From Pseudomonadota bacterium (GTDB lineage Bacteria; Chloroflexota; UBA6077; JAJPHF01), in assembly GCA_021325365.1 (NCBI GenBank), contig JAJPHF010000058.1, positions 1 through 64,000 on the forward strand: 64,000 bases of DNA, in the 5' to 3' direction. The position numbers were made by a program, and so were the translations under genes. Numbering within the stretch: position 1 is the first letter of the stretch; each line of letters begins with the position of its first letter. Of this stretch, positions 1 through 64,000 are shown piece after piece. The notes beneath the pieces were generated by a model, which saw only the letters and a program-made list of their open reading frames with translations, was not told where the DNA came from and did not search any database.

Positions 1-24
1 CTTGACGGCGTATTTGGTGTTCAC
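1..24 (-). CDS. Partial CDS start (possibly ribosomal protein L21)
   Basis: Only the first eight codons lie in the window: GTG start at 24-22, reading V/M-N-T-K-Y-A-V-K. A strong ribosome binding site (AAGGAGG at 37-31 on the minus strand) lies 6 nt upstream of the GTG, and a promoter is visible further up, so a gene starting here is well supported. The N-terminus resembles bacterial ribosomal protein L21, but eight residues cannot prove it. Confidence 0.45.
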
Positions 25-28
25 ACGC

Positions 29-50
29 AGCCTCCTTCACACGGGAGGCT
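29..50 (-). promoter_or_regulatory. Hairpin masking the ribosome binding site of the edge gene
   Basis: On the minus strand AGCCTCC (50-44) pairs perfectly with GGAGGCT (35-29) across an 8-nt loop, so the Shine-Dalgarno GGAGG would be buried in a stem. The stem begins within a few bases of the predicted transcription start. This layout suits autogenous translational control, as is common for ribosomal protein leaders. The regulatory role is inferred. Confidence 0.45.
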
Positions 51-54
51 ACGC

Positions 55-83
55 AGCATACCATGATCACAACCGCCTCGCAA
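55..83 (-). promoter_or_regulatory. Sigma-70-type promoter
   Basis: Minus strand: -35 TTGCGA (83-78), 17-bp spacer, -10 TATGCT (60-55). It points at the GTG-started gene at the left edge. The expected start of transcription, near 48, leaves a leader made almost entirely of the SD-masking hairpin. Confidence 0.5.
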
Positions 84-145
84 TTCACGCGTGACGGAGT
101 ACTAGAGCGATTTTCAAGACGCTGAAGCCACCCCGACGGCCCGGC

Positions 146-379
146 GGCAGGGGACAAGCCCCTGCCCTACGTCCGCTTCGCCGGAAGAGGGAAACAGCCG
201 CCGCGCCGGGCGGGCGGCAGGGGACGAGCCGCTGCCCTACGTCCGCTTCGCCGGAAGAGAGGAACAGCTTCTACGACGAGGTGGACGGCTATCAGGCCGC
301 CGGCCAGCCCTGCGCCCGCTTCGCTGGAGGAGGCGAACAGCCGCAGCGCCGGCCGGGCGGCAGGGGACGAGCCCCGGCC
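146..379. repeat. Three copies of a REP-like hairpin repeat
   Basis: Copies at 146-166, 216-236 and 359-379 share the core GGCAGGGG-ACGAG-CCCCTGCC (8-bp stem, 5-nt loop), preceded by a CCGGGCGG-like flank and followed by CTAC. The first two copies are also followed by the same sequence, GTCCGCTTCGCCGGAAGAG. Copies two and three carry stem mismatches. The same element recurs at 32027, 32093 and 45785. The 84-437 stretch around them holds no credible gene. Confidence 0.7.
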
Positions 380-437
380 CTACGCTACCGCCAAGGCATA
401 GCGGCGCCATGGCCGCGACAACCGCTGCAGCACCTGG

Positions 438-2954
438 CTAGCCGGCGAGCTGCACCTCGGTGGCACCGTCGCCGCCGGCGCGGCGGTCGGCGGGCGCCCA
501 GCTTCGCACGAGCGAGTGTCGCGACAGCAGGTCGCGTACCGCCTTGCGCACTGCGCCGGTCCCGTGGCCGTGGATGATCCGCACGGCCGGCAGCCCCGCC
601 AGCACCGCATCGTCCAGGTAGCGCTCGACCGCTTCCGTTGCCTCGGCCGCGCGCTGCCCGCGCAGGTCCAGCTCCAGCGGCACCGGGCCGCTCGGCGCCG
701 GCAGCGGCGGCGCAGCGGGCACGTAGGTCACCGGCGCGGGCTCCTCGCTCCCGGCCTCGACCGCGTCGGGCGGCGTCAGCTCCGCCGTCTTGACGCGCAC
801 GCGCAGGCCGCCCATCTCCACCTCGGCCTCGCGCCCGTCGGCGCTAAGCGAACGCACGACGCCGCGCGCGTTCAGCCGCGGCACGCCCACGCGGGCGCCC
901 ACGGCCACCGGCGGCGGGGGCGGCGGCGCCGGCCGCGCGCGGCGCCACTGGCGCGACTCGGGCGCCGCGACGGGCGCGAGCGCGGCCGCCCGGTCGGCGA
1001 TCTCCTCGACGGCGGTCCGATCGGCGCGCGCGGCCCGCGCCGCGGCTAGCTCGCGCTGGACCTCGCGGCGCAGGTCGGCCAGCATCGCCTCCGACTCCTG
1101 GCGCGCGCGCCGCCAGATGGCCTCGCGCTCCTGCTCGACCGCCGTCACCTGGCGCTCGCGCCGCGCCAGCAGCTTCGCCGCGTCCTCGGCCGCCCGCGCC
1201 GCCCGCTCGCGCGCCGCCGCGGCCGCCGCCCGCTCCTGCTGAATCTCCGCCAGCAACTGCTCGACCGCGACGTTCTCAGGGGCGAGCAGATCCCGCGCGC
1301 CCTCGACGACGGACGCCGGCATCCCCAGCCGCGTCGCGATCGCCAGCGCGTTCGAGCGTCCGGGCAACCCCACGCTGAGGCGGTAGGTCGGCGACAGCGT
1401 GTCCAGGTCGAACTCCACCGAGGCGTTCTCGACGCGCGGCGTCAGATGCGCGTAGGTCTTCAGCTCCGAGTAGTGCGTCGTCGCCACGACGATGCAGCCG
1501 CGCTCCTGCAAGTAGCGCAGGATCGAGCGGGCCAGCGCCGAGCCCTCCTGGGGATCGGTGCCGGCGCCCAGCTCGTCCAGCAGCACCAGCGAGCGATTGT
1601 CGGCCGCTTGCAGGATGCTGACGATCCGCGTGACGTGGGACGAGAAGGTAGACAGGCTCTGCTCGATGCTCTGCTCGTCGCCGATGTCGGCGTAGACGCC
1701 GTCGAACACCGTGCTGAACGAGCCGTCGGCGGCCGGTAACTGCAAGCCGCACTGCGCCATCAGCGCCAGCAGCCCGATCGTCTTGAGCGCCACCGTCTTG
1801 CCGCCCGTGTTCGGGCCGGTGATCAGCAGCACGTCGAAGTCGCGCCCCAGCTCGACGCTGATCGGCACCACCTCGCCCGTCAGCAGCGGGTGCCGCGCCT
1901 CGACGAAGCGGAGGACGGGGGGGCGCGTGCCCTCACCCCCCGCCCTCTCCCAGGGGGAGAGGGCGCTAGACCTGCTCCCCGCACCACTCGCCTCCGCGCC
2001 TGGGGAGAGGGGGCTGGCCGCGCGCCCCTCGCCTCCTGGGAGAGGGGCCGGGGGGGAGAGCGCGCGCGGCGCCCGCAGGTCGGGGCGGGTCGCGCGCTGC
2101 TCTTCCGCAAGGCGGGCCATGGCGAAGTGCAGGTCTAGCTCGGCCAGCGCCTCGACGCTTGCTTCCAGCCCGTAGTGGTCGGCGCCAATCAGCCCGCTCA
2201 GCTCGGCCAGCACGCGCTCGACCTCGCGCTGCTCCTCGATCTGTAGCTCGCGCCAGCGGTTCGTGAGGTCGAGCACCGCCAGCGGCTCGACGAACACCGT
2301 CGCGCCGCTGGCCGACTGGTCGTGAACGATACCCCGCACCTGGTTGCGGTACTCCACCTTGATCGGCACGACGTAGCGGCCCTCGCGCATCGTGACGATC
2401 GGCTCCTGGAGCGCCGAGCGGTAGGCCGGCGAGCCGAGCAGCTCTTGCAGCTTGTCCATCAGCCGGCCGTAGGCGCCGCGGACCTGGAGGCGAAGCTGGC
2501 GCAGCGTGGGGCTGGCATCGTCGAGCACCTCGCCACCATCACCGATCGCGCGGTCGACGGCCTCCACGACCGCGCGGTGCTCGCCCAGCCGCTCGGCGAT
2601 GCGCGCGAGCGCAGGCAGCTCGTCCGTGTGCTTGAGCACGGTCGTCTTGAGGATCGCCGCCGCCCGCCCCGTGGAGGCCACGTCCAGCAGCTCGGTGGGC
2701 TGGAGCACGCCCCCCACGGCCGCCCGGCGCAGCAGCGGCCGCACGTCGTGGGCACCGCCCACCGTCAGCGTGGGACGCTGCGCGCGCAGGGTCCGCGCCT
2801 CAGCGGTCGCGGCCTGGCGCCGGCGCGCCTCCGCCACGTCGGTCGTCGGCTCGAGTGCGAGCGCCAGCGCGTGCGACGCCGAGAACGCCGTGTGAGCGGC
2901 GAGCCGGGCAAGCACCTTGTCTAACTCGAGCGCCTCGTAGTCGCTACGCTTCAC
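438..2954 (-). CDS. mutS2: Endonuclease MutS2 (DNA recombination inhibitor / ribosome rescue factor)
   Basis: An 838-aa MutS2. The N-terminal core and lever region begins MKRSDYEALELDKVL. The ATPase domain has Walker A GPNTGGKT (about 380-387) and Walker B LVLLDELGAGTD (about 456-467). A charged coiled-coil stretch follows (about 560-650). The C-terminal Smr nuclease domain (about 760-838) has LDLRG and the HGHGTG motif. The family acts on branched DNA and, in Bacillus, on collided ribosomes. The start is GTG at 2954, overlapping the cvpA stop by 4 nt (GTGA), which implies coupling. Residues about 297-346, between the clamp and ATPase domains, are a Pro/Gly-rich insert encoded by hairpin repeats. 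Confidence 0.95.
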   Translation of the reverse strand: MKRSDYEALELDKVLARLAAHTAFSASHALALALEPTTDVAEARRRQAATAEARTLRAQRPTLTVGGAHDVRPLLRRAAVGGVLQPTELLDVASTGRAAAILKTTVLKHTDELPALARIAERLGEHRAVVEAVDRAIGDGGEVLDDASPTLRQLRLQVRGAYGRLMDKLQELLGSPAYRSALQEPIVTMREGRYVVPIKVEYRNQVRGIVHDQSASGATVFVEPLAVLDLTNRWRELQIEEQREVERVLAELSGLIGADHYGLEASVEALAELDLHFAMARLAEEQRATRPDLRAPRALSPPAPLPGGEGRAASPLSPGAEASGAGSRSSALSPWERAGGEGTRPPVLRFVEARHPLLTGEVVPISVELGRDFDVLLITGPNTGGKTVALKTIGLLALMAQCGLQLPAADGSFSTVFDGVYADIGDEQSIEQSLSTFSSHVTRIVSILQAADNRSLVLLDELGAGTDPQEGSALARSILRYLQERGCIVVATTHYSELKTYAHLTPRVENASVEFDLDTLSPTYRLSVGLPGRSNALAIATRLGMPASVVEGARDLLAPENVAVEQLLAEIQQERAAAAAARERAARAAEDAAKLLARRERQVTAVEQEREAIWRRARQESEAMLADLRREVQRELAAARAARADRTAVEEIADRAAALAPVAAPESRQWRRARPAPPPPPPVAVGARVGVPRLNARGVVRSLSADGREAEVEMGGLRVRVKTAELTPPDAVEAGSEEPAPVTYVPAAPPLPAPSGPVPLELDLRGQRAAEATEAVERYLDDAVLAGLPAVRIIHGHGTGAVRKAVRDLLSRHSLVRSWAPADRRAGGDGATEVQLAG
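1917..2066. repeat. Hairpin-repeat cluster inserted in frame inside mutS2
   Basis: About 150 bp of CCCTCACCCCC...CTCTCCCAGGGGGAGAGGG-type repeats in at least three partial copies. They encode the low-complexity segments [12 protein letters not shown] and [11 protein letters not shown]. Flanking MutS2 sequence (ATRPDLRAP on one side, VLRFVEARHPLL on the other) continues in frame, so this is an expansion in a linker rather than a disruption. Related elements lie at 4836, 34716, 38632 and 53232. Confidence 0.75.
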
Positions 2955-3523
2955 GGCTGAATTCGTCCCTCTTGCGCGATGGCCACGCCCGGCACCCAGT
3001 GGCCCACGTAGTCGGCGAAGTCGGGCGCCTCTTTGAACAGCGTACGCACGATGAGCGAGTCCTGAATCGCGTAGTGGACGGTCGAGCGCCGCGTACTGGA
3101 CTCGAGAAATGGCCAGCGCCCGTACACGAGCACCTCGGCCACACCCACCGTGGCGATCATCAGCAGGACCCCGAGCAGCAGTCCAAGAAGCATGCCACCC
3201 AGGCTATCCAGACCTCGAATTGTACTGTCCGTTTCCTCGCCGAGCCGAGTGTAAGGATAGAGACGCCGGATGAGCACGAACCAGGTCGCCGCGACGAAGC
3301 ACATCACGAGCAGATAGGACATTCCCTGGAAGAAGGCCGGCGTGCGCACGAGCGCGGCGTCGTTGAAGGCGCCGCCGAGCGGCTCGTAGAGCGCCTCGGC
3401 CACCATGAACGCCACCATCGCGGCGCTGACGGCCACGAGCTGGCGCAGCACGCCCGTCCGCCAACCCCAGATCATCGCCCCGAGCACGATGGCCGCTAGG
3501 AGCGCGTCGAACAGATTCGGCAT
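2951..3523 (-). CDS. cvpA: CvpA family membrane protein
   Basis: A 190-aa CvpA/colicin-V-production-type protein with about four hydrophobic segments, starting MPNLFDALLAAIVLGAMIW. The ATG at 3523 is preceded by GGAGGGCGGGGGAG; an upstream in-frame extension to 3628 lacks family-like sequence and was not used. The gene overlaps the GTG of mutS2 by 4 nt. The cvpA-mutS2 pairing is common in bacteria. CvpA is an inner-membrane protein linked to envelope homeostasis and protein export; its biochemical role is not settled. Confidence 0.85.
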   Translation of the reverse strand: MPNLFDALLAAIVLGAMIWGWRTGVLRQLVAVSAAMVAFMVAEALYEPLGGAFNDAALVRTPAFFQGMSYLLVMCFVAATWFVLIRRLYPYTRLGEETDSTIRGLDSLGGMLLGLLLGVLLMIATVGVAEVLVYGRWPFLESSTRRSTVHYAIQDSLIVRTLFKEAPDFADYVGHWVPGVAIAQEGRIQP

Positions 3524-3692
3524 GGCTCCCCCGCCCTCCCGCAAGCTGGTCAGGGTCCGATGGACGCCATTGCCCAGTACTTCGTGGCCCGGGAGGTGGC
3601 AAGGAGAACCACGCGCCGCCCTGCGCACGACGCGAGTACCAGACGCCTAAATTGTGAGCCTGGGGGCGCGCCGTGCGCTAGCGAGGGCGCGG

Positions 3693-6263
3693 TTAACGTC
3701 CCCGAATCGTAGCGCCGAATTGCTGCCGGAGCGCCGCCTCGACGGCCGCCTGGCGCGCCGCCGTCTCCTCGTCCGTGAGCGTCCGGTCGGGCGCGCGGTA
3801 GACGAGCGCGTACGCGAGGCTCTTGTGGCCGGCGGGGATCGGCGCGCCGCGGTACACGTCGAACAGCCGGACCTCGGCGAGCAGGGGCTCGCCCGCGGCC
3901 CGGATGGCGGCCGCCACGTCGGCCTCGGGCACCGCCTCGGCCACGACGACCGCGAGGTCCATCGCCACGCCCGGGAGGCGCGGCAGCGGCGTGTACGGCG
4001 GCTGCTCGCCCGCCACGCGCACCAGCGCGGCGAACTCTAGCTCCGCCGCGTACACCGCGCGGCCCTCCAGCTCGAAGCGCTCGGCCACCAGCGGATGCAC
4101 CTGGCCGCACACACCCAGCCGCACGTCGCCGGCCCAGACCGCCGCGCTGCGCCCCGGGTGCAGGGCGGGATGCGTCTCGGGCACGAAGCGCACCCCCGAC
4201 ACCCAGAGCGCCCGCAGGACGGCCTCGATCGCGCCTTTCAAGTCGAAGAAGTCGCCGGGCTCGGCCGGCTGGTTCCAGGCCACCGGCGCGCGCGGGCCGG
4301 TGAGCACCAGCCCCAGGCGAAGCGCCTCGGCCGGCAGCGGGTCGAGTGGCGGCAGGTACACGCTTCCCAGCTCGAACAGGTAGACCCGCTCACGGTGCCG
4401 CACGTTCGCCGCTACCGTTTGCAGCAAGCTGCCGAGCAGGGTCGTCCGCAGGTAGGCCCGGTCCTGGCTCATCGGGTTGTAGACGGGGATCAGCGCGGCA
4501 TCCCGCTCGGGGATCGCTGCAGCATCGATGGACCGCGCCTCGCCTTCGCCGGCGTTCGGGAGGGCCGGAGGAGGCCACACCGCCGCGCTGTCGAGCCGTC
4601 GCAGATCGTCGCCGTCCACGAGCGAGTAGGTGATGACTTCCTGATAGCCGCACGCCACCAGCGTCCGCTTCGTCGTCTCCGCCAACGCCCGCCGGGGGTC
4701 GGTCCAGGGCTCGGGCAGCCGCCCCGCGGGCAGCGCCGTGGGGATCGTGTCGTAGCCGTGGATGCGCGCGACTTCTTCGGCGATGTCCGCCGGCCCCTCC
4801 ACGTCCCGCCGGAAGCTGGGCACACGGACGAGGAGAGCGCCCTCACCCCCGGCCCCTCTCCCAGGGGGAGAGGGGAGTACGGTTGATTCGCTCCCGGGGG
4901 GAGAGGGGAGTACATCTGGCCCCCTCTGGGAGAGGGCGGGGGGTGAGGGCACGGGCGCAGGCTCGACCTCGAAGCCGAGCGAGCGCAGCGTGGCGCCGAT
5001 CACGTCGGCGCTGTAGTGTTGACCGAGCAGGCCGCTGACGCCCGCCGCGCTGACCCTGATCGTGTGCGGCGGCTCGGGCACGGGGTACTCGTCCACGTGG
5101 CCCGCGGCCGCCTGGCCGCCCGCGAGCTGCACGATGAGCGCCGTGGCGCGGTCGGCGGCGCGCGTCGTGCCGCCCGGATCGACGCCGCGCTCGAAGCGCC
5201 GCGACGCCTCGCTCGCCAGGCGCAGCGCACGGCCGGTGCGGCGCACGCTGCGCGGGTCGAAGTGCGCCGACTCCAGCACCAGGCGCGTCGTGGCGGCGCT
5301 TACCTCGGTGTCGGCGCCGCCCATCACGCCCGCCACGGCGATCGGCCGCTCCGCGTCGGCGATCACCAGCATATCGGGACTCAGGGCGCGGTCCACGTCG
5401 TCGATCGTGCGGATGCGCTCGCCCGGCCGCGCTCGCCGCACGACGATGCCGCCGCGCAGGGTGTCCGCGTCGAAGGCGTGCAGCGGCTGGCCCAGCTCCA
5501 GCATCACGTAGTTCGTCACGTCCACCACGTTGCTGATCGGCCGCATGCCGGCCAGGTACAGGCGGCGCTGCAGCCAGAGGGGCGACGGCCCGATGCGCAC
5601 ACCCTCGATCACCGTGGCGGAGTAGCGCGGGCAGAGATCGGGCGCCTCGATCGTCACCGTGATGAGCCGCTCGACGGGCGTGGGCCCAGTGGGCGGCGCC
5701 GTCGCGGGCGCGTGCAGCGGCGTGCCGGTGAGCGCGCCCACCTCGCGGGCCACGCCCACCACGCTCAGGAGATCGGGCCGGTTCGGCGTCACGTCCAGGT
5801 CCAGCACCACGTCGCCCAGGTAGTCGGCCAGCAGCGCACCCACCGGCGCGTCCGCCTCCAGCACGTAGATGCCCGAGCGGTCCTCCGCGATGCCTAGCTC
5901 GGCGCCCGAGCAGAGCATGCCCTCGGAGGCGACGCCGCCGAACGCGCGGCGCTCGATGCGGCCCGACGCCAGGACCCCGCCCTCCAGCACCACCGGCACG
6001 CGGTCGCCCGCCGCCAGGTTCGTCGCGCCGGTCACCAGCCTGCGCGTGCCCTCGCCCACGTCGACCCGCGCTACTTGCAAGCCCGGATTGCTCGGGTGCG
6101 GCTCCAGCGACTCGATGCGGCCGACGACCACGCGCTCCCACGCCGCGCCCAGGCGCTCGACAGCACCGACCTCGACGCCGGCCATCGTGAGGCGGTGCGC
6201 CAGGTCCTCGACCGGCACCTCGACCATGACGTACTCGCGCAGCCAGCTCAGCGGAATGCGCAC
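3693..6263 (-). CDS. pheT: Phenylalanine--tRNA ligase beta subunit
   Basis: An 856-aa PheT, beginning [12 protein letters not shown] from a GTG at 6263. Domains in order are a tRNA-binding OB fold (about 40-150), B3/4 editing domain (about 210-370), B5 (about 400-510), a catalytic-like core (about 520-740) and a C-terminal ferredoxin-fold anticodon-binding domain (about 760-856). It pairs with PheS to charge tRNA-Phe. The B5 domain carries an alien Pro-rich insert at about 436-476, between FEVEP and [13 protein letters not shown] second short odd stretch, [13 protein letters not shown] (about 564-576), may be another repeat remnant. pheS lies 86 bp upstream, across a strong hairpin. Confidence 0.95.
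4836..4958. repeat. Hairpin-repeat cluster inserted in frame inside pheT
   Basis: Three partial copies of the CTCACCCCC...CTCTCCCAGGGGGAGAGG repeat lie inside pheT. They encode LPSPPG- and [15 protein letters not shown] peptides. The reading frame is kept on both sides, and conserved B5 sequence resumes directly afterwards. This is the same family as the mutS2 insert. Confidence 0.75.
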
Positions 6264-6295
6264 GATAAGCCCTCAGCCGTTAGCTCTCAGCCATC

Positions 6296-6348
6296 AGCCG
6301 TCAGCTCTCAGCCGTCTGCTGATCGCTGATGGCTGAGAGCTGACGGCT
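6296..6348. repeat. 18-bp perfect inverted repeat between pheS and pheT
   Basis: AGCCGTCAGCTCTCAGCC (6296-6313) is repeated as its exact reverse complement at 6331-6348, with a 17-nt loop. A further partial direct copy lies at 6275-6292. The stem starts one base beyond the pheS stop codon. It could act as an attenuator or mRNA processing site between the two subunit genes, or simply be a dispersed repeat. There is no U-run. Confidence 0.65.
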
Positions 6349-6349
6349 C

Positions 6350-7447
6350 TTAATGAAATTGCTCCAGGAACCGGAGGTCGTTGCCGTAGAAGAGGCGGAT
6401 GTCGTCGATCTGGTACTTCACCATCGCGATGCGCTCGGGCCCCATGCCGAAGGCGAAGCCCGTCACCCGCTCGGGATCGTAGCCCGCGCCCCGCAGCACG
6501 CGCGGGTGGACCATCCCCGCACCCAGCAGCTCGATCCAGCCGGTGCCCTTGCAGACGCGGCAGCCGCCGCCGCGGCAGATGTGGCAGGTGATCGACATCT
6601 CCATGCCCGGCTCGACGAACGGGAAGTAGTCGCAGCGGAAGCGGCACTGCACCTCGGGCCAGAACATCTGGCGGGCGAAGGCGGTCAGCACGCCCTTCAG
6701 GTCGGCCATCGTCAGGCCCACGTCCACCGCCAGGCCCTCGACCTGGTAGAACATCCACTCGTGCGAGGCGTCTTGCGCCTCGTAGCGATAGCAGCGGCCT
6801 GGCACGACGACCCGCACCGGCGGGTACTCGTCGGCCGCGCCGCCCGCCGCGCCCAGCGTGCGCTCCATCACCCGCACCTGGTTCGGCGACGTGTGCGTGC
6901 GCAGCACCACGTCGGGCGGGCGCACGTAGAACGTGTCCCACATGTCGCGCGCCGGGTGCTCGGCGGGGATGTTCAGGGCCTCGAAGTTGTAGTAGTCGGT
7001 CTCGACCTCTGGCCCCTCGGCCACCTGGAAGCCCATGTCGCGGAAGATCGCCAGGATGCGGTCGACCACCAGCGTCGTCGGGTGCAGGCCGCCGAGCCCT
7101 GCCGGCCGCCCCGGCAGCGTCACGTCCAGCCGCTCGCGCTCGAGCGCGGCGGTTAGCTCGGCCGCCTTCAACGCCTCGCCGCGCGCCCCGAGCGCCGCCT
7201 CCAGCGCCTCCTTGACGGCGTTGGCGGCCTGACCCGCGGCGGGCCGCTCGGCCGCCGGCAAGCTGCCCAGGCCGCGCAGCACCTCGTTCAGCGCGCCGCG
7301 CCGGCCCAGGTATTCGACGCGCAGCTGCTCCAGCGCGTCCGTCGAGGCGGCCGCGGCGATCGCCGCCAGCGCCCGCTCGCGGATCGCCGCCAGCCGCGCG
7401 GTGATGTCGGTCGGTTCTCCCTGCACCTTGGGGCATTCTCCCTGCAT
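6350..7447 (-). CDS. pheS: Phenylalanine--tRNA ligase alpha subunit
   Basis: A 365-aa PheS with the N-terminal coiled coil (about 15-90) and the class II synthetase core. Motif 2 is near RVVVPGRCYRYEAQDASHEW and motif 3 is GFAFGMGPERIAMVKY near the C-terminus. It forms the catalytic half of the (alpha-beta)2 enzyme. It is transcribed with rplT upstream and pheT downstream. The ATG at 7447 adds a short non-conserved leader (MQGECPKVQGEP), so the true start may be a little further in. Confidence 0.95.
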   Translation of the reverse strand: MQGECPKVQGEPTDITARLAAIRERALAAIAAAASTDALEQLRVEYLGRRGALNEVLRGLGSLPAAERPAAGQAANAVKEALEAALGARGEALKAAELTAALERERLDVTLPGRPAGLGGLHPTTLVVDRILAIFRDMGFQVAEGPEVETDYYNFEALNIPAEHPARDMWDTFYVRPPDVVLRTHTSPNQVRVMERTLGAAGGAADEYPPVRVVVPGRCYRYEAQDASHEWMFYQVEGLAVDVGLTMADLKGVLTAFARQMFWPEVQCRFRCDYFPFVEPGMEMSITCHICRGGGCRVCKGTGWIELLGAGMVHPRVLRGAGYDPERVTGFAFGMGPERIAMVKYQIDDIRLFYGNDLRFLEQFH

Positions 7448-7454
7448 ATGAAGG

Positions 7455-7493
7455 CCCCCCCATCGCTCCCCGCACGGGGAGTGGCCGGGGGGG
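7455..7493. repeat. GC hairpin between rplT and pheS
   Basis: CTCCCC-GCAC-GGGGAG (7466-7481) sits inside an outer CCCCCCC/GGGGGGG pair (7455-7461 / 7487-7493). It separates the ribosomal protein genes from the synthetase genes and may be a partial terminator or attenuator. It also resembles the dispersed CCCC/GGGG repeats of this window. Confidence 0.45.
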
Positions 7494-7523
7494 CAGGCTC
7501 CTGCGTGGGCTCGGGTGGGGCGC

Positions 7524-7892
7524 TCAGGCCAGGGCGGGCGCCAGGCGCTCGCGCGCCAGGGAGGCCAGGCGCGCGAACTCGGCCGGATTGTTCACCGCCA
7601 GCTCGGCCAGCATCTTGCGGTCCAGCGCCACGTCGGCCTGCTTCAGGCCGTAGATGAAGCGGCTGTAGCTCAGGCCGTTCAGGCGCGCGGCCGCGTTGAT
7701 ACGAATCGTCCACAGGCGGCGGAAGTCGCGCTTGCGTTCGCGGCGGTGGCGATACGCGTACGCGAGCGCGCGCATGACCGCCTCGTTCGCCGTCTTGAAC
7801 AGCTTGCGGCGGCCCCCCCGGTACCCCTTGGCCATCACGAGGATCTTTTTGTGGCGGCGATGGGCGGCCATGCCGCGCTTGACACGTGTCAT
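7524..7892 (-). CDS. rplT: 50S ribosomal protein L20
   Basis: A 122-aa L20 with the family N-terminus [18 protein letters not shown] and conserved [13 protein letters not shown]. It binds 23S rRNA and is essential for 50S assembly. The ATG at 7892 was chosen because the family begins with this sequence; the 24 codons upstream are not L20-like. It lies 96 bp downstream of rpmI in the usual order. Confidence 0.96.
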
Positions 7893-7988
7893 CGGAAACT
7901 CACTTCTTCTTCGATGGTAGGGCGGAGACTCGTGCTCCGCCGCCACGACCCAGGGCCGTTGCAATCATCGGTCTGGGCCGGCTCAGCG

Positions 7989-8201
7989 CTACTTCGGATA
8001 CTTCTTGGCGTAGGGCAGCAGCAGCCGCACGCGCGGCACGTCGGCCGCCGCCACCGGCTGCATCTCGTCGTACTCGCGCTTCGCCCGGTCGGAGCGATTG
8101 CGGCGCAGATGGCTCTTGCCGTGGCGTGTCCGCAGGAACCGCCCGGAGCCGGTCACCTGAAAGCGCCGCGCCGTGGCCTTGTGCGTCTTGAGCTTGGGCA
8201 T
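7989..8201 (-). CDS. rpmI: 50S ribosomal protein L35
   Basis: A 70-aa L35 beginning MPKLKTHKATARRFQVTGSG, with the basic C-terminal half of the family. It is first in the rpmI-rplT-pheS-pheT block. infC, which usually precedes rpmI, is absent: upstream is about 350 bp without a gene, then an unrelated oxidoreductase. Confidence 0.95.
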   Translation of the reverse strand: MPKLKTHKATARRFQVTGSGRFLRTRHGKSHLRRNRSDRAKREYDEMQPVAAADVPRVRLLLPYAKKYPK

Positions 8202-8264
8202 CGTTCACCATCCCGAGAGCGGAATACAGAAAGGCGCGGCGCACGGGCCACCGCAGCAGTCCGG

Positions 8265-8294
8265 ATTCTAGCACAGAGCTTCCCGTGGCTCCAA
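8265..8294 (-). promoter_or_regulatory. Candidate promoter of rpmI-rplT-pheST
   Basis: Minus strand: -10 TAGAAT (8270-8265), spacer 18, weak -35 TTGGAG (8294-8289). This places transcription start about 55 nt upstream of rpmI. No L20-type leader structure could be recognised with confidence. Nothing else was seen in 8295-8554. Confidence 0.35.
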
Positions 8295-8554
8295 ACGCGC
8301 GCCGCGCCGTCTAGTATCAGACGGTCGCAACGCTGGAGGCCTCGACGATGGCCCGCGAGCCCCTGCTGCCGGCACTTACATGGTGGCCGAGTGTCATGCC
8401 TTGCTGCTGGCCCGCCTGAACCGCCGCATCGCCCTACAGTTCCTCGATCAGAGGTGTCCGCTGTTCTAGCCTCTCCTCCCGCCACTCAAGCCGCCGGAAC
8501 GCCTACCTGAACAGTTTACCTGCATGTTCTCGCCGACCCCGCGGGGCGGCGCGC

Positions 8555-9955
8555 TCACGCGGTCGACGGCGAACTCGGCCGGATGTTCTGGTTGAGATGG
8601 AAGAAGTTCGTCGGATCGTAGCGGTCCTTGACCGCCACCAGCCGGTCGTAGTTCGCGCCGTACGCCGCCCGGATCCGGCCGGCGCCTTCCTGGCCGCCTT
8701 CGAGGTAGTTGACGTACACTGCACCGGCCGCGAACGGCCGGATGGCGTCCCAGAGGTCGCGCGCCCAGCGCACGTTGCGCTCGGCGTCGGCCGGGTCCGT
8801 CCAGCGCGAGATGATCAGCAAGTTGTAGTCCCAGTCGCGGTGGCCGAAGGCGGTCGCGTCCGGGGCCACCCGGCGATAGGCGCCGCCGAACTGCTCTAGC
8901 ACCACTGCCGACAGCGGCGACGGCGTCGCGGCGAACTGCTCGACGAGCCGGTCGATCGCCTCGTCCGGCAGGCCGGCCAGGAACTCGGACTTCCAGTAGT
9001 TCTGAAGGCCGAATGGGAAGCCCTCGTCCAGCAGGGTCTGCATCTGCTCGTAGCGCAGGGGAGCCACCAGATCGGCCATCGGCGCAGTGCGCTCCCGGAG
9101 CGGCCGGAGCTGCGCCTCTCCCTGCTCGATCGGGCCGTTATAGCAGACGATCAGGGCGAGCACCCGCTCGCCCTCGGGCGTGGTCATCAGGGCGGGGAAC
9201 ACCGACGAGGCGTCCGGCGCCGACGCGTTGTAGTCGCGGATGGTGCGCAGGACGTCCGGCGCCCGGTCGAGCGGATAGAGCAGCATGCCACCGAGGACCG
9301 GGCCGACCGGATGGAGGCGGAACTCGAACGAGGTTACCACCCCGAAGTTGCCGCCGCCGCCGCGCAGGCCCCAGAACAGGTCGGCGTGCTCGTCGGCGCT
9401 CGCGGTCACGACGCTGCCGTCTGCGAGGACCACGTCGGCCGAGACCAAGTTGTCGCTGGCCAGGCCGTAGCTGCGGCCCAGCCAGCCGAAGCCGCCGCCG
9501 AGGGTCAGCCCCGCGATCCCGGTCGACGAGACGGCCCCGCCCGTCGAGGCCAGGCCGAACGCCTGGCATTCGCGGTCGAACTCGCGCCAGGTCAGGCCCG
9601 CCTGCGCGCGCACGGTACGAGCGACAGGGTCCACCCGAATCCCCTTCATCAAGCTCAGGTCGATCATCAGGCCGCCGTCGCAGACGGCGTTGCCGGCGAC
9701 GTTATGGCCGCCACCCCGCACGCTGACGACCAGCCCCTGCGCGCGCGCGAAGCGAACCGCCTTGACGACGTCCCCGGGCGCAGTACAGCGGGCGATGAGC
9801 GCCGGGCAGCGGTCGATCATCGCGTTGAAGATCTGGCGGATCGCGTCGTAGCCATCGTCGCCGGGACGGAGCAGCGGCCCACCCAGACTGGCTCCAAGCG
9901 CCTGGATCGTCGCCTCATCAATCGGCGCCGGCTCAGCGGGTAACTCTACCGACAT
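8555..9955 (-). CDS. FAD-dependent oxidoreductase, berberine-bridge-enzyme type
   Basis: A 466-aa protein with the FAD-binding PCMH domain (about 40-210). The RGGGHNVAGNAVCDGG stretch supplies the histidine that usually binds FAD covalently, and TGIAGLTLGGGFGWL is the second FAD loop. A C-terminal BBE segment reads DPTNFFHLNQNI. The cysteine used by bicovalent members is replaced (SSTGIAG), so a single histidyl link is expected. The family oxidises alcohols, sugars or alkaloids with O2. It stands alone, and its substrate cannot be told from context. Confidence 0.85.
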   Translation of the reverse strand: MSVELPAEPAPIDEATIQALGASLGGPLLRPGDDGYDAIRQIFNAMIDRCPALIARCTAPGDVVKAVRFARAQGLVVSVRGGGHNVAGNAVCDGGLMIDLSLMKGIRVDPVARTVRAQAGLTWREFDRECQAFGLASTGGAVSSTGIAGLTLGGGFGWLGRSYGLASDNLVSADVVLADGSVVTASADEHADLFWGLRGGGGNFGVVTSFEFRLHPVGPVLGGMLLYPLDRAPDVLRTIRDYNASAPDASSVFPALMTTPEGERVLALIVCYNGPIEQGEAQLRPLRERTAPMADLVAPLRYEQMQTLLDEGFPFGLQNYWKSEFLAGLPDEAIDRLVEQFAATPSPLSAVVLEQFGGAYRRVAPDATAFGHRDWDYNLLIISRWTDPADAERNVRWARDLWDAIRPFAAGAVYVNYLEGGQEGAGRIRAAYGANYDRLVAVKDRYDPTNFFHLNQNIRPSSPSTA

Positions 9956-10480
9956 GCTGTCATCCTCCGTTCACGCCGCGTAAGCGTTCAGCCTCCCGAA
10001 TCGCTTAGGCCCACCTGCGGCGCCGGGAGCAGCGATGGCGGCGCGGAGCCCCGGAGCACTGCCTGGCCCGCAGCCATCAGGAAGTCCAAGAGCAAGCGTC
10101 CTTGCGATTGGCACGATGCGACCACCCTCAGCAGCCGCTCGACGAACCGACTGCCGGCCTGGCCGACCGATCCGAAGCTCCTCGTCCGCGATACCTCCGG
10201 CGGAGCGACAAGGCCGTCCTGACGTTGCGCCAGTTGTACCGTGCCGCGGGCCTCTTGGCAAGCGCTCAGTCGGGCCATCAAGGGTAGAAAGCGGTCGCCC
10301 CATGCGGCACTCCATCCTAGTCACAGGCCCGTCGAGCGGGCAGCGGCGCACGCTGTGCGCGTACTCTTGTGCTCGCCTCCGCGCTGCCGCTTGCGGTGGC
10401 CGCGCGGGCGTGCTACCGTCCGCCCTGAGAGCGGCCGGGCACGCCGCCCGATCCCCGGCCGGCCGCGAAGGAGAGCGTTC
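9956..10480. other. 525-bp intergenic region without a recognisable gene
   Basis: This lies between the divergently transcribed FAD oxidoreductase and SDR. Several ORFs run through in different frames, but none has family-like sequence or a convincing ribosome binding site. It presumably holds the promoters of both flanking genes; no consensus pair stood out. Confidence 0.4.
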
Positions 10481-11293
10481 ATGCAGCCCACTTCCGCCGA
10501 CGAGCATCCCGGCCTGGGCCCCGGCCGCGGCCGTCTAGAGGGCAAGGTCGCCCTCGTCACCGGCGCCGACAGCGGCATCGGCCGCGCCACGGCCCACCTG
10601 TTCGCGCGCGAGGGCGCCCGCGTCGCCTGCGTCGACTACCGCGAGTCGGGCACGCCGCGCATCGACCGACTGATCCAGCAGGACGGCGGCGAGGCGATCT
10701 ACGTCGCGGCGGACGTGCGCAACCGCGCCGACTGCGACCGCATGGTCGCCGCCGCGCTCGACGCCTTCGGCGACCTCGACATTCTCTTCAACAACGCCGG
10801 GCTGGGCGTTCGGGGCCGCATCGACGAGTTCAGCGACGACGACTGGAACCTCGTCATCGACACGAACCTCCACGGCGTGTACCACGGCTGCCGCGCCGCG
10901 CTGCCACACTTCCTCCAGAAGGGCCGCGGGGTGATCGTGAACACCGCCTCGACGTTCGGCCTGCTGGGCACGGAGCGCTACCCGGCCTACTGCGCCACCA
11001 AGGGCGCGATCGTCCTGCTCACCAAGCAGATGGCGATCGACTACGGTCCCGACATCCGTGTCAACTGCATCTGTCCCGGCGCCACCGATACGCCGCGGAT
11101 GCGCCGCAACATCGCGAACTCCCCCGATCCCGAGGGCTACTACCACCGCGTGAACACCCTGAACCGGTGCATGGGCCGCCTCGCCCGCCCCGAGGAGATC
11201 GCCTACGGCGTGCTGTTCCTGGCGTCGGACGAGGCCTCGTTCGTCACCGGCCACGCGCTCGTAGTGGACGGCGGCCAGACGATCGACGCCTGA
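10481..11293 (+). CDS. SDR family oxidoreductase (classical)
   Basis: A 270-aa classical short-chain dehydrogenase. It has the NAD(P)-binding TGADSGIG loop (about 30-37), NNAG, an active-site serine (NTAS), catalytic YCATK, and a C-terminal GHALVVDGGQTIDA. The start at 10481 is chosen for the GAAGGAGAG site just upstream. Such enzymes interconvert alcohols and ketones; the substrate is unknown. Unlike the two SDRs at 23289 and 48253, all catalytic residues are intact. Confidence 0.88.
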   Translation: MQPTSADEHPGLGPGRGRLEGKVALVTGADSGIGRATAHLFAREGARVACVDYRESGTPRIDRLIQQDGGEAIYVAADVRNRADCDRMVAAALDAFGDLDILFNNAGLGVRGRIDEFSDDDWNLVIDTNLHGVYHGCRAALPHFLQKGRGVIVNTASTFGLLGTERYPAYCATKGAIVLLTKQMAIDYGPDIRVNCICPGATDTPRMRRNIANSPDPEGYYHRVNTLNRCMGRLARPEEIAYGVLFLASDEASFVTGHALVVDGGQTIDA

Positions 11294-11349
11294 GTCGGCG
11301 GCGCGGACTAGAATAGAGCAATGGCTGCTCCGCGCGAGTAGCCTTTACC

Positions 11350-13509
11350 TTGGGCGCCGCTGAGGCCACCGTGCAGATCACGATCAACGAGGACACGAGC
11401 TTCTTCATCACCGACGAGCTGGGCGACGCTCTTCCCGGCAACGAGCAGGGCCTGTACTACGAAGACAGCCGCTTCCTCTCGGTGTACCAGCTGCGGCTGA
11501 ACGGCCGGCGGCTGCGCCTGCTAGCGGCCCGCGCGCTGGAGCACTTCCACGCGGTCCACTTGCTGAGCAACCCGGTGAGCGACACGCTGCAGCCCGACAG
11601 CGTGACGCTGGTGCGCCACCGCCTCGTCGGCCAGGGGCTGCACGAGGACCTGGAGCTGACGAGCCACCTCGACGAGCCCGTGGTGCTGCAGCTCGACCTG
11701 CGCGTCGCCTCCGACTTCTTGCACCTGTTTCAGGTGCGGGGCCATGTCGATCCCGAGGAGAGCCGCGAGCCGCGCCGCCGCTGCGTCGTCCGCCCGGTGG
11801 AGCACGGCTGGGGCATCCACCTGGCTTACCGCGAGGACGAGCCATATCCGGCGACGGAGATCCGCTTCTCGCAGCCGCCCGGCTATCCCGAGCCGGACCT
11901 GGCCCAGTTCCGCGTGACGCTTGGAGCGCGGGGGAGCTGGCACATGTGCGTCGACGTCGTGCCGCTCACGCGCGACAACCAGCCGCGCCGCCCCAGCTAC
12001 AGCTGCCAGCGCCCGCCCGGCACCGAGATTGTCGACGGTCGGCAGCGGCGCCTGCGGGAAGCGATCACCGCCGCCCCGCGCCTGGAGACGGATTATTACC
12101 CCTTGCAAGAAGCCTACGACCGCGCGCTGCGCGACCTGCTGTCGCTGCACTTCAAGGGCGAGGCGCTGGGCAGCGACGAGGTGGTGCTGGCGGCGGGCAT
12201 ACCGTGGTTCATGGCGCTCTTCGGGCGCGACTCGCTGATCACGGCGTACCAGGCGCTGCCCTACTTCCCCAACGTCGCGCCGGGGGTGCTGCGCGCGCTG
12301 GCGCGGCTACAAGGGACGCGGGTGGTGCCCGAGAGCGAGGAGGCGCCGGGGAAGATCCTGCACGAGTACCGCACCGGCGACGTGCCCGCGCCGCGCACCG
12401 TCATCCCGACGTTCCCCTACTACGGTACGATCGACGCGACGCCGCTGTTCCTCATCTTGCTCGCCGCGACCTACCGGCGCTCCGGCGACCGCGACCTGGT
12501 CGTGGAGCTGTGGGAGCATGCCGAGAGCGCGCTGGCCTGGATGGGACAGTACGGCGACCGCGACGGCGACGGCTTCCTGGAATACCTGCGCTCCACCGAC
12601 ACGGGGCTGGTCAACCAGGGCTGGAAGGACTCCTGGGACGCGATCCGCTTCCGGGATGGCCGCATCGCGACGCCGCCGATCGCGCTGTGCGAGGTGCAGG
12701 GGTACGCCTACGCCGCCCACCTGGGAATGGCCGACCTGTACGACGCACTGGGCCAGGAACGGTCGGCGCGCGAGCAACGCCAGCAGGCGGCGGCGCTGGC
12801 GGGACACTTCAACCGGGCCTTCTGGCTGCCGGAGCGCAACTACTACGCGCTGGCGCTCGACGCGACGAAGCGGCCCGTGGATAGCCTGGCGTCGAACGCC
12901 GGGCAGGCGCTGTGGACGGGCATCGTGGCGCCCGAGCAGGCGGCGCGCGTCGCCGACCAGCTGCTTGGCTCCGAGCTGTTCAGCGGCTGGGGCGTGCGGA
13001 CGATGGGGGCGGCGGAGGGGGGATACAGTCCGGTCGGCTACCATACCGGCACGGTCTGGCCGCACGACAACTCGCTGATCGCCGCGGGGCTGGCCCGCTA
13101 CGGCTTTCTGGACCACGCCTGCCAGGTCATCGAGGCGCAGCTCGCCACGGCGGCCGCGCTGCCCGCCTACCGCCTGCCCGAGCTGTTCGCGGGCTACGGC
13201 CGCGCCGAGTACGGCTTCGTCGTCGAGTATCCGGTGGCCTGCGTGCCGCAGGCCTGGGCCGCAGGCGCGATCCTCCTCCACGTGACGACGATGCTGGGGC
13301 TGCGCATCGACGTGCCGGGCCGGCGCGTCACCCTCCAGCCCTGTCTGCCGAGCAAGATCAACCGCCTGCGCCTCTCTGGGGTGCAAGTCGGCACGGACAC
13401 CCTCGACGTGGAGCTGGTGCGCGAGCGCGGACAGGTGCGCAGCCGCGTACACCAGGTGCCCGCCGGCTTCCGCATCGAGGGCGCGCGGCACAGCGGCCTG
13501 TTCCGTTAG
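11350..13509 (+). CDS. Amylo-alpha-1,6-glucosidase / glycogen debranching family protein
   Basis: A 719-aa protein with an N-terminal beta-sandwich domain of the GDE_N_bis type (about 8-210) and a C-terminal (alpha/alpha)6 glucoamylase-like domain (about 240-660) containing GIPWFMALFGRDSL, NQGWKDSWDA and GYHTGTVWPHDNSL. Family members trim alpha-1,6 branches from glycogen or handle related oligosaccharides. The start is uncertain: TTG at 11350 or GTG at 11371, neither with a strong ribosome binding site. It stands alone between an SDR and a sigma factor gene. Confidence 0.87.
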   Translation: MGAAEATVQITINEDTSFFITDELGDALPGNEQGLYYEDSRFLSVYQLRLNGRRLRLLAARALEHFHAVHLLSNPVSDTLQPDSVTLVRHRLVGQGLHEDLELTSHLDEPVVLQLDLRVASDFLHLFQVRGHVDPEESREPRRRCVVRPVEHGWGIHLAYREDEPYPATEIRFSQPPGYPEPDLAQFRVTLGARGSWHMCVDVVPLTRDNQPRRPSYSCQRPPGTEIVDGRQRRLREAITAAPRLETDYYPLQEAYDRALRDLLSLHFKGEALGSDEVVLAAGIPWFMALFGRDSLITAYQALPYFPNVAPGVLRALARLQGTRVVPESEEAPGKILHEYRTGDVPAPRTVIPTFPYYGTIDATPLFLILLAATYRRSGDRDLVVELWEHAESALAWMGQYGDRDGDGFLEYLRSTDTGLVNQGWKDSWDAIRFRDGRIATPPIALCEVQGYAYAAHLGMADLYDALGQERSAREQRQQAAALAGHFNRAFWLPERNYYALALDATKRPVDSLASNAGQALWTGIVAPEQAARVADQLLGSELFSGWGVRTMGAAEGGYSPVGYHTGTVWPHDNSLIAAGLARYGFLDHACQVIEAQLATAAALPAYRLPELFAGYGRAEYGFVVEYPVACVPQAWAAGAILLHVTTMLGLRIDVPGRRVTLQPCLPSKINRLRLSGVQVGTDTLDVELVRERGQVRSRVHQVPAGFRIEGARHSGLFR

Positions 13510-13615
13510 CGCGCGCACCCGCTCCCCGGCTGGGCGTCCGCGTGGCGGTGAAACCCAACGGCCGCCCCGCTCGTGTTGACTAGAGAGCCGCCGAGCGCCG
13601 AGTATTGGGGAGCAC

Positions 13616-14242
13616 GTGATCGCAGCACTCAGCTCGCAGCACGCAGCGCTCGGGGACAGGATGGCGGCGCCAGCAGCGGCGACCGACGAGGCGCTAGCGG
13701 CGCGCTTCCAGCGCGGCGACATGCGCGCCTTCGAGCTGCTCGTCGCGCGGTACCACCGCCCGATCTATCACTTCGCGTACCGGCTGCTGGGCGGGGCGGA
13801 GGACGCCGAGGACGCGACGCAGGACGTGTTCATCCAGGTCTTCGGGGCGTTGCCACGCGCGCGGCTCGACGTGCCGCTGCGGCCCTGGCTCTACCGGATC
13901 GCGCGCAACCGCTGCCTGGACGTGCTGAAGCGCAAGCGCGCGACGAGCTTCTCGGCGCTCGCCGACGACGAGGACGAGGCCGGGGTGGCCGACGTGCCGG
14001 ATAGCGCCCCGCTGCCCGACGAGCTGGCCGAGCGCGCCGACCTGCAGCGCCTGCTGACCGCCGCGATCGACACGCTCGCGCCGGCGTACCGCGAGGTCGT
14101 GGCGCTGCGTTACGCCGGCGACCTGGGCTTCGGCGAGATTGCGATGGTGCTGGGGATGCCCGAAAACTCGGTGAAAACGCGCTTCCAGCGAGCCAAAGCG
14201 GTGCTGCGCGTGGCCCTCCGCGATCTGGCCCGGGAGACGTAG
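13616..14242 (+). CDS. ECF-type RNA polymerase sigma factor
   Basis: A 208-aa sigma-70 family protein. Region 2 contains RYHRPIYHFAYRLLGG and the DAEDATQDVFIQVF motif. Region 4 contains YREVVALRY and a helix-turn-helix (GFGEIAMVLGMPENSVKTR). The GTG at 13616 opens the frame; an in-frame ATG at 13661 with GGGGACAGG upstream may be the real start. It directly precedes a small membrane protein and a DUF5666-like protein, so the three probably form one regulatory unit. Confidence 0.92.
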   Translation: MIAALSSQHAALGDRMAAPAAATDEALAARFQRGDMRAFELLVARYHRPIYHFAYRLLGGAEDAEDATQDVFIQVFGALPRARLDVPLRPWLYRIARNRCLDVLKRKRATSFSALADDEDEAGVADVPDSAPLPDELAERADLQRLLTAAIDTLAPAYREVVALRYAGDLGFGEIAMVLGMPENSVKTRFQRAKAVLRVALRDLARET

Positions 14243-14314
14243 GCCCCCGGCGGAGTGAGGGGCGAGGCGGTGCCCACGGCCATTCGCTGCCGTGAGTAAG
14301 GAGGCCGACAAATC

Positions 14315-14752
14315 ATGCGAGAGCCGACGCGCCCCGACGCGGCGCCGCGGGACGACGTTGAGCGCCTGCTGGCGCGGCTCGACGCGACGCCGCCGCCCGA
14401 CCTGGCCGCCCGCGTGCTGGCCCGCACGACGCGCCGCGCGCGGATGCGCTGGGGCCTGTGGGTGATGCTGGCGGCGCTCGCCGGGCTGTGCGCCGCGGCG
14501 CTGGCGGCCATCAGCGGCTACCTCACCGGCCAGGAGCTGGTGCAATCGGGCGCCTACGCGCTGGTGCTGCTCGCGCTCGAAGACTGGGAGCTGGTGGCCG
14601 ACGCGCCGCAGGACTACCTCCTGCTGCTGGTCGAGACGATCCCCTGGCTGGGCCTGCTCGCGACCACCGCCTGCGTGCTCGCCGCCTACGTGGCCGCGCG
14701 GCTGCTCGCCCGCGCCCCGGGGCTCTTCCCGAGCGCGTCGGAGGCCGCATGA
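14315..14752 (+). CDS. Small membrane protein, possible anti-sigma factor
   Basis: 145 aa. An N-terminal cytoplasmic part of about 45 residues (DVERLLARLDATPPPDLAAR) is followed by two or three hydrophobic segments (about 48-70, 80-90, 105-130). Its position directly downstream of an ECF sigma factor, and the overlap of its stop with the next start (ATGA), suggest a membrane anti-sigma role. No zinc-binding HxxxCxxC motif is present, so this is inference from context. AAGGAGG lies upstream of the ATG. Confidence 0.7.
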   Translation: MREPTRPDAAPRDDVERLLARLDATPPPDLAARVLARTTRRARMRWGLWVMLAALAGLCAAALAAISGYLTGQELVQSGAYALVLLALEDWELVADAPQDYLLLLVETIPWLGLLATTACVLAAYVAARLLARAPGLFPSASEAA

Positions 14753-15297
14753 GCCGGCCGCGACTTGGCCTGTCGGGCGGCACACTGGCGGCCGCTATCG
14801 TCGCGCTCGCCATCGCCGGCGCCGTCGCCGGCACCGCCACGGGGGCGCGCGTGGCCGCGGAGGCCGCGCCGCTAGCCGAGACGGCGCCGCCCGCGGCGGC
14901 CGTGGGGGGGCCGGCGGCGGACCACGCCCTCCCGCCGCAGCGCCACCGGGTGCTGGGGCGCGTGATCGGCACACGGGGAGCGTTTCTCCGCGTGCGCACG
15001 CCGTCCGGCGAGGTCGTGCGGGTCCACGTCCTGCCGCGCGCGGTGATCCGCAAGGCGGGCAAGCCCGCGTCGCTGGATGCCATCCAGCGCGGCGACCGCG
15101 TGCTGGCCGTGGGACGCGTGAACCAGAACGGCGTGCTGCAGGCGGGCGGCGTGGTCGCGCGGCCCGGCCCCACGCCCCCGCCGCCCGCCGGGGAGATGCG
15201 CCCCGACGCCGCCCCGACCGCCTCGGACCTGCCGCCTGACGCCAAAGGCGAGGCGCTCGCCGTCCCGGCGGCGCCGCTAGCGCCCCTGGCCCCCTGA
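14749..15297 (+). CDS. Exported DUF5666-like protein
   Basis: 182 aa. It starts with a hydrophobic signal or anchor (about 8-30, GTLAAAIVALAIAGAVAGTA). A small beta-rich domain (about 65-135, GRVIGTRGAFLRVRTPSGEV ... GDRVLAVGRV) is typical of DUF5666/OB-like repeats. The tail is Pro/Ala-rich. It overlaps the upstream membrane protein by 4 nt and is probably under control of the ECF sigma factor. Function unknown. Confidence 0.7.
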   Translation: MSRPRLGLSGGTLAAAIVALAIAGAVAGTATGARVAAEAAPLAETAPPAAAVGGPAADHALPPQRHRVLGRVIGTRGAFLRVRTPSGEVVRVHVLPRAVIRKAGKPASLDAIQRGDRVLAVGRVNQNGVLQAGGVVARPGPTPPPPAGEMRPDAAPTASDLPPDAKGEALAVPAAPLAPLAP

Positions 15298-15356
15298 CCG
15301 CCCCGGCGTGCGATAATGGCGAGCGGCCGCCCCGCGCGACCGGGAAGGAGACCGCC

Positions 15357-16007
15357 GTGCAGCGCACGCGCAGCGCCCCGCCGCTCACCCCCGACGACGT
15401 GCAGACGGCCGCGGCCGTCTGCCGTGCCGCGCTCACGCCCGCACTCGGGCGCGACTGGGAGACCCGCGCCGGCACACTCGAGTGGTCGTGCCGCCGCACC
15501 GTGGACCACATCGTCGACGCCCAATCAGCGTATGCCGCCCACCTCGCCAGGCGTGCCCGCGAGCGGCTGCCGCGCGTGCGCAGTGGCAACCCCGAGCTAG
15601 CCCCGGCGGAGCTACTCGCGGCGGTGGAGATCGCCGCGGCCATCCTGGCCGACGTGGTGCGGGCGGCGCCGCCCGACGCCCGCGGCTGGCATCCCGCCGG
15701 GCTGGCGGACGGCGAGGGCTTCGTGGGCATGGCCTGCACGGAGATTCTGGTCCACACGGCCGACGTGGCCGAGGGGCTGGAGCAGCCGTTCACGGCGCCC
15801 GCCGACCTGGCCGCGCGCGTCGTCGCCCGCCTCTTCCCCTGGGCGCCCGCCGACGGCGACGCCTGGGCGACGCTGCGCTGGGCCTGCGGGCGGGCGGCGC
15901 TCGGCGACCGCGCGCAGCTGGCCCCCGACTGGTACTGGCAGTGCGCGCCGCTCGCCGAGTGGGACGGGACGATCCGCAAGCGCACGATGCCACCCGGCTG
16001 GCGCTGA
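15357..16007 (+). CDS. Maleylpyruvate isomerase N-terminal / DinB-like domain protein
   Basis: A 216-aa four-helix-bundle protein of the mycothiol-dependent maleylpyruvate isomerase/DinB type. The helix ETRAGTLEWSCRRTVDHIVD and the later TEILVHTADVAEGL carry histidines expected to bind a metal. GTG start at 15357 after GGGAAGGAG. Members of the superfamily are thiol-dependent metalloenzymes. Whether mycothiol or bacillithiol is made by this organism is not visible here. Confidence 0.75.
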   Translation: MQRTRSAPPLTPDDVQTAAAVCRAALTPALGRDWETRAGTLEWSCRRTVDHIVDAQSAYAAHLARRARERLPRVRSGNPELAPAELLAAVEIAAAILADVVRAAPPDARGWHPAGLADGEGFVGMACTEILVHTADVAEGLEQPFTAPADLAARVVARLFPWAPADGDAWATLRWACGRAALGDRAQLAPDWYWQCAPLAEWDGTIRKRTMPPGWR

Positions 16008-16097
16008 GCGGCCCGGGCGCCAGGCGCGAGAGGTGCCGGCCGCGGCCGATTCCGGTACACTCCCTGGACAGCTGTCGCACGAGAAGGGAGGCCCACC

Positions 16098-17078
16098 ATG
16101 TGGAATGGCATCAAAGTCATCGACGTCCACGGGCACATGTCCACCCCGCCCGACTTCCGCGGCCACATCGCGGGTAGCGTCGCCCTGAACACACCGACCA
16201 AGCTGAACCTCTCCGACGAGCGGCTGGAGCCGGCGCTGCAGAACCACCTGAAGGTGATGGACGAGCGCAACATCGACGTGCAGCTCATCGGCCCCCGGCC
16301 GGTGGCCATGTGGCACTGGATGCGGCCGTTCCTACAGGAGAACTGGTCGCGCATCACCAACGACGTCATCGCCCAGTCGGTCAGGCTCCACCCGGACCGC
16401 TTCGTCGGCATGGCGCAGCTTCCCCAGAGCCCCTATGACGAGGACACGAAGCACTGCGCGGCGGAGCTGGAGCGCTGCGTGAAGGAGCTGGGCTTCGTTG
16501 GCGGCTACCTGAACCCCGACCCGGGCGGCGAGAAGAAGGTGCCCGGCGTGAACGACGAGTACTGGTATCCGCTATACGAGAAGGCCCAGGCGCTGAACGC
16601 CGTGCTGATGGTCCACCCCTCGGCCAGCTACGACCGGCGCCTGGAAGTCATCCCGCACAACTACCAGATCAACAACGTGACCGAAGAGTTCATCGCGATG
16701 ATGCTCTACCAGCACACGCGGGTGTTCGACGACTTCCCGCGGCTGAAGGTCGTCATCTGCCACTGCGGCGGCGCGCTGCAGCGGTTCATCCCCACCGACC
16801 ACCACATCGGGCACATCCGCAACGACAACCTGTTCTTCGACACCTGCGCCTACGACGACGACTTCCTGACCGCCGCCATCCGCCAGAAGGGCGTGGACCA
16901 GATGCTGTTCGGCACCGAGGCGCCGGGCTCGGGCGGGGCGAAGCGACCCGACACGGGCCGGCCGTCGGACGACGTGGTGCCCGTGATCGACAGCCTGCCG
17001 ATCCTGAGCTACGAGGACAAGGTCAAGATCTTCAACACCAACCCCAAGAAGGTCTTCTCCCTCCTCAAGGTGGAGTAG
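16098..17078 (+). CDS. Amidohydrolase family protein (ACMSD-like metal-dependent decarboxylase)
   Basis: A 326-aa TIM-barrel amidohydrolase-2 protein. It has the N-terminal metal site DVHGHM, a mid-protein histidine in MVHPSASYDRR, HCGGALQRF and the late acidic residue in LFGTEAPGSGG. This layout matches the ACMSD / gamma-resorcylate decarboxylase group, which decarboxylate or hydrolyse aromatic and related acids with Zn or Mn. GAGAAGGGAGG precedes the ATG, and a TACACT -10-like box lies at 16056-16061. A strong hairpin follows the gene. It is one of five intact paralogous amidohydrolases in the window. Confidence 0.88.
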   Translation: MWNGIKVIDVHGHMSTPPDFRGHIAGSVALNTPTKLNLSDERLEPALQNHLKVMDERNIDVQLIGPRPVAMWHWMRPFLQENWSRITNDVIAQSVRLHPDRFVGMAQLPQSPYDEDTKHCAAELERCVKELGFVGGYLNPDPGGEKKVPGVNDEYWYPLYEKAQALNAVLMVHPSASYDRRLEVIPHNYQINNVTEEFIAMMLYQHTRVFDDFPRLKVVICHCGGALQRFIPTDHHIGHIRNDNLFFDTCAYDDDFLTAAIRQKGVDQMLFGTEAPGSGGAKRPDTGRPSDDVVPVIDSLPILSYEDKVKIFNTNPKKVFSLLKVE

Positions 17079-17122
17079 CGCCGGCGCCGGCCGTGGGGAC
17101 GCCGTACCCCACGAGGCCGTCC

Positions 17123-17172
17123 GTCGGGCGGCTCCGCCCTGCCTCTCGGGGGCCAGGGCGGAGCCGCCCGAC
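17123..17172 (+). terminator. 18-bp hairpin downstream of the amidohydrolase
   Basis: GTCGGGCGGCTCCGCCCT pairs perfectly with its reverse complement at 17155-17172 across a 14-nt loop, 44 bp after the stop codon. No T-run follows, so this is either a GC-type terminator or a REP-like element. Confidence 0.5.
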
Positions 17173-17350
17173 GTTGGCACCCAACTTGCAGCAGCCGACG
17201 ATTGGCTCACGCTGCCGCCCGGCGCGTGCGGGCGCCGCCCGCAGGCGCGGACGCGCGCGGGGTGGCGGGGCCGCAGAGTAAACGTGCCTGCCTGGATCGG
17301 GCAGGCGAGGGCCCGCCCGCGGACGGAGCGGGCCCGGGAGGAGACGGAGG

Positions 17351-17833
17351 ATGACGTTCCGCATTGACCGTTTCGCCCGTCGGGTGGCGCTGCCGCTGGT
17401 CGCGCTGGCGCTGCTCGTCGGGCCACTCGCCGTCGCGTTCCCCGGGGCGGCGCTGGCCCAGAACACGGCCCAGGACGACTACAACAACGCGCGCAACATG
17501 CTGCAGCAGAGCGACTACACGGGCGCGGTCCAGGGGTTCACGGCGGCCATCAACGCCGATCCGTCGCTGGCCGAGGCCTACGTGGGCCGCGCCACCGCGT
17601 ACATGTATCAGGGGAACCTGGACGCCGCGCTGCAAGACTACAACCAGGCGCTGCAGCTCCAGCCGAACCTGCCGGAGGCGCTGTACAACCGCGGCGTGGT
17701 GCTGGCGCAAAGGGGCGACTCGCAGGGTGCGATCAGCGACCTGCAGCGCGCGGCGGAGCTGTTCCGCGACCGCGGCGACCAGCAGACCGCCGACCTAGTG
17801 TCGAACGCGATCAACACCCTTCAGCAGGAGTAG
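17351..17833 (+). CDS. Exported tetratricopeptide-repeat protein
   Basis: 160 aa. A signal peptide (about 1-37, hydrophobic core LPLVALALLVGPLAVAF, cleavage near ALAQN) is followed by three TPR units (about 40-145; YVGRATAYMYQGNLDAALQD and the next unit are typical). A strong GGAGGAGACGGAGG precedes the ATG. TPR proteins act as protein-protein scaffolds; here the protein would be outside the cytoplasmic membrane. No partner is evident. Confidence 0.82.
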   Translation: MTFRIDRFARRVALPLVALALLVGPLAVAFPGAALAQNTAQDDYNNARNMLQQSDYTGAVQGFTAAINADPSLAEAYVGRATAYMYQGNLDAALQDYNQALQLQPNLPEALYNRGVVLAQRGDSQGAISDLQRAAELFRDRGDQQTADLVSNAINTLQQE

Positions 17834-18093
17834 ACGCCCGGCACAGCCGGGCACGCGGGGCGCGGGCGCCTCTCGCCCGCGCCCGACCACCCGCGCCGAG
17901 CCCGCGCCGGGGCGCGCAGCCGCCCGCCCGGCCCGGGCTCGGCGTGTGTCTGCCGCGTTCGCGGGCAGCACATCGCGCCGGGGCGCCAGCCGAGCGCCGG
18001 GGCCACGTGGCAAGCAATTTGCATAAGGCAATCGAGTGAGAGCATTGCCGGCGCCAGAGTCGCCGCGCCACACCGCTTGCTCGGGAGCCTGTC

Positions 18094-19707
18094 ATGCAGC
18101 TCGCTCTGCCGCCGCCCTCATCACCGGTTGCGCCGCGGCCGCCGCGCCCGGGGCTAGTGCGGCGCGCGCAAGTCGCGTGCAGCGCGGCCGCGGCGCTCGC
18201 GCCCCAGCCAGTCGCCGCCCTGACCGTCGGCGCGGACGACGACATGGCGACCCTGCACGCGCGGCTGGAGCGCGCCGCCAACCGCCGGCTGACGCTGGCC
18301 GTCGCGCCCGACGCGCGGGTGTTGCAGCGCCCGCTCGACTACCGGGTGCTGCGGCGGCTCGCCGAAGAGCTGTCGCTGGACGTAAGCATCGCCACGGACG
18401 AGCCGCAGCGTCGCCGGCTGGCGCGTGAGTTCGGGTTTGCCGTCGAGGCGCCGCGCGGCCGGCAGCGGACGTGGCGCCGCCGCGCGCGGCGCGCGGCCAG
18501 CGCGGCCGCCGTGCTGGCGCTGCTCGCCGTGACGCTGGTAGCCTTGCCCCACACGCAGGTGACGCTGGACCCGGGGGCGACGGCGCTCACGCGCGCGGCT
18601 ATGCTCACTGTCGACCTGCGACCGGGCGCCCCGGGGGTGGGCGACGGCTGGGTGGCGAGCAAGGCGCTGACGACCACCTTCGAGATCCAGCAGACGGTTC
18701 CCACGACGGGCAGCCAGTCGATTGGCCGGACGCCGGCCACCGGGTACGTGACGTTCCAGGACCTACGGCCATACGTACCGCCCGTACCGCCCGTCGCCGT
18801 ACCGCGGCAGGGCGCCCCGCCGAACGACAGCGCGAGCAGCGCGGCGGGCGCCGTCCTCATCCCGCTGCCGGTCGCCGCGGCGCCATCGCCCGCGCCGGCG
18901 CCACCCGAGCGCGTCATCCCAGCGGGCACCGCGGTCATGACGCAAGACGGCCAGCGGTTCTTCACGCAGGCCGACGCGCACCTGACGCCGAGCGGCTACG
19001 TGCAGGTGCCGATCGTGGCCGAGTTCGCGGGGAGCGGGGGCAACGTGCCGGCGGGTAGCATCGACCGCCTGGCGGACCCCCAGGCAGACGCCACGGACCT
19101 GCGCGTCGAGAACCGCCTGGCGACCTACGGCGGCACCGACCGGCAGGAGCACGTGGTCGCCGCCGCGGACCGGGAGAAGCTGGAGCAGGCGTTAAAGGAC
19201 CGCGCGGCCGCCGAGGCGCCGGCACGGCTGTTCCAGGAGGCCGGGACCGACTTCGTCGTCGTGCCCGATACCGCCACATGGAGCATGGAGCCGCAGTTCG
19301 ACTACGCGGTGGACCAGCGCGCCACCCAGCTCACGGGCCGCGCTGTCGTGCGCGTGCGGGGTCTCGGCGTGCCCAGCGAGGCGCTGGAAGCGATCGCCGA
19401 CCGCGCCTGGCGCGAGCAGCTACCCGACGGGCTGGGAAGCCTCGGCAAGCCGCGGGTGGCCGGTCCGCCCGCGATCGAGGAGCGGACAGACGACTACCTG
19501 GTCGTCACGCTGCCCGTGGAGGGCAAGGTGGCGCCGAAGCTCGACGCCGACGCGCTGGCCGAGCAGCTTCGCGGGCTGTCGCCGGACGCGATTCGCGCCC
19601 GCGTCGCGAGCCTGCCCGGCCTGCGCGACCAGCCGCGAGTGGAGACGTGGCCAGCCTGGGCCCCCGCCGCCCTCCGCGTCGACGTGGCCATCGCCGCGGC
19701 GCGCTAG
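18094..19707 (+). CDS. Baseplate J/gp47-like membrane protein
   Basis: 537 aa. A cytoplasmic N-terminus of about 130 residues, including a possible nucleotide- or DNA-binding-like stretch, is followed by one membrane helix (about 135-155, AASAAAVLALLAVTLVALP). The large external region contains the IPAGTAVMTQDGQRFFT and GGNVPAGSI features seen in baseplate-J-like domains. Chromosomal proteins of this build are known in Chloroflexota without any phage around them, and no phage genes flank this one. Role unknown, perhaps surface structure. A Pro/Ala-rich linker at about 235-270 splits the domain. Confidence 0.65.
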   Translation: MQLALPPPSSPVAPRPPRPGLVRRAQVACSAAAALAPQPVAALTVGADDDMATLHARLERAANRRLTLAVAPDARVLQRPLDYRVLRRLAEELSLDVSIATDEPQRRRLAREFGFAVEAPRGRQRTWRRRARRAASAAAVLALLAVTLVALPHTQVTLDPGATALTRAAMLTVDLRPGAPGVGDGWVASKALTTTFEIQQTVPTTGSQSIGRTPATGYVTFQDLRPYVPPVPPVAVPRQGAPPNDSASSAAGAVLIPLPVAAAPSPAPAPPERVIPAGTAVMTQDGQRFFTQADAHLTPSGYVQVPIVAEFAGSGGNVPAGSIDRLADPQADATDLRVENRLATYGGTDRQEHVVAAADREKLEQALKDRAAAEAPARLFQEAGTDFVVVPDTATWSMEPQFDYAVDQRATQLTGRAVVRVRGLGVPSEALEAIADRAWREQLPDGLGSLGKPRVAGPPAIEERTDDYLVVTLPVEGKVAPKLDADALAEQLRGLSPDAIRARVASLPGLRDQPRVETWPAWAPAALRVDVAIAAAR

Positions 19708-19828
19708 CGCAGCCCCGGTTAGGAGCCGGCACGAGGACAGGCCGATTGGTCCAGCGCTCGTGCCTACGATAGCGCTCTGCCACTTCGCGGAGCGGTGGGC
19801 TAGCGCCGGGGTTGCGGCCTGCAGCCGC

Positions 19829-19849
19829 GGGCGGGCATGAAACCCGCCC
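19829..19849. repeat. Small REP-like hairpin
   Basis: GGGCGGG-CATGAAA-CCCGCCC followed by CTACG, in the 181-bp gap between two convergent genes. Its shape and CTAC tail resemble the 146/32027 repeat family but its sequence differs. It may terminate both transcripts. Confidence 0.45.
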
Positions 19850-19888
19850 CTACGTCACCTTGACCGGTCGCGCACTTTGCAAAGCGCT

Positions 19889-20410
19889 CTATAGGTTCTC
19901 CCCCTGGTAGGCGCCGACGTAGGCCGCGCCGGGGGTGTCGAGCGGGAAGAAGACGAGCTGGCAGATGCGGGCGCCACGCTCGAGCCGCAGGCCGTGGGGG
20001 TTGCCGACAACCAGCAGCGCCTCCGAGCGGCCCTCGTAGCCAGCGTCCCAGACGGCGGTATGGAGCGCCGCGCCGCAGCGTAAGAGCGTCGAGCGCGGGC
20101 GCGCGAGCGCCATCAGGTCGGTCGGCAGGTGGACGACCTCCACGAAGCGGACGAGGTAGCTGCCCGGCGTCAGGAGGACGGCGCCCGCGTCGTCGAAGGG
20201 GACCGCTTCGCGGGCGGGCAGCGCGCGGTCGGCGCCGCCGGGGGCGTCGCGGCCGATGCGGCCCGCGCCGCTGAAGCGCCATAGGCTTTCCAGCCGGAGG
20301 TCGATGCCGTGCGGCTGCACCTGGGTGGCGACGTCGGCCAGCCCGCTCAGCAGCGGTGGGGTGGCGGCGAGGCGGGCGAGCAGCGCGGCGCGGCCGAGCA
20401 CCCCGCTCAC
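19889..20410 (-). CDS. dUTPase / dCTP deaminase superfamily protein
   Basis: A 173-aa trimeric dUTPase-fold protein. It shows QPHGIDLRLES near the start, the RPRSTLLRCG motif and TAVWDAGYEG. The wording TAVWDAGYEGRSE fits the archaeal-type dUTPase branch better than true dCTP deaminase, whose catalytic Glu in GFEGxIxLE is not seen. Either activity lowers dUTP and supplies dUMP for thymidylate synthesis. GTG start at 20410 overlaps the folB stop by 4 nt. Pairing with folB links it to folate-dependent thymidylate synthesis. Confidence 0.8.
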   Translation of the reverse strand: MSGVLGRAALLARLAATPPLLSGLADVATQVQPHGIDLRLESLWRFSGAGRIGRDAPGGADRALPAREAVPFDDAGAVLLTPGSYLVRFVEVVHLPTDLMALARPRSTLLRCGAALHTAVWDAGYEGRSEALLVVGNPHGLRLERGARICQLVFFPLDTPGAAYVGAYQGENL

Positions 20411-20784
20411 GATGACGGCTCGCGGCCGCGCTGCACCTCGGCGGCGATGGTGGCGAAGGTGGCGCCGGGCAGCGGCGCGCCGGGCTTATGGACGCGCACG
20501 GTCACGCGTTGGAGCGGGGGGAACGCCGCGAGCAGCCGCCGCGCGACGCGCTCGGCCACCGCCTCGAGGAGGTTGAGGGGGGGGCCCTCGACGATGGCGC
20601 GGACCTCCTCGTACAGGGCGGCGTAGTCCACCGTGGCGGCCAGGTCGTCGCGCTCGCCGGCCGCGCGCAGGTCGAGCGTCGCCTCGACGTCTACCACGAA
20701 GCGCCCGCCCAGCGCGCGCTCGGCCGGGAGCACGCCGTGGCGGCCGTAGAAGACCAGGCCGCTGAGCAGCAGGCGATCAGTCAT
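20407..20784 (-). CDS. folB: Dihydroneopterin aldolase
   Basis: A 125-aa FolB-like protein. It has LLSGLVFYGRHGVLPAE at the start, TVDYAALYEEV, a conserved Glu in NLLEAVAERVA and the KPGAPLPG segment. It splits dihydroneopterin in tetrahydrofolate synthesis. The ATG at 20784 was chosen because conserved sequence begins there. It lies 32 bp downstream of the selenoprotein gene and is coupled to the dUTPase-like gene. Confidence 0.9.
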   Translation of the reverse strand: MTDRLLLSGLVFYGRHGVLPAERALGGRFVVDVEATLDLRAAGERDDLAATVDYAALYEEVRAIVEGPPLNLLEAVAERVARRLLAAFPPLQRVTVRVHKPGAPLPGATFATIAAEVQRGREPSS

Positions 20785-20816
20785 AGCAAGTCGTTCGCCG
20801 CCGGTCGCGGGTCGGG

Positions 20817-21686
20817 TCAGGCGAGCGAGCACACGTCCTGGCACTCGCGGAGCGCGTAGTTGTCCGCGCCGTCGTACTCGCTGCGCAGGCGCGTGTCGTG
20901 GACAATGTGGGCCTCGTCCCAGTAGCCGCGAATGGTAGCTTGCTCCCAGTCGGGATCGGGCCAGCGGTCGGGCAGCTCGACGATCGTGCCCGGCTCGCGG
21001 ACGGTTTCGGCCAAGGCGAGCGCGCTGCGGACCACCCGGCGCTGGCCTGCCGCGTCGTGGGGCCGGCCGGTGGCGTTGCCCAGCGGGAAGTTCAGGAAGG
21101 CCGCGCGGGGCGGGCGGATGCGCTCGGTGATGTCGATCGCGCTGGAGAGCGAGACGGTGGTCAGCCCCTCGCGCTCCAGCACGCGCGCGACCAGTCCGAC
21201 GGACTGGTGGCAGGCCGGTCAGAGGGGTGTGTGCAAGACCAGGTCGGCGCCCGCCGCCTTCGCGTCGGCCGCCAGCCGCGGCGCCATCGCCGTCACGAGC
21301 TGGCGCAGCAGCTTGATCGAGCCGAGCATGCTCAGGTGAAACTCGGTCACCCCGCCGATCACCCCCTCGCGCGCTAGCTCGTCCAGCCGCTGGTAGGGAA
21401 AGACGACGTTGACGTCGGCCTCGCCGGGGCGGCGGACCGGGGTTGGGTGGGAGGGACGCAGCCGCTCGGGCGCGGTGGCGTGGGGGATGCGCCGAAAGGT
21501 CATGTCGTTGGGGTGCCGGAAGGGCGGATCGCCCTCCAGATGCACGCCGGCGCTGGTGAGGATCATCACCCGCGCCTCGCGCAGCGGCTTCCGCAGTGGC
21601 GTCAGAGTCGGCGGGCCCATCTCGGCCACCGGCAGCGGCGGCAAGCCGGTGATCTCGCCCATAAGCTCGGCGTATCGGATGGGCAT
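20817..21686 (-). CDS. Selenoprotein B-like (GrdB/PrdB family) protein with in-frame UGA at residue 156
   Basis: Two abutting ORFs form one 289-codon gene if UGA at 21221-21219 is read as selenocysteine. The upstream part starts MPIRYAELMGEITG (ATG 21686, with GAGGAG upstream) and ends ADLVLHTPL. After the UGA the frame continues PACHQSVGLVARVLE and later FLNFPLGNATGRPHD. This family carries a C/U-P-x-C-H redox motif exactly here (LHTP-L-U-P-A-C-H). Relatives are the selenoprotein subunits of glycine, sarcosine, betaine and D-proline reductases. The classical substrate subunits are not nearby, so the reaction is unknown. A hairpin follows the UGA at SECIS distance. It is first in an operon with folB and the dUTPase-like gene. 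Confidence 0.88.
21190..21208 (-). promoter_or_regulatory. Bacterial SECIS-like element
   Basis: Minus strand: ACCAGTCC-GTC-GGACTGGT, a perfect 8-bp stem with a 3-nt loop opening with G. The stem starts 10 nt and the loop 18 nt after the UGA. This fits the known range for bacterial SECIS elements (apical loop about 16-37 nt from the UGA, with G early in the loop). SelB would bind here to direct Sec-tRNA to the UGA. Confidence 0.75.
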
Positions 21687-22107
21687 CGCTCCTCCTCGTG
21701 CGACGCGCGTCGTGCGGTCATCACGGCGCGCCCGGCCGCGCCGCCCAGAGTCACGCGGCGGACGGGCTCGGATGATAGATGATCCGCGGCGGCCTGGCAA
21801 GCGGCGCCAGTACCCCGCCGGGCGGGCTCGCGGGAGCTCGGCAGGGGGCTCGCGCGACGTCCGCTGCCGGCGGGAGCACGGGCGCCCCGCCGGCAACGCG
21901 GGCCGGCGGGAGCGCCCGGCGCGGGGCGGGGCGAGCTGCGGCGGGGCGTCGTGCTCCCGTGGCGCGGCGCCTTGTGCTACCATGCTGCAATCGGTTTCGG
22001 GGCCGCGGCCGGGCGCCAGGCCGGCCGCGGGGCACGGGAGCACGGAGCTTCTGGCGGACGCGGCGGGCGCCCGGCCTGGCGGGGCGCCCAGCAAGGAGGT
22101 GGGCGGC
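21687..22107. other. 421-bp divergent intergenic region
   Basis: It separates the divergent selenoprotein gene and the lipoprotein gene at 22108. It is extremely GC-rich, with short inverted repeats (GCCGGCGGGAGC and similar units near 21870-21910). ORFs through it have no family-like sequence. It must hold both promoters; no consensus pair is convincing. Confidence 0.4.
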
Positions 22108-23274
22108 ATGTGGCGGTGCCCTCGCGCGTCCTGGCCGGCGCAGCTCGCGGCGAGCGCGCTGCTCGCCCTGGCGGCGTGCGCGCCTGGCGCCCCCGCCGCC
22201 TCCAAGCCGGCGCCGGCTAGCACGCCGGCGGCCTCCGCCGCCCCGGCCGCGCCCGCCGCGCCGGCAGTTACAGTGCAGCCCACGGCCCAGGCGGCGCCTG
22301 TCGCGCCCACGCACCTCCGCATGGCCTACCAGCGGCTGGCGGTCGACGTGGGCTTCTACATCGCGGAGGCGCGCGGCTACCTGACCCAGGAAGGGATCGA
22401 CCTCGAGATGATCTACTTTGGCAACGGGTCGGAGGCGATGCCGGCCCTCGCCACCGGGCAGCTCGAGATCGGGGGCGGCGCGGCCAACCCGGCCACGTTC
22501 AACGCCATCGCCCGCGGCATCCCCCTGAAGGCCGTCGCCGACCGAGGCACCTTCCGCCCCGGCACCGCGGGTGACCAGTCCATCGTCGTCCGCAAGGAAG
22601 TGTGGGACCGAGGCCAGGGGCGCCGGCTCGAGGACCTGAAAGACCTGACTCTCGGGCTGGTGTCGCCCGGCAAGGGGACCACCAGCGGCTGCGCGCTCTC
22701 GGCGGGGCTACAGCGCGTCGGCCTGACACTGGACGACATGCACGTCGAGGGGCTGTCGTTCGCGGACATGGTGGGCGCGCTTGCGAACGGCGCCATCGAC
22801 GCCGCGATGATCTCGGAGCCGTTCACGTCGCGCGCGCGGCGGCAGGGCACCATTGTCCGGCTCATGGGCGTCGAGGACCTGTATCCGAACTTCACGCTCA
22901 CCACGCTCGGGCTGCACGACGACCTGTACAACAACCGCCCGGTGGCCAAGGGCCTCATCCGCGCGTACATCCACGGCATCCGCGACTACCTCGACGCGCG
23001 GGCCGGCCGCACGAGCGCCGCCGACCGCTCCCAGGTCGAGGACGTTATCGCGCGGGCCACGAACCTCGACGCGGCCACGGTCCACGAGATGGACCCGCCC
23101 AACTTCGACCCAAACGGGCTGCCGAACAAGGAGTCGATGGCGTACTGCTACCAATTCTTCCGGGACCTGGGCCTGGTGCCCCAGCCGATCTCCGACGCGG
23201 CGTTCGCCAACTACTGGGGCACCGACCTGGTCGAGGAGGTCCTGAACGAGATCGGCCGCCGCCCCGAGGAGTAG
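22108..23274 (+). CDS. ABC-transporter-type substrate-binding lipoprotein (NMT1/THI5-like)
   Basis: 388 aa. A lipoprotein signal peptide ends in LAACAPG (Cys near 22), followed by an Ala/Pro-rich linker. The NMT1/SsuA-like periplasmic binding fold shows GFYIAEARGYLTQEGIDLE, ALATGQLEIGGG and FNAIARGIPLKAVA. The ATG at 22108 is chosen for AAGGAGGT 7 nt upstream, rejecting a 233-codon upstream extension. It should capture a small ligand outside the cell. No permease or ATPase gene is adjacent; an SDR follows 14 bp later and a second binding protein after that. Confidence 0.9.
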   Translation: MWRCPRASWPAQLAASALLALAACAPGAPAASKPAPASTPAASAAPAAPAAPAVTVQPTAQAAPVAPTHLRMAYQRLAVDVGFYIAEARGYLTQEGIDLEMIYFGNGSEAMPALATGQLEIGGGAANPATFNAIARGIPLKAVADRGTFRPGTAGDQSIVVRKEVWDRGQGRRLEDLKDLTLGLVSPGKGTTSGCALSAGLQRVGLTLDDMHVEGLSFADMVGALANGAIDAAMISEPFTSRARRQGTIVRLMGVEDLYPNFTLTTLGLHDDLYNNRPVAKGLIRAYIHGIRDYLDARAGRTSAADRSQVEDVIARATNLDAATVHEMDPPNFDPNGLPNKESMAYCYQFFRDLGLVPQPISDAAFANYWGTDLVEEVLNEIGRRPEE

Positions 23275-23288
23275 CGGGAGGACTAGCA

Positions 23289-24083
23289 ATGCCGATGGAG
23301 CTGGGCCTGGCTGGCAAGGCGGCGATCGTTACCGGCGGCAGCGACGGGCTGGGACGCGCGGTCGCCGAGCGGCTGAGCGCCGAGGGCGTCGGGGTGACGA
23401 TCTGCGCGCGGCGGGAGGAGCACCTGCGCGCGGCGGCCGCGGCTCTCGAGGCGACGACGGGCCACCCGGTCCTGGCCGTGCCGCTCGATGTCGGCGCCCC
23501 CGACGCGCCCGCGCGCCTGGTCGCGGCCGCCGTCGAGCGCTTCGGGCGGCTGGACATCCTGGTCAACAACGCGGGCAGCAGCGCGGGCGGCAAGTTCGAG
23601 AGCCTGTCCGACGAGGTGTGGGCGCGGGACTTCGAGACCAAGCTGTTCGGGGCCGTGCGCTGCGCGCGCGAGGCGGTCCCGCACATGCGGCGCCAGGGCG
23701 GTGGGCGCATCGTCAACATCTTGAACAGCGGCGCAAAGGTCGCGCGGGCCGGCAGCCTGCCGACGGCGGCGGCGCGCGCGGCGGGGCTGGCCGTGACGAA
23801 GGCGCTCTCCCAGGAGTACGCCCCGGAGAACATCCTGGTCAACGGCGTCTGCATTGGCCTCGTGCGCTCGATGCAGTGGGAGCGGCTGCGCCAGCGCGAG
23901 TCGCCCGAACTGGACGAGGAGGAGTTCTACCGGCGGTTCGCGGCACAGCGGGGCGTGCCCGTCGGGCGCGTCGCGCACGCCAGCGAGCTAGCCGACCTCG
24001 TCGCCTTCCTCGTCTCCGCGCGGGCGAGCTACATCACGGGCGTCGCGATCAACTTCGACGGCGGCGCGACGCCAGTCCCATAG
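23289..24083 (+). CDS. SDR family protein with altered catalytic motif
   Basis: 264 aa. The Rossmann fold is intact (TGGSDGLG, NNAGSSAGG, C-terminal GVAINFDGGA). Where classical SDRs have YxxxK, this protein reads LPTAAARAAGLAVTK, so the Tyr appears replaced by Thr and the Lys by Arg. A homologous SDR at 48253 has a similar change (VPSTVTRAAGLALTK). It may be a non-canonical reductase or use other residues. GGGAGG precedes the ATG. It lies between two binding-protein genes on the same strand, so probably in one operon. Confidence 0.85.
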   Translation: MPMELGLAGKAAIVTGGSDGLGRAVAERLSAEGVGVTICARREEHLRAAAAALEATTGHPVLAVPLDVGAPDAPARLVAAAVERFGRLDILVNNAGSSAGGKFESLSDEVWARDFETKLFGAVRCAREAVPHMRRQGGGRIVNILNSGAKVARAGSLPTAAARAAGLAVTKALSQEYAPENILVNGVCIGLVRSMQWERLRQRESPELDEEEFYRRFAAQRGVPVGRVAHASELADLVAFLVSARASYITGVAINFDGGATPVP

Positions 24084-24134
24084 CGGTTACCGACGCGGCG
24101 GGCTTCGCCGGCTTGCCCAGACAGGAGAGGTGCC

Positions 24135-25280
24135 GTGCAAACGACCCGGCGCCTGGCTCTCGGGGCGGCGCTCTGGCTCGCCGCCGCGTGCGCGCCAGCC
24201 GCGCCGCCCGCTAGCGCTCCCGCCGGCAGCGGCGCGGCCCAGTCCGCCGCGGTAAGCGCCCCGGCCGCCGCCGCGCCGGCCGCCCCCGCCCCGACCGGCG
24301 GCGCGGCGCCTGGCCCACCGATTCATCTGAACGTGGCCACGCAGCACCTGACGTCCGACGTGGCGCTGTACGCCGCGCAGGAGAAGGGCTACTTCACGGA
24401 GCAGGGGCTCGACGTCGAGCTGGTGGACATCAACACGGGCCAGGGCTCGGTCCCGGCGCTGGCGGCGGGGCAGCTCGACGTGGGCGTCGGGGCGGTGGGC
24501 TCGGGGCTGTTCAACGCCATCGCCCGCGGCATCGACGTGAAGCTCGTCATGACGAAGGGCTCCGTCGGCACCGACCCCCAGGGCCCCTTCACCGGCGTGC
24601 AGGCGATGGTGCTGAGCGCCGACCTGGCCGCCAGCGGCGCGGTCCGCGACTACCGCGACCTGAAGGGGCGCACGATCGGGCTGTCCGACCGCGGCTCGGG
24701 CCTGGAGATCATGGTGGACCGCGCGCTCAAGGAGGTCGGCCTGACGCTCGACGACGTCGAGTTCAAGAACCTCACCTATCCGGACATGCTCGCGGCGCTC
24801 GCCAACCGCAGCGTGGACGCGGGCATGGAGCTAGAGCCGTTCATCGCCCAGGGCCAGGCGCGCGGCATCCTGACCCGCTGGAAGACGGGGGCCGAGCTGT
24901 ATCCGGGCGACCAGGCGGCCGCCGTCGTCTACGGGCCGACGATGGCGCAGATGGGCCGGGACGCGGGCAACCGGCTGGCGGTAGCCTACACGCGGGGCCT
25001 GCGCGACTACCACGAGGCGTTCGGCCCCGAGCGGCGCAACCGCGCGGAGATCGTCGCCATCCTCACCCGCAACACGACGGTGAAGGACCCCGCCCTCTAC
25101 GACCAGATGGGCGCCGCCTACATGAACCCCGACTGCTACCTGAACGCGGACGCGATGGCCTGGGACCTCGACTGGTACGTCGCCAACGGCTACGTGCCCC
25201 AGAAGCCCGACCTCACCCAGGCCCTCGACAACGGCTACTGCGACTACGCCGTGCAGGTGCTCGGCCGCTACCAGCCCTAG
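24135..25280 (+). CDS. ABC-transporter-type substrate-binding lipoprotein
   Basis: 381 aa. A lipobox (LAAACAP, Cys near 20) and Ala/Pro linker precede an NMT1-like binding domain starting IHLNVATQHLTSDVALYAAQ. It is a close paralog of the protein at 42007 (shared HLNVATQHLTSDV, AAGQLDVGVG, FNAIARGIDVKLV), so both may bind related ligands. GTG start after ACAGGAGAGG. A hairpin follows the stop. No transporter membrane components are nearby. Confidence 0.9.
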   Translation: MQTTRRLALGAALWLAAACAPAAPPASAPAGSGAAQSAAVSAPAAAAPAAPAPTGGAAPGPPIHLNVATQHLTSDVALYAAQEKGYFTEQGLDVELVDINTGQGSVPALAAGQLDVGVGAVGSGLFNAIARGIDVKLVMTKGSVGTDPQGPFTGVQAMVLSADLAASGAVRDYRDLKGRTIGLSDRGSGLEIMVDRALKEVGLTLDDVEFKNLTYPDMLAALANRSVDAGMELEPFIAQGQARGILTRWKTGAELYPGDQAAAVVYGPTMAQMGRDAGNRLAVAYTRGLRDYHEAFGPERRNRAEIVAILTRNTTVKDPALYDQMGAAYMNPDCYLNADAMAWDLDWYVANGYVPQKPDLTQALDNGYCDYAVQVLGRYQP

Positions 25281-25298
25281 TACCTCGTCACGGGTGAT

Positions 25299-25332
25299 TT
25301 GTTAAGTGTTGGCAGTTGCCCACACTTAACAA
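25299..25332 (+). terminator. 11-bp hairpin after the lipoprotein gene
   Basis: TTGTTAAGTGT and ACACTTAACAA pair perfectly across a 12-nt loop, 18 bp past the stop. The AT-rich stem stands out in this GC-rich region. It lies between convergent genes and could terminate both. A nearby TGACAGACCACTAG string also occurs near 62474. Confidence 0.5.
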
Positions 25333-25452
25333 TTGACCATTGACAGACCACTAGCGCCCGCTTGGCCGCGGCCCGCTCGCGGTCCGATGAATCTAAGCTC
25401 ACGGCGTTCGCTCGCTGCGCTTGCCGGGCAGTGCGGGCGCCCCGACGCGCTC

Positions 25453-26025
25453 TCAGCGGTCGAACACCGACCAGCAGATGGCGTTCCGCAACCGCTGGTC
25501 GTCGAGTACGAGTTCGCGAATCGCCGCCGGGAGCTGGTCGCGCTGCCACCGGCACTCGCGTCGCCCGGCGCTCTCACCCTCGCCTGCCGGCGCCGCAGCA
25601 CGTGCGGCCTTGATCGCATAGGCGGCCGCCCCAAGCTCGTGCGCGGCGACGTGCGCGACAACAGCAGCCTGGCCAGCAGCATATGCTGCATGGCGTGGTG
25701 CTCCTTGTAGGTCTCTGGCGGCAGCCATTGCATGGCCACCCACAGCCCGCGCCTGCATCATCTTTATTTCACCACGAGTCCAAGCACGAGCAGCTTCGAT
25801 CGCCTGACGTGGTCGCGGGTCCGAAGGCTTTGCCGACTCAAACAGGTACAGAACGTGTTCTGCACACGTTGCGGCCCACAGGGCGAGGAGCTGATGATCC
25901 GAATCGGTGAGCGTCCCACCGCGGCGGATGGTGATGAAGCGAGGGTCGCGCTCTTTGGGGAGGATCACCGCTAGCACCCCTTCTGCTCGCATCTGCTCAG
26001 CATCTGGCTCAAGTAATCTCGTCAA
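25453..26025 (-). CDS. Imm5-type putative immunity protein (orphan)
   Basis: 190 aa matching the Imm-5 putative immunity family by pattern: RRGGTLT, the LLALWAATCAEHVLYLFE block, RPRQAIEAARAWTRGE, and later repeated helices rich in Ala and His (AAYAAGQAAVVAHVAAHELG). Such proteins usually protect against polymorphic or contact-dependent toxins. No toxin gene is adjacent, so it may be a stray immunity gene or a domain with another use. The start is TTG at 26025 or ATG at 25992. Base composition is less GC-rich than in the neighbours. Confidence 0.75.
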   Translation of the reverse strand: MTRLLEPDAEQMRAEGVLAVILPKERDPRFITIRRGGTLTDSDHQLLALWAATCAEHVLYLFESAKPSDPRPRQAIEAARAWTRGEIKMMQARAVGGHAMAAARDLQGAPRHAAYAAGQAAVVAHVAAHELGAAAYAIKAARAAAPAGEGESAGRRECRWQRDQLPAAIRELVLDDQRLRNAICWSVFDR

Positions 26026-26174
26026 CGGAACCTAGGGCGAGCACGACCCAGGAGGCCGGATGCCCGATACTGCCACACCCAGCGTCCCTTCCGCGGCCGC
26101 GGCGATCTGGTGGCGGGGACACCCGAGGAGTAAAGTTGGCAGGCTGGCGCGGCTACTGACGGTGCGGGACCGGA

Positions 26175-26630
26175 CTACGGCTGGCGTTGTCCGGCGGACA
26201 CGACCAGCTCGCGCGATACTTCGATAGGTTCGTCTACCTGCTCCGTCTGGGCTTGCAGGGTGGGATCGCTCATCCCGACTGGCCAGATGTGGAACCCGCC
26301 GCGCATGCTCGGCGGGATGTCCCACACGCCCCAGATACCCTTGCCCTCGTTGTAGCCGCGGTAGACGACCGCGTGCCGACCGATGTATTGCTTGATCCAG
26401 TGGCAAGTCCCGTCGCGCAGGTGATAGCTCCCGCTGAACGTGAACGCGCCGATGCGGTCGCGCCCCTCGCCGCGAATGCGCCCGTTCGCGAAAGCCAGCC
26501 GCAGCTCCATCCACTGCCGGCCCGGGTGGCAGCGCTCCAGATAGAACCCTGTCCAGGGCCCAGAGGGGAAGCGGCCGTCCAGCTCACTCAGCGCCCCCGG
26601 CGGACTTGCGTCCCTCTGCAGCTCGTCCAC
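26175..26630 (-). CDS. Conserved hypothetical protein, lipocalin-like pattern
   Basis: 151 aa, probably GTG-started at 26630 with AGGAG upstream. The sequence looks like a real soluble beta-barrel domain: WTGFYLERCHPGRQWMELRL, GEGRDRIGAFTFSG, then WIKQYIGRHAVVYRGY and GIWGVWDIPPSMRGGFHIWP. This GxGxDxxGxFxxxG / GGFHIWP pattern occurs in hypothetical proteins of many bacteria with no known function. It lies 51 bp downstream of an amidohydrolase gene on the same strand. Confidence 0.65.
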   Translation of the reverse strand: MDELQRDASPPGALSELDGRFPSGPWTGFYLERCHPGRQWMELRLAFANGRIRGEGRDRIGAFTFSGSYHLRDGTCHWIKQYIGRHAVVYRGYNEGKGIWGVWDIPPSMRGGFHIWPVGMSDPTLQAQTEQVDEPIEVSRELVVSAGQRQP

Positions 26631-26681
26631 CCTGTCCGCTCCTCTCGCTCGTCCGCGCGAGCCGGGCTTGCTCCGACGCGC

Positions 26682-27740
26682 CTACAGCCCGTAGAAGCGC
26701 CGCGCGTTGTCGCTCACGATCTTGGTAGCGACGGTGGGGCTGAAGCGGCCGGCTTGCGCCATCTCCAGAATGACGCGGTGCGCGCCTAGCTCGGCCGACT
26801 GGTCGACGTGGCTGTAGTCGGTGCCCACCATCAGGTAGTCCTCGGCGCCGTAGTTCAGCAGGTAGGCGATGTCGTCCTCGGTGTCGCAGGTGACGTAGAA
26901 GCGGTTATGCGCCAGGAAGCCGGTCTTGAAGTCATAGCCGGCCTTCGCGGCCTTGCCGCGCATCCCGACTTGCTTGATCACGTAGGGGATCCACGAGGCG
27001 CCCGTCTCGATGAAGCCGAAGCGCAGGCGCGGGAACTGGTCGGGCACGCGGGCGTCGGCCAGCGAGATGCACGCCGAGATCACGTTCACCTCGGCCACGC
27101 GGGCGCTGTCGGCCGTGTTCGAGACGTGCGGGTCGCCGACGCCCTGGTGCAGGCAGATCGGCAGGTCCAGGCCCTCGGCCGCCTCGTAGAGCGGGAAGAA
27201 GTAAGGGTCGCTCGCCGCGCGCTCGCCGCACTCGGCGCCCTTCTTCATCACGCCGCAGGCGCCGTGGTCCTTCGCCCAGCGCAGCTCCTCCGCCACGCGG
27301 TCCATGCTCAAGAGCGGCGCCTGCGCCACCCAGCGCAGCCGCCCGCCCGACGGCGCCGTGCGGTCGGCCAGCCAGCGGTTGTAGGCCCGGCACAGCGCCA
27401 GCTCGGCGTCGGCGCGGTCGGTCACGGCGTGCAGGAACGTCGTCGGGAACAACACCTGCGTCTCGATCCCCAGCGCGTCCATGTGGCGCAGGCGCGCGTC
27501 CACGTCCAGCAGCTCGCGCGTCTCGACGGTGGTGCCGGTGGCCTGGTCGCTGCGGAAGCGGCGCAGCCGCGCGTTCCCCGTGATCAGCCAGAGCCGGTGG
27601 CGCCGGCCGTCGGCCGGGCCGATCGGCTCGCCCGCCGACAGCTCGAAGCTGATCGGGCGGAACCGCCGGTCCGCCTCGGCCAGGTACTCCCAGGTCTGCT
27701 CGTTCTCGTCGATGTGGGCGTCGGCGTCGATGGCGCGCAT
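26682..27740 (-). CDS. Amidohydrolase family protein
   Basis: A 352-aa amidohydrolase-2 barrel. It has the N-terminal metal pair in AIDADAHIDE, a histidine in PICLHQGVGDPH, and VGTDYSHVD near the end with the metal-binding Asp. It begins with the same IDADxHxxExxxTWEYL pattern found in the pseudogene at 29035. The likely reaction is metal-dependent hydrolysis or decarboxylation of a small carboxylate. It lies back-to-back with another amidohydrolase at 27868. Confidence 0.87.
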   Translation of the reverse strand: MRAIDADAHIDENEQTWEYLAEADRRFRPISFELSAGEPIGPADGRRHRLWLITGNARLRRFRSDQATGTTVETRELLDVDARLRHMDALGIETQVLFPTTFLHAVTDRADAELALCRAYNRWLADRTAPSGGRLRWVAQAPLLSMDRVAEELRWAKDHGACGVMKKGAECGERAASDPYFFPLYEAAEGLDLPICLHQGVGDPHVSNTADSARVAEVNVISACISLADARVPDQFPRLRFGFIETGASWIPYVIKQVGMRGKAAKAGYDFKTGFLAHNRFYVTCDTEDDIAYLLNYGAEDYLMVGTDYSHVDQSAELGAHRVILEMAQAGRFSPTVATKIVSDNARRFYGL

Positions 27741-27867
27741 GGCCTCTCCCTCCCGCTCGTCCGGCCCGCTGGCGACAGTCTAGCAGCCCGCCGCCCGGCG
27801 CTCCACCCGCTTGCCCTCACCGGGGGCTGACTGGTAGATAGTTAGGCAATCTAGGAGGTGAACAGCC

Positions 27868-28947
27868 ATGGCCACCCGCGTTGCCACCCGGGTCGTCGAC
27901 GGCGACGGCCACGTCTTCGAGGACCACGAGGGCATCCTCGCCCACATGCGCTCGCCCTACCGCGAGATCGCCCAGCGGCGGGGCAGCCTGTGGCCGCCAC
28001 TGGACCACCTCCACGACGGCCGCGCGGTCGAGACGCCACCGATGCGCGACCGCCGGCCGCGCGTCGGCCCGGAAGGCTGGCTGGCGTTCCTCGACGACGT
28101 GGGCATCGACTGGACGGTCCTGTATCCCACCGTCGCCCTGGCCTACGGGAAAATCGTCAGCCTGGATTACGCCGTCGAGGTGACCCGCGCCTACAACAAC
28201 TGGCTGCACGAGACGTACTTGCAGTTCAGCCCGCGCTTCAAGGGCATGGCGATCATCCCCATGCAGGACCCCGAGGAGGCCGTGAAGGAGCTGCGGCGCG
28301 CGGTCACCGAGCTGGGCATGCTGGGCGCGATGATGCCGTCGAACGGCCTGCCGCAGCCGCTCGGCTCGAAGCCGTACTGGCCGATCTACGCCGAGGCCGA
28401 GCGGCTCGGCTGCGCGCTCGCCATCCACGGCGGCTGCCACGACCGCTTCGGGCTCGACCACCTGAACATGTACGTGCCGGTCCACGCGCTCGGCCACCCG
28501 TGGGGCCTCACGATCAACTGCGCGAGCGTGGTGTACAACGGCATCTTCGACCGCTTCCCCGGCGTCCGCCTGGCCTTCCTGGAGGGCGGCATCGCCTGGC
28601 TGCTGCTCTGCCTGGAGCGCTTCCACTCGTCGCACGAGACGCACTTCCAGCACATCCCCGCCGACCAGTACGGCCCGCGCGAGGGCGAGCGGCCCGACCA
28701 GTACATCGTGAAGCACATCCGCGAGGGGCGCTTCTACGTCGGCTGCGAGACGGAGGAGCTGACGCTGCCGTTCGCGCTGAAGGTCGTCGGCAACCAGCCC
28801 TGGCTCTACTCGTCGGACTTCCCGCACGAGGTCACGAACCAGAGCTGCAAGCACGACATCGAGGAGCTGCTGGAGAGCGACGAGCTGACCCAGGCCGACA
28901 AGGAGGCGATCCTCGCCCGCAACGCCGAGCGCTTCTACCGCCTGTAG
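27868..28947 (+). CDS. Amidohydrolase family protein
   Basis: A 359-aa amidohydrolase-2 barrel. It has VDGDGHVFEDHEGIL at the N-terminus (metal ligands), AIHGGCHDRFG mid-protein and YSSDFPHEV near the C-terminus. GGAGGTG precedes the ATG. It is divergent from the amidohydrolase at 26682 with about 125 bp between them. A strong hairpin lies 37 bp after the stop. It belongs to the same broad group as 16098, 40866 and 62579. Confidence 0.88.
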   Translation: MATRVATRVVDGDGHVFEDHEGILAHMRSPYREIAQRRGSLWPPLDHLHDGRAVETPPMRDRRPRVGPEGWLAFLDDVGIDWTVLYPTVALAYGKIVSLDYAVEVTRAYNNWLHETYLQFSPRFKGMAIIPMQDPEEAVKELRRAVTELGMLGAMMPSNGLPQPLGSKPYWPIYAEAERLGCALAIHGGCHDRFGLDHLNMYVPVHALGHPWGLTINCASVVYNGIFDRFPGVRLAFLEGGIAWLLLCLERFHSSHETHFQHIPADQYGPREGERPDQYIVKHIREGRFYVGCETEELTLPFALKVVGNQPWLYSSDFPHEVTNQSCKHDIEELLESDELTQADKEAILARNAERFYRL

Positions 28948-28983
28948 CTATTGCGCTCACCGGGCAAGGGAGTACCGTGCAGC

Positions 28984-29016
28984 GCGGGCTCGCTTGGCGA
29001 CGCCAAGCGAGCCCGC
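28984..29016 (+). terminator. 16-bp palindrome after the amidohydrolase
   Basis: GCGGGCTCGCTTGGCG, one unpaired A, then the exact reverse complement (29001-29016). In RNA this gives a hairpin of about 14 bp. It is placed as a terminator of the 27868 gene and also marks the left edge of the atypical 29.0-31.5 kb segment. Confidence 0.55.
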
Positions 29017-29034
29017 AGCCGTCCAACACCTGCG

Positions 29035-29115
29035 CGGTCGCAGCTTGCGATCCGCCCGCTCCAGATAGTCCCATAGGTGATCTGTCTCGATCACGTGCGC
29101 GGCGGCGTCGATCGC
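29035..29115 (-). pseudogene. Remnant of an amidohydrolase N-terminus
   Basis: On the minus strand the frame reads IDAAAHVIETDHLWDYLE, then RADRKLRP. This is the unmistakable start of an amidohydrolase-2 protein (compare IDADAHIDENEQTWEYL at 27737). After about 27 codons the similarity stops and the frame runs into the palindrome at 28984-29016. The rest of the gene is absent. It was probably cut off by the event that created the neighbouring island. Confidence 0.6.
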
Positions 29116-29194
29116 GCCTATCGCGGCCTCCCCCGGTCTCGCGGTCGTCCTGAATGTAGGCAATCACCCGCGGTATGACCAGCACATCGGGGTA

Positions 29195-29222
29195 TTGACA
29201 ACGGCGGAATGGGTGCTATAGT
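29195..29222 (+). promoter_or_regulatory. Consensus sigma-70 promoter of the island operon
   Basis: -35 TTGACA (29195-29200), 16-bp spacer, -10 TATAGT (29217-29222), also preceded by TGC. This is the best -35/-10 pair in the window. It points at the Cys-rich protein/glycosyltransferase genes 285 bp downstream. Transcription would begin near 29229, just ahead of a 50-codon ORF. Confidence 0.65.
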
Positions 29223-29231
29223 GGGCCTAGC

Positions 29232-29384
29232 ATGGACATCTACTTTGGAGTGTCTCTCGTACCGCTGTTCGTAGACAGGCCTCGTAGCGCCGCTGGTAGC
29301 GCCACGGTACCAGGTATGTCGGGCCTGTCGACTAGTCTGATGTCCCACATCAGACCAACGAACGCGGTGATGCCTCATGCGTAA
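29232..29384 (+). CDS. Small ORF at the start of the island transcript
   Basis: 50 codons starting MDIYFGVSLVPLFVDRPR, with the ATG only about 3 nt past the predicted transcription start. If real it would be translated leaderless. The first residues resemble the start of a luciferase-like monooxygenase, so it may instead be a gene remnant. A 9-bp hairpin (29335-29355) lies inside it. No homology is evident in the rest. Confidence 0.3.
   Translation: MDIYFGVSLVPLFVDRPRSAAGSATVPGMSGLSTSLMSHIRPTNAVMPHA
29335..29355 (+). promoter_or_regulatory. Leader hairpin in the island transcript
   Basis: GTCTGATGT-CCC-ACATCAGAC is a perfect 9-bp stem in the long (about 275-nt) leader between the promoter and the Cys-rich protein gene. 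It could be an attenuator or a protein-binding site. There is no T-run. Confidence 0.4.
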
Positions 29385-29506
29385 CGAGCAGCGCGGTGGC
29401 ATCATGATCCGCCGAGAGACCGCCAGGCCCCATGATCGGGGTCTCCCCCTCTCGGTCAGCAAGTAGTTGTAGGCCCGCAGCCGGGTGTACGACCACGAGG
29501 CTGACA

Positions 29507-30598
29507 ATGAATACGTTACAGTCCCTTCCGGCCCGGATCAGAACCCTCGTCGATGCCAAACTGGGGCGCTGCCCACGGTGCATCCGGTCAGCCGTGCTTG
29601 GCACTATCGCGAGCTGGGCCGGATTCGCGATGGTAACTTTGGTCTGGCCGCATTCGGTCGCGCCGCTGGTGGTTGGCCTCCTCGCCGCGAGCTTTACCCT
29701 GCTGCTGCTGCTTCACGTCGTCGCGCTGAGTGGACGGGTAGCGGCAGCACTGCACGAGTTCGAGCGTTGCCAGCCGGCCGACGGCCGCGCGGAGCGGGTT
29801 TCCGGGAGTCGGCGGGCCTTCGTGGTGACCGTGCTCCAGGTGAGCGCAGCCGCGCTGACGGCTGCCCTGTTCGGTCGGTGGCTCTTCCAGCCAGGGGAGG
29901 CCGTCGCGCAGGCCGCGCGCTGCGGGGGCGGGCCGCAAAATATCCCCGCGAACAACGCCGCGGCGCAAGTTGGCCCGATAACGGTCAACATTACCGCGAA
30001 TGTCGCCCGGGCAGCCGAGGCCGAAGCCGACAGGAGCCCGGCCGCGATCACGCAGGCGCGGACTTTCGCCGAGGGGTTCTGTGCCAGCATTGCAGCCTGC
30101 CCTGCCGACGCGCTGTGCGCCCTCAAGAACTTCACGGTCTCGTTTCAGGGGGGGTGCGCGCGAATTGTCCCACCGCCCGCCGGCACGCCCGCCGGCCTCA
30201 TCCCATTCAGCTGCACGGGGCGGGTCACTTCCGTGCAGTGCGACTGTGACAAGTGTCAAGGCGAGCATCGTGTGCCGCTCGGAGCGCCGAACCAGCTAAC
30301 GGCGACCATCCCGGCGGATACAGCCCGGGACGCCGTGAGTAAGTTCGAGAGCCTAACGGACCCGGCGTTGCAGGCGGCGGCCAACGCCGTCGTCGCCGCG
30401 TTCTGTGCAGCGTTCCCTCCCTGCATACGGGGTAACGCGCGGCCACCGTGTCGCATGCAGAAAGTCGATAAAGTGATTGCCGACAGTTGCACCGGGCCCC
30501 GCCAGCAACAGGTGCCGGGGTACCTCACGGGCACGACTGTCACAATCAACGTCTTCGACTGCACGGGCCACGTGGACAGGGCGCACTGCCAATGCTAG
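29507..30598 (+). CDS. Membrane protein with two tandem seven-cysteine domains
   Basis: 363 aa, not a family I recognise. A cytoplasmic CPRC pair (22-25) precedes two close membrane helices (about 31-47, 51-75). SRRAFVVTVLQVSAAALTAA (101-120) gives a third, with a signal-like AVAQAARC after it. The exported part holds two copies of a Cys domain. Copy 1 has C192, C198, C204, C217, C236, C245, C247; copy 2 has C300, C306, C315, C328, C352, C361, C363. Spacings Cx5C, Cx12C and CTGxVx4CxC are identical in both. The start ATG at 29507 (GAGG upstream) was preferred to 29432. It overlaps the glycosyltransferase gene by 7 nt. Confidence 0.7.
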   Translation: MNTLQSLPARIRTLVDAKLGRCPRCIRSAVLGTIASWAGFAMVTLVWPHSVAPLVVGLLAASFTLLLLLHVVALSGRVAAALHEFERCQPADGRAERVSGSRRAFVVTVLQVSAAALTAALFGRWLFQPGEAVAQAARCGGGPQNIPANNAAAQVGPITVNITANVARAAEAEADRSPAAITQARTFAEGFCASIAACPADALCALKNFTVSFQGGCARIVPPPAGTPAGLIPFSCTGRVTSVQCDCDKCQGEHRVPLGAPNQLTATIPADTARDAVSKFESLTDPALQAAANAVVAAFCAAFPPCIRGNARPPCRMQKVDKVIADSCTGPRQQQVPGYLTGTTVTINVFDCTGHVDRAHCQC

Positions 30599-31464
30599 CC
30601 CTGCGGCAGCTTCGTGCACGGCTGGCCGGTCTTAGTCTCCGAAGTCTGCCGGGGACCTCGGGTCCGCGAGCGACAGAACCACTCGTCTCCTGTATCATGC
30701 CAACCTACAACCGTCCAGCGTTCGTCCGGCAAGCGGCGCACTACTTCCTGGGCCAAGACTATCCGAATCGGGAATTAGTGGTGGTCGACGACAGCGACCG
30801 GTCGGTGAGGGAGCTCCTGCCGCGCGACCCGCGGATTCGCTACTTCCGCTTGCACGGGGGGATGTCACTCGGCGCGAAGCGGAATGTGGCCGTCGCACGG
30901 AGTCGCGGCGAGATCATCGTCCACTGGGACGACGACGACTGGTATGCTCCGTGCCGGATCAGCTACCAGGTGGGCAGCTTGCTCGAAACCGGTTCTGTCA
31001 TCGCGGCCCTGGACATGCAGGTGGTCTACGACGTGCCGCCCGACCGCTTCTGGTCAGTGAGCCCCCAGCTGCACAAGCGGATCTTTAGCCAGGATATCCA
31101 CGCTGGGACGATTGCGTACCCCAAGTGGTTGTGGCGGTACTTCGACGGCTTCAAGCCACTTGCGAGCGCCGAGGACTTTGCGTTCGTGGAGATCGCCCAC
31201 TTGTGTCACCAACCGGTCCTGAAGCTGTCCAGCGCGGGTGTGTATATCTACGTCCGGCACGGGGGGAACACCTGGCAGTTTCCATGCGGCGAGTATCTCG
31301 ATCCGCAAGGTTGGACAAGAATTGAGGCGCCCGCGTTCATGCCGACCGAGCACCGCGCCTTCTATCAGATGCTGCGCGCGAACAGTGCTTCAGGCGTCCG
31401 TGCGGGCGCTGCGACCGAGACTTCGATTCATCACACCGTGCTGGGGTCTCCCCAGCAGCCGTGA
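30592..31464 (+). CDS. Glycosyltransferase family 2 protein
   Basis: A 290-aa GT-A fold enzyme. It has the nucleotide-sugar site VSCIMPTYNRPAF, ELVVVDDSD, SLGAKRNVAVARSRGEIIVH and the metal-binding WDDDDW. It transfers a sugar from a nucleotide donor; the acceptor is unknown. The ATG at 30592 lies inside the end of the Cys-rich protein gene (overlap 7 nt), so translation is coupled. The pairing suggests that it may glycosylate the Cys-rich protein or act in the same surface structure. That link is inferred only from the gene order. Confidence 0.85.
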   Translation: MLALRQLRARLAGLSLRSLPGTSGPRATEPLVSCIMPTYNRPAFVRQAAHYFLGQDYPNRELVVVDDSDRSVRELLPRDPRIRYFRLHGGMSLGAKRNVAVARSRGEIIVHWDDDDWYAPCRISYQVGSLLETGSVIAALDMQVVYDVPPDRFWSVSPQLHKRIFSQDIHAGTIAYPKWLWRYFDGFKPLASAEDFAFVEIAHLCHQPVLKLSSAGVYIYVRHGGNTWQFPCGEYLDPQGWTRIEAPAFMPTEHRAFYQMLRANSASGVRAGAATETSIHHTVLGSPQQP

Positions 31465-31483
31465 TAGGCACGGGCAGATATCG

Positions 31484-31552
31484 TCAGTACACGTGCAGCT
31501 CGCGGCGGCGCTGCGCGACGCGCTCGGCGAAGGTCAGCTCAGTCGCGCTCAT
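31484..31552 (-). pseudogene. Truncated 22-codon ORF coupled to the VOC gene
   Basis: The ATG at 31552 overlaps the VOC gene stop (ATGA) and reads MSATELTFAERVAQRRREL before a stop at 31484. Tight coupling suggests that it was once the start of the next gene in the operon. It ends 19 bp from the glycosyltransferase stop, at the right edge of the atypical segment. It is interpreted as a gene cut by the island; a genuine short peptide is possible. Confidence 0.35.
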
Positions 31553-31971
31553 GTCTGCTTCCTGGAATACCGTACCTCCTGCAACACCCAGGTGTTGCCG
31601 TCGGGGTCGGCGAAGTCGGCGAACGAAGCGTAGTCGCGATGCTCGGGGTCCGCGCCCGGCGTCCAGGCGCCGGCCGCGAAGTGGCGGACGTCGCTGACGG
31701 CCACGCCGCGGCCGACCAGCTCCGCCCGCGCCGCCTCGATGTCGGCGACGATCAGATGCGTGCCACGCACGGAGCCGGGCTGGGCGTCGGTGATGCCGAC
31801 GCCCACGGTCACCGAGCACGCCGAGCCCGGCGGCGTCATCTGGACGACGCGGAACTGGTCGCCGGCGCGGTGGTCCACGTCCAGGTGGAAGCCGACCTGC
31901 TGGGTGTAGAACGCCTTGGCGCGGTCCACATCCGCGACGGGCAGCAAGACCAACTCGAGCTTCATGTCCAC
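31549..31971 (-). CDS. VOC family (glyoxalase/dioxygenase fold) protein
   Basis: 140 aa from GTG 31971. It has two beta-alpha-beta-beta-beta modules: LVLLPVADVDRAKAFYTQQVGF, then HLIVADIEAARAELVGRGV and FADPDGNTWVLQE. The GTG at 31971 is chosen because AGGAG lies 8 nt upstream. The superfamily includes glyoxalases, extradiol dioxygenases and antibiotic-resistance proteins; the metal ligands here are not complete enough to choose. Confidence 0.82.
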   Translation of the reverse strand: MDMKLELVLLPVADVDRAKAFYTQQVGFHLDVDHRAGDQFRVVQMTPPGSACSVTVGVGITDAQPGSVRGTHLIVADIEAARAELVGRGVAVSDVRHFAAGAWTPGADPEHRDYASFADFADPDGNTWVLQEVRYSRKQT

Positions 31972-32392
31972 GCTGAAGTCTCCTAGAGCGGTTGCCACGA
32001 CGCTTGAGCCACCCCGGCCACCGGGCGGCAGGGGACGAGTCCCTGCCCTACCTCGCGTTTACCGGGATTGCGGGTGGCACCCCCGGCCGGGCGGCAGGGG
32101 ACGAGCCCCTGCCCTACGACGCGACGGACGTATAGTGGCTCAACAGCCGCGATAACTGCTGTATGTGAGTGGTTCGCTCCGCGTCAGCTCCCCCTGCCCA
32201 TACAGGGAGGGGCTGGCGGTAGTCCATTCAGCACCGCCCCTACGATTGTAACGGCTGGTGAGGGAACGGCGGGGGCGGCGGCGTGGCCGAAGCCGGCAGC
32301 CGGGGGTTGGGGGTGCGCGAGCCGGTTTGCTGGTAAGATAGGCCCATCAGTAGCCGGGGCGTTCGAGCGCGCGGAAGCCGTGGAGGTATCCA
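31972..32392. other. 421-bp intergenic region holding repeats
   Basis: It contains two copies of the 21-bp REP-like hairpin (32027-32047, 32093-32113) and a weaker hairpin near 32190 (CTCCCCCTGCC-CATACA-GGGAGGGG). A TAAGAT box at 32334-32339 may be the -10 of the LigB-type gene. No gene was seen. Confidence 0.5.
32027..32113. repeat. Two REP-like hairpin copies
   Basis: GGCAGGGG-ACGAG-TCCCTGCC at 32027-32047 (one mismatch pair) and the perfect GGCAGGGG-ACGAG-CCCCTGCC at 32093-32113. Each is followed by CTAC, and they are spaced 66 bp apart. Same family as at 146-379 and 45785. Confidence 0.75.
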
Positions 32393-33451
32393 ATGGGAGA
32401 GATACTGGGGCTCGGCATCACCCACTATCCGGGGCTGGCCTACAAGGGCAACTTGTCGCGGCGCATCAACCTGCTGCTGGCCGACCCGGCGCTGCCCGAG
32501 CGGCTGCGCTCGCCCGCCAACTGGCCCGCCCCCATGCGCGAGCAGTGGGCCGACGACGAGGGCGCCGCTCACTCCACGCAGCACCGCCAGGACATGATCG
32601 ACCAAATGCGCCGCGCGCGGCAGGAGCTGGATGCCTTCCAGCCTGACTTCGTGGTCATCTGGGGCGACGACCAGTACGAGAACTTCCAGGAAGACTGCGT
32701 GCCGGCCTTCGCCGTGATGGCCTACGACACGGTGGAGATCCGTCCCTGGGAGCACGGCAGCGACCGCGGCGCGAACTCCTGGGACGAGCCGCGGGACACT
32801 ACCTTCACGATCAAGGGCCACCGCGCCGGCGGCAAGTTCATCGCCGGCTCGCTGCTGCACCAGGGCTTCGACATCGCTTACGCTTACAAGCCGCTCCACG
32901 GCCCCGGCCTGGGCCACGCCCACGTGAACTCGGTCCTGTATCTGGACTGGGACCGCCAGGGCTTCCCCCATCCCATCGTGCCGATCAGCGTGAATGCCTA
33001 CGGCCGCAACCTCGTCCGCGCCCACGGGCGGCCGCAGACCCCCTCCGAGATGCAGGCGCTGGGCGACGAGCTGGACCCGCCCGGGCCGCAGCCGTGGCGC
33101 TGCTTCCAGCTCGGCGCCGCCGTGGCGCGGGCGGCGGCCCAGAGCCCCTGGCGCGTAGCGCTCGTCGCGTCGTCGAGCTGGTCCCATTCCTTCCTCGTGG
33201 CCAAGCACGCGCTCATGTACCCCGACGTGGAGACCGACAAGCGCATGTACGAGGCGCTCGTCGCGGGCGATTGGGACGTGTGGCGCAACGTGACCATCGA
33301 GCAGGCCGAGGACCGCGGCCACCACGAGCTGCTGAACTGGTTCTGCCTGGCCGGCGCGATGGCCGAGCTGGGCCGCAAGCCCGACTACGCGGTGTTCCTG
33401 GAGTCGTGGATCACGAACTCCGACAAGGTGTTCGCGGCCTTCCGGCCCTAG
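32393..33451 (+). CDS. Class III extradiol dioxygenase (LigB-type) family protein
   Basis: 352 aa resembling the catalytic LigB-type subunit. Candidate iron ligands lie in ITHYPGLAYKG and GLGHAHVN. The domain also shows DFVVIWGDDQYENF, and SSSWSHSF carries a further conserved histidine. Family members open catechol-like rings with Fe(II) and O2. No small LigA-type subunit is next to it. Near Rieske oxygenases and amidohydrolases it fits aromatic breakdown, but the substrate is not visible. Confidence 0.82.
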   Translation: MGEILGLGITHYPGLAYKGNLSRRINLLLADPALPERLRSPANWPAPMREQWADDEGAAHSTQHRQDMIDQMRRARQELDAFQPDFVVIWGDDQYENFQEDCVPAFAVMAYDTVEIRPWEHGSDRGANSWDEPRDTTFTIKGHRAGGKFIAGSLLHQGFDIAYAYKPLHGPGLGHAHVNSVLYLDWDRQGFPHPIVPISVNAYGRNLVRAHGRPQTPSEMQALGDELDPPGPQPWRCFQLGAAVARAAAQSPWRVALVASSSWSHSFLVAKHALMYPDVETDKRMYEALVAGDWDVWRNVTIEQAEDRGHHELLNWFCLAGAMAELGRKPDYAVFLESWITNSDKVFAAFRP

Positions 33452-33564
33452 CCGCGCGCCCGGTCACGGGCGGGTGCGGGCCAGGCTGGCCCGCACCCGC
33501 CCCGGTAACGCTATCATTGGGGGCGCCCCCGCCCCCGCTCGCGGGCCGCGGCGCGAGGAAGAGC

Positions 33565-34143
33565 ATGGTGTCCACGAGCCAGCCGCCGCTCCCGCCCGCC
33601 CCGCCGAGCGCGCCCGCCGTGCCGCTCGGCAGCCTGTTTCTCGGCTTCTTCGAGCTGGCCCTGTCTAGCTCCGGCGGCGCGCTCGCCCCGGCCCACCGCG
33701 TGCTGGTGGACAAGCGCGGCTGGCTGACGAATCGCGAGTTCACGGAGATCCTGGCGCTCTGCCAGGTGCTTCCCGGGCCCAACGTCGTGAACCTGGCGAT
33801 CTACGTCGGGGGGCGCTACCACGGCGCGGCCGGCGCCGCGGCGGCCTTCGCCGGCCTGCTGCTCGCGCCGCTGCTGGTGATCGTGCCGCTGATGGTGCTG
33901 TACGCGCAGAGCGGACAGAACGAGCTGGTGCGCGGCGCCTTTCGCGGCGTCGCGGCGGCCGCGGCCGGCCTGATGGTCGCCACGAGCCTCAAGGTCGCCC
34001 TGCCCTACCGTCACAGCCTGCGCGCGGTGCTGCTGGCGGCCCTGGCCTTCGCCGGCGTGAGCCTGCTGCACTGGCCGCTACTCGTCGTCGTGCTGGTGCT
34101 CGCCCCCTGCGGCGTCGTCGCGGCCTGGCGAGGCTGGCTGTGA
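33565..34143 (+). CDS. chrA: Chromate transporter, first half-size subunit
   Basis: A 192-aa CHR-domain membrane protein. It has FFELALSSSGGA near the N-terminus, the REFTEILALCQVLPGPNVVN motif and about five to six membrane segments. Half-size CHR proteins act as pairs to export chromate. The ATG at 33565 follows GAGGAAGAG, and the upstream in-frame extension is out of character. It overlaps the second subunit by 4 nt (GTGA). Confidence 0.88.
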   Translation: MVSTSQPPLPPAPPSAPAVPLGSLFLGFFELALSSSGGALAPAHRVLVDKRGWLTNREFTEILALCQVLPGPNVVNLAIYVGGRYHGAAGAAAAFAGLLLAPLLVIVPLMVLYAQSGQNELVRGAFRGVAAAAAGLMVATSLKVALPYRHSLRAVLLAALAFAGVSLLHWPLLVVVLVLAPCGVVAAWRGWL

Positions 34144-34676
34144 GCGACTGGCTGCTGCGTATCCTGGCGGACCTGGTGGTCATCCTGGCGCCGCTGTCGC
34201 TCGTCTCGATCGGCGGCGCCAACACGATCCTGCCCGAGGTACACCGGCAGGTGGTGAGCGTGCGGGGCTGGATGACCGACGCGCAGTTTGCGGACCTGTT
34301 CGCGCTCGCCCGCGCCGCGCCGGGGCCGAACGTGCTGCTGTACAGCCTGGTCGGCTGGAAGGTGGGGGGCGTGCTCGGGGCGCTCGTCGCCACGCTGGCG
34401 ATGTCCGGCCCCTCGTCGCTGCTCGCCTTCGCCAGCCTGCACGCCTGGCGGCGGTTCTACGACGCGCCCTGGCGCCGGCCCGTGCAGGCCGGCGTGGCGC
34501 CAGTGGCGGTGGGGCTGATGTTCGCCAGCGCTTACACGCTCGTCGGCGCGGCCGACACCACCGTCGTGGCGTATGCCGTCACGGCAGCCGCCGCGGCGCT
34601 CACCCTCTGGACGCGGGCACACCCGCTCGCGCTGTTGCTCGCGGCCGCGGCGGTGGCGCTCACCGGCTGGCTCTGA
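34140..34676 (+). CDS. chrA: Chromate transporter, second half-size subunit
   Basis: A 178-aa CHR-domain protein. It has LSLVSIGGANTILPEVHRQV, then the FADLFALARAAPGPNVLLY motif and several membrane segments. GTG start at 34140, coupled to the first subunit. The inverted-topology pair forms the complete exporter. A ChrB-like gene lies about 20 kb away at 54275 rather than in this operon. Confidence 0.88.
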   Translation: MSDWLLRILADLVVILAPLSLVSIGGANTILPEVHRQVVSVRGWMTDAQFADLFALARAAPGPNVLLYSLVGWKVGGVLGALVATLAMSGPSSLLAFASLHAWRRFYDAPWRRPVQAGVAPVAVGLMFASAYTLVGAADTTVVAYAVTAAAAALTLWTRAHPLALLLAAAAVALTGWL

Positions 34677-34715
34677 TATCCGATCCGGCCCTGGGGGTTC
34701 GCCGACGGAGGCGGG

Positions 34716-34771
34716 CCCTCACCCCGCCCCTCTCCCAGAGGGAGAGGGAGTAAGGGAACGCCACCCCCGGA
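34716..34771. repeat. CCCTCACCCC-type hairpin repeat
   Basis: CCCTCACCCCG followed by CCCTCTCCC-AGA-GGGAGAGGG (perfect 9-bp stem) and a GTAAGGGAACGCCACCCCCGG tail. It is a clean intergenic copy of the element found inside mutS2 and pheT, and may serve as terminator between the convergent chrA and DoxD genes. The 38632 cluster carries a similar tail. Confidence 0.7.
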
Positions 34772-34778
34772 TTCGGTA

Positions 34779-35855
34779 TCAGGAGCCGACCAGCGGCGCG
34801 GCCACCCGTTCCCCTGGAGGCGCGACGACGTCGGTCGCCTCGGCGCCGGTCAGGGCGCGCGGCAGGTAACGGCGCAGCACGCCATCCAGCCCGAGAGCCA
34901 GGCCGGCGCCTGTCAGGAAGAACAACAGCTCGCAGACGAACCACCACGTATCGAAGTAGTATGACTCCAGATTGCCCCAACCCTTGAGCAGGTGGAAGTT
35001 CCAGCTCATCCACATAGCGATCAGCGCGCCCGCCCGCGTGCCGAGCCCGAGGAGCAGCAGGATGCCCGCGGCCAGCTCCCCGGCGACGATCAACGGGCCG
35101 AACAGACGGTAGTGGTCGGCCACGAGCTGGAACCAGGCGGCCGTGAGCGGGTCGCGCCCCCCCAGCTTAGCGTAGTTCTCGAACGAGCCGAGCACGAACT
35201 GCGGATTGGTAGCCGTGTCGCGCATGATGAGCCCGGTCGCGCCCACTAGCCAGGAGAAGCCCAGCCCGATACGCAGCAGCGCCAGGTAGCTGAGTGGCGC
35301 GGCGAAGCCCGACACGCCGAGCCCGCGGAGGGGACCCACGGCGTGCAGCTCGGCGAGCGGGAAGCGCCGGGGCGATCCCACGAGCCAGGCCGGCGCGCGG
35401 CCCAGCAGCCGGCTGTCCAGGCCCCAGACGACCCCGGGCACCGCCAGGAGCACGACGATCTCCATGAAGAGGTAGGAGCGCGGCAGGTTCGATGGGCTCA
35501 TCACGCCGCCCGCCAGCCAGTAGCCCAGGCCGAGGAGCAGCGCCGCCGCGGCGGCCAGGCGCGTACCTAGCCCGAGCACCAGCAGCAGGCCCACGAGAGC
35601 GTTGGCGAGCGTGACCAGCACCGCAAAGACGCCGGCGTTGGGGAGCACCACTCCCTGGAGAAACGCCCGGAAGACCGGGTCGGGGAACGGCGTGCGGAGC
35701 AGGCCGTCGACGTAGCGGCTGAGCCCGGCGCCATCGCGCAGCCAGCCCTGCGCGACGCTATTCGCCGCGTAGAGCAGGAACCCGAGCCCTACCGTGATGC
35801 GAAGAATCGCGAAGTACTCCAGTGGAATCCGCAAGCCCTGGTTGAGCCACCGCAT
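34779..35855 (-). CDS. DoxX/DoxD-like membrane protein with duplicated domain
   Basis: A 358-aa multi-spanning protein made of two DoxX-like four-helix units (about 10-150 and 190-345). Both have the FAILRITVGLGFLLYA / LALLRIGLGFSWLVGA type first helix and a GLGTRxxA loop. DoxX/DoxD proteins are linked to quinone-dependent oxidation of sulfur compounds or membrane redox control; the exact role is unknown. The ATG at 35855 is preferred (GGAGAGG upstream) over a 33-codon extension. Confidence 0.75.
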   Translation of the reverse strand: MRWLNQGLRIPLEYFAILRITVGLGFLLYAANSVAQGWLRDGAGLSRYVDGLLRTPFPDPVFRAFLQGVVLPNAGVFAVLVTLANALVGLLLVLGLGTRLAAAAALLLGLGYWLAGGVMSPSNLPRSYLFMEIVVLLAVPGVVWGLDSRLLGRAPAWLVGSPRRFPLAELHAVGPLRGLGVSGFAAPLSYLALLRIGLGFSWLVGATGLIMRDTATNPQFVLGSFENYAKLGGRDPLTAAWFQLVADHYRLFGPLIVAGELAAGILLLLGLGTRAGALIAMWMSWNFHLLKGWGNLESYYFDTWWFVCELLFFLTGAGLALGLDGVLRRYLPRALTGAEATDVVAPPGERVAAPLVGS

Positions 35856-36038
35856 GACCGCCTCTCCACCCCCGTTTGCATCCGACTCGCGCCCAGACAC
35901 CAGGCCCGGCGTCGACGCCCGCGACGTCAGCGGCGGGCGTCGCCACGTCGGCATCTGGCGCGCTCCAACACCCTATACGCGGCGAGGATACGAGCGGCGG
36001 CCGCGGATTCGCGCTACACTGGGAGCCCGGAGGGCGCC

Positions 36039-37160
36039 ATGAAAGTGTCGCTGTTCAACCTGATGCCCCACCCGCCGCTGCGGGCGCTGCCCACCCGCTG
36101 GCCGACGCCCCACGCGCTGTGTGACCCTGAGCAGGCCGTGTGCCAGCTCGCGGCCTACCTCGACCAGTTCGCGCTCGCCGACGAGCTAGGCTTCGACTGG
36201 GTAGCCTGCGCCGAGCACCACTTCTCGGCGAACAGCCTCTCGCCCAACCCGAGCGTGGTCGCGGGCGCGCTCAGCCAGCGAGTGCGCCGCGCCCGCATCG
36301 CCATCCTCGGCGCGCTGCTGCCGATCAACAACCCCGTCCGCGTCGCCGAGGAGTTCGCGATGGTGGACGCCTTCAGCGGTGGGCGCCTCGTCGCCGGGCT
36401 GCTGCGCGGCGCCCCGTACGAGTACGCCGTCTACAGCGTCGCGCCCGCCGAGTCGCGCGGCCGCTACGAGGAAGCCTGGGAGCTGGTCCTGCGGGCCTGG
36501 ACGGAGCCCCAGCCCTTCGGCTGGGAGGGCGAGCACTATCAGTTCCGGACCGTCTCGATCTGGCCGCGGCCGGTGCAGCAGCCGCACCCGCCGATCTTCG
36601 TTTCCGGCTCCAGCCGCGACTCGGCGGCGTTTGCCGCCCGCAAGCGCGTGGGCGTAGGGCTGGCGTTTACGAACGTGCCGATGGCGGCCGACGCGGCGCG
36701 CTTCTACCGCGAGACGGCGGCCGCCGCCGGCTGGGAGCCCACGCCCGACCACGTCGTCTACCAGGCGCCGATCTACGTGGCCGACAGCGACGAGCGGGCG
36801 CATGCCGAGATCGCGCCCCACCTGGCGTACACGGCCGCGCTCATGGCGCCCACCCTCCAGGTGACGCGGCTCGCGGCCGGCAGCGGCTTCTTCGGCGCCC
36901 GCGACGCGCAGATCAACGCCCGCTTCCAGACGCAGGTCGCGCGCGAGCAGCAGCACTCGCTGGCCGAGCGCATCGCCGTCGGGCAGCTCTTCTGCGGCGG
37001 CCCGGACAGCGTGGTAGCGCAGCTCCAGCGCCTGCGCGCGGAAGTGGGCGCGGGCGTGGTCAACCTCATCTTCCAGATCGGCTCGCTCCCGCCCGCGGCC
37101 ACCACCCGCTCCATCCAGCTCTTCGCGAAGGAAGTGCTGCCCCGCATCCGCGACCTCTAG
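36039..37160 (+). CDS. LLM class flavin-dependent oxidoreductase
   Basis: A 373-aa luciferase-like TIM barrel. It has VACAEHHFS, the RIAILGALLPINNPVRVAEE segment, DAFSGGRLVAGLLRG and FVSGSSRDSAAFAA. Members are two-component monooxygenases using FMNH2, or F420-dependent enzymes, oxidising aromatic, sulfonated or other organic compounds. No flavin reductase is adjacent. A TACACT box lies at 36015-36020. Confidence 0.9.
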   Translation: MKVSLFNLMPHPPLRALPTRWPTPHALCDPEQAVCQLAAYLDQFALADELGFDWVACAEHHFSANSLSPNPSVVAGALSQRVRRARIAILGALLPINNPVRVAEEFAMVDAFSGGRLVAGLLRGAPYEYAVYSVAPAESRGRYEEAWELVLRAWTEPQPFGWEGEHYQFRTVSIWPRPVQQPHPPIFVSGSSRDSAAFAARKRVGVGLAFTNVPMAADAARFYRETAAAAGWEPTPDHVVYQAPIYVADSDERAHAEIAPHLAYTAALMAPTLQVTRLAAGSGFFGARDAQINARFQTQVAREQQHSLAERIAVGQLFCGGPDSVVAQLQRLRAEVGAGVVNLIFQIGSLPPAATTRSIQLFAKEVLPRIRDL

Positions 37161-37165
37161 GGAAT

Positions 37166-37232
37166 AGGGGTTAGGGCGATCCGCCATTCCCTATCCCCTA
37201 CTCCCTATTCCCTACTCCCTATCCCCTACTCC
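37166..37232. repeat. Low-complexity CCCTA-rich repeat
   Basis: Degenerate direct repeats of CCCTATTCCCTACT-type units, with a GGGAATAGGGGTTAGGG complement at the left so that the whole can fold. It lies between convergent genes. A similar GGGGATAGGGGGTAG tract lies at 63716-63770. G-rich strands could form quadruplexes. Confidence 0.55.
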
Positions 37233-38171
37233 CTAGCTCCCCGCAAGCGCCGACTGAGCAATCGCCGCATCAAGGTCGCTGCTGCCGCTGCCGCAGACGC
37301 CGATGCCGCCAACTACCCAGCCGTCGCGCGCGATCGGGAGCCCGCCGGGCACCGTCGCCAGCTTGTGCCGCGTCAGCGCCTGCACCTGCGCGAGCTGCGC
37401 GTCGCCGAAGCGCTGCGCGACGTCGGCGGTCGGGCACTGGAAGCTGAGCGCGGTGCGCGCCAGCGCCTCCGCCAGGTCGGGCCAGAGCAGGCCCGCGCCG
37501 TCCATGCGGTCCTGCTGCACCAGGCGGCCCAGCTCGTCCACCACCGCCACGCCGACGCGGACGCCGCGCGTCGCGGCCGCCGCAAGCGCCTGGTCGGCGT
37601 AGCGGCGCGCGACCGCGAGGGTGCGCGGCCGGTCGTCAGGCGCCACCGTCACGCGCCGCCCCACCAGGCGCTCCACCTCCGGGTGCTGGTTCTGGTAGGG
37701 AATGCCGAGCGCCACGGCGATGATCAAGTCCTCGGCGTTCACGGGCGCCCCATTCAGCGTGAGGGCGCTCGCGTCCAGCCCGGGAATCTCCGTCCACGGC
37801 CCCAGCCCGCCGCCGGTCGAGACGGCGCCCACCACCTGGCCGTCCCGCTCGATCGGCATGGCGCCCGGCCCGGCGAAGATCTCGTCGCGCATCAGCCGCT
37901 GGAAGGCCGAGAACCCGGTCGCGTTGCGGTGCCAGTTGGTTGCGCGGCGGGCGCTCGGCTCTTGCTGGATGGCCGCGACGTACGCCTTCGCGCGGGAGAT
38001 CCAGACCGACGACCCGACCGCGCCCTCCATCACCGAGACGGTCACCACGTTGCCGCCCGCGTCCATCACCACGAACGCCCCGGCCTGGTACAGCTTCCGC
38101 GCCTTGGCCACCGCGCGGTCGACGATCGCCCGCGCCTCGGCCAGCGTCAGGTATGGTTGCCCGTCACGCAT
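37233..38171 (-). CDS. Tandem GlcG/HbpS-like heme-binding-type protein
   Basis: 312 aa made of two GlcG/HbpS (PF03928-type) domains. Copy 1 (about 5-150) starts LTLAEARAIVDRAVAKA and has GAMPIERDGQVVGAVSTGGG. Copy 2 (about 165-312) has VGVAVVDELGRLVQQDRMDG and GGLPIARDGWVVGGIGVCGS. Such proteins bind heme, corrinoid or small ligands, or assist dehydratases; the function here is unknown. ATG at 38171 after AAGGAGG. A single-domain relative is at 52469. Confidence 0.82.
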   Translation of the reverse strand: MRDGQPYLTLAEARAIVDRAVAKARKLYQAGAFVVMDAGGNVVTVSVMEGAVGSSVWISRAKAYVAAIQQEPSARRATNWHRNATGFSAFQRLMRDEIFAGPGAMPIERDGQVVGAVSTGGGLGPWTEIPGLDASALTLNGAPVNAEDLIIAVALGIPYQNQHPEVERLVGRRVTVAPDDRPRTLAVARRYADQALAAAATRGVRVGVAVVDELGRLVQQDRMDGAGLLWPDLAEALARTALSFQCPTADVAQRFGDAQLAQVQALTRHKLATVPGGLPIARDGWVVGGIGVCGSGSSDLDAAIAQSALAGS

Positions 38172-38631
38172 CGCGTCCTCCTTCGTTCGCACGGTGCACT
38201 TCGCCGCGCGCCGCATCGCCATCGTCCGCTCGCAGTTATACCGCGGTCGCCACGTCCAGCCGACCGCCTTGTACGGGACTGGGTAGCGATGCGCTCGCTT
38301 GCGCCGGCCGACTCGCAGATGGGTGCGCCAATTTATCCGAGGAACGATCAAACGGTCCTCCTCTCAGGCGATTTGGCAGGCCGGGCGCGGGTCTGCGCGT
38401 GCTGGTCGGGCGCGGAAGATCGCATCGTTTGCCCCGTACGATACTCCCTGCCTGTCCTGCCGCGGGCCGGGCCGGCGGGGGCATGCCCCGGCATGGGCGC
38501 GGGCGGCGGGCGCGGGGGAGGCGTGTACGGCGTACGATAGGCGACCACGTCGCGCCGGACGGCGGGCGCTCTCCCGCGCGCCTCGCGGCCGGATATCAGA
38601 GCCGGGCCGGCGGTTGGGCTAGCGGGGCCGG

Positions 38632-38790
38632 ACCTCACCCCCCTGCCCCGCTCTCGCGTAGGAGAGGGGGAGGGACGAGGGACCGCCCTCACCCCCGCCC
38701 TCTCCCAGAGGGAGAGGGGGAGGACGATTGCCCTCACCCCCGCCCTCTCCCAGAGGGAGAGGGAGTCCGGGAACGCCCGCGCCGGATTCG
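38632..38790. repeat. Cluster of three CTCACCCCC/CTCTCCC hairpin repeats
   Basis: Three head-to-tail copies of the CCCTCACCCCCGCCCTCTCCCA-type unit with GGGAGAGGG return arms. The last copy carries a GAGTCCGGGAACGCC tail like that at 34750. This is the densest intergenic cluster of the family also found in mutS2 and pheT. Confidence 0.75.
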
Positions 38791-39053
38791 ACGTGACGCC
38801 CGGCCGGGTGGCGACCGGCAGGGCGCTGCTTGCCGCGCCCCTCCACAGTACCGGGTTGGCGGGCGGCAATCGTCCGGCTCAGGCGGCGGGAGCGCGGCGC
38901 GCGGGGCCAGACTATTGGTGGCCCCGTACGGTGGTGGCCCCGTACGGGGGGCGCGACGGTAGTCGGTCATCTCACCTGCTCCCACGCGCACGTGGTGGTA
39001 CGGTACGGGGGGCGCCCTCGGTCGTGGCAGGGCGCCCAGCGCGGGGCGTGCGC

Positions 39054-39059
39054 TATACT
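39054..39059 (+). promoter_or_regulatory. Candidate -10 box of the Rieske oxygenase gene
   Basis: TATACT at 39054-39059, about 125 bp upstream of the ATG. No good -35 is seen at 17 bp. Weak evidence on its own. Confidence 0.3.
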
Positions 39060-39183
39060 AGGCGCCTAATAGAGCGGCGCGCGGGCCAGGCGCACGGCCG
39101 AGCAGGACGAGGAGCGAGTTACGGCGGCCGGGTAGATCGAGGAGCAGGTCACAGCGGCAGCGCGGACCAAGGAGAGGACCACG

Positions 39184-40353
39184 ATGGTAGCGATCGAGCC
39201 GACTAGGGCGCGCGAGCGCCGCACCCCGGATCACGCCGACTTCGCCCGCACGGGGCCCGATACCCAGGCCGGCCGCTACCTGCGGCTGTACTGGCAGCCG
39301 GTCATGAAGAGCGCCGACCTGGAGCCCGGGCACGCGAAGCCAATCAAGATCATGAGCGAGGACTTCACGCTGTACCGGGGCGAGGACGGCGCCCCGCACG
39401 TGGTGGCGTTCCGCTGCGCGCACCGGGGGACGCAGCTCTCGACCGGCTGGGTGGAGGGCGACTGCCTCCGCTGCTTCTACCACGGCTGGAAGTACGACAG
39501 CACCGGCCAGTGTGTCGAGATGCCCGCCGAGGATCCGTCCTTCCCGCCCAAGGTGAAGATTCGCGCCTACCCAACCGAGGAGTACCTGGGCCTTATCTGG
39601 GCGTATCTGGGCGAGGGCGAGGCGCCGCCGCTGCGCCGCTTCCCGCAGCTCGAACAGGAGCGCCCGAGCGAGGGCGTGATCCGCCAGACCCTTGGCGGCA
39701 ACGTGCTGCCCTTCAACTACGTGAACAACCTGGAGAACGACCCTGCCCACGTGCCGTTCGTCCACCGCTCGACGGCCTTCTTCCAGGACGTGCCGCAGGT
39801 GGAGAGCGAGGAGACGGAGTACGGTTCGCGCGAATCCGTGATGACGGATTCGCGCGGCTTCATCGGCTACGTCCACCGCATCATGCCGAACACCCGCCTG
39901 TTCACGATTCCCGTGCCCGACGGCGGCTGGGCGGAGTTCTTCCTGTGGCTCGTGCCCGTGGACGACGAGCACCACATGGGCTTCGGCGTGCTGATGAACC
40001 ACCTGACGCCCGAGGCGCAGGCGAAGTTCCGCGAGCGCGGCGCCGGCAAGCGCTGGCTGCCGCGCAACGCCGCGCAGCTGGAGGAGACGGCAGCGGCGGT
40101 GCTGCGCGGCGACCTGCGCATCGACGACGTGGAGGACAAGAGCACCATCGAGCTGGTGCAGGACATGGTGTCGCAGTGGGGGCAGGGGACGATCCGCGAC
40201 CGCGAGCACGAGCGGCTGGGCCGCTCGGATCGGGGCGTGATCCTGCTGCGCGGCCTGTGGGAGCGTGAGCTACGCGCCCTCGCCGAGGGCCGCCCGCTGA
40301 AGGAATGGACCATCCCGGAACGCATGGAGCTTTCGCCGACGTACCATGGCTAG
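39184..40353 (+). CDS. Rieske non-heme iron aromatic oxygenase, large subunit
   Basis: 389 aa. The N-terminal Rieske [2Fe-2S] domain has CAHRGTQLS and CLRCFYHGWKYD (ligands C, H, C, H). The C-terminal catalytic domain has NNLENDPAHVPFVHRST, supplying the two histidines of the mononuclear iron site. This matches the phenoxybenzoate-dioxygenase / O-demethylase-like group, which hydroxylate or demethylate aromatic ethers and acids. A reductase partner is not adjacent. It lies close to an amidohydrolase (40866) and binding proteins. Confidence 0.9.
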   Translation: MVAIEPTRARERRTPDHADFARTGPDTQAGRYLRLYWQPVMKSADLEPGHAKPIKIMSEDFTLYRGEDGAPHVVAFRCAHRGTQLSTGWVEGDCLRCFYHGWKYDSTGQCVEMPAEDPSFPPKVKIRAYPTEEYLGLIWAYLGEGEAPPLRRFPQLEQERPSEGVIRQTLGGNVLPFNYVNNLENDPAHVPFVHRSTAFFQDVPQVESEETEYGSRESVMTDSRGFIGYVHRIMPNTRLFTIPVPDGGWAEFFLWLVPVDDEHHMGFGVLMNHLTPEAQAKFRERGAGKRWLPRNAAQLEETAAAVLRGDLRIDDVEDKSTIELVQDMVSQWGQGTIRDREHERLGRSDRGVILLRGLWERELRALAEGRPLKEWTIPERMELSPTYHG

Positions 40354-40454
40354 CGTGTTGCGGCAGCGCCAGTCTCCCCGGGATCGTCGCGCGGCGCCAC
40401 GAGGCGGACGGTAAATTCGCCGTGTAGAGTAGCGTCGGCAGCAACAGGGGACGC

Positions 40455-40712
40455 ATGCAGCCCATTGAAGAGCAATATATTGACGCGGCGGTGCGGCACG
40501 CGCACATTCAGTGGATACCCGACGACGAGTGCTACTGGGCGAGTACGATGCGGCCCGCGTGCGGTAGCATCGCCGGTGAGTCCCCGACGCACTGTCAAGA
40601 GCGCCTCCGGGAGTTTCTCCGTGGCTGGATACGTCAAGCGCTCGAAAACGGCTGGCGAATCCCACCAATAGACGGGATATCACTTCACCCCGAGCGCCGG
40701 GACGGCGCCTGA
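40455..40712 (+). CDS. HicB-like antitoxin (orphan)
   Basis: 85 aa with the HicB partial RNase-H-like pattern: YIDAAVRHAHIQWIPDDE, SPTHCQERLREFLRGWIRQA and IPPIDGISLHPE. It is close to the small HicB proteins that start YI..A..RAHYE and end LPxIDGI. AGGGGA lies before the ATG. No HicA toxin is visible on either side, so it may be a solitary regulator or the surviving half of a module. Confidence 0.65.
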   Translation: MQPIEEQYIDAAVRHAHIQWIPDDECYWASTMRPACGSIAGESPTHCQERLREFLRGWIRQALENGWRIPPIDGISLHPERRDGA

Positions 40713-40865
40713 TAGGTTGGGTAGCCCGTGGCCTTTTGGGGCAACAGCGGATTTCGGGCAAAGCGGCGCGCTGTATCGCACGGCCGACCGGCCCGGCCAG
40801 TGCCAATGCAGCCGGCCGCCGCAAGCGGCATTTGATGCGGGCGATCCCACCGAGGGGGCCTGAGA

Positions 40866-41819
40866 ATGCATATTGACGTACACGCGCACTATTTCCCGCC
40901 GGAATACTTGAACCTGCTCAGCCGGCTGGCCGGGGGGGCGAGCGAGACGGAGCATCGGCTGCCGGCGGGGCGGCTGCCGCTCGATGAGCGCGCGGACCTG
41001 TTGGCCGAGGTCGGCGTCGACTTCCAGGTGCTCTCGGAGGGGCAGCGGCAGCCGTACCTGTCGCGCGAGGCCGACGCGGTCGCCGCCGCGCGCCTGGCCA
41101 ATGACCTCTACGCCGACGCCTGCCGCGCCTATCCCGACCGCTTCGCCGCTTTCGCCACGGTACCGCTGCCCCACGTGGACGCCGCGCTCCGCGAGCTAGA
41201 GCGCTGCCTGGACACGCTCGGCATGGTCGGCGTGGGCCTGGGATGCTCCGTGGCCGGCCGCCCGCTCGACGATCCGGCGTTCGAGCCGTTCTTCGCCGAG
41301 CTGGACCGCCGCGGCGCCGTGATGTCGCTGCACCCGGTGGGCGCCGGCGTGCTGGAGGGCGAGGACCCCTATGGGCTCGCCTGGATGGTCGGCGCACCCT
41401 TCGAGGACACGGTAGCCGCGCTGCGCCTGGTGCTCTCCGGCCTCACCACCCGCTACCCGCGCCTGCGGGTGATCGTGCCCCACCTGGGCGGCACGATCCC
41501 GTTCCTGTGGGCGCGTATCGACGGCTTCGGCCAGAGCCGCGGCATCGCCCCCGCCATCGATCTCTCGAACGGGCTGGGCGTCCACCTGCGACGCCTGTGG
41601 TACGACACGGTGAACACCTATCCCGACGCGCTCCACTGCGCCTGCGACGCTTACGGCACCGACCGCCTGCTCATGGGCACCGACTTTCCCTACCTGGGCG
41701 GCCCGAAGCTGCGGCGCTGCGTCACTTATATCGAGGAGGCCGGCCTGTCCGCCGCCGAGACGACGGCCATCCTCGGCGGCAACGCCCAGGCGCTGCTCGG
41801 CCTCCCGGCACGGGGCTAG
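40866..41819 (+). CDS. Amidohydrolase family protein (ACMSD-like)
   Basis: A 317-aa amidohydrolase-2 barrel. It starts MHIDVHAHYFPPEYL (metal-binding HxH), with histidines in MSLHPVGAG and IVPHLGGTIPF and the Asp in LLMGTDFPYLG. It is the paralog most like 2-amino-3-carboxymuconate-6-semialdehyde decarboxylase, an enzyme of aromatic breakdown. The following gene on the same strand is a binding lipoprotein. Confidence 0.9.
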   Translation: MHIDVHAHYFPPEYLNLLSRLAGGASETEHRLPAGRLPLDERADLLAEVGVDFQVLSEGQRQPYLSREADAVAAARLANDLYADACRAYPDRFAAFATVPLPHVDAALRELERCLDTLGMVGVGLGCSVAGRPLDDPAFEPFFAELDRRGAVMSLHPVGAGVLEGEDPYGLAWMVGAPFEDTVAALRLVLSGLTTRYPRLRVIVPHLGGTIPFLWARIDGFGQSRGIAPAIDLSNGLGVHLRRLWYDTVNTYPDALHCACDAYGTDRLLMGTDFPYLGGPKLRRCVTYIEEAGLSAAETTAILGGNAQALLGLPARG

Positions 41820-42006
41820 TCGTCGCGGCAGCTCTCCCTGAGCAGCGCCCACAGCCGGGTCCCCTTTGGGAAGAAGGATCGCGTAGGGTCGGGTCTCGTG
41901 CCCGACCGCGGCCGTCGAGGCCGCAACCTCCGGACGCGCGAGGCTGCAACGGATATGCTGATGCCTGGTGAGCAACCGGCAAGTTATCGTGGCCGCGAGG
42001 CGAACG

Positions 42007-43155
42007 ATGAACCACTGGCCCGCTAGCGTCCTGCTCCCGCTCCTCCTGGCCGCCTGCGCGCCGGCCACGCAGCCGACCCGCGCGCCCGCCGACGCCAGCG
42101 CCGCCCCGGCCGCGTCCGCTATGCCCGCGCAGACTGCGCCCGGCAGCGCCGCGGATAACGCTGCTGCCGCGGCCGCCGCGGCGCCCCCGCCGCTCGTCCA
42201 CCTGAACGTGGCCACGCAGCATCTTACGTCCGACGTCGGGATGTACGTCGCGCAGGAGCGCGGCTACTTCGCCGAGCAGGGCCTCGACGTCGAGTTTGCC
42301 GACATCAACACCAGCCAGGGCTCGATCCCGCCGCTCGCCGCCGGCCAGCTCGACGTGGGCGTCGGCTCGATGAGCCCCGGCCTGTTCAACGCGATCGCCC
42401 GCGGCATCGACGTGAAGCTCGTCGCCACGAAGGGCGCGGGACCGCCCGACCCGAGCAGCCCCTTCGCCGGCTCGAACGCGCTCGTCGTGGCGGCCGGCGT
42501 GGCCGCCCGCGGGGCGATTCAGGACTACGCCGACCTGCGCGGCAAGAGCGTGTCGCTGCCCGACCGCGGCTCGACGATGGAGATGACCCTGACGCGGGCG
42601 CTAGAGCGCGGCGGCCTGACGATCGACGACGTGGACCTCAAGCTGATGCCCTTTGCCGACACGCTGGCCGCACTGGCGAACGGCAGCGTGGACGCCGCCG
42701 TGCAGCTCGAGCCGTACATCGCCCAGGGGCAGGCGCGGGGCATTCTCGTGGTGTGGAAGCGCGGGGCGGAGCTGATTCCCGGCCAGCAGGCGACAGCGGT
42801 GGTTTACGGCCCGACGATGGCCCAGATGCCGGACAACGCGGGCGGTCGGCTGATGGTGGCCTACACGCGCGGCCTGCGCGACTACAACGACGCGCTGGGG
42901 CCGAAGCAGCAGGGGCGCGAGCAGCTCATCTCGATCCTGATCCAGAACACGGCGCTGAAAGATCGCGCCGTCTACGACCAGCTTGGCTGGGGCTACTTTA
43001 ACCCCGACTGCTCGCTCAACGCCGACTCAATTGCCGAGATCCTGGACTGGTACGTCGCCAATGGGTACGTGCCGCAACGCCCCGACCTCGCCCAGGCCAT
43101 CGACAACCGCTACTGCGCCTACGCGGTGCAGCAGCTCGGCCCCTACCAGCCCTAG
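42007..43155 (+). CDS. ABC-transporter-type substrate-binding lipoprotein
   Basis: 382 aa. Lipobox LLAACAP near residue 17, Ala/Pro linker, then an NMT1-like domain starting LVHLNVATQHLTSDVGMY. It is a near paralog of 24135 through the whole length, including FNAIARGIDVKLVATKG and VAYTRGLRDYNDA. The ATG at 42007 (GAGG upstream) is preferred to GTG 41968. No permease or ATPase is adjacent. Confidence 0.9.
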   Translation: MNHWPASVLLPLLLAACAPATQPTRAPADASAAPAASAMPAQTAPGSAADNAAAAAAAAPPPLVHLNVATQHLTSDVGMYVAQERGYFAEQGLDVEFADINTSQGSIPPLAAGQLDVGVGSMSPGLFNAIARGIDVKLVATKGAGPPDPSSPFAGSNALVVAAGVAARGAIQDYADLRGKSVSLPDRGSTMEMTLTRALERGGLTIDDVDLKLMPFADTLAALANGSVDAAVQLEPYIAQGQARGILVVWKRGAELIPGQQATAVVYGPTMAQMPDNAGGRLMVAYTRGLRDYNDALGPKQQGREQLISILIQNTALKDRAVYDQLGWGYFNPDCSLNADSIAEILDWYVANGYVPQRPDLAQAIDNRYCAYAVQQLGPYQP

Positions 43156-43538
43156 ACAGCCACCCACGCTCCCGCGGAAGTCCACTGCCAGAGCGTGTTC
43201 GACAACGCGGGCGCCGTGTCGAGATGCGCATGAATAGCGCGTGCCGCGAGCAGCGCGCCGCCCATCGGCCCCTGTCGAATGAGCAGAATCCCGTGATGTA
43301 TCGGAGCGGGAACCACCTGCCACTCGGCGGCCCACTCGCGCCAGGCCGCGTGGAGAGCCAGGAAGTCAAGATCGTTGGTAATCAAAGTGGCTAGACGCCG
43401 TACCGCCGTGAGGAGGTGCGTCGCATCAGTAGCGCCCGCCAGGCCAAGCTGGCGGGCGCTAACGGCCTGGTGTCCAAGCGCGGTTAGCTCTCGTGCGACG
43501 CCGGTAGCTACGTTGTGATCTAGATAGAGCTGTGCCAC
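43152..43538 (-). CDS. DUF5615-type PIN-like toxin candidate
   Basis: 128 aa with the Mut7-C/DUF5615 PIN-like pattern: LYLDHNVATGVARELTALGH, then TLITNDLDFLAL with the acidic residues expected at a nuclease site. It lies 5 bp downstream of a DUF433 gene, the usual toxin-antitoxin partner. Its stop overlaps the convergent lipoprotein gene by 4 bp. Confidence 0.75.
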   Translation of the reverse strand: MAQLYLDHNVATGVARELTALGHQAVSARQLGLAGATDATHLLTAVRRLATLITNDLDFLALHAAWREWAAEWQVVPAPIHHGILLIRQGPMGGALLAARAIHAHLDTAPALSNTLWQWTSAGAWVAV

Positions 43539-43543
43539 CGTGG

Positions 43544-43810
43544 CTAGGCGGCATTCACGGCGATGCGGGCGTCGATGATGCCTTTGTGGGCCTTGTAGTA
43601 GGCAAGCGCCGCGTCCACTGCCTCAGCGGGAAGCTCATAGTCGCGGGCCACCGTCGCCTTGTCAAAGTCCACACCGTACCAGTACTCAACCAAGGCCCAG
43701 ACGGAAACTCCGTGGTCGCGAAGCCTCGCCTCCGCCTCCCCAGGCTTGTGCGGGTTGGGCTCAATGTAGCGCTCGATCAGAGCGGCTGGCCCGTGCGCTG
43801 TCGTAGCCAT
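43544..43810 (-). CDS. DUF433-type antitoxin candidate
   Basis: 88 aa from ATG 43810. The DUF433 helix-turn-helix has VSVWALVEYWYGVDFDKATV and LPAEAVDAALAYYKAHK. Such proteins are paired with DUF5615 PIN-like toxins and may repress their operon. The start at 43810 is preferred over 43852 because family-like sequence begins there and GGAGG lies upstream. Confidence 0.78.
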   Translation of the reverse strand: MATTAHGPAALIERYIEPNPHKPGEAEARLRDHGVSVWALVEYWYGVDFDKATVARDYELPAEAVDAALAYYKAHKGIIDARIAVNAA

Positions 43811-43886
43811 CCTGCCGGCCCTCCATACCTCCGCACAACTACCTGTCTTCATTCTATGCTACTCCCAGCGCCGAGCTGCCGCCGGC

Positions 43887-45047
43887 TTACTGCGGATACG
43901 CCCCGAGCTGCTGGACGGCGTACTGGCAGTAGGTGTCGTCCACGACCTGCTGGACGTCGAGGAGCGGCACGTAGCCCTTGCCGGCGTACCACTCCAGGTC
44001 GTTGGCCAGGGTCTGGAGGTTTACGGAGCAGTTCGGGTTCACGTAGTTCCAGCTCATGTGGTCGTAGAGCGCGGGGTCCTTGACCGCCGTGTTGTTGACC
44101 AGGATCGAGACGATCTCGGCGCGGTTCTGCGCCTTCGGGCCGAACGCCTCATAGTAGTCGCGCAGGCCGCGCGTGTAGGCGACCGCGAAGCGCTTGCCGG
44201 CGTCGGGCCCCGCGGCGTCCATGGTCGTGCCGTACAGGAGCGCCGCGATCTGCGCGCCGGGATAGATCTCCGTCGGGCTCTTCCAGCGCACCCAGATGCC
44301 GCGCGCTTCGCCGAGCGCGATGAACGGCTCGACGCCGAGCGCGAAGTCGACGCTCTTGTTAGCGACCGCCTGGGGGAGGTCGGCAAACGTCATCGTGCGG
44401 GTGTCGATGTCGGCGAGCGTCAGGCCGGCGCTCCGCAGCGCCCGGTCGAGCACCAGCTCGGGCGTCGAGCCGCCGGTGCCCGTGGTGCCGTAGGTCTTCC
44501 CCTTCAGGTCGGCGAAATCCCGGATGCGGCCCGAGTCGATCGTCTCCTTCGCGGCCATGAACATGAACGCGGACGAGAAGCCGTTGGCGGGGTCGGGGCT
44601 CACCTGGCCGCTGTCGGCCACGAGGTGGATGCCGGTGCCGCGCGCGATGGCGTTGAACGTGCCGCCGAGCAGGCCGACGGCCACGGCTTCGACCTGGCCG
44701 GCGGCGAGGGGCGGGATCATCTGGGTGGTCAGCCCCACGTCGACGTACTGCACGTCGAGGCCTTGCTCGGCGAAGTACCCCTTGTCCTGGGCGATGTAGA
44801 TGCCCGCGTTGCCGGCGACCTGCTGACTGCCCACCCGCACGGTAATCGGCGCTTGAGCGGCGCCGGCGGGCGCCGCGGCGGTTGGCGCTGCCGCGGCCGG
44901 GGCGCTGGCGGCGGGCGAGGCGGCCGCTGCGCCCGCCGGCGCGTTCGGTGGCGCGGGCGCCGGCCCCGCGGCGGAGGGCGCACTGCAGGCGACGGTCCCG
45001 GCCCCGAGGAGGGCGACGAGCAGAGCGGCGACGCGCCGGCGCATCAT
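43887..45047 (-). CDS. ABC-transporter-type substrate-binding lipoprotein
   Basis: 386 aa. Lipobox GTVACSAP (Cys near 21), Ala/Pro-rich linker, then ITVRVGSQQVAGNAGIYIAQ opens the NMT1-like fold, with AAGQVEAVAVG and FNAIARGTGIHLVA. AAGGAGG precedes tandem ATGs. It is the third paralog in the same order of features but with a less conserved ligand region. No transporter partners nearby. Confidence 0.9.
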   Translation of the reverse strand: MMRRRVAALLVALLGAGTVACSAPSAAGPAPAPPNAPAGAAAASPAASAPAAAAPTAAAPAGAAQAPITVRVGSQQVAGNAGIYIAQDKGYFAEQGLDVQYVDVGLTTQMIPPLAAGQVEAVAVGLLGGTFNAIARGTGIHLVADSGQVSPDPANGFSSAFMFMAAKETIDSGRIRDFADLKGKTYGTTGTGGSTPELVLDRALRSAGLTLADIDTRTMTFADLPQAVANKSVDFALGVEPFIALGEARGIWVRWKSPTEIYPGAQIAALLYGTTMDAAGPDAGKRFAVAYTRGLRDYYEAFGPKAQNRAEIVSILVNNTAVKDPALYDHMSWNYVNPNCSVNLQTLANDLEWYAGKGYVPLLDVQQVVDDTYCQYAVQQLGAYPQ

Positions 45048-45194
45048 GGATCAGCCTCCTTGCGGGCAAGCGGCTCTCTGGTGGTCCGTATCATAGCATC
45101 GGGCTGCCGGGGGCGCTCGGCGATCGATGCGGTGACTGTGGCGGGGGGGCTCCGATGCTGGGAGGCGGGGCGGCGTGAGGCGAGGAGCGAGGGG

Positions 45195-45698
45195 TTAGGA
45201 GAAGCGCCAGCGGCGCCACCAGGGGCGGGTGCTGGGGTGACCATGTGGCTCGCGGCCGTCGAAGCGGGTGCGCAGGCGCAGCCAGTGGAGCTGCACGGCG
45301 AGCGTCTCCAACACGACCTCGCCATCGGCCGTCGCGCGCACCTCGGACTCGTGGGAGGCGCTGCCAATGCGGGCCTCGATGCGGCAGGCGGCGACGCGCT
45401 GCACGTCGAGAAGCTGACCCGCCGTGCGCAGCAGCACCGACCAGCGCGTCAGCGACCACGCGTCGGGGTTGTGGCGCGACGGCTGCCCGCGGCCGTAGTG
45501 GAGCTGGGCCCGCGAGAGCCGGGCGACATCGCCCCAGGGGTAGATGCGGCACTGGTTGTCGTCGGGGGTCTCGACGGTCACGCCCAGGCTGTCGAGCGTC
45601 AGGTAGGCGCAGCGCGGCCGGCGCACCTCTAGCACGCGCCCGACGGTGCGCAGGGCCTCCTGCAGTGACAGGGCTAGCGTCGGTTCTTGGCTTACCAT
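45195..45698 (-). CDS. Hypothetical protein
   Basis: 167 aa from ATG 45698; not recognised. It is soluble, with repeated beta-type stretches such as CAYLTLDSLGVTVETPD and CRIYPWGDVARLSRAQLHY, and a Trp/Arg-rich C-terminus. The frame could extend to 45827, but that part is encoded by a REP-like repeat and is unlikely to be translated. Confidence 0.55.
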   Translation of the reverse strand: MVSQEPTLALSLQEALRTVGRVLEVRRPRCAYLTLDSLGVTVETPDDNQCRIYPWGDVARLSRAQLHYGRGQPSRHNPDAWSLTRWSVLLRTAGQLLDVQRVAACRIEARIGSASHESEVRATADGEVVLETLAVQLHWLRLRTRFDGREPHGHPSTRPWWRRWRFS

Positions 45699-45784
45699 CA
45701 GGCGCGTACCTGCCGTGCGGTCTGACTCGCCTTGCGCAGCCGGCCGAGAGCAATTTCCTCGGCGCTTGAGGCACCCGGCCGGGC

Positions 45785-45805
45785 GGCAGGGGACGAGCCC
45801 CTGCC
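45785..45805. repeat. REP-like hairpin copy
   Basis: GGCAGGGG-ACGAG-CCCCTGCC, perfect 8-bp stem, preceded by CCGGCCGGGC. Same family as at 146-379 and 32027-32113. It lies just upstream of the hypothetical gene. Confidence 0.75.
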
Positions 45806-45847
45806 CGACGTCGAGGCGGCTGGACACTGCTCAACTAAGCTGCCGGC

Positions 45848-45896
45848 CCAGGTTGGTGTATCAGTTTGGCTTCGCCAAACTGATACACCAACCTGG
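45848..45896. terminator. 23-bp perfect hairpin
   Basis: CCAGGTTGGTGTATCAGTTTGGC (45848-45870) and its exact reverse complement (45874-45896) with a TTC loop. It is the longest perfect stem in the window and AT-richer than its surroundings. It sits downstream of the cysteine dioxygenase gene and could be its terminator, or a small mobile inverted-repeat element. Confidence 0.5.
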
Positions 45897-46037
45897 CCGA
45901 GTGCTTAGGCGCTCAGCGCGCCGTCGCCACGTGAACTATACCGGTGCCGGGTTTAATTGCGCGAGAGGCGACGTACCGCTTCGGCGGCGCGGGCGGCGGG
46001 CAGACAGGCTGCCGAGGCCTGCGCCGCGGGCAGGAGC

Positions 46038-46610
46038 CTAAGCGAGCACGACGACGCTGGTCCGGAACTCCTGCACCACGCCGGTGGCCGGGTCGTACTG
46101 GTGACGCAGCCGGCCGTTCAGGTCGCCGCCGTAGACGTGGATCGAGCACGATGGGTGCGGCGCCTGGTTCGTGATGCGGTGGATCTCCTCGTCGGGCGGC
46201 AGCAGGTGGGTGACGACGCCGGGCAGGTTGACGACCGCACCCGCCGACCGCAGGGCGGCATAGTCGGGGCGCGTGCGGTCGTCGGTGCGCTTGAAGCGCT
46301 CCTCGTGCTCGGCGCCGCGCCAGACGCCGACGAGGCCCCAGGTCGTGTGGTCGTGGATGGGCGTCGCGTAGCCCGTGTTGAAGACGACCGAGACGATGCT
46401 GTAGGCGTCGGCGGGGTGCTTGTGCAGGAGGTACTGCACGGAGCCACCGCGGGGCTCGGCGTAGCGCGCGTCGAGCCAGCGCATGTCGGCGAGCAGCCGC
46501 GCGAGCAGCGGCTTCGCCCGCTCGACCACCGCGCGGTGGTCCGCGCCCTCCTCGGCCACGACGGCGTCGAGATCGCGCGCGAACGCGGCCACATCGTAGG
46601 TGGAAATCAT
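46038..46610 (-). CDS. Cysteine dioxygenase family cupin
   Basis: A 190-aa cupin of the thiol dioxygenase family. The iron site is ATPIHDHTTWGLVGVWRG (HxH) with a later His in IHRITNQAPHPSCSIHVYG. It would oxidise cysteine or a related thiol (such as 3-mercaptopropionate) to the sulfinate with O2. The ATG at 46610 follows AAAGGAG and overlaps the rhodanese stop (ATGA). The pairing points to sulfur-compound breakdown. Confidence 0.87.
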   Translation of the reverse strand: MISTYDVAAFARDLDAVVAEEGADHRAVVERAKPLLARLLADMRWLDARYAEPRGGSVQYLLHKHPADAYSIVSVVFNTGYATPIHDHTTWGLVGVWRGAEHEERFKRTDDRTRPDYAALRSAGAVVNLPGVVTHLLPPDEEIHRITNQAPHPSCSIHVYGGDLNGRLRHQYDPATGVVQEFRTSVVVLA

Positions 46611-48184
46611 GGCTGCTCCTTTACGAGGTTCTCTTCCCACGTCAGGTAGTTCTCCATGTCGGTCCGGGTGCGCTGCAGGGGACCGCTCCAGAGCGTGTGG
46701 CCGAAATCGCCCTGCGCCTCGGCCACCGACACGTCAGCGCCGTCCAGCCCTTCCACGACGGGCAGACCCGCCGCCCGCCAGGCTGGCACGCCGCCCGCCA
46801 GGTAGCGCGCGTCGCCGTAGCCGAGGCCGCGCAGCGTGGCCGCCGCCAGGGCCGCGCGCAGGCCCGTGTCGCAGACCGTCACGACCGACGTGGCGCGGTC
46901 GGGCACCAGCGCGGCGATCCCGAATTCGAGCTTGCCACGCGCCAGCCAACGCGCCCCCGGCAGGTGGCCCATGCCGAACTCGCCGCTGCCGCGCACGTCG
47001 AGCACTGCCACGCGGCCCGCCCGAAGCGCGTCGGCCAGAGCGGGGGGCGCGATGGCGGGGGCGGCCTGCTGGGCGGCCGCCAGACCGAAGACCGTGGGCG
47101 GGGCGTCGCCGGTCGCCAGCGCCTGGCCGTCGGCCGTCCAGGCAGCTATGCCCCCCGCCAGCACGCGCACGTCGGCGAACCCCAGCCGCTGCAACAGCGC
47201 GGCGGCCCAGACCGGCCGCACGGGATCGTCGGCGACCACGACGACCGGCAGCGAGGGGATGGCCAGCCAGTTCTCGTAGTGCAGCGCGAGCTGGCCCGCT
47301 GGCAGCGCGATCGCGCCGGGCAGGTGGCCGGCGCGGTACTCCTCGGGCAGGCGCACGTCCACGACGTAGTGGGGTTGGCGGGTCTGCAGCGTGTCGGGCG
47401 CGACGAAGCGGATGCCCGCGTCGCGGCTCAGGCGGGCGGTGGCCGCGGCGGTCCAGTCGGCGTGCGTCTCGGGCGCCACGGCGGGGCGGCCGCGGCCCGG
47501 CCCCTCCTCCAGCGCGTAGCCGGCCAGGCGCCAGCCCATCGCGCCGTTCAGCAGCGCCTGTACGTTGGGCAGGCCGGCCTCGCGGAGGAGCGCCGCGCCG
47601 AGGATGCCGCGCGTGCGGCCCGCGCACGACACGACGACTGGCGCGTCGGGGCGGTCGAGCAGGGCGGGCACCTCGCGGACGAGCTGGCCGCCCGGCACGT
47701 GGTAGGCGTCGGGCACGTGGCCGCGCAGGTACTCCTCCTCCGTGCGCACGTCCACCACGGTGAGCGGCTCGCCGCGCGCCCGCCGCGCCGCCAGCTCCTC
47801 GGCCGTCACCTGCGGCACGCCGGCGGCCGCGACGCGCTCGCCGTAGGCCTTGCCAGGGACGCCCCAGCCCTCGATCACCAGGCGCCCGCTCGCGCGCCAG
47901 ACGTCCAGCCCGCCGGCCAGCACCCGTGCGTCGCGGTAGCCCATCGCCGCGAGCGTCGCGGCGGCCAGCGCGCTGCGCCGCCCATCGTTGCAGTACAGGA
48001 CTAGCGGCCAGCCCGGATCGGGCACGACGGTCGGCAGGCGCAGCTCGATCAGGCCGCGCGGCAGCGGGGTGGCCCCCGGAATCTGCCCCAGCGCGAACTC
48101 GCCCCGCTCGCGCACGTCGAGCAGCACCGGCGGGCGCTCGCTGGCCCGCAGCCGCTCTAGCTCCGCCGCGTCAATCTCGTGCAT
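46607..48184 (-). CDS. Four-domain rhodanese (sulfurtransferase)
   Basis: 525 aa with four rhodanese-homology domains at about 5-110, 125-225, 255-355 and 375-480. Active-site loops are CNDGRR (domain 1), CAGRTR (2), VADDPVR (3, no Cys) and CDTGLR (4). Three domains should form persulfides, while the third looks inactive. It ends with a short tail (WEENLVKEQP). It is coupled with the thiol dioxygenase just downstream, so it probably handles sulfane sulfur from the same thiol pathway. Confidence 0.9.
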   Translation of the reverse strand: MHEIDAAELERLRASERPPVLLDVRERGEFALGQIPGATPLPRGLIELRLPTVVPDPGWPLVLYCNDGRRSALAAATLAAMGYRDARVLAGGLDVWRASGRLVIEGWGVPGKAYGERVAAAGVPQVTAEELAARRARGEPLTVVDVRTEEEYLRGHVPDAYHVPGGQLVREVPALLDRPDAPVVVSCAGRTRGILGAALLREAGLPNVQALLNGAMGWRLAGYALEEGPGRGRPAVAPETHADWTAAATARLSRDAGIRFVAPDTLQTRQPHYVVDVRLPEEYRAGHLPGAIALPAGQLALHYENWLAIPSLPVVVVADDPVRPVWAAALLQRLGFADVRVLAGGIAAWTADGQALATGDAPPTVFGLAAAQQAAPAIAPPALADALRAGRVAVLDVRGSGEFGMGHLPGARWLARGKLEFGIAALVPDRATSVVTVCDTGLRAALAAATLRGLGYGDARYLAGGVPAWRAAGLPVVEGLDGADVSVAEAQGDFGHTLWSGPLQRTRTDMENYLTWEENLVKEQP

Positions 48185-48252
48185 CGTGCCGTTCCATCAT
48201 CTCACTCCCCCTTCCCGCATCGGGAGGGGGGCCGGAGGGGTAGGTCCGTGGC

Positions 48253-49038
48253 TCACCAGGCCGGCGAGGCGCCGCCGTCCACGTTGATCGCGGTGCCGCT
48301 GATAAACGCCGCGCGGTCCGAGAGCAGGTAGGCGATCAGGTCGCCGGCCTCCTCCGCCTCGCCGACACGGCCGAGCGGGATGGCGCGCTTGCGGGCCACG
48401 TCGGCGTAGAACTCGTCGCGTGTCAAGTGAGGAAAGTCGTGCTCCCACTCGGGGTCGTGCTGGCCGCTGCGCACCGTGCCGATGCACACGGCGTTCACGC
48501 GCACGCCGTCCGGGGCGAACTCCTTGGAGAGCGCCTTGGTGAGCGCCAGCCCCGCCGCGCGCGTGACCGTGCTCGGCACCGAGCGCGCCCCGGGCGCCTT
48601 GCCGCCGATCGCCACGACGTTCACGATCGCGCCGCGCGTAGCGCGCAGGGCGGGCAGGCAGAGGCGGACCGTGCGGATCGCGGCCATCAGCTTGATGTCG
48701 ACGTCCGCCTGCCAGTCGGCGTCGCTGACGTCGAGGAAGGCGCGCGCGCCGCTGCTGCCGGCGTTGTTGACCAGGCCGTGCAGCGTGCCGAAGCGCCCCA
48801 GCGCCGCATCCACGAAGCGCTGCACGCCGTCGGCCGTGCTCACATCGGCGGGGACGGCCAGGAGGTCGCCGCCGGGCGCCGCCCGCAGCTCGGCCGCCGC
48901 CGTCTCCAGCCGGTCGGCGTTGCGCGCGCAGATCGCCACCCGCGCGCCCTCGGCCAGCAGCCGCGCCGCCGTCGCGCGGCCAATGCCGCTCGAGCCGCCC
49001 GTGACGCACACCACCTTGCCTGCCAGCCCGAGGTCCAT
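48253..49038 (-). CDS. SDR family protein with altered catalytic motif
   Basis: 261 aa. The Rossmann features are intact (VTGGSSGIGRATA, NNAGSSG, C-terminal GTAINVDGGAS). The YxxxK position reads VPSTVTRAAGLALTK, with Tyr and Lys replaced as in the SDR at 23289. The two also share a VNAVCIGTVRS / VNGVCIGLVRS loop, so they form one subfamily. The shared variation argues for a conserved, different mechanism rather than decay. Confidence 0.85.
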   Translation of the reverse strand: MDLGLAGKVVCVTGGSSGIGRATAARLLAEGARVAICARNADRLETAAAELRAAPGGDLLAVPADVSTADGVQRFVDAALGRFGTLHGLVNNAGSSGARAFLDVSDADWQADVDIKLMAAIRTVRLCLPALRATRGAIVNVVAIGGKAPGARSVPSTVTRAAGLALTKALSKEFAPDGVRVNAVCIGTVRSGQHDPEWEHDFPHLTRDEFYADVARKRAIPLGRVGEAEEAGDLIAYLLSDRAAFISGTAINVDGGASPAW

Positions 49039-49175
49039 CCCGCCTCCCGCGGCCCGCCGCTTCCCGGCCAGCCGCCCGCCATCTCCGCCGGCCCGCCCCC
49101 GGCCGCCCCGGCGCGTCGCCCTTTACTATACGCGGAACCCCGGCGCGCGGGAACCCGGGCCGCTGCGGGGGCCCG

Positions 49176-50219
49176 CTAGTCGGCGACGCAGGCGCGGCGC
49201 ACCAGGTCGCGGCTCACGTCGGCCAGGCGCGCGACGCCGGTGTTGGCCATGGCGATGCGCAGCTCCAGCGCCAGCAGCTCCAGCACGCGCACGACGCCCG
49301 CCTCGCCGGCGGCGCCCAGCCCCCAGCCGGCCGCCTTGCCGATGCAGACGGCCCGCGCGCCCAGCGCCAGCGCCTTGAGCACGTCGGTGCCGCGCGTGAA
49401 GCCGCCGTCGACCACCACCTCGGCGCGCCCGGCCACGGCGTCCACCACCTCGGCCACGACGTCGATCGGCGCGGGCGCGTAGTCGAGCTGGCGCCCGCCG
49501 TGGTTCGAGATGTAGACGACCGGCACGCCGTGCTCGACCGCCAGGCGCGCGTCCTCGGCGGTGGCGATGCCCTTGATGACGAGCGGCAGGGTGGTGGTGC
49601 GCTGGAGCCACGCCACGTCCTTCCAGGTGAGCGACGCCTGCCGCGCGTAGGTGTTGGGAATGTCGAGGCCGCGGCGGGTGGCGTGGCGGTTGTAGCGCGC
49701 CTCGATGTCGCGCTCGCGCCGGCCGTAGGCTGGCACGTCGACCGTCAGGCAGAGGGCCTTGAAGCCCGCCGCCTCGACCCGGCGGATGAGCGCCTCGCCC
49801 CAGGCGTTGTCGCCGCGGAAGTAGAGCTGGTAAACGAGCGGCCCGGTCGCGGCGGCGGCGACCTCCTCGGGCGTGTAGACCGAGACGGTGGTGAGCCACT
49901 GGATCGTGCCCATGCGGCCGGCGGCGCGGGCGAGCGCCAGGTCGCCGTCAGGGTGGACCTGGTCGGTCGAGCCCATCGGCGCGATCATGATCGGGAGGGC
50001 GAGCGGCAGGCCGAGGAAGGTGGTCGTCGTGTCGAGGTGGCTCACGTCGCGCAGCACGCGCGGCCGGAAGACGTAGCGGCCGAGCGCCCGGCGGTTGTTG
50101 CGCAGCGTGGCCTCGGTATCGGCGCCGCCGACGAGGTAGTTCCAGGCGCCCGTGGGCACGGTGCGCACCGCCGCCCGCCGAATCTCCCCCAGCGTCACGA
50201 ACTCGTCTGTCGCCGCCAT
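49176..50219 (-). CDS. FMN-dependent alpha-hydroxy-acid oxidase
   Basis: 347 aa, TIM barrel. FMN-site segments are FRPRVLRDVSHLDT and LPIMIAPMG. The catalytic His lies in VYISNHGGRQLDY, and LVIKGIATAEDA has the FMN-binding Lys. The family oxidises L-lactate, glycolate, mandelate and similar acids. The ATG at 50219 follows GGAGGGGCGAG. It is likely part of the same organic-acid catabolism as the neighbours. Confidence 0.9.
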   Translation of the reverse strand: MAATDEFVTLGEIRRAAVRTVPTGAWNYLVGGADTEATLRNNRRALGRYVFRPRVLRDVSHLDTTTTFLGLPLALPIMIAPMGSTDQVHPDGDLALARAAGRMGTIQWLTTVSVYTPEEVAAAATGPLVYQLYFRGDNAWGEALIRRVEAAGFKALCLTVDVPAYGRRERDIEARYNRHATRRGLDIPNTYARQASLTWKDVAWLQRTTTLPLVIKGIATAEDARLAVEHGVPVVYISNHGGRQLDYAPAPIDVVAEVVDAVAGRAEVVVDGGFTRGTDVLKALALGARAVCIGKAAGWGLGAAGEAGVVRVLELLALELRIAMANTGVARLADVSRDLVRRACVAD

Positions 50220-50328
50220 CTCGCCCCTCCGCGCACGGCCCGGCGCCGCGCTGGACGCTCGGGCCGTTTGCCTGATGGTATAGCCGAGCGGTTGTCGCGG
50301 CAACGTCATCCGCCCTGGGGGCGCGTGC

Positions 50329-50334
50329 TATGAT
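50329..50334 (+). promoter_or_regulatory. Extended -10 promoter of the VapBC module
   Basis: TGC-TATGAT (extended -10) 27 bp before the antitoxin ATG. No clear -35 box is seen. The short distance to the ATG fits autorepression by the antitoxin. Confidence 0.4.
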
Positions 50335-50361
50335 AAACCTGCTTGCAAAGATGGTGGAGCT

Positions 50362-50646
50362 ATGGCAAGAGAGATTCAAGTCGACGTGACCGGTACCCCT
50401 GACCTGCTCCGGCTCGCCGAAGAGGTTAGCGCGACCCGAACCCCCCGCATTCTTAGCCGCGATCACGAGCCGCTCGCGGTGGTCGTACCTATCATCAAGA
50501 CCCGGCGCGGCAGCACGCCCTCGGATGCCGACCTGGCTGCTACTCTTGCCTCGGCTGGAGCTTGGAAAGGGCTCGTAGATGCTGAGGCGCTGAAGCGCGA
50601 GATCAAGGAGGCACGAGGCTCCAGCCGTCCTCCCGCTGAGCTATGA
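50362..50646 (+). CDS. VapB-like antitoxin candidate
   Basis: 94 aa. The N-terminal part (REIQVDVTGTPDLLRLAEEV, then PRILSRDHEPLAVVVP) resembles Phd/VapB-type antitoxins. The C-terminal helix (DAEALKREIKEARG) would wrap the toxin. Its stop overlaps the PIN-toxin start (ATGA), the typical arrangement of such modules. Confidence 0.75.
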   Translation: MAREIQVDVTGTPDLLRLAEEVSATRTPRILSRDHEPLAVVVPIIKTRRGSTPSDADLAATLASAGAWKGLVDAEALKREIKEARGSSRPPAEL

Positions 50647-51041
50647 GGTATCTGATCGACTCGGATCTCGTGGTTGACTGGCTCAACGGACATCCGTCTA
50701 GTGTTACCTTTCTGACACCGCTATTCTCCCAGGGAATGGCGCTGAGCATCCTGACGTACTCGGAGATTTTCGAGGGCATCTACGGCGGGCAGGACCCTAG
50801 GCGAGAGCAGATCGCGTTTCAAGCCTTCCTCCGCAGTCTGAAGGTGCTCTCCATCACCCGTGCGGTGGCTCGCCGCAACGCGCAACTCCGCCGGCACCTG
50901 CGAGATCAGAGGCGGCCGCTCGTTCATCGAGCGCTAGATTTGCTCATCGCGGCCACCGCGCTGGAGTATGGTCTGGTACTTCTCACGCGTAATCGGAAAG
51001 ACTACACCGACGTTCCTGGGCTGACTATCCTCAGCCCGTAG
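50643..51041 (+). CDS. VapC-type PIN-domain toxin
   Basis: A 132-aa PIN ribonuclease. It has acidic residues in YLIDSDLVVDWLNG, a Glu in SILTYSEIFEGIYGG and the later HRALDLLIAATALEYGL and LLTRNRKDY, giving the usual D-E-D-(D/N) set. It is expected to cleave RNA when free of antitoxin. Translationally coupled to the VapB-like gene. Confidence 0.85.
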   Translation: MRYLIDSDLVVDWLNGHPSSVTFLTPLFSQGMALSILTYSEIFEGIYGGQDPRREQIAFQAFLRSLKVLSITRAVARRNAQLRRHLRDQRRPLVHRALDLLIAATALEYGLVLLTRNRKDYTDVPGLTILSP

Positions 51042-51267
51042 CAGGCTGCAAGCTCGCTCGGCGTGCGGACGAAATACGGCCGTCCTCATTGATGATTAAG
51101 GCGAGGCGGTATAGGCGCGGAAGGCGCAGGCCGGGCGGAAGCCCAGGCAGCGGTAGAGGGCGGCGCCGACGGGGGAGGGGTTCAGCGCGGCGGCTGCACA
51201 GTCGCGTGTCGCGTCCCAGCGGCCCGGCTCAGTCTATGCCGGCGCGGGGCGCGGGGCCAATCAATGG

Positions 51268-51309
51268 CCCGGGGACGCGGGGGGCTAGCCAGGCCCCCGC
51301 GTCCCCGGG
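51268..51309 (-). terminator. 16-bp GC hairpin after the lipoprotein gene
   Basis: CCCGGGGACGCGGGGG and its exact reverse complement flank a 10-nt loop, 16 bp beyond the stop of the minus-strand lipoprotein gene (51326). It probably ends the operon at 51326-54115. There is no T-run. 51042-51267 shows nothing else. Confidence 0.6.
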
Positions 51310-51325
51310 CGGCGCGAAGACGGGA

Positions 51326-52465
51326 TCAGTAGGGGCCGAGGTAGCTGGCGGCGTAGTCGGCGAACGAGAGGTCGACGACTTGCTCGGCGTCGACGGGCTG
51401 CTTGAGGAGGCCCTCGTCCTGGTAGAAGCGGATGTCGGAGGCCACGCCGGCCACGCTGAACTTGCCGTTCGGGTCGAGGCCGGGCGCCACGATGCGCGCG
51501 TAGGCCGGGGCGTCGATCCCCTTGATGTTCTTCACCAGGATGTCCACGACGGCGTCGCGGCCCCGGTTGCGCTTAAAGGCGTCGTTGTAGTCGCGCACGC
51601 CCTTGAGGTACGCGATCATCCAGCGCCGCGCCGCCTCGGTCGGCACGAAGGCGGGGCCGTAGAGCACCGCCGCGGTCAGCTGCTCGGGGTAGATCTCGTC
51701 GCTGCCGTGCCAGCGGACCGCGATGCCGTCGTCCACCATCTTGGTGATGAAGGGCTCGATGCCCAATGCCACGTCGATGGAGCCGTTGCGCAGGCCCACC
51801 ATCTGGTCGGGGAAGGCCATCTCGACGATGTTCACGTCGGCGAGCGTGAGCCCGCCCTTCGCGAGCGCCATCGCCATGGTATGGTGGTCGGTCTGGCCCT
51901 TCGCCACGATGGCCACGTTCAGGCCGCGCAGGTCGGCGTAGTCGCGGACCTGGCCGCTGTCGATCAGATCCTTGCGGACCATGAGCGCCATGTAGCCGTT
52001 GCCGGGCGGCTGCGAGCCCTTGTCGGCGACGACTTTGATGGCGATGTCGCGGTTCCAGGCGTTGAACAGGCCGGCGCTGGTGGCGCCCGCGGCCACGTCG
52101 ATCTGGTCCTGGGCGAGCGGCGCGATCATGCGGGCGCCGGCGTCGAAATTGACGTAGTCGACGTCGAGCCCCTGCTCCTGGAAGTAGCCGCGATCCTGGG
52201 CGATGTAGATGCCCGCGTCGGACATGCTGGCGCCAAGCTTGATGGCGAGCCGCACCGGCACGGCGGGGCTGAGCGGCGGCAGCGGTGCGGGGGCGCTGGC
52301 GGCCCCGGCTGGCGGCGCGGGCGCTGGGGCGCTGGCCGCGGCGGGCTGGCTGGGCGCGCTGCTGGCGGGCGCCGGACCACCGGTTGGGGCGGCCGGCCGG
52401 GCGCAGCCGCCGACGACGAGGAGCAGGCCGCCGAGGATCAGGCCGAGCGACCGACAGGCATTCAT
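51326..52465 (-). CDS. ABC-transporter-type substrate-binding lipoprotein
   Basis: 379 aa. Lipobox VVGGCARP (Cys near 21), Ala/Pro linker, NMT1-like domain with VRLAIKLGASMSDAGIYIAQ and DQIDVAAGATSAGLFNAWNR. AAAGGGTGAG precedes the ATG. It is last in an operon with a GlcG-like protein, a Rieske protein and a heme-oxygenase-fold enzyme, so its ligand is probably the compound processed by them. Confidence 0.9.
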   Translation of the reverse strand: MNACRSLGLILGGLLLVVGGCARPAAPTGGPAPASSAPSQPAAASAPAPAPPAGAASAPAPLPPLSPAVPVRLAIKLGASMSDAGIYIAQDRGYFQEQGLDVDYVNFDAGARMIAPLAQDQIDVAAGATSAGLFNAWNRDIAIKVVADKGSQPPGNGYMALMVRKDLIDSGQVRDYADLRGLNVAIVAKGQTDHHTMAMALAKGGLTLADVNIVEMAFPDQMVGLRNGSIDVALGIEPFITKMVDDGIAVRWHGSDEIYPEQLTAAVLYGPAFVPTEAARRWMIAYLKGVRDYNDAFKRNRGRDAVVDILVKNIKGIDAPAYARIVAPGLDPNGKFSVAGVASDIRFYQDEGLLKQPVDAEQVVDLSFADYAASYLGPY

Positions 52466-52468
52466 GGC

Positions 52469-52906
52469 TCACCCTTTCAGCGCGGCCGCGAGGGCCGCGA
52501 GCGCCGCCTCGCCGACGGCGGTGTCTTGCTCGCCGTTGCCGCCGCTAACGCCAATGCCGCCCACCACCTGGCCCTCGACGCGGATCGGAAAGCCGCCGAC
52601 GAAGATGGCGAAGCGACCAGGGTGCATGGCGTGGATGCCGAAGGCCTCGCCGCCGGGCAGGGCGGGGCCGCCCGGCTGGTTGAAGGCGTGAGTGGGGCGC
52701 TGGTGGCCCGCCGCGGTGAACGCCTTGGCCATCGCGATCTCCACGCCGGTGATGCGCGCGCCGTCCATACGGTGCAGAGCGATGGCGTGGCCGCCATCGT
52801 CGCAGACGCAGATCGTCTCGGCCACGCCGAGCTGGCGGGCGCGGCGCTCGGCGGCCTCGATCAGCACCAGCGCATCGGCCAGTTGCAGACGCTTAATCGT
52901 GATCAC
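52469..52906 (-). CDS. GlcG/HbpS-like protein
   Basis: 145 aa, single GlcG/HbpS domain. It has LADALVLIEAAERRARQLGV, then ICVCDDGGHAIALHRMDGAR and the C-terminal IRVEGQVVGGIGVSGG. GTG start at 52906, overlapping the end of the Rieske gene by 14 bp. It lies 3 bp upstream of the lipoprotein gene. It may bind heme or the substrate; function unproven. Confidence 0.82.
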   Translation of the reverse strand: MITIKRLQLADALVLIEAAERRARQLGVAETICVCDDGGHAIALHRMDGARITGVEIAMAKAFTAAGHQRPTHAFNQPGGPALPGGEAFGIHAMHPGRFAIFVGGFPIRVEGQVVGGIGVSGGNGEQDTAVGEAALAALAAALKG

Positions 52907-53423
52907 GCGCGGACCCTCCAGCCGCGGCGCGCGGGCCGAGCACGATCACGTCGCCCTCCACGCGCACCGGATAGGTCGCCAGGCAGAGCGTTGCCGAGCG
53001 CGGCATGACGGGCCGGCCGCTCGACGGGTCGTAGGTCCAAGCGTGCCAGGGGCAGACGACGTGGCCGCCGCGGATGCGTCCCTCGGCGAGCGACGCGCCG
53101 CGGTGGAGACAGGTGTCGGCCAGCGCGCGGACCTGGCCGCCGATATTCGCCAGGACTACTGGCTCGTCGCCGTAGGCCACGCGCTTGAGCGCGCCGGGCG
53201 GGAGGTCGGCGGCGCGGGCGACCACGATGTAGTCTGGCCCCCCCGGCCCCCCAGTGGGGGGAGAAGAGGGGGCCGTGGGGGACACCCCCACACCCCCGGC
53301 AGGGTGTGGCGCGGAATACTGCGAGCGCCACTGCCCAGGCACCCCCGAGGGCGAGGGGGTAGGTCCCGCGGCGGGGGAGTGGCCCGGTGCCCCCGAGGGC
53401 GAGGGGGTAGGCTCCGATGCCAT
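52893..53423 (-). CDS. Rieske [2Fe-2S] protein with repeat-derived N-terminus
   Basis: 176 aa. The Rieske domain (about 64-165) has CLHRGASLAEG and CPWHAWTYDPSSG as cluster ligands. The first about 63 residues are Pro/Gly/Ser-rich and encoded by hairpin repeats, including twice TPSPSGxPG. Sequence shared with the Rieske protein at 55154 starts only at DYIVVARAADLPPGALKRV. It probably delivers electrons to the neighbouring oxygenase-like enzyme. The ATG at 53423 overlaps the upstream stop by 1 nt (TAATG). Confidence 0.82.
   Translation of the reverse strand: MASEPTPSPSGAPGHSPAAGPTPSPSGVPGQWRSQYSAPHPAGGVGVSPTAPSSPPTGGPGGPDYIVVARAADLPPGALKRVAYGDEPVVLANIGGQVRALADTCLHRGASLAEGRIRGGHVVCPWHAWTYDPSSGRPVMPRSATLCLATYPVRVEGDVIVLGPRAAAGGSARDHD
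53232..53420. repeat. Hairpin repeats at the 5' end of the Rieske gene
   Basis: A mixture of CCCCCCAGTGGGGGG, GGGGGACACCCCC and two GGCACCCCCGAGGGCGAGGGGGTAGG-like units fills the first about 190 bp of the gene. The reading frame stays open. It is related in style to the inserts in mutS2 and pheT, but partly a different repeat unit. Confidence 0.65.
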
Positions 53424-54115
53424 TAGAGCCGGTCCTCGCCCTGGACGAAGTGGCGGTAGAGGCCGCCCATGTACAGCCAGCGCATGCCGGTGGCCTCGCG
53501 GACGGTGCGCACGGCGAGGTCCTGTAGCTCGGGCGTCGTGGCGTGGCGCTCGACGATCTGGTAGCCGCGCTCGCCGTGGTCCTCGTCGGCGGTCATGTGG
53601 ACGAAGAAGAACTCGGCCTCCTGCTCGGTGAAGCCGTACTTCTCCAGCAGTGGCGGCGTGTTGCGGCGGTAGATGCCGGGGGTCTGCGACTCCAGGCCCA
53701 CCAGCAGGCCGGCCGCGCCCTCGAGGAAGGAGTGGCCCTGCGCGATCTCGTAGCACCAGGCGGTGAGCCCGCGCGTGGTGGGCAGCACCTCGGCGTTCAG
53801 CACGTCGTCGCGGGTGAAGCCGCAGGCCTCGGCGAAGCGGATGAGCAGGTCCGAGTGGCGGTTGCCCATCTCCTCTTCCCACATGTTCTCGAGCAGGAAG
53901 TCGCGGGCGTCCTGGTCGGGACAGCGGGCGTAGACGGCGCCGCACCACTGGGAGAAGTGGCCGACGTAGTGGTAGTGCTGGCGGGCCCACTCGCCCAGCT
54001 GGCGGCGGGTGAGCTGGCCGTTGACCCAGGCGTCGGTGAAGGGGTGCATCTGGCTGTGCCCGCCGCGCACCGCCTCTTCGAGGCGCTGGCGGAAGGTCTG
54101 GGCAGTCGTAACCAC
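53423..54115 (-). CDS. Heme-oxygenase-fold (PqqC/TenA/CADD-like) enzyme
   Basis: A 230-aa all-helical protein. It starts VTTAQTFRQRLEEAVRGG from GTG 54115, with AAAGGAG 7-8 nt upstream. Potential metal ligands lie in HPFTDAWVNGQLTRRQ, ENMWEEEMGNRHSDLL and TADEDHGERGYQIVERH. The pattern fits the heme-oxygenase-like diiron oxidase/PqqC group, which perform O2-dependent reactions on small substrates. It is first in an operon with Rieske, GlcG-like and binding-lipoprotein genes. The promoter is covered by an operator-like palindrome. Confidence 0.8.
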   Translation of the reverse strand: MVTTAQTFRQRLEEAVRGGHSQMHPFTDAWVNGQLTRRQLGEWARQHYHYVGHFSQWCGAVYARCPDQDARDFLLENMWEEEMGNRHSDLLIRFAEACGFTRDDVLNAEVLPTTRGLTAWCYEIAQGHSFLEGAAGLLVGLESQTPGIYRRNTPPLLEKYGFTEQEAEFFFVHMTADEDHGERGYQIVERHATTPELQDLAVRTVREATGMRWLYMGGLYRHFVQGEDRL

Positions 54116-54153
54116 GAGCGGCTCCTTTCGCGCCGGCTGCGGCCGGTGTATCA

Positions 54154-54185
54154 TGTAACGGCGGTTACTAGTTACAGCCGTTACA
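54154..54185. promoter_or_regulatory. Operator-like palindrome
   Basis: A 32-bp inverted repeat centred on CTAG: TGTAACGGCGGTTA on the left, TTACAGCCGTTACA on the right, with two mismatched positions between arms. It overlaps the 3' end of the minus-strand -10 box and the start region, 38 bp upstream of the GTG at 54115. GTAAC...GTTAC half-sites are typical of TetR- or GntR-type repressors. The regulator gene is not nearby. Confidence 0.65.
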
Positions 54186-54211
54186 GTAACACGCGGGCGA
54201 CAGGCTGTCAA
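54183..54211 (-). promoter_or_regulatory. Sigma-70 promoter of the heme-oxygenase-fold/Rieske operon
   Basis: Minus strand: perfect -35 TTGACA (54211-54206), 17-bp spacer, -10 TACTGT (54188-54183). The operator-like palindrome runs from the -10 box downstream, the classic position for repression. It lies 67 bp upstream of the GTG. Confidence 0.6.
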
Positions 54212-54274
54212 TACCTTTTGGCGCCCTATTCGGCAGCGTGTTATGCTGGCGGCGCGGCAGGAGGATGACGCGGG

Positions 54275-54817
54275 ATGCGAGATGGCGCGGCGGACAAGCA
54301 GACGCAGGCGGGGCGCTGGCTGGTGCTCGTCTACAAGATGGCACCGGAGCCCGCGCGCCAGCGCATCGCCGTCTGGCGGCGGCTGAAGGCGCTGGGGGCC
54401 GTGTACTTGCAGCAGGGTGTGTGCGCGCTGCCCGAGACGCCGGCCCACCGCCGCGACCTCGCCGAGCTAGCGGCGCGCATCCGCGCGGCGGACGGCGAGG
54501 CGGCGCTGCTCTCGTCGGTGCTGGAGGACGCGGCGACGACCGCCGGCGTGCGGGCGCGGTACGATGCCGCGCGCGACCACGAGTACGGCGAGATCACGAC
54601 GGCGGCGCGGCGGCTGCTGCGCCACGTCGAGCTGGCCGACCCGGCGGAGCACGAGGTGAACGCTGCCGAGCTGGAGCGGCTGAAGCGCTGGCACGCGCGG
54701 GTGGTGGCGCGCGACTTCTTCGGCGCGCCCCTCCAGCAGCCGACCGCCGAGCTGCTAGAGGCGACCGAGGCCGCCTTGCGCGGGGGGCGGGTGGCCGCCG
54801 AGAGCGAGCGCGAGTAG
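54275..54817 (+). CDS. ChrB N-terminal-domain protein (chromate resistance regulator-like)
   Basis: 180 aa matching the N-terminal domain of ChrB: RWLVLVYKMAPEPARQRIAV, then WRRLKALGAVYLQQGVCALP. The remainder is helical and charged. Full-length ChrB also has a C-terminal domain, absent here. In other bacteria ChrB governs chrA and senses chromate; the chrA pair is about 20 kb away. It is divergent from the operon at 54115, and the shared 160-bp gap contains the palindrome at 54154. Confidence 0.8.
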   Translation: MRDGAADKQTQAGRWLVLVYKMAPEPARQRIAVWRRLKALGAVYLQQGVCALPETPAHRRDLAELAARIRAADGEAALLSSVLEDAATTAGVRARYDAARDHEYGEITTAARRLLRHVELADPAEHEVNAAELERLKRWHARVVARDFFGAPLQQPTAELLEATEAALRGGRVAAESERE

Positions 54818-54850
54818 GCCGCGGCCGCGCGGCCGCGACAGGGGCCAGCC

Positions 54851-55057
54851 GTGAAGCTGAAGGACGTGAAGCGCTTCCACCCCTGGGAGCCGGCGGACGA
54901 GGAGGAGCTGCCGGAGCTGGTACACGCCGTCCACGACTGCCCGCGCTGCGGCGCCCCCGCCCCGGCGCGCGGCCTGGCCGGTACCGCGCCCACCCCCGAC
55001 GTCGTGTACGAGTGCGCGGCCTGTGGCGAAGTCACCCTGCACCATTGCGCGCCGTAG
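54851..55057 (+). CDS. Small zinc-ribbon protein
   Basis: 68 aa from GTG 54851, 33 bp after the ChrB-like gene. Two CxxC knuckles (VHDCPRCGAP and YECAACGEV) should bind one zinc. The N-terminal half is acidic (PADEEELPELVHAV). No known family; a protein- or nucleic-acid-binding role is possible. It lies in the same direction as the ChrB-like gene, perhaps co-transcribed. Confidence 0.6.
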   Translation: MKLKDVKRFHPWEPADEEELPELVHAVHDCPRCGAPAPARGLAGTAPTPDVVYECAACGEVTLHHCAP

Positions 55058-55153
55058 CGGCCCGGCTGGCCCGCTGGCCTTCCGCAGTACCTGGCGTTCG
55101 CCAGGCGCCGCCGCGGAGCGGCGCTGCTGCCTCGTCCGCACGGCGCGGCGGGC

Positions 55154-55546
55154 TCAGGTGGAGGCCGCGGGGGGCGCGCCGGGGGCGGGCGCGCGGGGGC
55201 CGATGGCGATGGTGTCGCCGTCCACGCGCACGGGATAGCGGCCCAGGCAGAGGCGGGTCGACGGGGGATTGACGAGCCGGCCGCTGGGCAGGTCGTAGCG
55301 CCAGGCGTGCCACATGCAGATCACGGTGCTGTCTCGAAGGAAGCCCTCGGAGAGCGGCACGCCGTAGTGCAGGCACTCGTCTTCCAGCGCGTAGAACTGG
55401 CCGTTGACGTTCGCCAGCACGACCGCCTGGTCGCCGTAGGCCACGCGCTTCAACGTGCCGGGCGGCACCTCGTCGCGCCGCGCCACCACGACGTAGCCGG
55501 GCTCTCCCGCCCCGCTCATCGCGGGGGAGACAGACCCATCCTCCAT
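55154..55546 (-). CDS. Rieske [2Fe-2S] protein
   Basis: 130 aa. Cluster ligands lie in CLHYGVPLSEG and CMWHAWRYDLPSG. It is clearly related to the Rieske protein at 52893 (shared VVxARxxxxPPGxLKRVAYGD opening), but without the repeat-derived N-terminus. GAGGAG lies 8 nt before the ATG at 55546. It is a likely electron carrier for an oxygenase. It stands alone, with the MuF cassette immediately upstream. Confidence 0.88.
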   Translation of the reverse strand: MEDGSVSPAMSGAGEPGYVVVARRDEVPPGTLKRVAYGDQAVVLANVNGQFYALEDECLHYGVPLSEGFLRDSTVICMWHAWRYDLPSGRLVNPPSTRLCLGRYPVRVDGDTIAIGPRAPAPGAPPAAST

Positions 55547-55595
55547 GACACTGCTCCTCGGGCGGCACGCGCCGCGGTTACGCACGCTACAGGTA

Positions 55596-55613
55596 TACGG
55601 GATTTTGCTGGCG
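55596..55613 (+). repeat. Direct repeat, left copy
   Basis: TACGGGATTTTGCTGGCG, identical to 57258-57275. The two copies bracket the 1.6-kb toxin/immunity cassette. The AT-rich core (GATTTTG) is unusual for this sequence, and in both copies the frame can read YGILLA. It is possibly the scar or attachment site of a mobile cassette. Confidence 0.6.
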
Positions 55614-55756
55614 CAGCCCCATTTGCCGCGCCGGTCCTGGGGCGCTGCGGCGGTTGACCGCCTATTTGACCGCCTTTGCGACCGGATCGGCCGTCAGCAG
55701 CGCCCCAAGGCGCTCCAGCGCGTCCGTCTGGAGCCCTGGCATGACAGCGGATCACG

Positions 55757-56554
55757 ATGGAGCGCAGCCCGGACCTGTTCGCGCGGCTGCCCCGCGAGCA
55801 GCAGCGCGCCATCTTAGGGCCAGCGAAGCTCGCCGCTTACGAGCAGGGGCTCATCCATCTGGAGGACCTGGTACATCGCACGCACGATCGGCGCTGCGGT
55901 ACGATGCGGCGGGAGGCGTCGCTACATGAGGCCGTGGGGCGACAGGAGGCGCAGCGATTGGCGGCCAGCATCCGGGGCGGTGGCCCGGGCGGCGGTGGGA
56001 ACCGCCGGACGTCAGGTGGGAGCGGCAGGGGGCACGACCCCGAGCAGCGCCTGCTACGCGAGTTGCTCACGACGGGACGGCAGGCGACCGACGCGGAGGT
56101 CGTGCAAATCCTCGACCGTATAGCCACAGCACCGTTCAGCGGGCTAGTCCGGCGCGTCCCCGCGAAGGATCGCGGCTACAGCTATCAGGGCCACCGGCTC
56201 GGCGCGCGCGAGCTGTCGCTCACCTACCACCTGACCAAACGCGTGGCCATCGAGGAGCAATGGAGCCCGGGAACGACGGAGACACAGTATGTGGCCGACC
56301 TCCAGACTGCCGCCCGGGCCGCCTCCTATCTGGCCGTCTACCATTACGGCTCGGATGTCGCCGCCGCGGCCCTGGCGGAGCGCGCCGGGATCATCCCGGC
56401 GACCCGACTAGGGAGGCAACCCCAGGCTCTCATCCTCGTCTTATATTCCGCTGACCAGGGACGCCTAATCACGGGCTATCAGGTATCATCTGTGGCAGCG
56501 ACGACGATTCCGCAGGAGGCTCTATGGCTGCGCCATCCCATGACTCCGCTGTAA
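55757..56554 (+). CDS. Phage MuF-like fragment fused to a C-terminal toxin-like domain
   Basis: 265 aa. Residues about 5-35 (LFARLPREQQRAILGPAKLA, then YEQGLIHLEDLV) match the C-terminal end of phage Mu gpF/SPP1 gp7 minor head proteins. A Gly-rich linker (about 73-95) follows, then a separate domain (about 95-260) with LSLTYHLTKRVAIEEQ, QYVADLQTAARAASY and ALILVLYSADQGRLITGYQV. That pattern resembles BECR-fold RNase toxins found at the end of phage MuF proteins. The capsid part is mostly missing. The next gene overlaps by 31 bp and is the probable immunity gene. Toxin activity is inferred. Confidence 0.55.
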   Translation: MERSPDLFARLPREQQRAILGPAKLAAYEQGLIHLEDLVHRTHDRRCGTMRREASLHEAVGRQEAQRLAASIRGGGPGGGGNRRTSGGSGRGHDPEQRLLRELLTTGRQATDAEVVQILDRIATAPFSGLVRRVPAKDRGYSYQGHRLGARELSLTYHLTKRVAIEEQWSPGTTETQYVADLQTAARAASYLAVYHYGSDVAAAALAERAGIIPATRLGRQPQALILVLYSADQGRLITGYQVSSVAATTIPQEALWLRHPMTPL

Positions 56555-56868
56555 GCGAGCGCATGGAGAGCTTCCTCACCTATCTTCTCGCCGAGTGGCG
56601 CGCGATCCCTGAGCTAGCGCAGGAATGGGCCGAGTGGTCGGAGGCCGAACGGCTCGACTATGCCAGCGACTGGGCTATCCGTGAGGATCGGCTGCTCGAG
56701 GTCACCGCGGCGGCCCAGCAGGGCCGGCTCACCCCCGGACAGCAGCAGCGCTACGTACAGGTCCAGCGGCTGGTGGCCCAGCATCGCCCGCTGCTCGACC
56801 GCCTCTTTCACGAGGCGGGCCTGCCTCTATCCAGCCCGCAGGGCGCGACGCTCCCTCCCGCTAAGTAG
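56524..56868 (+). CDS. Probable immunity protein of the MuF-like toxin
   Basis: A 114-aa small, acidic, helical protein: MESFLTYLLAEWRAIPELAQ, EWSEAERLDYASDWAIRED and QRLVAQHRPLLDRLFHEAG. It has no recognised family. It starts 31 bp inside the toxin gene in another frame, so the two are co-expressed. Small size, acidity and position make it the likely antidote. Confidence 0.55.
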   Translation: MAAPSHDSAVSERMESFLTYLLAEWRAIPELAQEWAEWSEAERLDYASDWAIREDRLLEVTAAAQQGRLTPGQQQRYVQVQRLVAQHRPLLDRLFHEAGLPLSSPQGATLPPAK

Positions 56869-56999
56869 CGCTGGGCGATGCTGCCGCCGCTGACCGATCC
56901 CGAGCGTAACCTGCGTCAACTGGCCTGCGCTGTTCGGCGGCACAGTGTCGTAGCGCTGCGCGCCCCATCCCGGCGCAACGAGGCGGCGATCAACGCCTC

Positions 57000-57299
57000 A
57001 AGCTGCGCGCGCTTGGTCGCCTCCTCGGCGCGCTCAAGGGGCTGCAGGTCCCCCGCAGCGACGTCACCTTCGCCACGGCTGGGCCGCGCTCCACGCGCAG
57101 CCTGCAGATCATGCACTCGAAGATCATGGCGGTGCGCGATCCCGACGGCGGCTCCGCGCACCGCTGGAGGGGAAGCGTGAACTTTAGTGTCTCCGGATGC
57201 CTCCAAGCTAATTGCGTGACGCTTTTCCGGAGCGACGAGTGGGCCGAGGCCTTCCGCTACGGGATTTTGCTGGCGTGCGGGGACTCGCCGTCACTATGA
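57000..57299 (+). pseudogene. C-terminal remnant of a phospholipase D-like protein
   Basis: The frame reads LLGALKGLQVPRSDVTFA, IMHSKIMAVRDPDGG and WRGSVNFSVSGCLQAN to a stop at 57299. This is the second HKD half of a PLD-like nuclease or phosphodiesterase (HxK followed by GSxNFS). The Asp expected after HSKIMAV is shifted by an inserted Arg. The N-terminal half is missing and the frame is broken near 56990. It contains the right-hand direct repeat. Confidence 0.6.
57258..57275 (+). repeat. Direct repeat, right copy
   Basis: TACGGGATTTTGCTGGCG, identical to 55596-55613, lying at the end of the PLD-like remnant. The distance between copies is 1,662 bp. Flanking bases differ on both sides, so the match is exactly 18 bp. 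Confidence 0.6.
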
Positions 57300-57365
57300 T
57301 TCCTCTTAAGTGGTTATCTGGCTCCCGGGCCGGAGCCGGGATCCCGTGAGGAGGACGATGCGTCG

Positions 57366-58574
57366 ATGGCGAAGCTCCCGGGGAGACTAGGAGCGGTACG
57401 CGGGTATCGGCGATGGCGGGCGGGCGCGCTCGGCGGGCTGCTGCTCGCCGCCAGCGCGCTGCTCGTCGGGAGCAGCCTGGTCCAGACGGGAAGCAACACG
57501 CCTTGCCCCGCGGCCCCCGCGACCGCGACCGCGGCGGGCGGCACGCCGACGGACCCGCCGGTCCCGCCGCTGGCCGACTACTATTTCACGCCGGTGCCCT
57601 CGCCGGTCCTCCCCAGCGCCGAGCCCATCCGCCGCATGCCCGGCCCGTCCACCGTGGAGGTGCGCGGGGAGCCATATCACTACACGTATTACGTGAACGG
57701 CACGCCCCAGACGATCCACGGCATGGGCTACAACGTGGCATACCGCCTGTGGGGCTGGGACTGCGAGGCGCGGGCCCGCCGCTACGACCGCGACTTCGCC
57801 GCCATCCGCGCCGCGGGCTACGACACGCTGATCGGCTGGGACGAGGGGGAGTTCGACGACCTGACCATGGAGAAGGCCGAGCAGTACGGCCTCGGCGTGG
57901 TGCTGCCCTACGACTTCCCACGCGACGTGGACTGGGACGACCCGGCCGTGCGCCAGGTCCACCAGCAGCGCGTCGAGACGCTCGTGCGCCGCTACGCGAA
58001 CCATCCGGCGCTGCGGATGTGGGGCCTCGGCAACGAGGTCGTGTTCGCCATCGGCGATCCGAACAGTGCCCGCGCCCAGGCGTTCGCGGACTTCTTCGCC
58101 GGCCTGGCGGCGCGGGTCCACGAGCTGGACCCCCACCACCCCGTCGTCTACCGCGACGGCGAGGACGTGCATTATCCGCCCATCCGCGACGCCCTACGCG
58201 CCCGCGGACTGGAGCAGCCCTGGATGGTCTACGGCATGACGGCCTTTACCTTCCGCCTGCAGGACATCCTCGACGACTGGCCGTCCGCCGACTTCCACGT
58301 GCCGCTGCTCGTCTCGGAGTTCGGCCTCGTGGACTACCCGCTGCCGCAGCGCGCCAGCGGCCTGGTGCGCATGTGGGACATCATCCGCCAGCACAGCGAC
58401 TACGTGATCGGCGGGGCGGTGTACGCCTGGACCACGCAGGGCATCGAGGTCACGGACACGCAGTTTGGGCTGGTGGACGGGGCGAACCACCCGATCGACG
58501 GGTCGCTCGACGCGCTGCGCGCTGCCCTCACCGGGGCACCGCCCGCCACCGCGACGCCCACCGCGGCGCGCTAG
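57366..58574 (+). CDS. Exported glycoside hydrolase (TIM barrel, GH2/GH5-like)
   Basis: 402 aa. An N-terminal membrane anchor or signal (about 18-40, AGALGGLLLAASALLVGSSL) and a Pro/Thr linker precede a TIM-barrel domain. HGMGYNVAYRLWGWD opens it, with the acid/base Glu in MWGLGNEVVF and the nucleophile Glu in LLVSEFGLVD. It is related to the catalytic part of the 58671 protein over the whole domain. Substrate unknown, perhaps exopolysaccharide or plant glycans. The GAGGAGG site is 12 nt before the ATG; a start at 57358 is out of frame. Confidence 0.82.
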   Translation: MAKLPGRLGAVRGYRRWRAGALGGLLLAASALLVGSSLVQTGSNTPCPAAPATATAAGGTPTDPPVPPLADYYFTPVPSPVLPSAEPIRRMPGPSTVEVRGEPYHYTYYVNGTPQTIHGMGYNVAYRLWGWDCEARARRYDRDFAAIRAAGYDTLIGWDEGEFDDLTMEKAEQYGLGVVLPYDFPRDVDWDDPAVRQVHQQRVETLVRRYANHPALRMWGLGNEVVFAIGDPNSARAQAFADFFAGLAARVHELDPHHPVVYRDGEDVHYPPIRDALRARGLEQPWMVYGMTAFTFRLQDILDDWPSADFHVPLLVSEFGLVDYPLPQRASGLVRMWDIIRQHSDYVIGGAVYAWTTQGIEVTDTQFGLVDGANHPIDGSLDALRAALTGAPPATATPTAAR

Positions 58575-58590
58575 CCCGCCCCCGAATCCA

Positions 58591-58619
58591 TTGGCTCATC
58601 TTAAGTAACGTCTTATAAT
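58591..58619 (+). promoter_or_regulatory. Sigma-70 promoter of the membrane glycoside hydrolase gene
   Basis: -35 TTGGCT (58591-58596), 17-bp spacer, perfect -10 TATAAT (58614-58619). It lies 51 bp upstream of the ATG at 58671. It lies just past the stop of the preceding hydrolase, so the second gene can be expressed on its own. Confidence 0.6.
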
Positions 58620-58670
58620 TGGATGCGTGGCGCATTGGCCACCGACCCTGCTCCCCGAGGAGGCGCCTGC

Positions 58671-60683
58671 ATGGCTTCGTCGTCAGGGCGGACGCGGCGA
58701 CCGCTGGCCATCCGGCAATTCCACCTCCCGCACCGCTCCCCTGGCGGCTGGCGCCGCTGCCTCCCCCCCCGCCGCTGGTCGTTCGCGGCGCTCCCCTCGC
58801 CGCTGCCGGCGCTACTCGTCGCGAGCCTGGCCTACTTGCTCCTGCGGCCCCTGCTGGCGCTGCTCCATTCAGTCGTCGTGCTGGGCGTCGCGGCGGGGCT
58901 GCACGGGCTGGCCACCTCGGGGGCGGTGGCCTGGCTCGCCAGCAACGGCCCCGCCGATCCGGTCTACAAGTCGGTGATGCTCTGGACGCTCACCGGCATC
59001 GAGCCGGTCGGGCTGGCCGTCCACGATCCTCTCGGCAGCTGGCTGGCCGCGGTCTACCCCGCGGTCTTTGCGCCGCCGGCGCTGCTGCCGGGCAACGCGT
59101 GGGTGGGCGCGGTGGTGAGCGACGGCGCCACGCTGCTCGCGCAGCTGGCCGCGCGCCTGGTCGGCCACCTGGCACTGCTGGCGGTCGGCGGCCTGGTGCT
59201 GCTCGGCAGCGGCTACCGCCCGCGCCACGGCCTGCGGCCCGGCTGGCGGGCGATCCTGGCCGCGCTGGTGCTCTTGCAGGGCGGTCTCGGGCTGGTAAGG
59301 GTGGTGCTGAGCCTGTCGCCGCACGAGATCGAGATCCTGGGGCTCGCCCAGGTGCTCAGCAAGCTGTTCCACTGGTCGCCCGCGGAGTATCGCGCGCTGC
59401 TGCCGCGCCTGCCGTTGCTGGCACTGGAGGGCGCGACGCTGGTGCTGCTCGCGCTCGTCGCGCTGCTGGCCGGGCGCCGCATCGTGTCGGGCCTGCGCGG
59501 CCATCCCCGCTCGGCCGCGACCGCGGCGCCGCACGCGCGGCCCGCGACGCAGGTGCAGCTGGCGCGGGGCACGATGGTCGCCGTGTGGCTGGGCTGCGCA
59601 CTGCTCGCCCCGCCACACGGGCTGGCCGAGGACGAGCCGATGTACGAGGCGCCCGTGACCACGGTGACGACCGACGTGGTGCCGGACGCGGCGGCGCCGG
59701 TAGCCGCCGCGGGGCCGTCGGTGGTCACGATCGAGGGCGAGCCGTTCCACTACGTGTACAAAGTGAACGGCGCGCGGCAGGTGTTACGGGGCATCGGCTA
59801 CAATGTGCCCTATGCGTCGCGGAGTCGCGAGTGGCGCGCGAAGCGCTACGACCGCGACTTCGCCATGATGCAGGCGGCGCAGTTCAACACGCTCATCGGC
59901 TGGGACGAGAACGAGTTCGACGACCTGACGCTCGACAAGGCCCAGCAGTACGGCCTGGGCGTGATCTGGCCCTACAACCTGCCGCCGGACGGCGACTACG
60001 CCGACCCCGCCTACTGCGCGGCGCAGCGGGCGCGCGTGCTCGACTTCGTGGCGCGGTACGCCAGCCACCCGGCGCTGCGGATGTGGGGGCTGGGCAACGA
60101 GGTGCTGCACGACATGCCCGAGCAGGACCACGCCGCGCGCGCCCAGGCGTTTGCCGCGTGCTACGCCGATCTGGTGGCCGCCGTCCACGCGGCCGACCCC
60201 AACCACCCGATCATCTACCGCGACTCCGAGGACGTCTGGCTGGACCCGGTGCGGGACGCCCTGGTGAACCGGGGCCTGGACCAGCCGTGGATGGTGTACG
60301 GCGCCAACATCTTCACCTTCCGCCTGCGCGACCTGGTGGCGGGCTGGCCGGACCGCGGGCTGAAGGTGCCGCTCGTCATCTCCGAGTACGGGCCGACCGG
60401 CTATGCGCCCGCCGACCGGCCGGGCGCGCTGGTGGCGATGTGGAACATCATTCGCCAGAAGCGTGCGCGCGACTACGTGCTCGGCGGCTCGATCTACGGT
60501 TGGACGACCGACGGGATCGAGGCGATTGACCGTGTGTACGGCCTGACCAACGCCGACGGGCAGCCGGTCGACGGGGCGCTCGCGGCGATCGCCCGGCGCT
60601 TCGCCGCATCGACCGGCCGACCGTGCGAGCTGGCGGCGTGCGCGGCGGCTAGCGCGGCGGCGGCCGCCGCCGCGCCCCACTGA
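58671..60683 (+). CDS. Polytopic membrane protein fused to a glycoside hydrolase domain
   Basis: 670 aa. The N-terminal about 320 residues contain five or six hydrophobic segments, including LPALLVASLAYLLLRPLLAL, LVGHLALLAVGGLVLLGSG, AILAALVLLQGGLGLVRVV and EGATLVLLALVALLAG. The C-terminal barrel (about 355-650) parallels the 57366 protein: RGIGYNVPYASRS, the acid/base Glu in MWGLGNEVLHD and the nucleophile Glu in LVISEYGPTGYAP. The active domain should face outside while the N-terminus forms a membrane module. This fusion is unusual. ATG at 58671 with GAGGAGG upstream; an earlier in-frame ATG at 58623 is less likely. Confidence 0.8.
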   Translation: MASSSGRTRRPLAIRQFHLPHRSPGGWRRCLPPRRWSFAALPSPLPALLVASLAYLLLRPLLALLHSVVVLGVAAGLHGLATSGAVAWLASNGPADPVYKSVMLWTLTGIEPVGLAVHDPLGSWLAAVYPAVFAPPALLPGNAWVGAVVSDGATLLAQLAARLVGHLALLAVGGLVLLGSGYRPRHGLRPGWRAILAALVLLQGGLGLVRVVLSLSPHEIEILGLAQVLSKLFHWSPAEYRALLPRLPLLALEGATLVLLALVALLAGRRIVSGLRGHPRSAATAAPHARPATQVQLARGTMVAVWLGCALLAPPHGLAEDEPMYEAPVTTVTTDVVPDAAAPVAAAGPSVVTIEGEPFHYVYKVNGARQVLRGIGYNVPYASRSREWRAKRYDRDFAMMQAAQFNTLIGWDENEFDDLTLDKAQQYGLGVIWPYNLPPDGDYADPAYCAAQRARVLDFVARYASHPALRMWGLGNEVLHDMPEQDHAARAQAFAACYADLVAAVHAADPNHPIIYRDSEDVWLDPVRDALVNRGLDQPWMVYGANIFTFRLRDLVAGWPDRGLKVPLVISEYGPTGYAPADRPGALVAMWNIIRQKRARDYVLGGSIYGWTTDGIEAIDRVYGLTNADGQPVDGALAAIARRFAASTGRPCELAACAAASAAAAAAAPH

Positions 60684-60748
60684 GCGCTCGGTGCAGACGC
60701 GCCGGCACGCTTCGCGCCGCCCGCGATGGCTGTCCGCCGGGTGAGTAC

Positions 60749-62287
60749 ATGCACAGGATTCATCGCTCTCATTGGCGGATTCTCGCGGCGCTGCTGTGCC
60801 TCGCCGGCCTGGTTGCGCTGGTCGTCGCCGTGCCCAACCCGCTACGCCGCACCGTGCGCCAGGTGTCCGCGCCGCTGCTGGCGGCGGGCACGACGCCGCC
60901 GCACTTCGGCTGCGACCCCGGGCCGTCGAAGCCCGCGCCGCCACAGAACGAGCTGGACCCGATCCGGCCGGTAGCGCTCATTTCCGACGCCACCTTGCTG
61001 GTCGACGGCCGCCTGGCCGGCCGGCCGATCGCCGGGGTCGGCTTCAACATCGAGCCGACGCTCTGGACCTGTCCGGCCGCCCGCCCGCTGATCGAGCAGC
61101 GCATCTTCGACACCTTCCACCCCGACCTGGTCCGGGTGGGGCTGGCGCAGGCCCCGTGGGCGCCCGAGGACGCCGACAGCGTGGACGACCTGACGTGGGA
61201 TGCGTACCAGCGGGTGCTCGACTCGCCGGCCTTCCAGCCCAGCTGGGACTTCATCGCCATGCTGAACCAGCGCGGCATCACGCCCATCGTGGCGCCCTGG
61301 GGCGTGCCGGGGCTGCTCACGGAGAACGGCGAGCCGACCGGCACGCTTAAGCCCGAGTACTTCGAGAAGTACGCCGAGTACTATGCTGCTGCCATCGACT
61401 ACCTTGTGAACCGGCGCGGTCTGAAGATCGGCCCGGCCAGCGTGATGAACGAGCCGGACTGCGGCGACGGCAGCCACATCAGCCCGCGCGACTTCCCGAA
61501 GGTGGCGCGGCTGGTCGGCGAGCGCCTGGCGCAGTACGGCGTGAAGCTGTACGGCCCGGACACCTGCAACGCCGACTCCGCCACGCATTACCTCGACTAC
61601 CTGCTCCGCGACGGGCAAGCGCTCGAGTATTTCGCGGTCATCGGCACCCATCAGTACGCGCCGGGCGGCGAGGTCGCGGAGCTGCTCCGCGAGATGCGCG
61701 AGGGCGGGCTATCGCTGCCGCTCTACGTCACCGAGTACACGACCTACCGCTACGGCAACCTGGACGACGGCCAGGAGGCGCCCGCGGAGATGCCCTACCT
61801 GCTGGAGATCGCCTCGGTGCTGCAATCGCACCTCACCTCGGGCGCCGACGCCGCGCTCTACTGGGACGCGGTCGACTACTACTGGCTGCTGCACGACGCC
61901 ATCTCGAAGTGGGGAGTGCTGCGCGGGCCGCAGGTGGACCCGCCGCTAACGCCGCGCAAGCACTACTACGGGCTCTTGCAGATCCTCCCCTACTTCCCCG
62001 CCGGCGCGCAGATCATCAGCACGTCGCAGCGCGGGCCGACGACGCTCCTGCCGCTCGCCGTGGAGCGGCCGGGCGATGGCGCGCTGAGCATCGTGCTGAT
62101 CAACCGCGGGCGCGAGCTGAACCTGGAGATCGACCTGGAGCACCTCGCGGCGCCGGCGACGCGGTTCCACGTGTACCGCACGAGCGCGGACGAGGACCGC
62201 GCGGACCTGGGCGAGGTCGCGGTGGAGGACGATCAGGTGCGGCTGACGGTCGCACCGCGGTCGATCACCACCCTCGCCGCGCCGTAG
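60749..62287 (+). CDS. Exported GH30/GH39-like glycoside hydrolase
   Basis: 512 aa. Membrane signal (about 10-28, ILAALLCLAGLVALVVAV). The TIM barrel (about 75-400) has the acid/base Glu in SVMNEPDCGDG and the nucleophile Glu in LPLYVTEYTTYRY. A C-terminal beta-sandwich (about 410-512) has LSIVLINRGRELNLEIDLE. This domain order fits GH30- or GH39-like enzymes acting on xylan or beta-glucans. It lies 65 bp downstream of the membrane hydrolase, so the three hydrolases likely work on one extracellular polymer. Confidence 0.8.
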   Translation: MHRIHRSHWRILAALLCLAGLVALVVAVPNPLRRTVRQVSAPLLAAGTTPPHFGCDPGPSKPAPPQNELDPIRPVALISDATLLVDGRLAGRPIAGVGFNIEPTLWTCPAARPLIEQRIFDTFHPDLVRVGLAQAPWAPEDADSVDDLTWDAYQRVLDSPAFQPSWDFIAMLNQRGITPIVAPWGVPGLLTENGEPTGTLKPEYFEKYAEYYAAAIDYLVNRRGLKIGPASVMNEPDCGDGSHISPRDFPKVARLVGERLAQYGVKLYGPDTCNADSATHYLDYLLRDGQALEYFAVIGTHQYAPGGEVAELLREMREGGLSLPLYVTEYTTYRYGNLDDGQEAPAEMPYLLEIASVLQSHLTSGADAALYWDAVDYYWLLHDAISKWGVLRGPQVDPPLTPRKHYYGLLQILPYFPAGAQIISTSQRGPTTLLPLAVERPGDGALSIVLINRGRELNLEIDLEHLAAPATRFHVYRTSADEDRADLGEVAVEDDQVRLTVAPRSITTLAAP

Positions 62288-62386
62288 CGACGTGTCGATT
62301 CGGCCGCTCCGGCAGGGCGCAGCGAGCAGCGCCCCTACACCGGGCCGGGGTATCGACGGCACCCAGGCGAGGCCTCGGTCGGGTGC

Positions 62387-62392
62387 TATAAT
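62387..62392 (+). promoter_or_regulatory. Extended -10 promoter candidate
   Basis: TGC-TATAAT, a perfect extended -10, about 187 bp upstream of the amidohydrolase ATG at 62579. No clear -35 is seen. A small REP-like hairpin (GGGCGC-AGCGAGCA-GCGCCC, near 62316-62335) lies upstream, probably ending the hydrolase operon. Confidence 0.45.
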
Positions 62393-62578
62393 CGCCGCAA
62401 CTCCGGCGCGGGCGGCGAGGGCGGCTCGCCGCGTGCCGGGAGCTATAGTGGCTGGCGGCGAGACTGACGACCGCTGACAGACCACTAGGCCGAGAAACGG
62501 GCGCTCGCGGCGATCGCCGGGGCGCGCGTCCGCGGCGCATGGCGGGTGCCGCCCGCCGCCCTCGATGAGGAGGAGGGG

Positions 62579-63715
62579 ATGTCCGAGCTGCTGATCTCTG
62601 CCGACTCGCACGTGCTCGAACCGTCCGACCTGTGGACGAAAGGGCTGCCGGCGGCGATGCGCGACCGGGCGCCGCGCGTCTTCTACAATGAGCAGCGGGG
62701 TGTCTGGATGTTCGGCTGCGACGAGGTGACGCCGCAGCCGATCACGTTTAGCTTCGTGGCCGGCGTCGATCTGGACAACCTGCCGGCGATGCACAAGGCG
62801 GGCTACGCGGCGGCGCGGCCGGGCGGCTGGGACCCGAAGGCGCGGCTGGAGGACATGATCACCGACGGCGTGAGCGCCGAGGTGCTGTATCCCAGCCTGG
62901 GGCTCGGGCTGTACTGGATCCAGGACCCGGCGTTTCAGGAAGCGTGCTTCCGCACGTACAACGACTGGCTCATCGAGTACTGCGCGGCCATGCCCGACCG
63001 GCTGATCGGCATCGCCATGATCTCGATGTGGGACCGCGAGCACGCGGTGGCCGAGCTGCGGCGCTGCAAGGACGCGGGCCTGCGCGGGGCGATGATCTGG
63101 CTGCGCCCGCCGGACAGCCACTCTTTCCTGAGCACGGACAACGACCCCTTCTGGGCGGCGGCGCAAGAGATGGACATGCCGGTCGCGCTGCACATCCTGA
63201 CCGACTACGGCTGGACGAAGTGGCGGGTGGAGACGGGGCCGACCGGGCCGATGCGCTACAAGCCGACGGTGATGATGCAGCACGAGATCGAGCTGGCGCT
63301 GTTCGACCTGATCTTCTCGGGCGTGCTGGAGCGCTTCCCCGACCTGAAGATCGTCTCGGTGGAGAACGAGTACAACTGGCTGGCGTCGCTGCTGGTGCGC
63401 ATGGACAAGGGCTACGAGCGCTTCCGCCGCGAGATGCCGCTGTCGCTGACGATGCGGCCGACGGAGTACGTGCGCCGGCAGGTGCGCGCGACGTTCTTCA
63501 ACGACGCGATCGGGCCGATGACGCTGCCCTACATCGGCGCGGACCTGCTGATGTGGTCGAGCGACTACCCGCACCAGAACTCGACCTGGCCGCACTCGCG
63601 GGAGGTGATCGCCCGCGACCTGAGCCACGTTTCGGCGGAGGACCGCGAGAAGCTGGTCAGCCGCAACGTGATCGAGCTGCACAAGCTGGCGGTGCCGGAG
63701 GCGCTCGCCGTCTAG
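62579..63715 (+). CDS. Amidohydrolase family protein
   Basis: A 378-aa amidohydrolase-2 barrel. It starts MSELLISADSHVLEPSDLW, with VALHILTDYGWTKW mid-protein and LLMWSSDYPHQNSTWPHSRE near the end. This xxADSHVxEP / SSDYPHxxSTWP pattern is the group widespread in environmental actinobacteria and proteobacteria. ATG 62579 follows GAGGAGGAGGGG. The next gene is a molybdenum hydroxylase, suggesting joint breakdown of an aromatic or heterocyclic compound. Confidence 0.9.
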   Translation: MSELLISADSHVLEPSDLWTKGLPAAMRDRAPRVFYNEQRGVWMFGCDEVTPQPITFSFVAGVDLDNLPAMHKAGYAAARPGGWDPKARLEDMITDGVSAEVLYPSLGLGLYWIQDPAFQEACFRTYNDWLIEYCAAMPDRLIGIAMISMWDREHAVAELRRCKDAGLRGAMIWLRPPDSHSFLSTDNDPFWAAAQEMDMPVALHILTDYGWTKWRVETGPTGPMRYKPTVMMQHEIELALFDLIFSGVLERFPDLKIVSVENEYNWLASLLVRMDKGYERFRREMPLSLTMRPTEYVRRQVRATFFNDAIGPMTLPYIGADLLMWSSDYPHQNSTWPHSREVIARDLSHVSAEDREKLVSRNVIELHKLAVPEALAV

Positions 63716-63899
63716 CGGGGGTGGGGACTAGGGGTTAGGGGCTGGGGGATAGGGGGTAGAGGCTCCAAGCGTGCCGGCCTCGCCGGGGGCCGGCGCGCTC
63801 CCCTAACCGGGGCGGAGCCGGCTGCTCGTACGCCCTGGCCCCGGCCCTCCGGTCCGTAGCTCCCAGCCCCTACCCCTATTCCCGACGGAGGACAGGCAC
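63716..63899. other. Intergenic region with G-rich repeats
   Basis: GGGGATAGGGGGTAG-type units (63716-63765) are mirrored by CTCCCAGCCCCTACCCCTATTCCC at 63860-63883, so the two ends can pair into a long hairpin. Similar units lie at 37166-37232. No gene was seen. Confidence 0.5.
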
Positions 63900-64000
63900 A
63901 TGGCCGCCACCATCTCGCCCATCGGCGCGTCGATCCCCCGGCTCGAAGGCCCGGACAAGGTGACGGGCCGGGCGCGCTACACCGCCGACGTGACCCTGCC
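63900..64000 (+). CDS. Xanthine dehydrogenase-type molybdopterin-binding subunit (partial)
   Basis: The first 33 codons only, running off the window: start ATG 63900 after GACGGAGGACAGG. The sequence IPRLEGPDKVTGRARYTADV is the standard N-terminus of the large molybdopterin-binding subunit of the xanthine dehydrogenase/aldehyde oxidase/CO dehydrogenase family. It hydroxylates purines, aldehydes or N-heterocycles. Confidence 0.8.
   Translation, partial: MAATISPIGASIPRLEGPDKVTGRARYTADVTL

Follow-up and report, generated by a model that had tools for sequence, protein, structure and literature searches.

The stretch of DNA analysed here (the window, 64 kb) carries on its minus strand a single reading frame that runs from an ATG at 21686 to a TGA at 20817 and is interrupted solely by a UGA at 21221-21219. 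The first-pass annotation had described two adjacent minus-strand ORFs sharing one frame and split by this UGA, with the peptide LVLHTPL-U-PACHQSVGLVARV across it; re-reading the sequence gave the same frame and the same peptide. A GAGGAGGAG stretch precedes the start ATG. The features at the locus are:

21687..21697, minus strand: purine-rich, ribosome-binding-like stretch GAGGAGGAGCG before the ATG at 21686, by direct reading
20817..21686, minus strand: candidate gene for a stand-alone PrdB/GrdB-like selenoprotein of 289 residues, with Sec at codon 156 and a terminal TGA stop at 20819-20817
21219..21221, minus strand: in-frame UGA, proposed to be read as selenocysteine, residue 156, in a U-P-A-C-H motif
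21207..21221, minus strand: codons 156-160, U-P-A-C-H, with Cys159 as the proposed resolving cysteine
21190..21208, minus strand: putative bacterial SECIS hairpin, 8-bp stem and a 3-nt GUC loop lying 18 nt beyond the UGA
20407..20784, minus strand: folB, dihydroneopterin aldolase (TIGR00525, 115.1 bits, cut-off 72.15)
19889..20410, minus strand: dUTPase/dCTP-deaminase-like gene (NF002598, 180.2 bits, cut-off 130)

Codon-position GC is similar on both sides of the UGA (0.74/0.49/0.92 before, 0.73/0.52/0.94 after). The nearest relative with DNA, L001, has TGA at the same codon as the window and is identical to it at 69 of 95 residues before the UGA (counted from residue 61) and at 94 of 132 after it. 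Downstream of the UGA, pN between the two is 0.196 and pS 0.595, and differences fall on the three codon positions as 25/24/71, a pattern that is lost in the other two frames. Judged from this pair, the DNA beyond the UGA evolves as coding sequence in the same frame and under purifying selection; homologs with Cys at the site likewise read through, so that similarity in the family extends past the UGA. No nucleotide differs between the window and L001 in the ten codons directly behind the UGA, and the 12-codon block that follows the UGA has two differences, against 6-18 in other 12-codon blocks. Automatic annotation would report two separate proteins here, and a 121-codon ORF does open at a GTG at 21182. 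A start at that GTG would, however, leave P-A-C-H untranslated, and P157, A158, C159 and H160 are invariant, together with P154 and L155, in a 61-row alignment of selected homologs. The two halves of the gene also match consecutive parts of one profile, that of PrdB (positions 16-145 and 150-232 of 238), and we consider two independent products extremely improbable.

Aligned with its family (169 homologs), the joined protein faces a Cys at the Sec site (C-P-A-C-H) in 114 of the 120 homologs listed; the motif is missing in the other six, P0011 and five stubs. P0011 (NCBI, from a Chloroflexota MAG) is a close relative stored with 223 residues, in which about 66 around the UGA are missing and both ends are kept, either through an artefact of assembly or annotation or through a real deletion. 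A search with the upstream half, admitting only proteins of 0.55-1.75 times the query length, gave 93 matches, of which 69 stop at the UGA position, seven read through with Cys and 17 are of other kinds (stored stubs were judged by the protein end). The split that the first-pass annotation expected of ordinary gene calling is thus common to the whole branch. At the DNA level, in 80 loci chosen to be rich in TGA, the aligned codon is TGA in 61 and TGC or TGT in 15. A tree built on the upstream part, thinned from 230 rows to 117, requires at least four changes between U and C, counted without direction and with stored stubs labelled U by where they end.

The perfect 8-bp stem and 3-nt loop noted earlier at 21190-21208 were recovered on re-reading, and their placement at the spacing of a bacterial SECIS (bSECIS) element also held. 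The hairpin lies within the limits given in the accessible part of PMC13188914 (a loop of 3-9 and a stem of 4-16, with a G within the first two positions of the loop, a spacing of 16-37 and an energy no higher than -7.5). As an estimate of the chance rate, a set of 17,461 codons from ORFs taken to be likely window genes, with the UGA codon itself excluded, is followed at the same spacing by three perfect Watson-Crick stems, and by one stem (G-U allowed) with a loop that starts with G; the hairpin thus exceeds what chance would give. No Rfam family reached its gathering score anywhere in the window, and a scan with relaxed thresholds over the 601 bases surrounding the site returned three chance-level families, none of them a SECIS. 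Folding of the single sequence is unremarkable in this 72% GC DNA (z -1.36, with 19 of 200 shuffles equally good); the case for a SECIS rests on the relatives.

At the relatives' 61 TGA sites, 449 of 488 stem cells pair, compared with at most 220 when the partner is slid; all eight pairs are kept in 36 sites, and the loop begins GU in 56. Among nine Cys relatives, 41 of 72 stem cells pair and none keeps all eight pairs. Across the stem, Ser TCC stands with Gly GGA in 18 cases, Thr ACC with GGT in 11 and Ala GCC with GGC in eight, beside rarer combinations; residue and synonymous base vary together, preserving the stem. In the Cys relative L008, the same peptide QSVG is spelled AGC..GGC and the full stem is not formed. 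Covariation was measured on 53 of the 61 TGA sites (alignment A1), with the structure taken from the window and the window itself excluded; L001 and L011 were set aside for testing, and L075, L079, L082, L083, L085 and L087 were omitted for shifted or odd motifs. Paired cells (95.0% vs 78.9 in shuffles), cells changed on both sides (72 vs 21.5) and covariation (0.497 vs 0.180) all reached values attained by 0 of 500 shuffles. Two weaker measures, the number of pairs with a change on both sides (6 vs 4.0) and further pair types (14 vs 11.1), were equalled or exceeded by 33 and 7 of 500 shuffles, respectively.

A model built from these 53 relatives recovers the held-out site of the window with 62.6 bits (E 2.2e-12); the runner-up at 18.8 bits is the antisense of the same hairpin, and the next independent match scores 9.2 bits. 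It also finds L001 (59.1 bits) and L011 (48.2 bits). At the corresponding site in Cys relatives, seven score 6.7-16.6 bits and L002 and L003 give no match, while one 19.0-bit match lies elsewhere in the Cys locus L010. Judged by this conservation and covariation, the hairpin is a bacterial SECIS, and in the sequences compared the full hairpin goes with UGA and not with Cys. A nonsense mutation, leaving a pseudogene, or a sequencing error could have broken a Cys gene, the UGA being one base away from the TGC/TGT of the Cys relatives. A conserved UGA with its hairpin speaks strongly against this: the same codon recurs across the TGA-enriched loci, the database stubs end there, the downstream part is under purifying selection and the full hairpin tracks UGA. 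We give a broken gene hardly any credence.

Variants of the site occur among the relatives. One from an Acidobacteriota sample (L032:1900-1947) carries an in-frame TGA at both the Sec and the resolving-Cys positions (U-P-I-U-H), beside a degenerate hairpin; the double TGA could be an error, since it was seen in one genome only. A second TGA paralog with the motif U-P-N-C-x-R-A-V-G is present in L054, L060, L061, L062, L067 and L070, whose genomes also hold the first; its stem is largely rebuilt (CGCGCC/GGCGCG), with a GUG loop in 6/6. In the distant homologs L077, L078, L081 and L092, which are perhaps non-redox relatives, Glu or Asp occupies the Sec site and S-H replaces C-H.

No sel gene was found among the 33 window genes scanned by profile, and no tRNA lies within the window. 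The Sec machinery was examined in relatives' genomes. That of L001 (G001) has selA, selB and a tRNA-Sec with UCA together on a single contig; its selD itself carries an in-frame TGA. L001 is labelled Acidobacteria, and selA and selB each match G001 twice over the cut-off, so that it may be a mixed bin and its Sec set weaker evidence than appears. In the genome of L011, selA, selB and tRNA-Sec score over the cut-off and selD below it. Across 297 genomes of the phylum of G001, a homolog is present in 81 at E <= 1e-10, an in-frame TGA lies inside the match in 54 of these, and in 52 of the 54 it sits at the aligned codon. A selA match was found in 52 of the 54 TGA-flagged genomes (all except G106 and G228) vs 140 of 243 others (Fisher p 3e-9, treating genomes as independent of kinship); G220 and G236 are flagged although their aligned codon is GAA, and without these two selA-bearing genomes the count is 50/52. 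Because selA is also present in 24 of the 27 genomes whose homologs lack a TGA, the gene does not separate TGA from non-TGA homolog genomes. The selB model passed its cut-off in 5/10 relatives vs 2/14 control genomes, and the tRNA-Sec model in 9/10 relatives (eight of the ten being Cys genomes) vs 5/14 controls; ARAGORN reported a tRNA with a tca anticodon in four loci. As controls also pass these models, weight is placed on the high-scoring matches and the ARAGORN calls. Of the two results that the first-pass annotation had named as refuting its reading, neither was seen in the relatives covered, which do have Sec machinery and do stay similar beyond the UGA.

A changed code, with UGA standing for some other amino acid genome-wide, or general readthrough would also join the two ORFs. 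Nothing specific favours either, table 11 having been assumed; TGA ends nine of 31 family-supported window genes, and this gene as well (outside those 31), and the hairpin model matches the internal UGA only, making such readings very improbable. Taken on the comparative evidence, then, we are nearly certain that the gene encodes one intact protein by Sec recoding at UGA 156. SelB carrying Sec-tRNA(UCA) would bind the hairpin after this codon and direct selenocysteine insertion, and the same message would terminate at its ordinary UGA, where such a hairpin is lacking.

The joined protein matches TIGR04483 (PrdB) over residues 24-240 with E 2.8e-37, at 128.4 bits against a cut-off of 300; all 61 rows of alignment A2 match this model at E <= 0.001, the bit score being that of the window protein. 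This protein scores 10.8 bits with PF07355 (GrdB), for which the Pfam gathering score is 22, and the GrdB models as a group (PF07355, TIGR01917/01918) remain far below their cut-offs. A UxxC/CxxC active-site pair is present as U156-P-A-C159-H160. The proposal of a GrdB/PrdB-type protein with a Sec/Cys motif therefore stands for the motif and the PrdB profile match and falls short at the cut-offs of both families: the protein resembles PrdB and GrdB, yet is neither proper by the curated thresholds. The profile match and the jgi source, which labels close relatives 'D-proline reductase (dithiol) PrdB', would suit a true PrdB or GrdB subunit whose partner is encoded at another place in the genome. 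Against this stand the scores, a PrdA model that matched 0/32 relatives (no control genome matched either) and the lack of any Grd match in the 30 other proteins of the window that were scanned. A true subunit is accordingly very unlikely, and we describe the window protein as a stand-alone PrdB-like selenoprotein. An operon with folB and the dUTPase-like gene had also been proposed. Both genes do follow on the same strand and score over their cut-offs; the pair was not found beside relatives' loci, where gene neighbours differ from clade to clade, and this context gives no functional hint. The two genes are neighbours with no part in the mechanism.

In the predicted structure (pLDDT 94.3, pTM 0.93), Sec156 sits between a strand (149-153) and a helix (157-172). 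Such a strand-helix junction is a usual position for a nucleophile. Cys159 is placed one helix turn on from Sec156 by the model, so the two could form a selenenyl-sulfide pair. Structure searches found no solved structure that matches the window protein significantly. By analogy with PrdB, the protein is probably a selenol/thiol reductase. For PrdB, the accessible part of PMC3091704 gives a proposal in which proline, while bound to the pyruvoyl group of PrdA, is attacked by the selenolate at its alpha carbon, the adduct then being resolved by a Cys of PrdB. Here the selenolate would probably attack a small substrate, at a C-N/C-X bond next to a carbonyl, an oxidised thiol or a peroxide, after which Cys159 would resolve the adduct and a thioredoxin-like donor recycle the enzyme. 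The enzyme probably works without the pyruvoyl subunit PrdA, and thus is probably not a D-proline reductase; one source's label to that effect is not supported by the evidence.

Our suggestion that the chemistry is C-N/C-X cleavage is a tentative one, drawn from the same analogy. A UxxC pair where a helix begins is a generic redox motif, and its predicted position here would also fit a peroxidase or a general selenol-disulfide reductase; PMC3091704 lists among its references a title that reports GrdB to have peroxidase activity. No thioredoxin fold appears among the best 50 of either structure list, which excludes nothing, and the invariance of His49, His80, His117, Asp61, Asp91, Arg85 and Arg100 in the 61-row homolog alignment may suggest a specific pocket instead. 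We regard a peroxidase or disulfide reductase as possible but rather doubtful.

The surroundings of the gene bear on its host. For PheS (7447-6353, minus strand), the organism-named matches, from P0142 at 78% identity on, are Chloroflexota or Chloroflexi. Between 22105 and 45047 the window holds several NMT1-type substrate-binding proteins, Amidohydro_2 enzymes, a Rieske protein, a LigB-like dioxygenase and a luciferase-like oxidoreductase, a gene content that suggests an aerobic heterotroph. Elsewhere, a 525-residue protein (46607-48184) matches the rhodanese domain in four stretches, and a 537-residue protein (18094-19707) with a Baseplate_J-like stretch (44.5 bits) lies beside ordinary chromosomal genes.

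A further reading, to which we give about even chances, is that a widespread branch of stand-alone Sec/Cys reductases without PrdA, in Chloroflexota, Acidobacteriota and Actinomycetes, carries out an undescribed selenium-dependent reduction outside Stickland fermentation, in hosts taken to be air-tolerant because the window holds oxygen-using enzymes. Within the branch, many database copies are stubs of some 155 residues that lack the active site, and reading them correctly adds a selenium enzyme to soil bacteria. Pairs of UGA and Cys homologs that are 50-70% identical, and in which the hairpin is lost in step, offer a natural contrast between Sec and Cys within the same active site.

This kind of selenoprotein is already known, since UxxC PrdB proteins have been counted in metagenomes, with 42 in the Sargasso Sea and 235 in GOS (accessible parts of PMC1088965 and PMC2398784), and PrdB counts as one of the five selenoproteins most widespread in bacteria (accessible part of PMC9312934). 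A literature search covering mostly titles and the starts of abstracts, with few subscription journals, gave no title devoted to the stand-alone branch of Chloroflexota and Acidobacteriota. The 'Proline reductase PrdB' of the Sargasso Sea and GOS sets is, as far as those accounts go, a UxxC selenoprotein family like the present one; the likeness is one of description, between aquatic shotgun data and a branch drawn from Chloroflexota and Acidobacteriota genomes. In GrdB, GrdF and GrdH of the glycine, sarcosine and betaine reductases, profile positions of about 280-430, the part with U-P-x-C, match residues of about 89-236 of the window protein, whereas the first 280 or so are unmatched. Compared with PrdB of clostridial D-proline reductase, the window protein is about 50 residues longer at the C-terminus and has no recognised prd neighbours, but its UxxC is similarly placed, with Sec at 156 of 289 residues here and at 152 of 242 in C. 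sticklandii (accessible part of PMC3091704).
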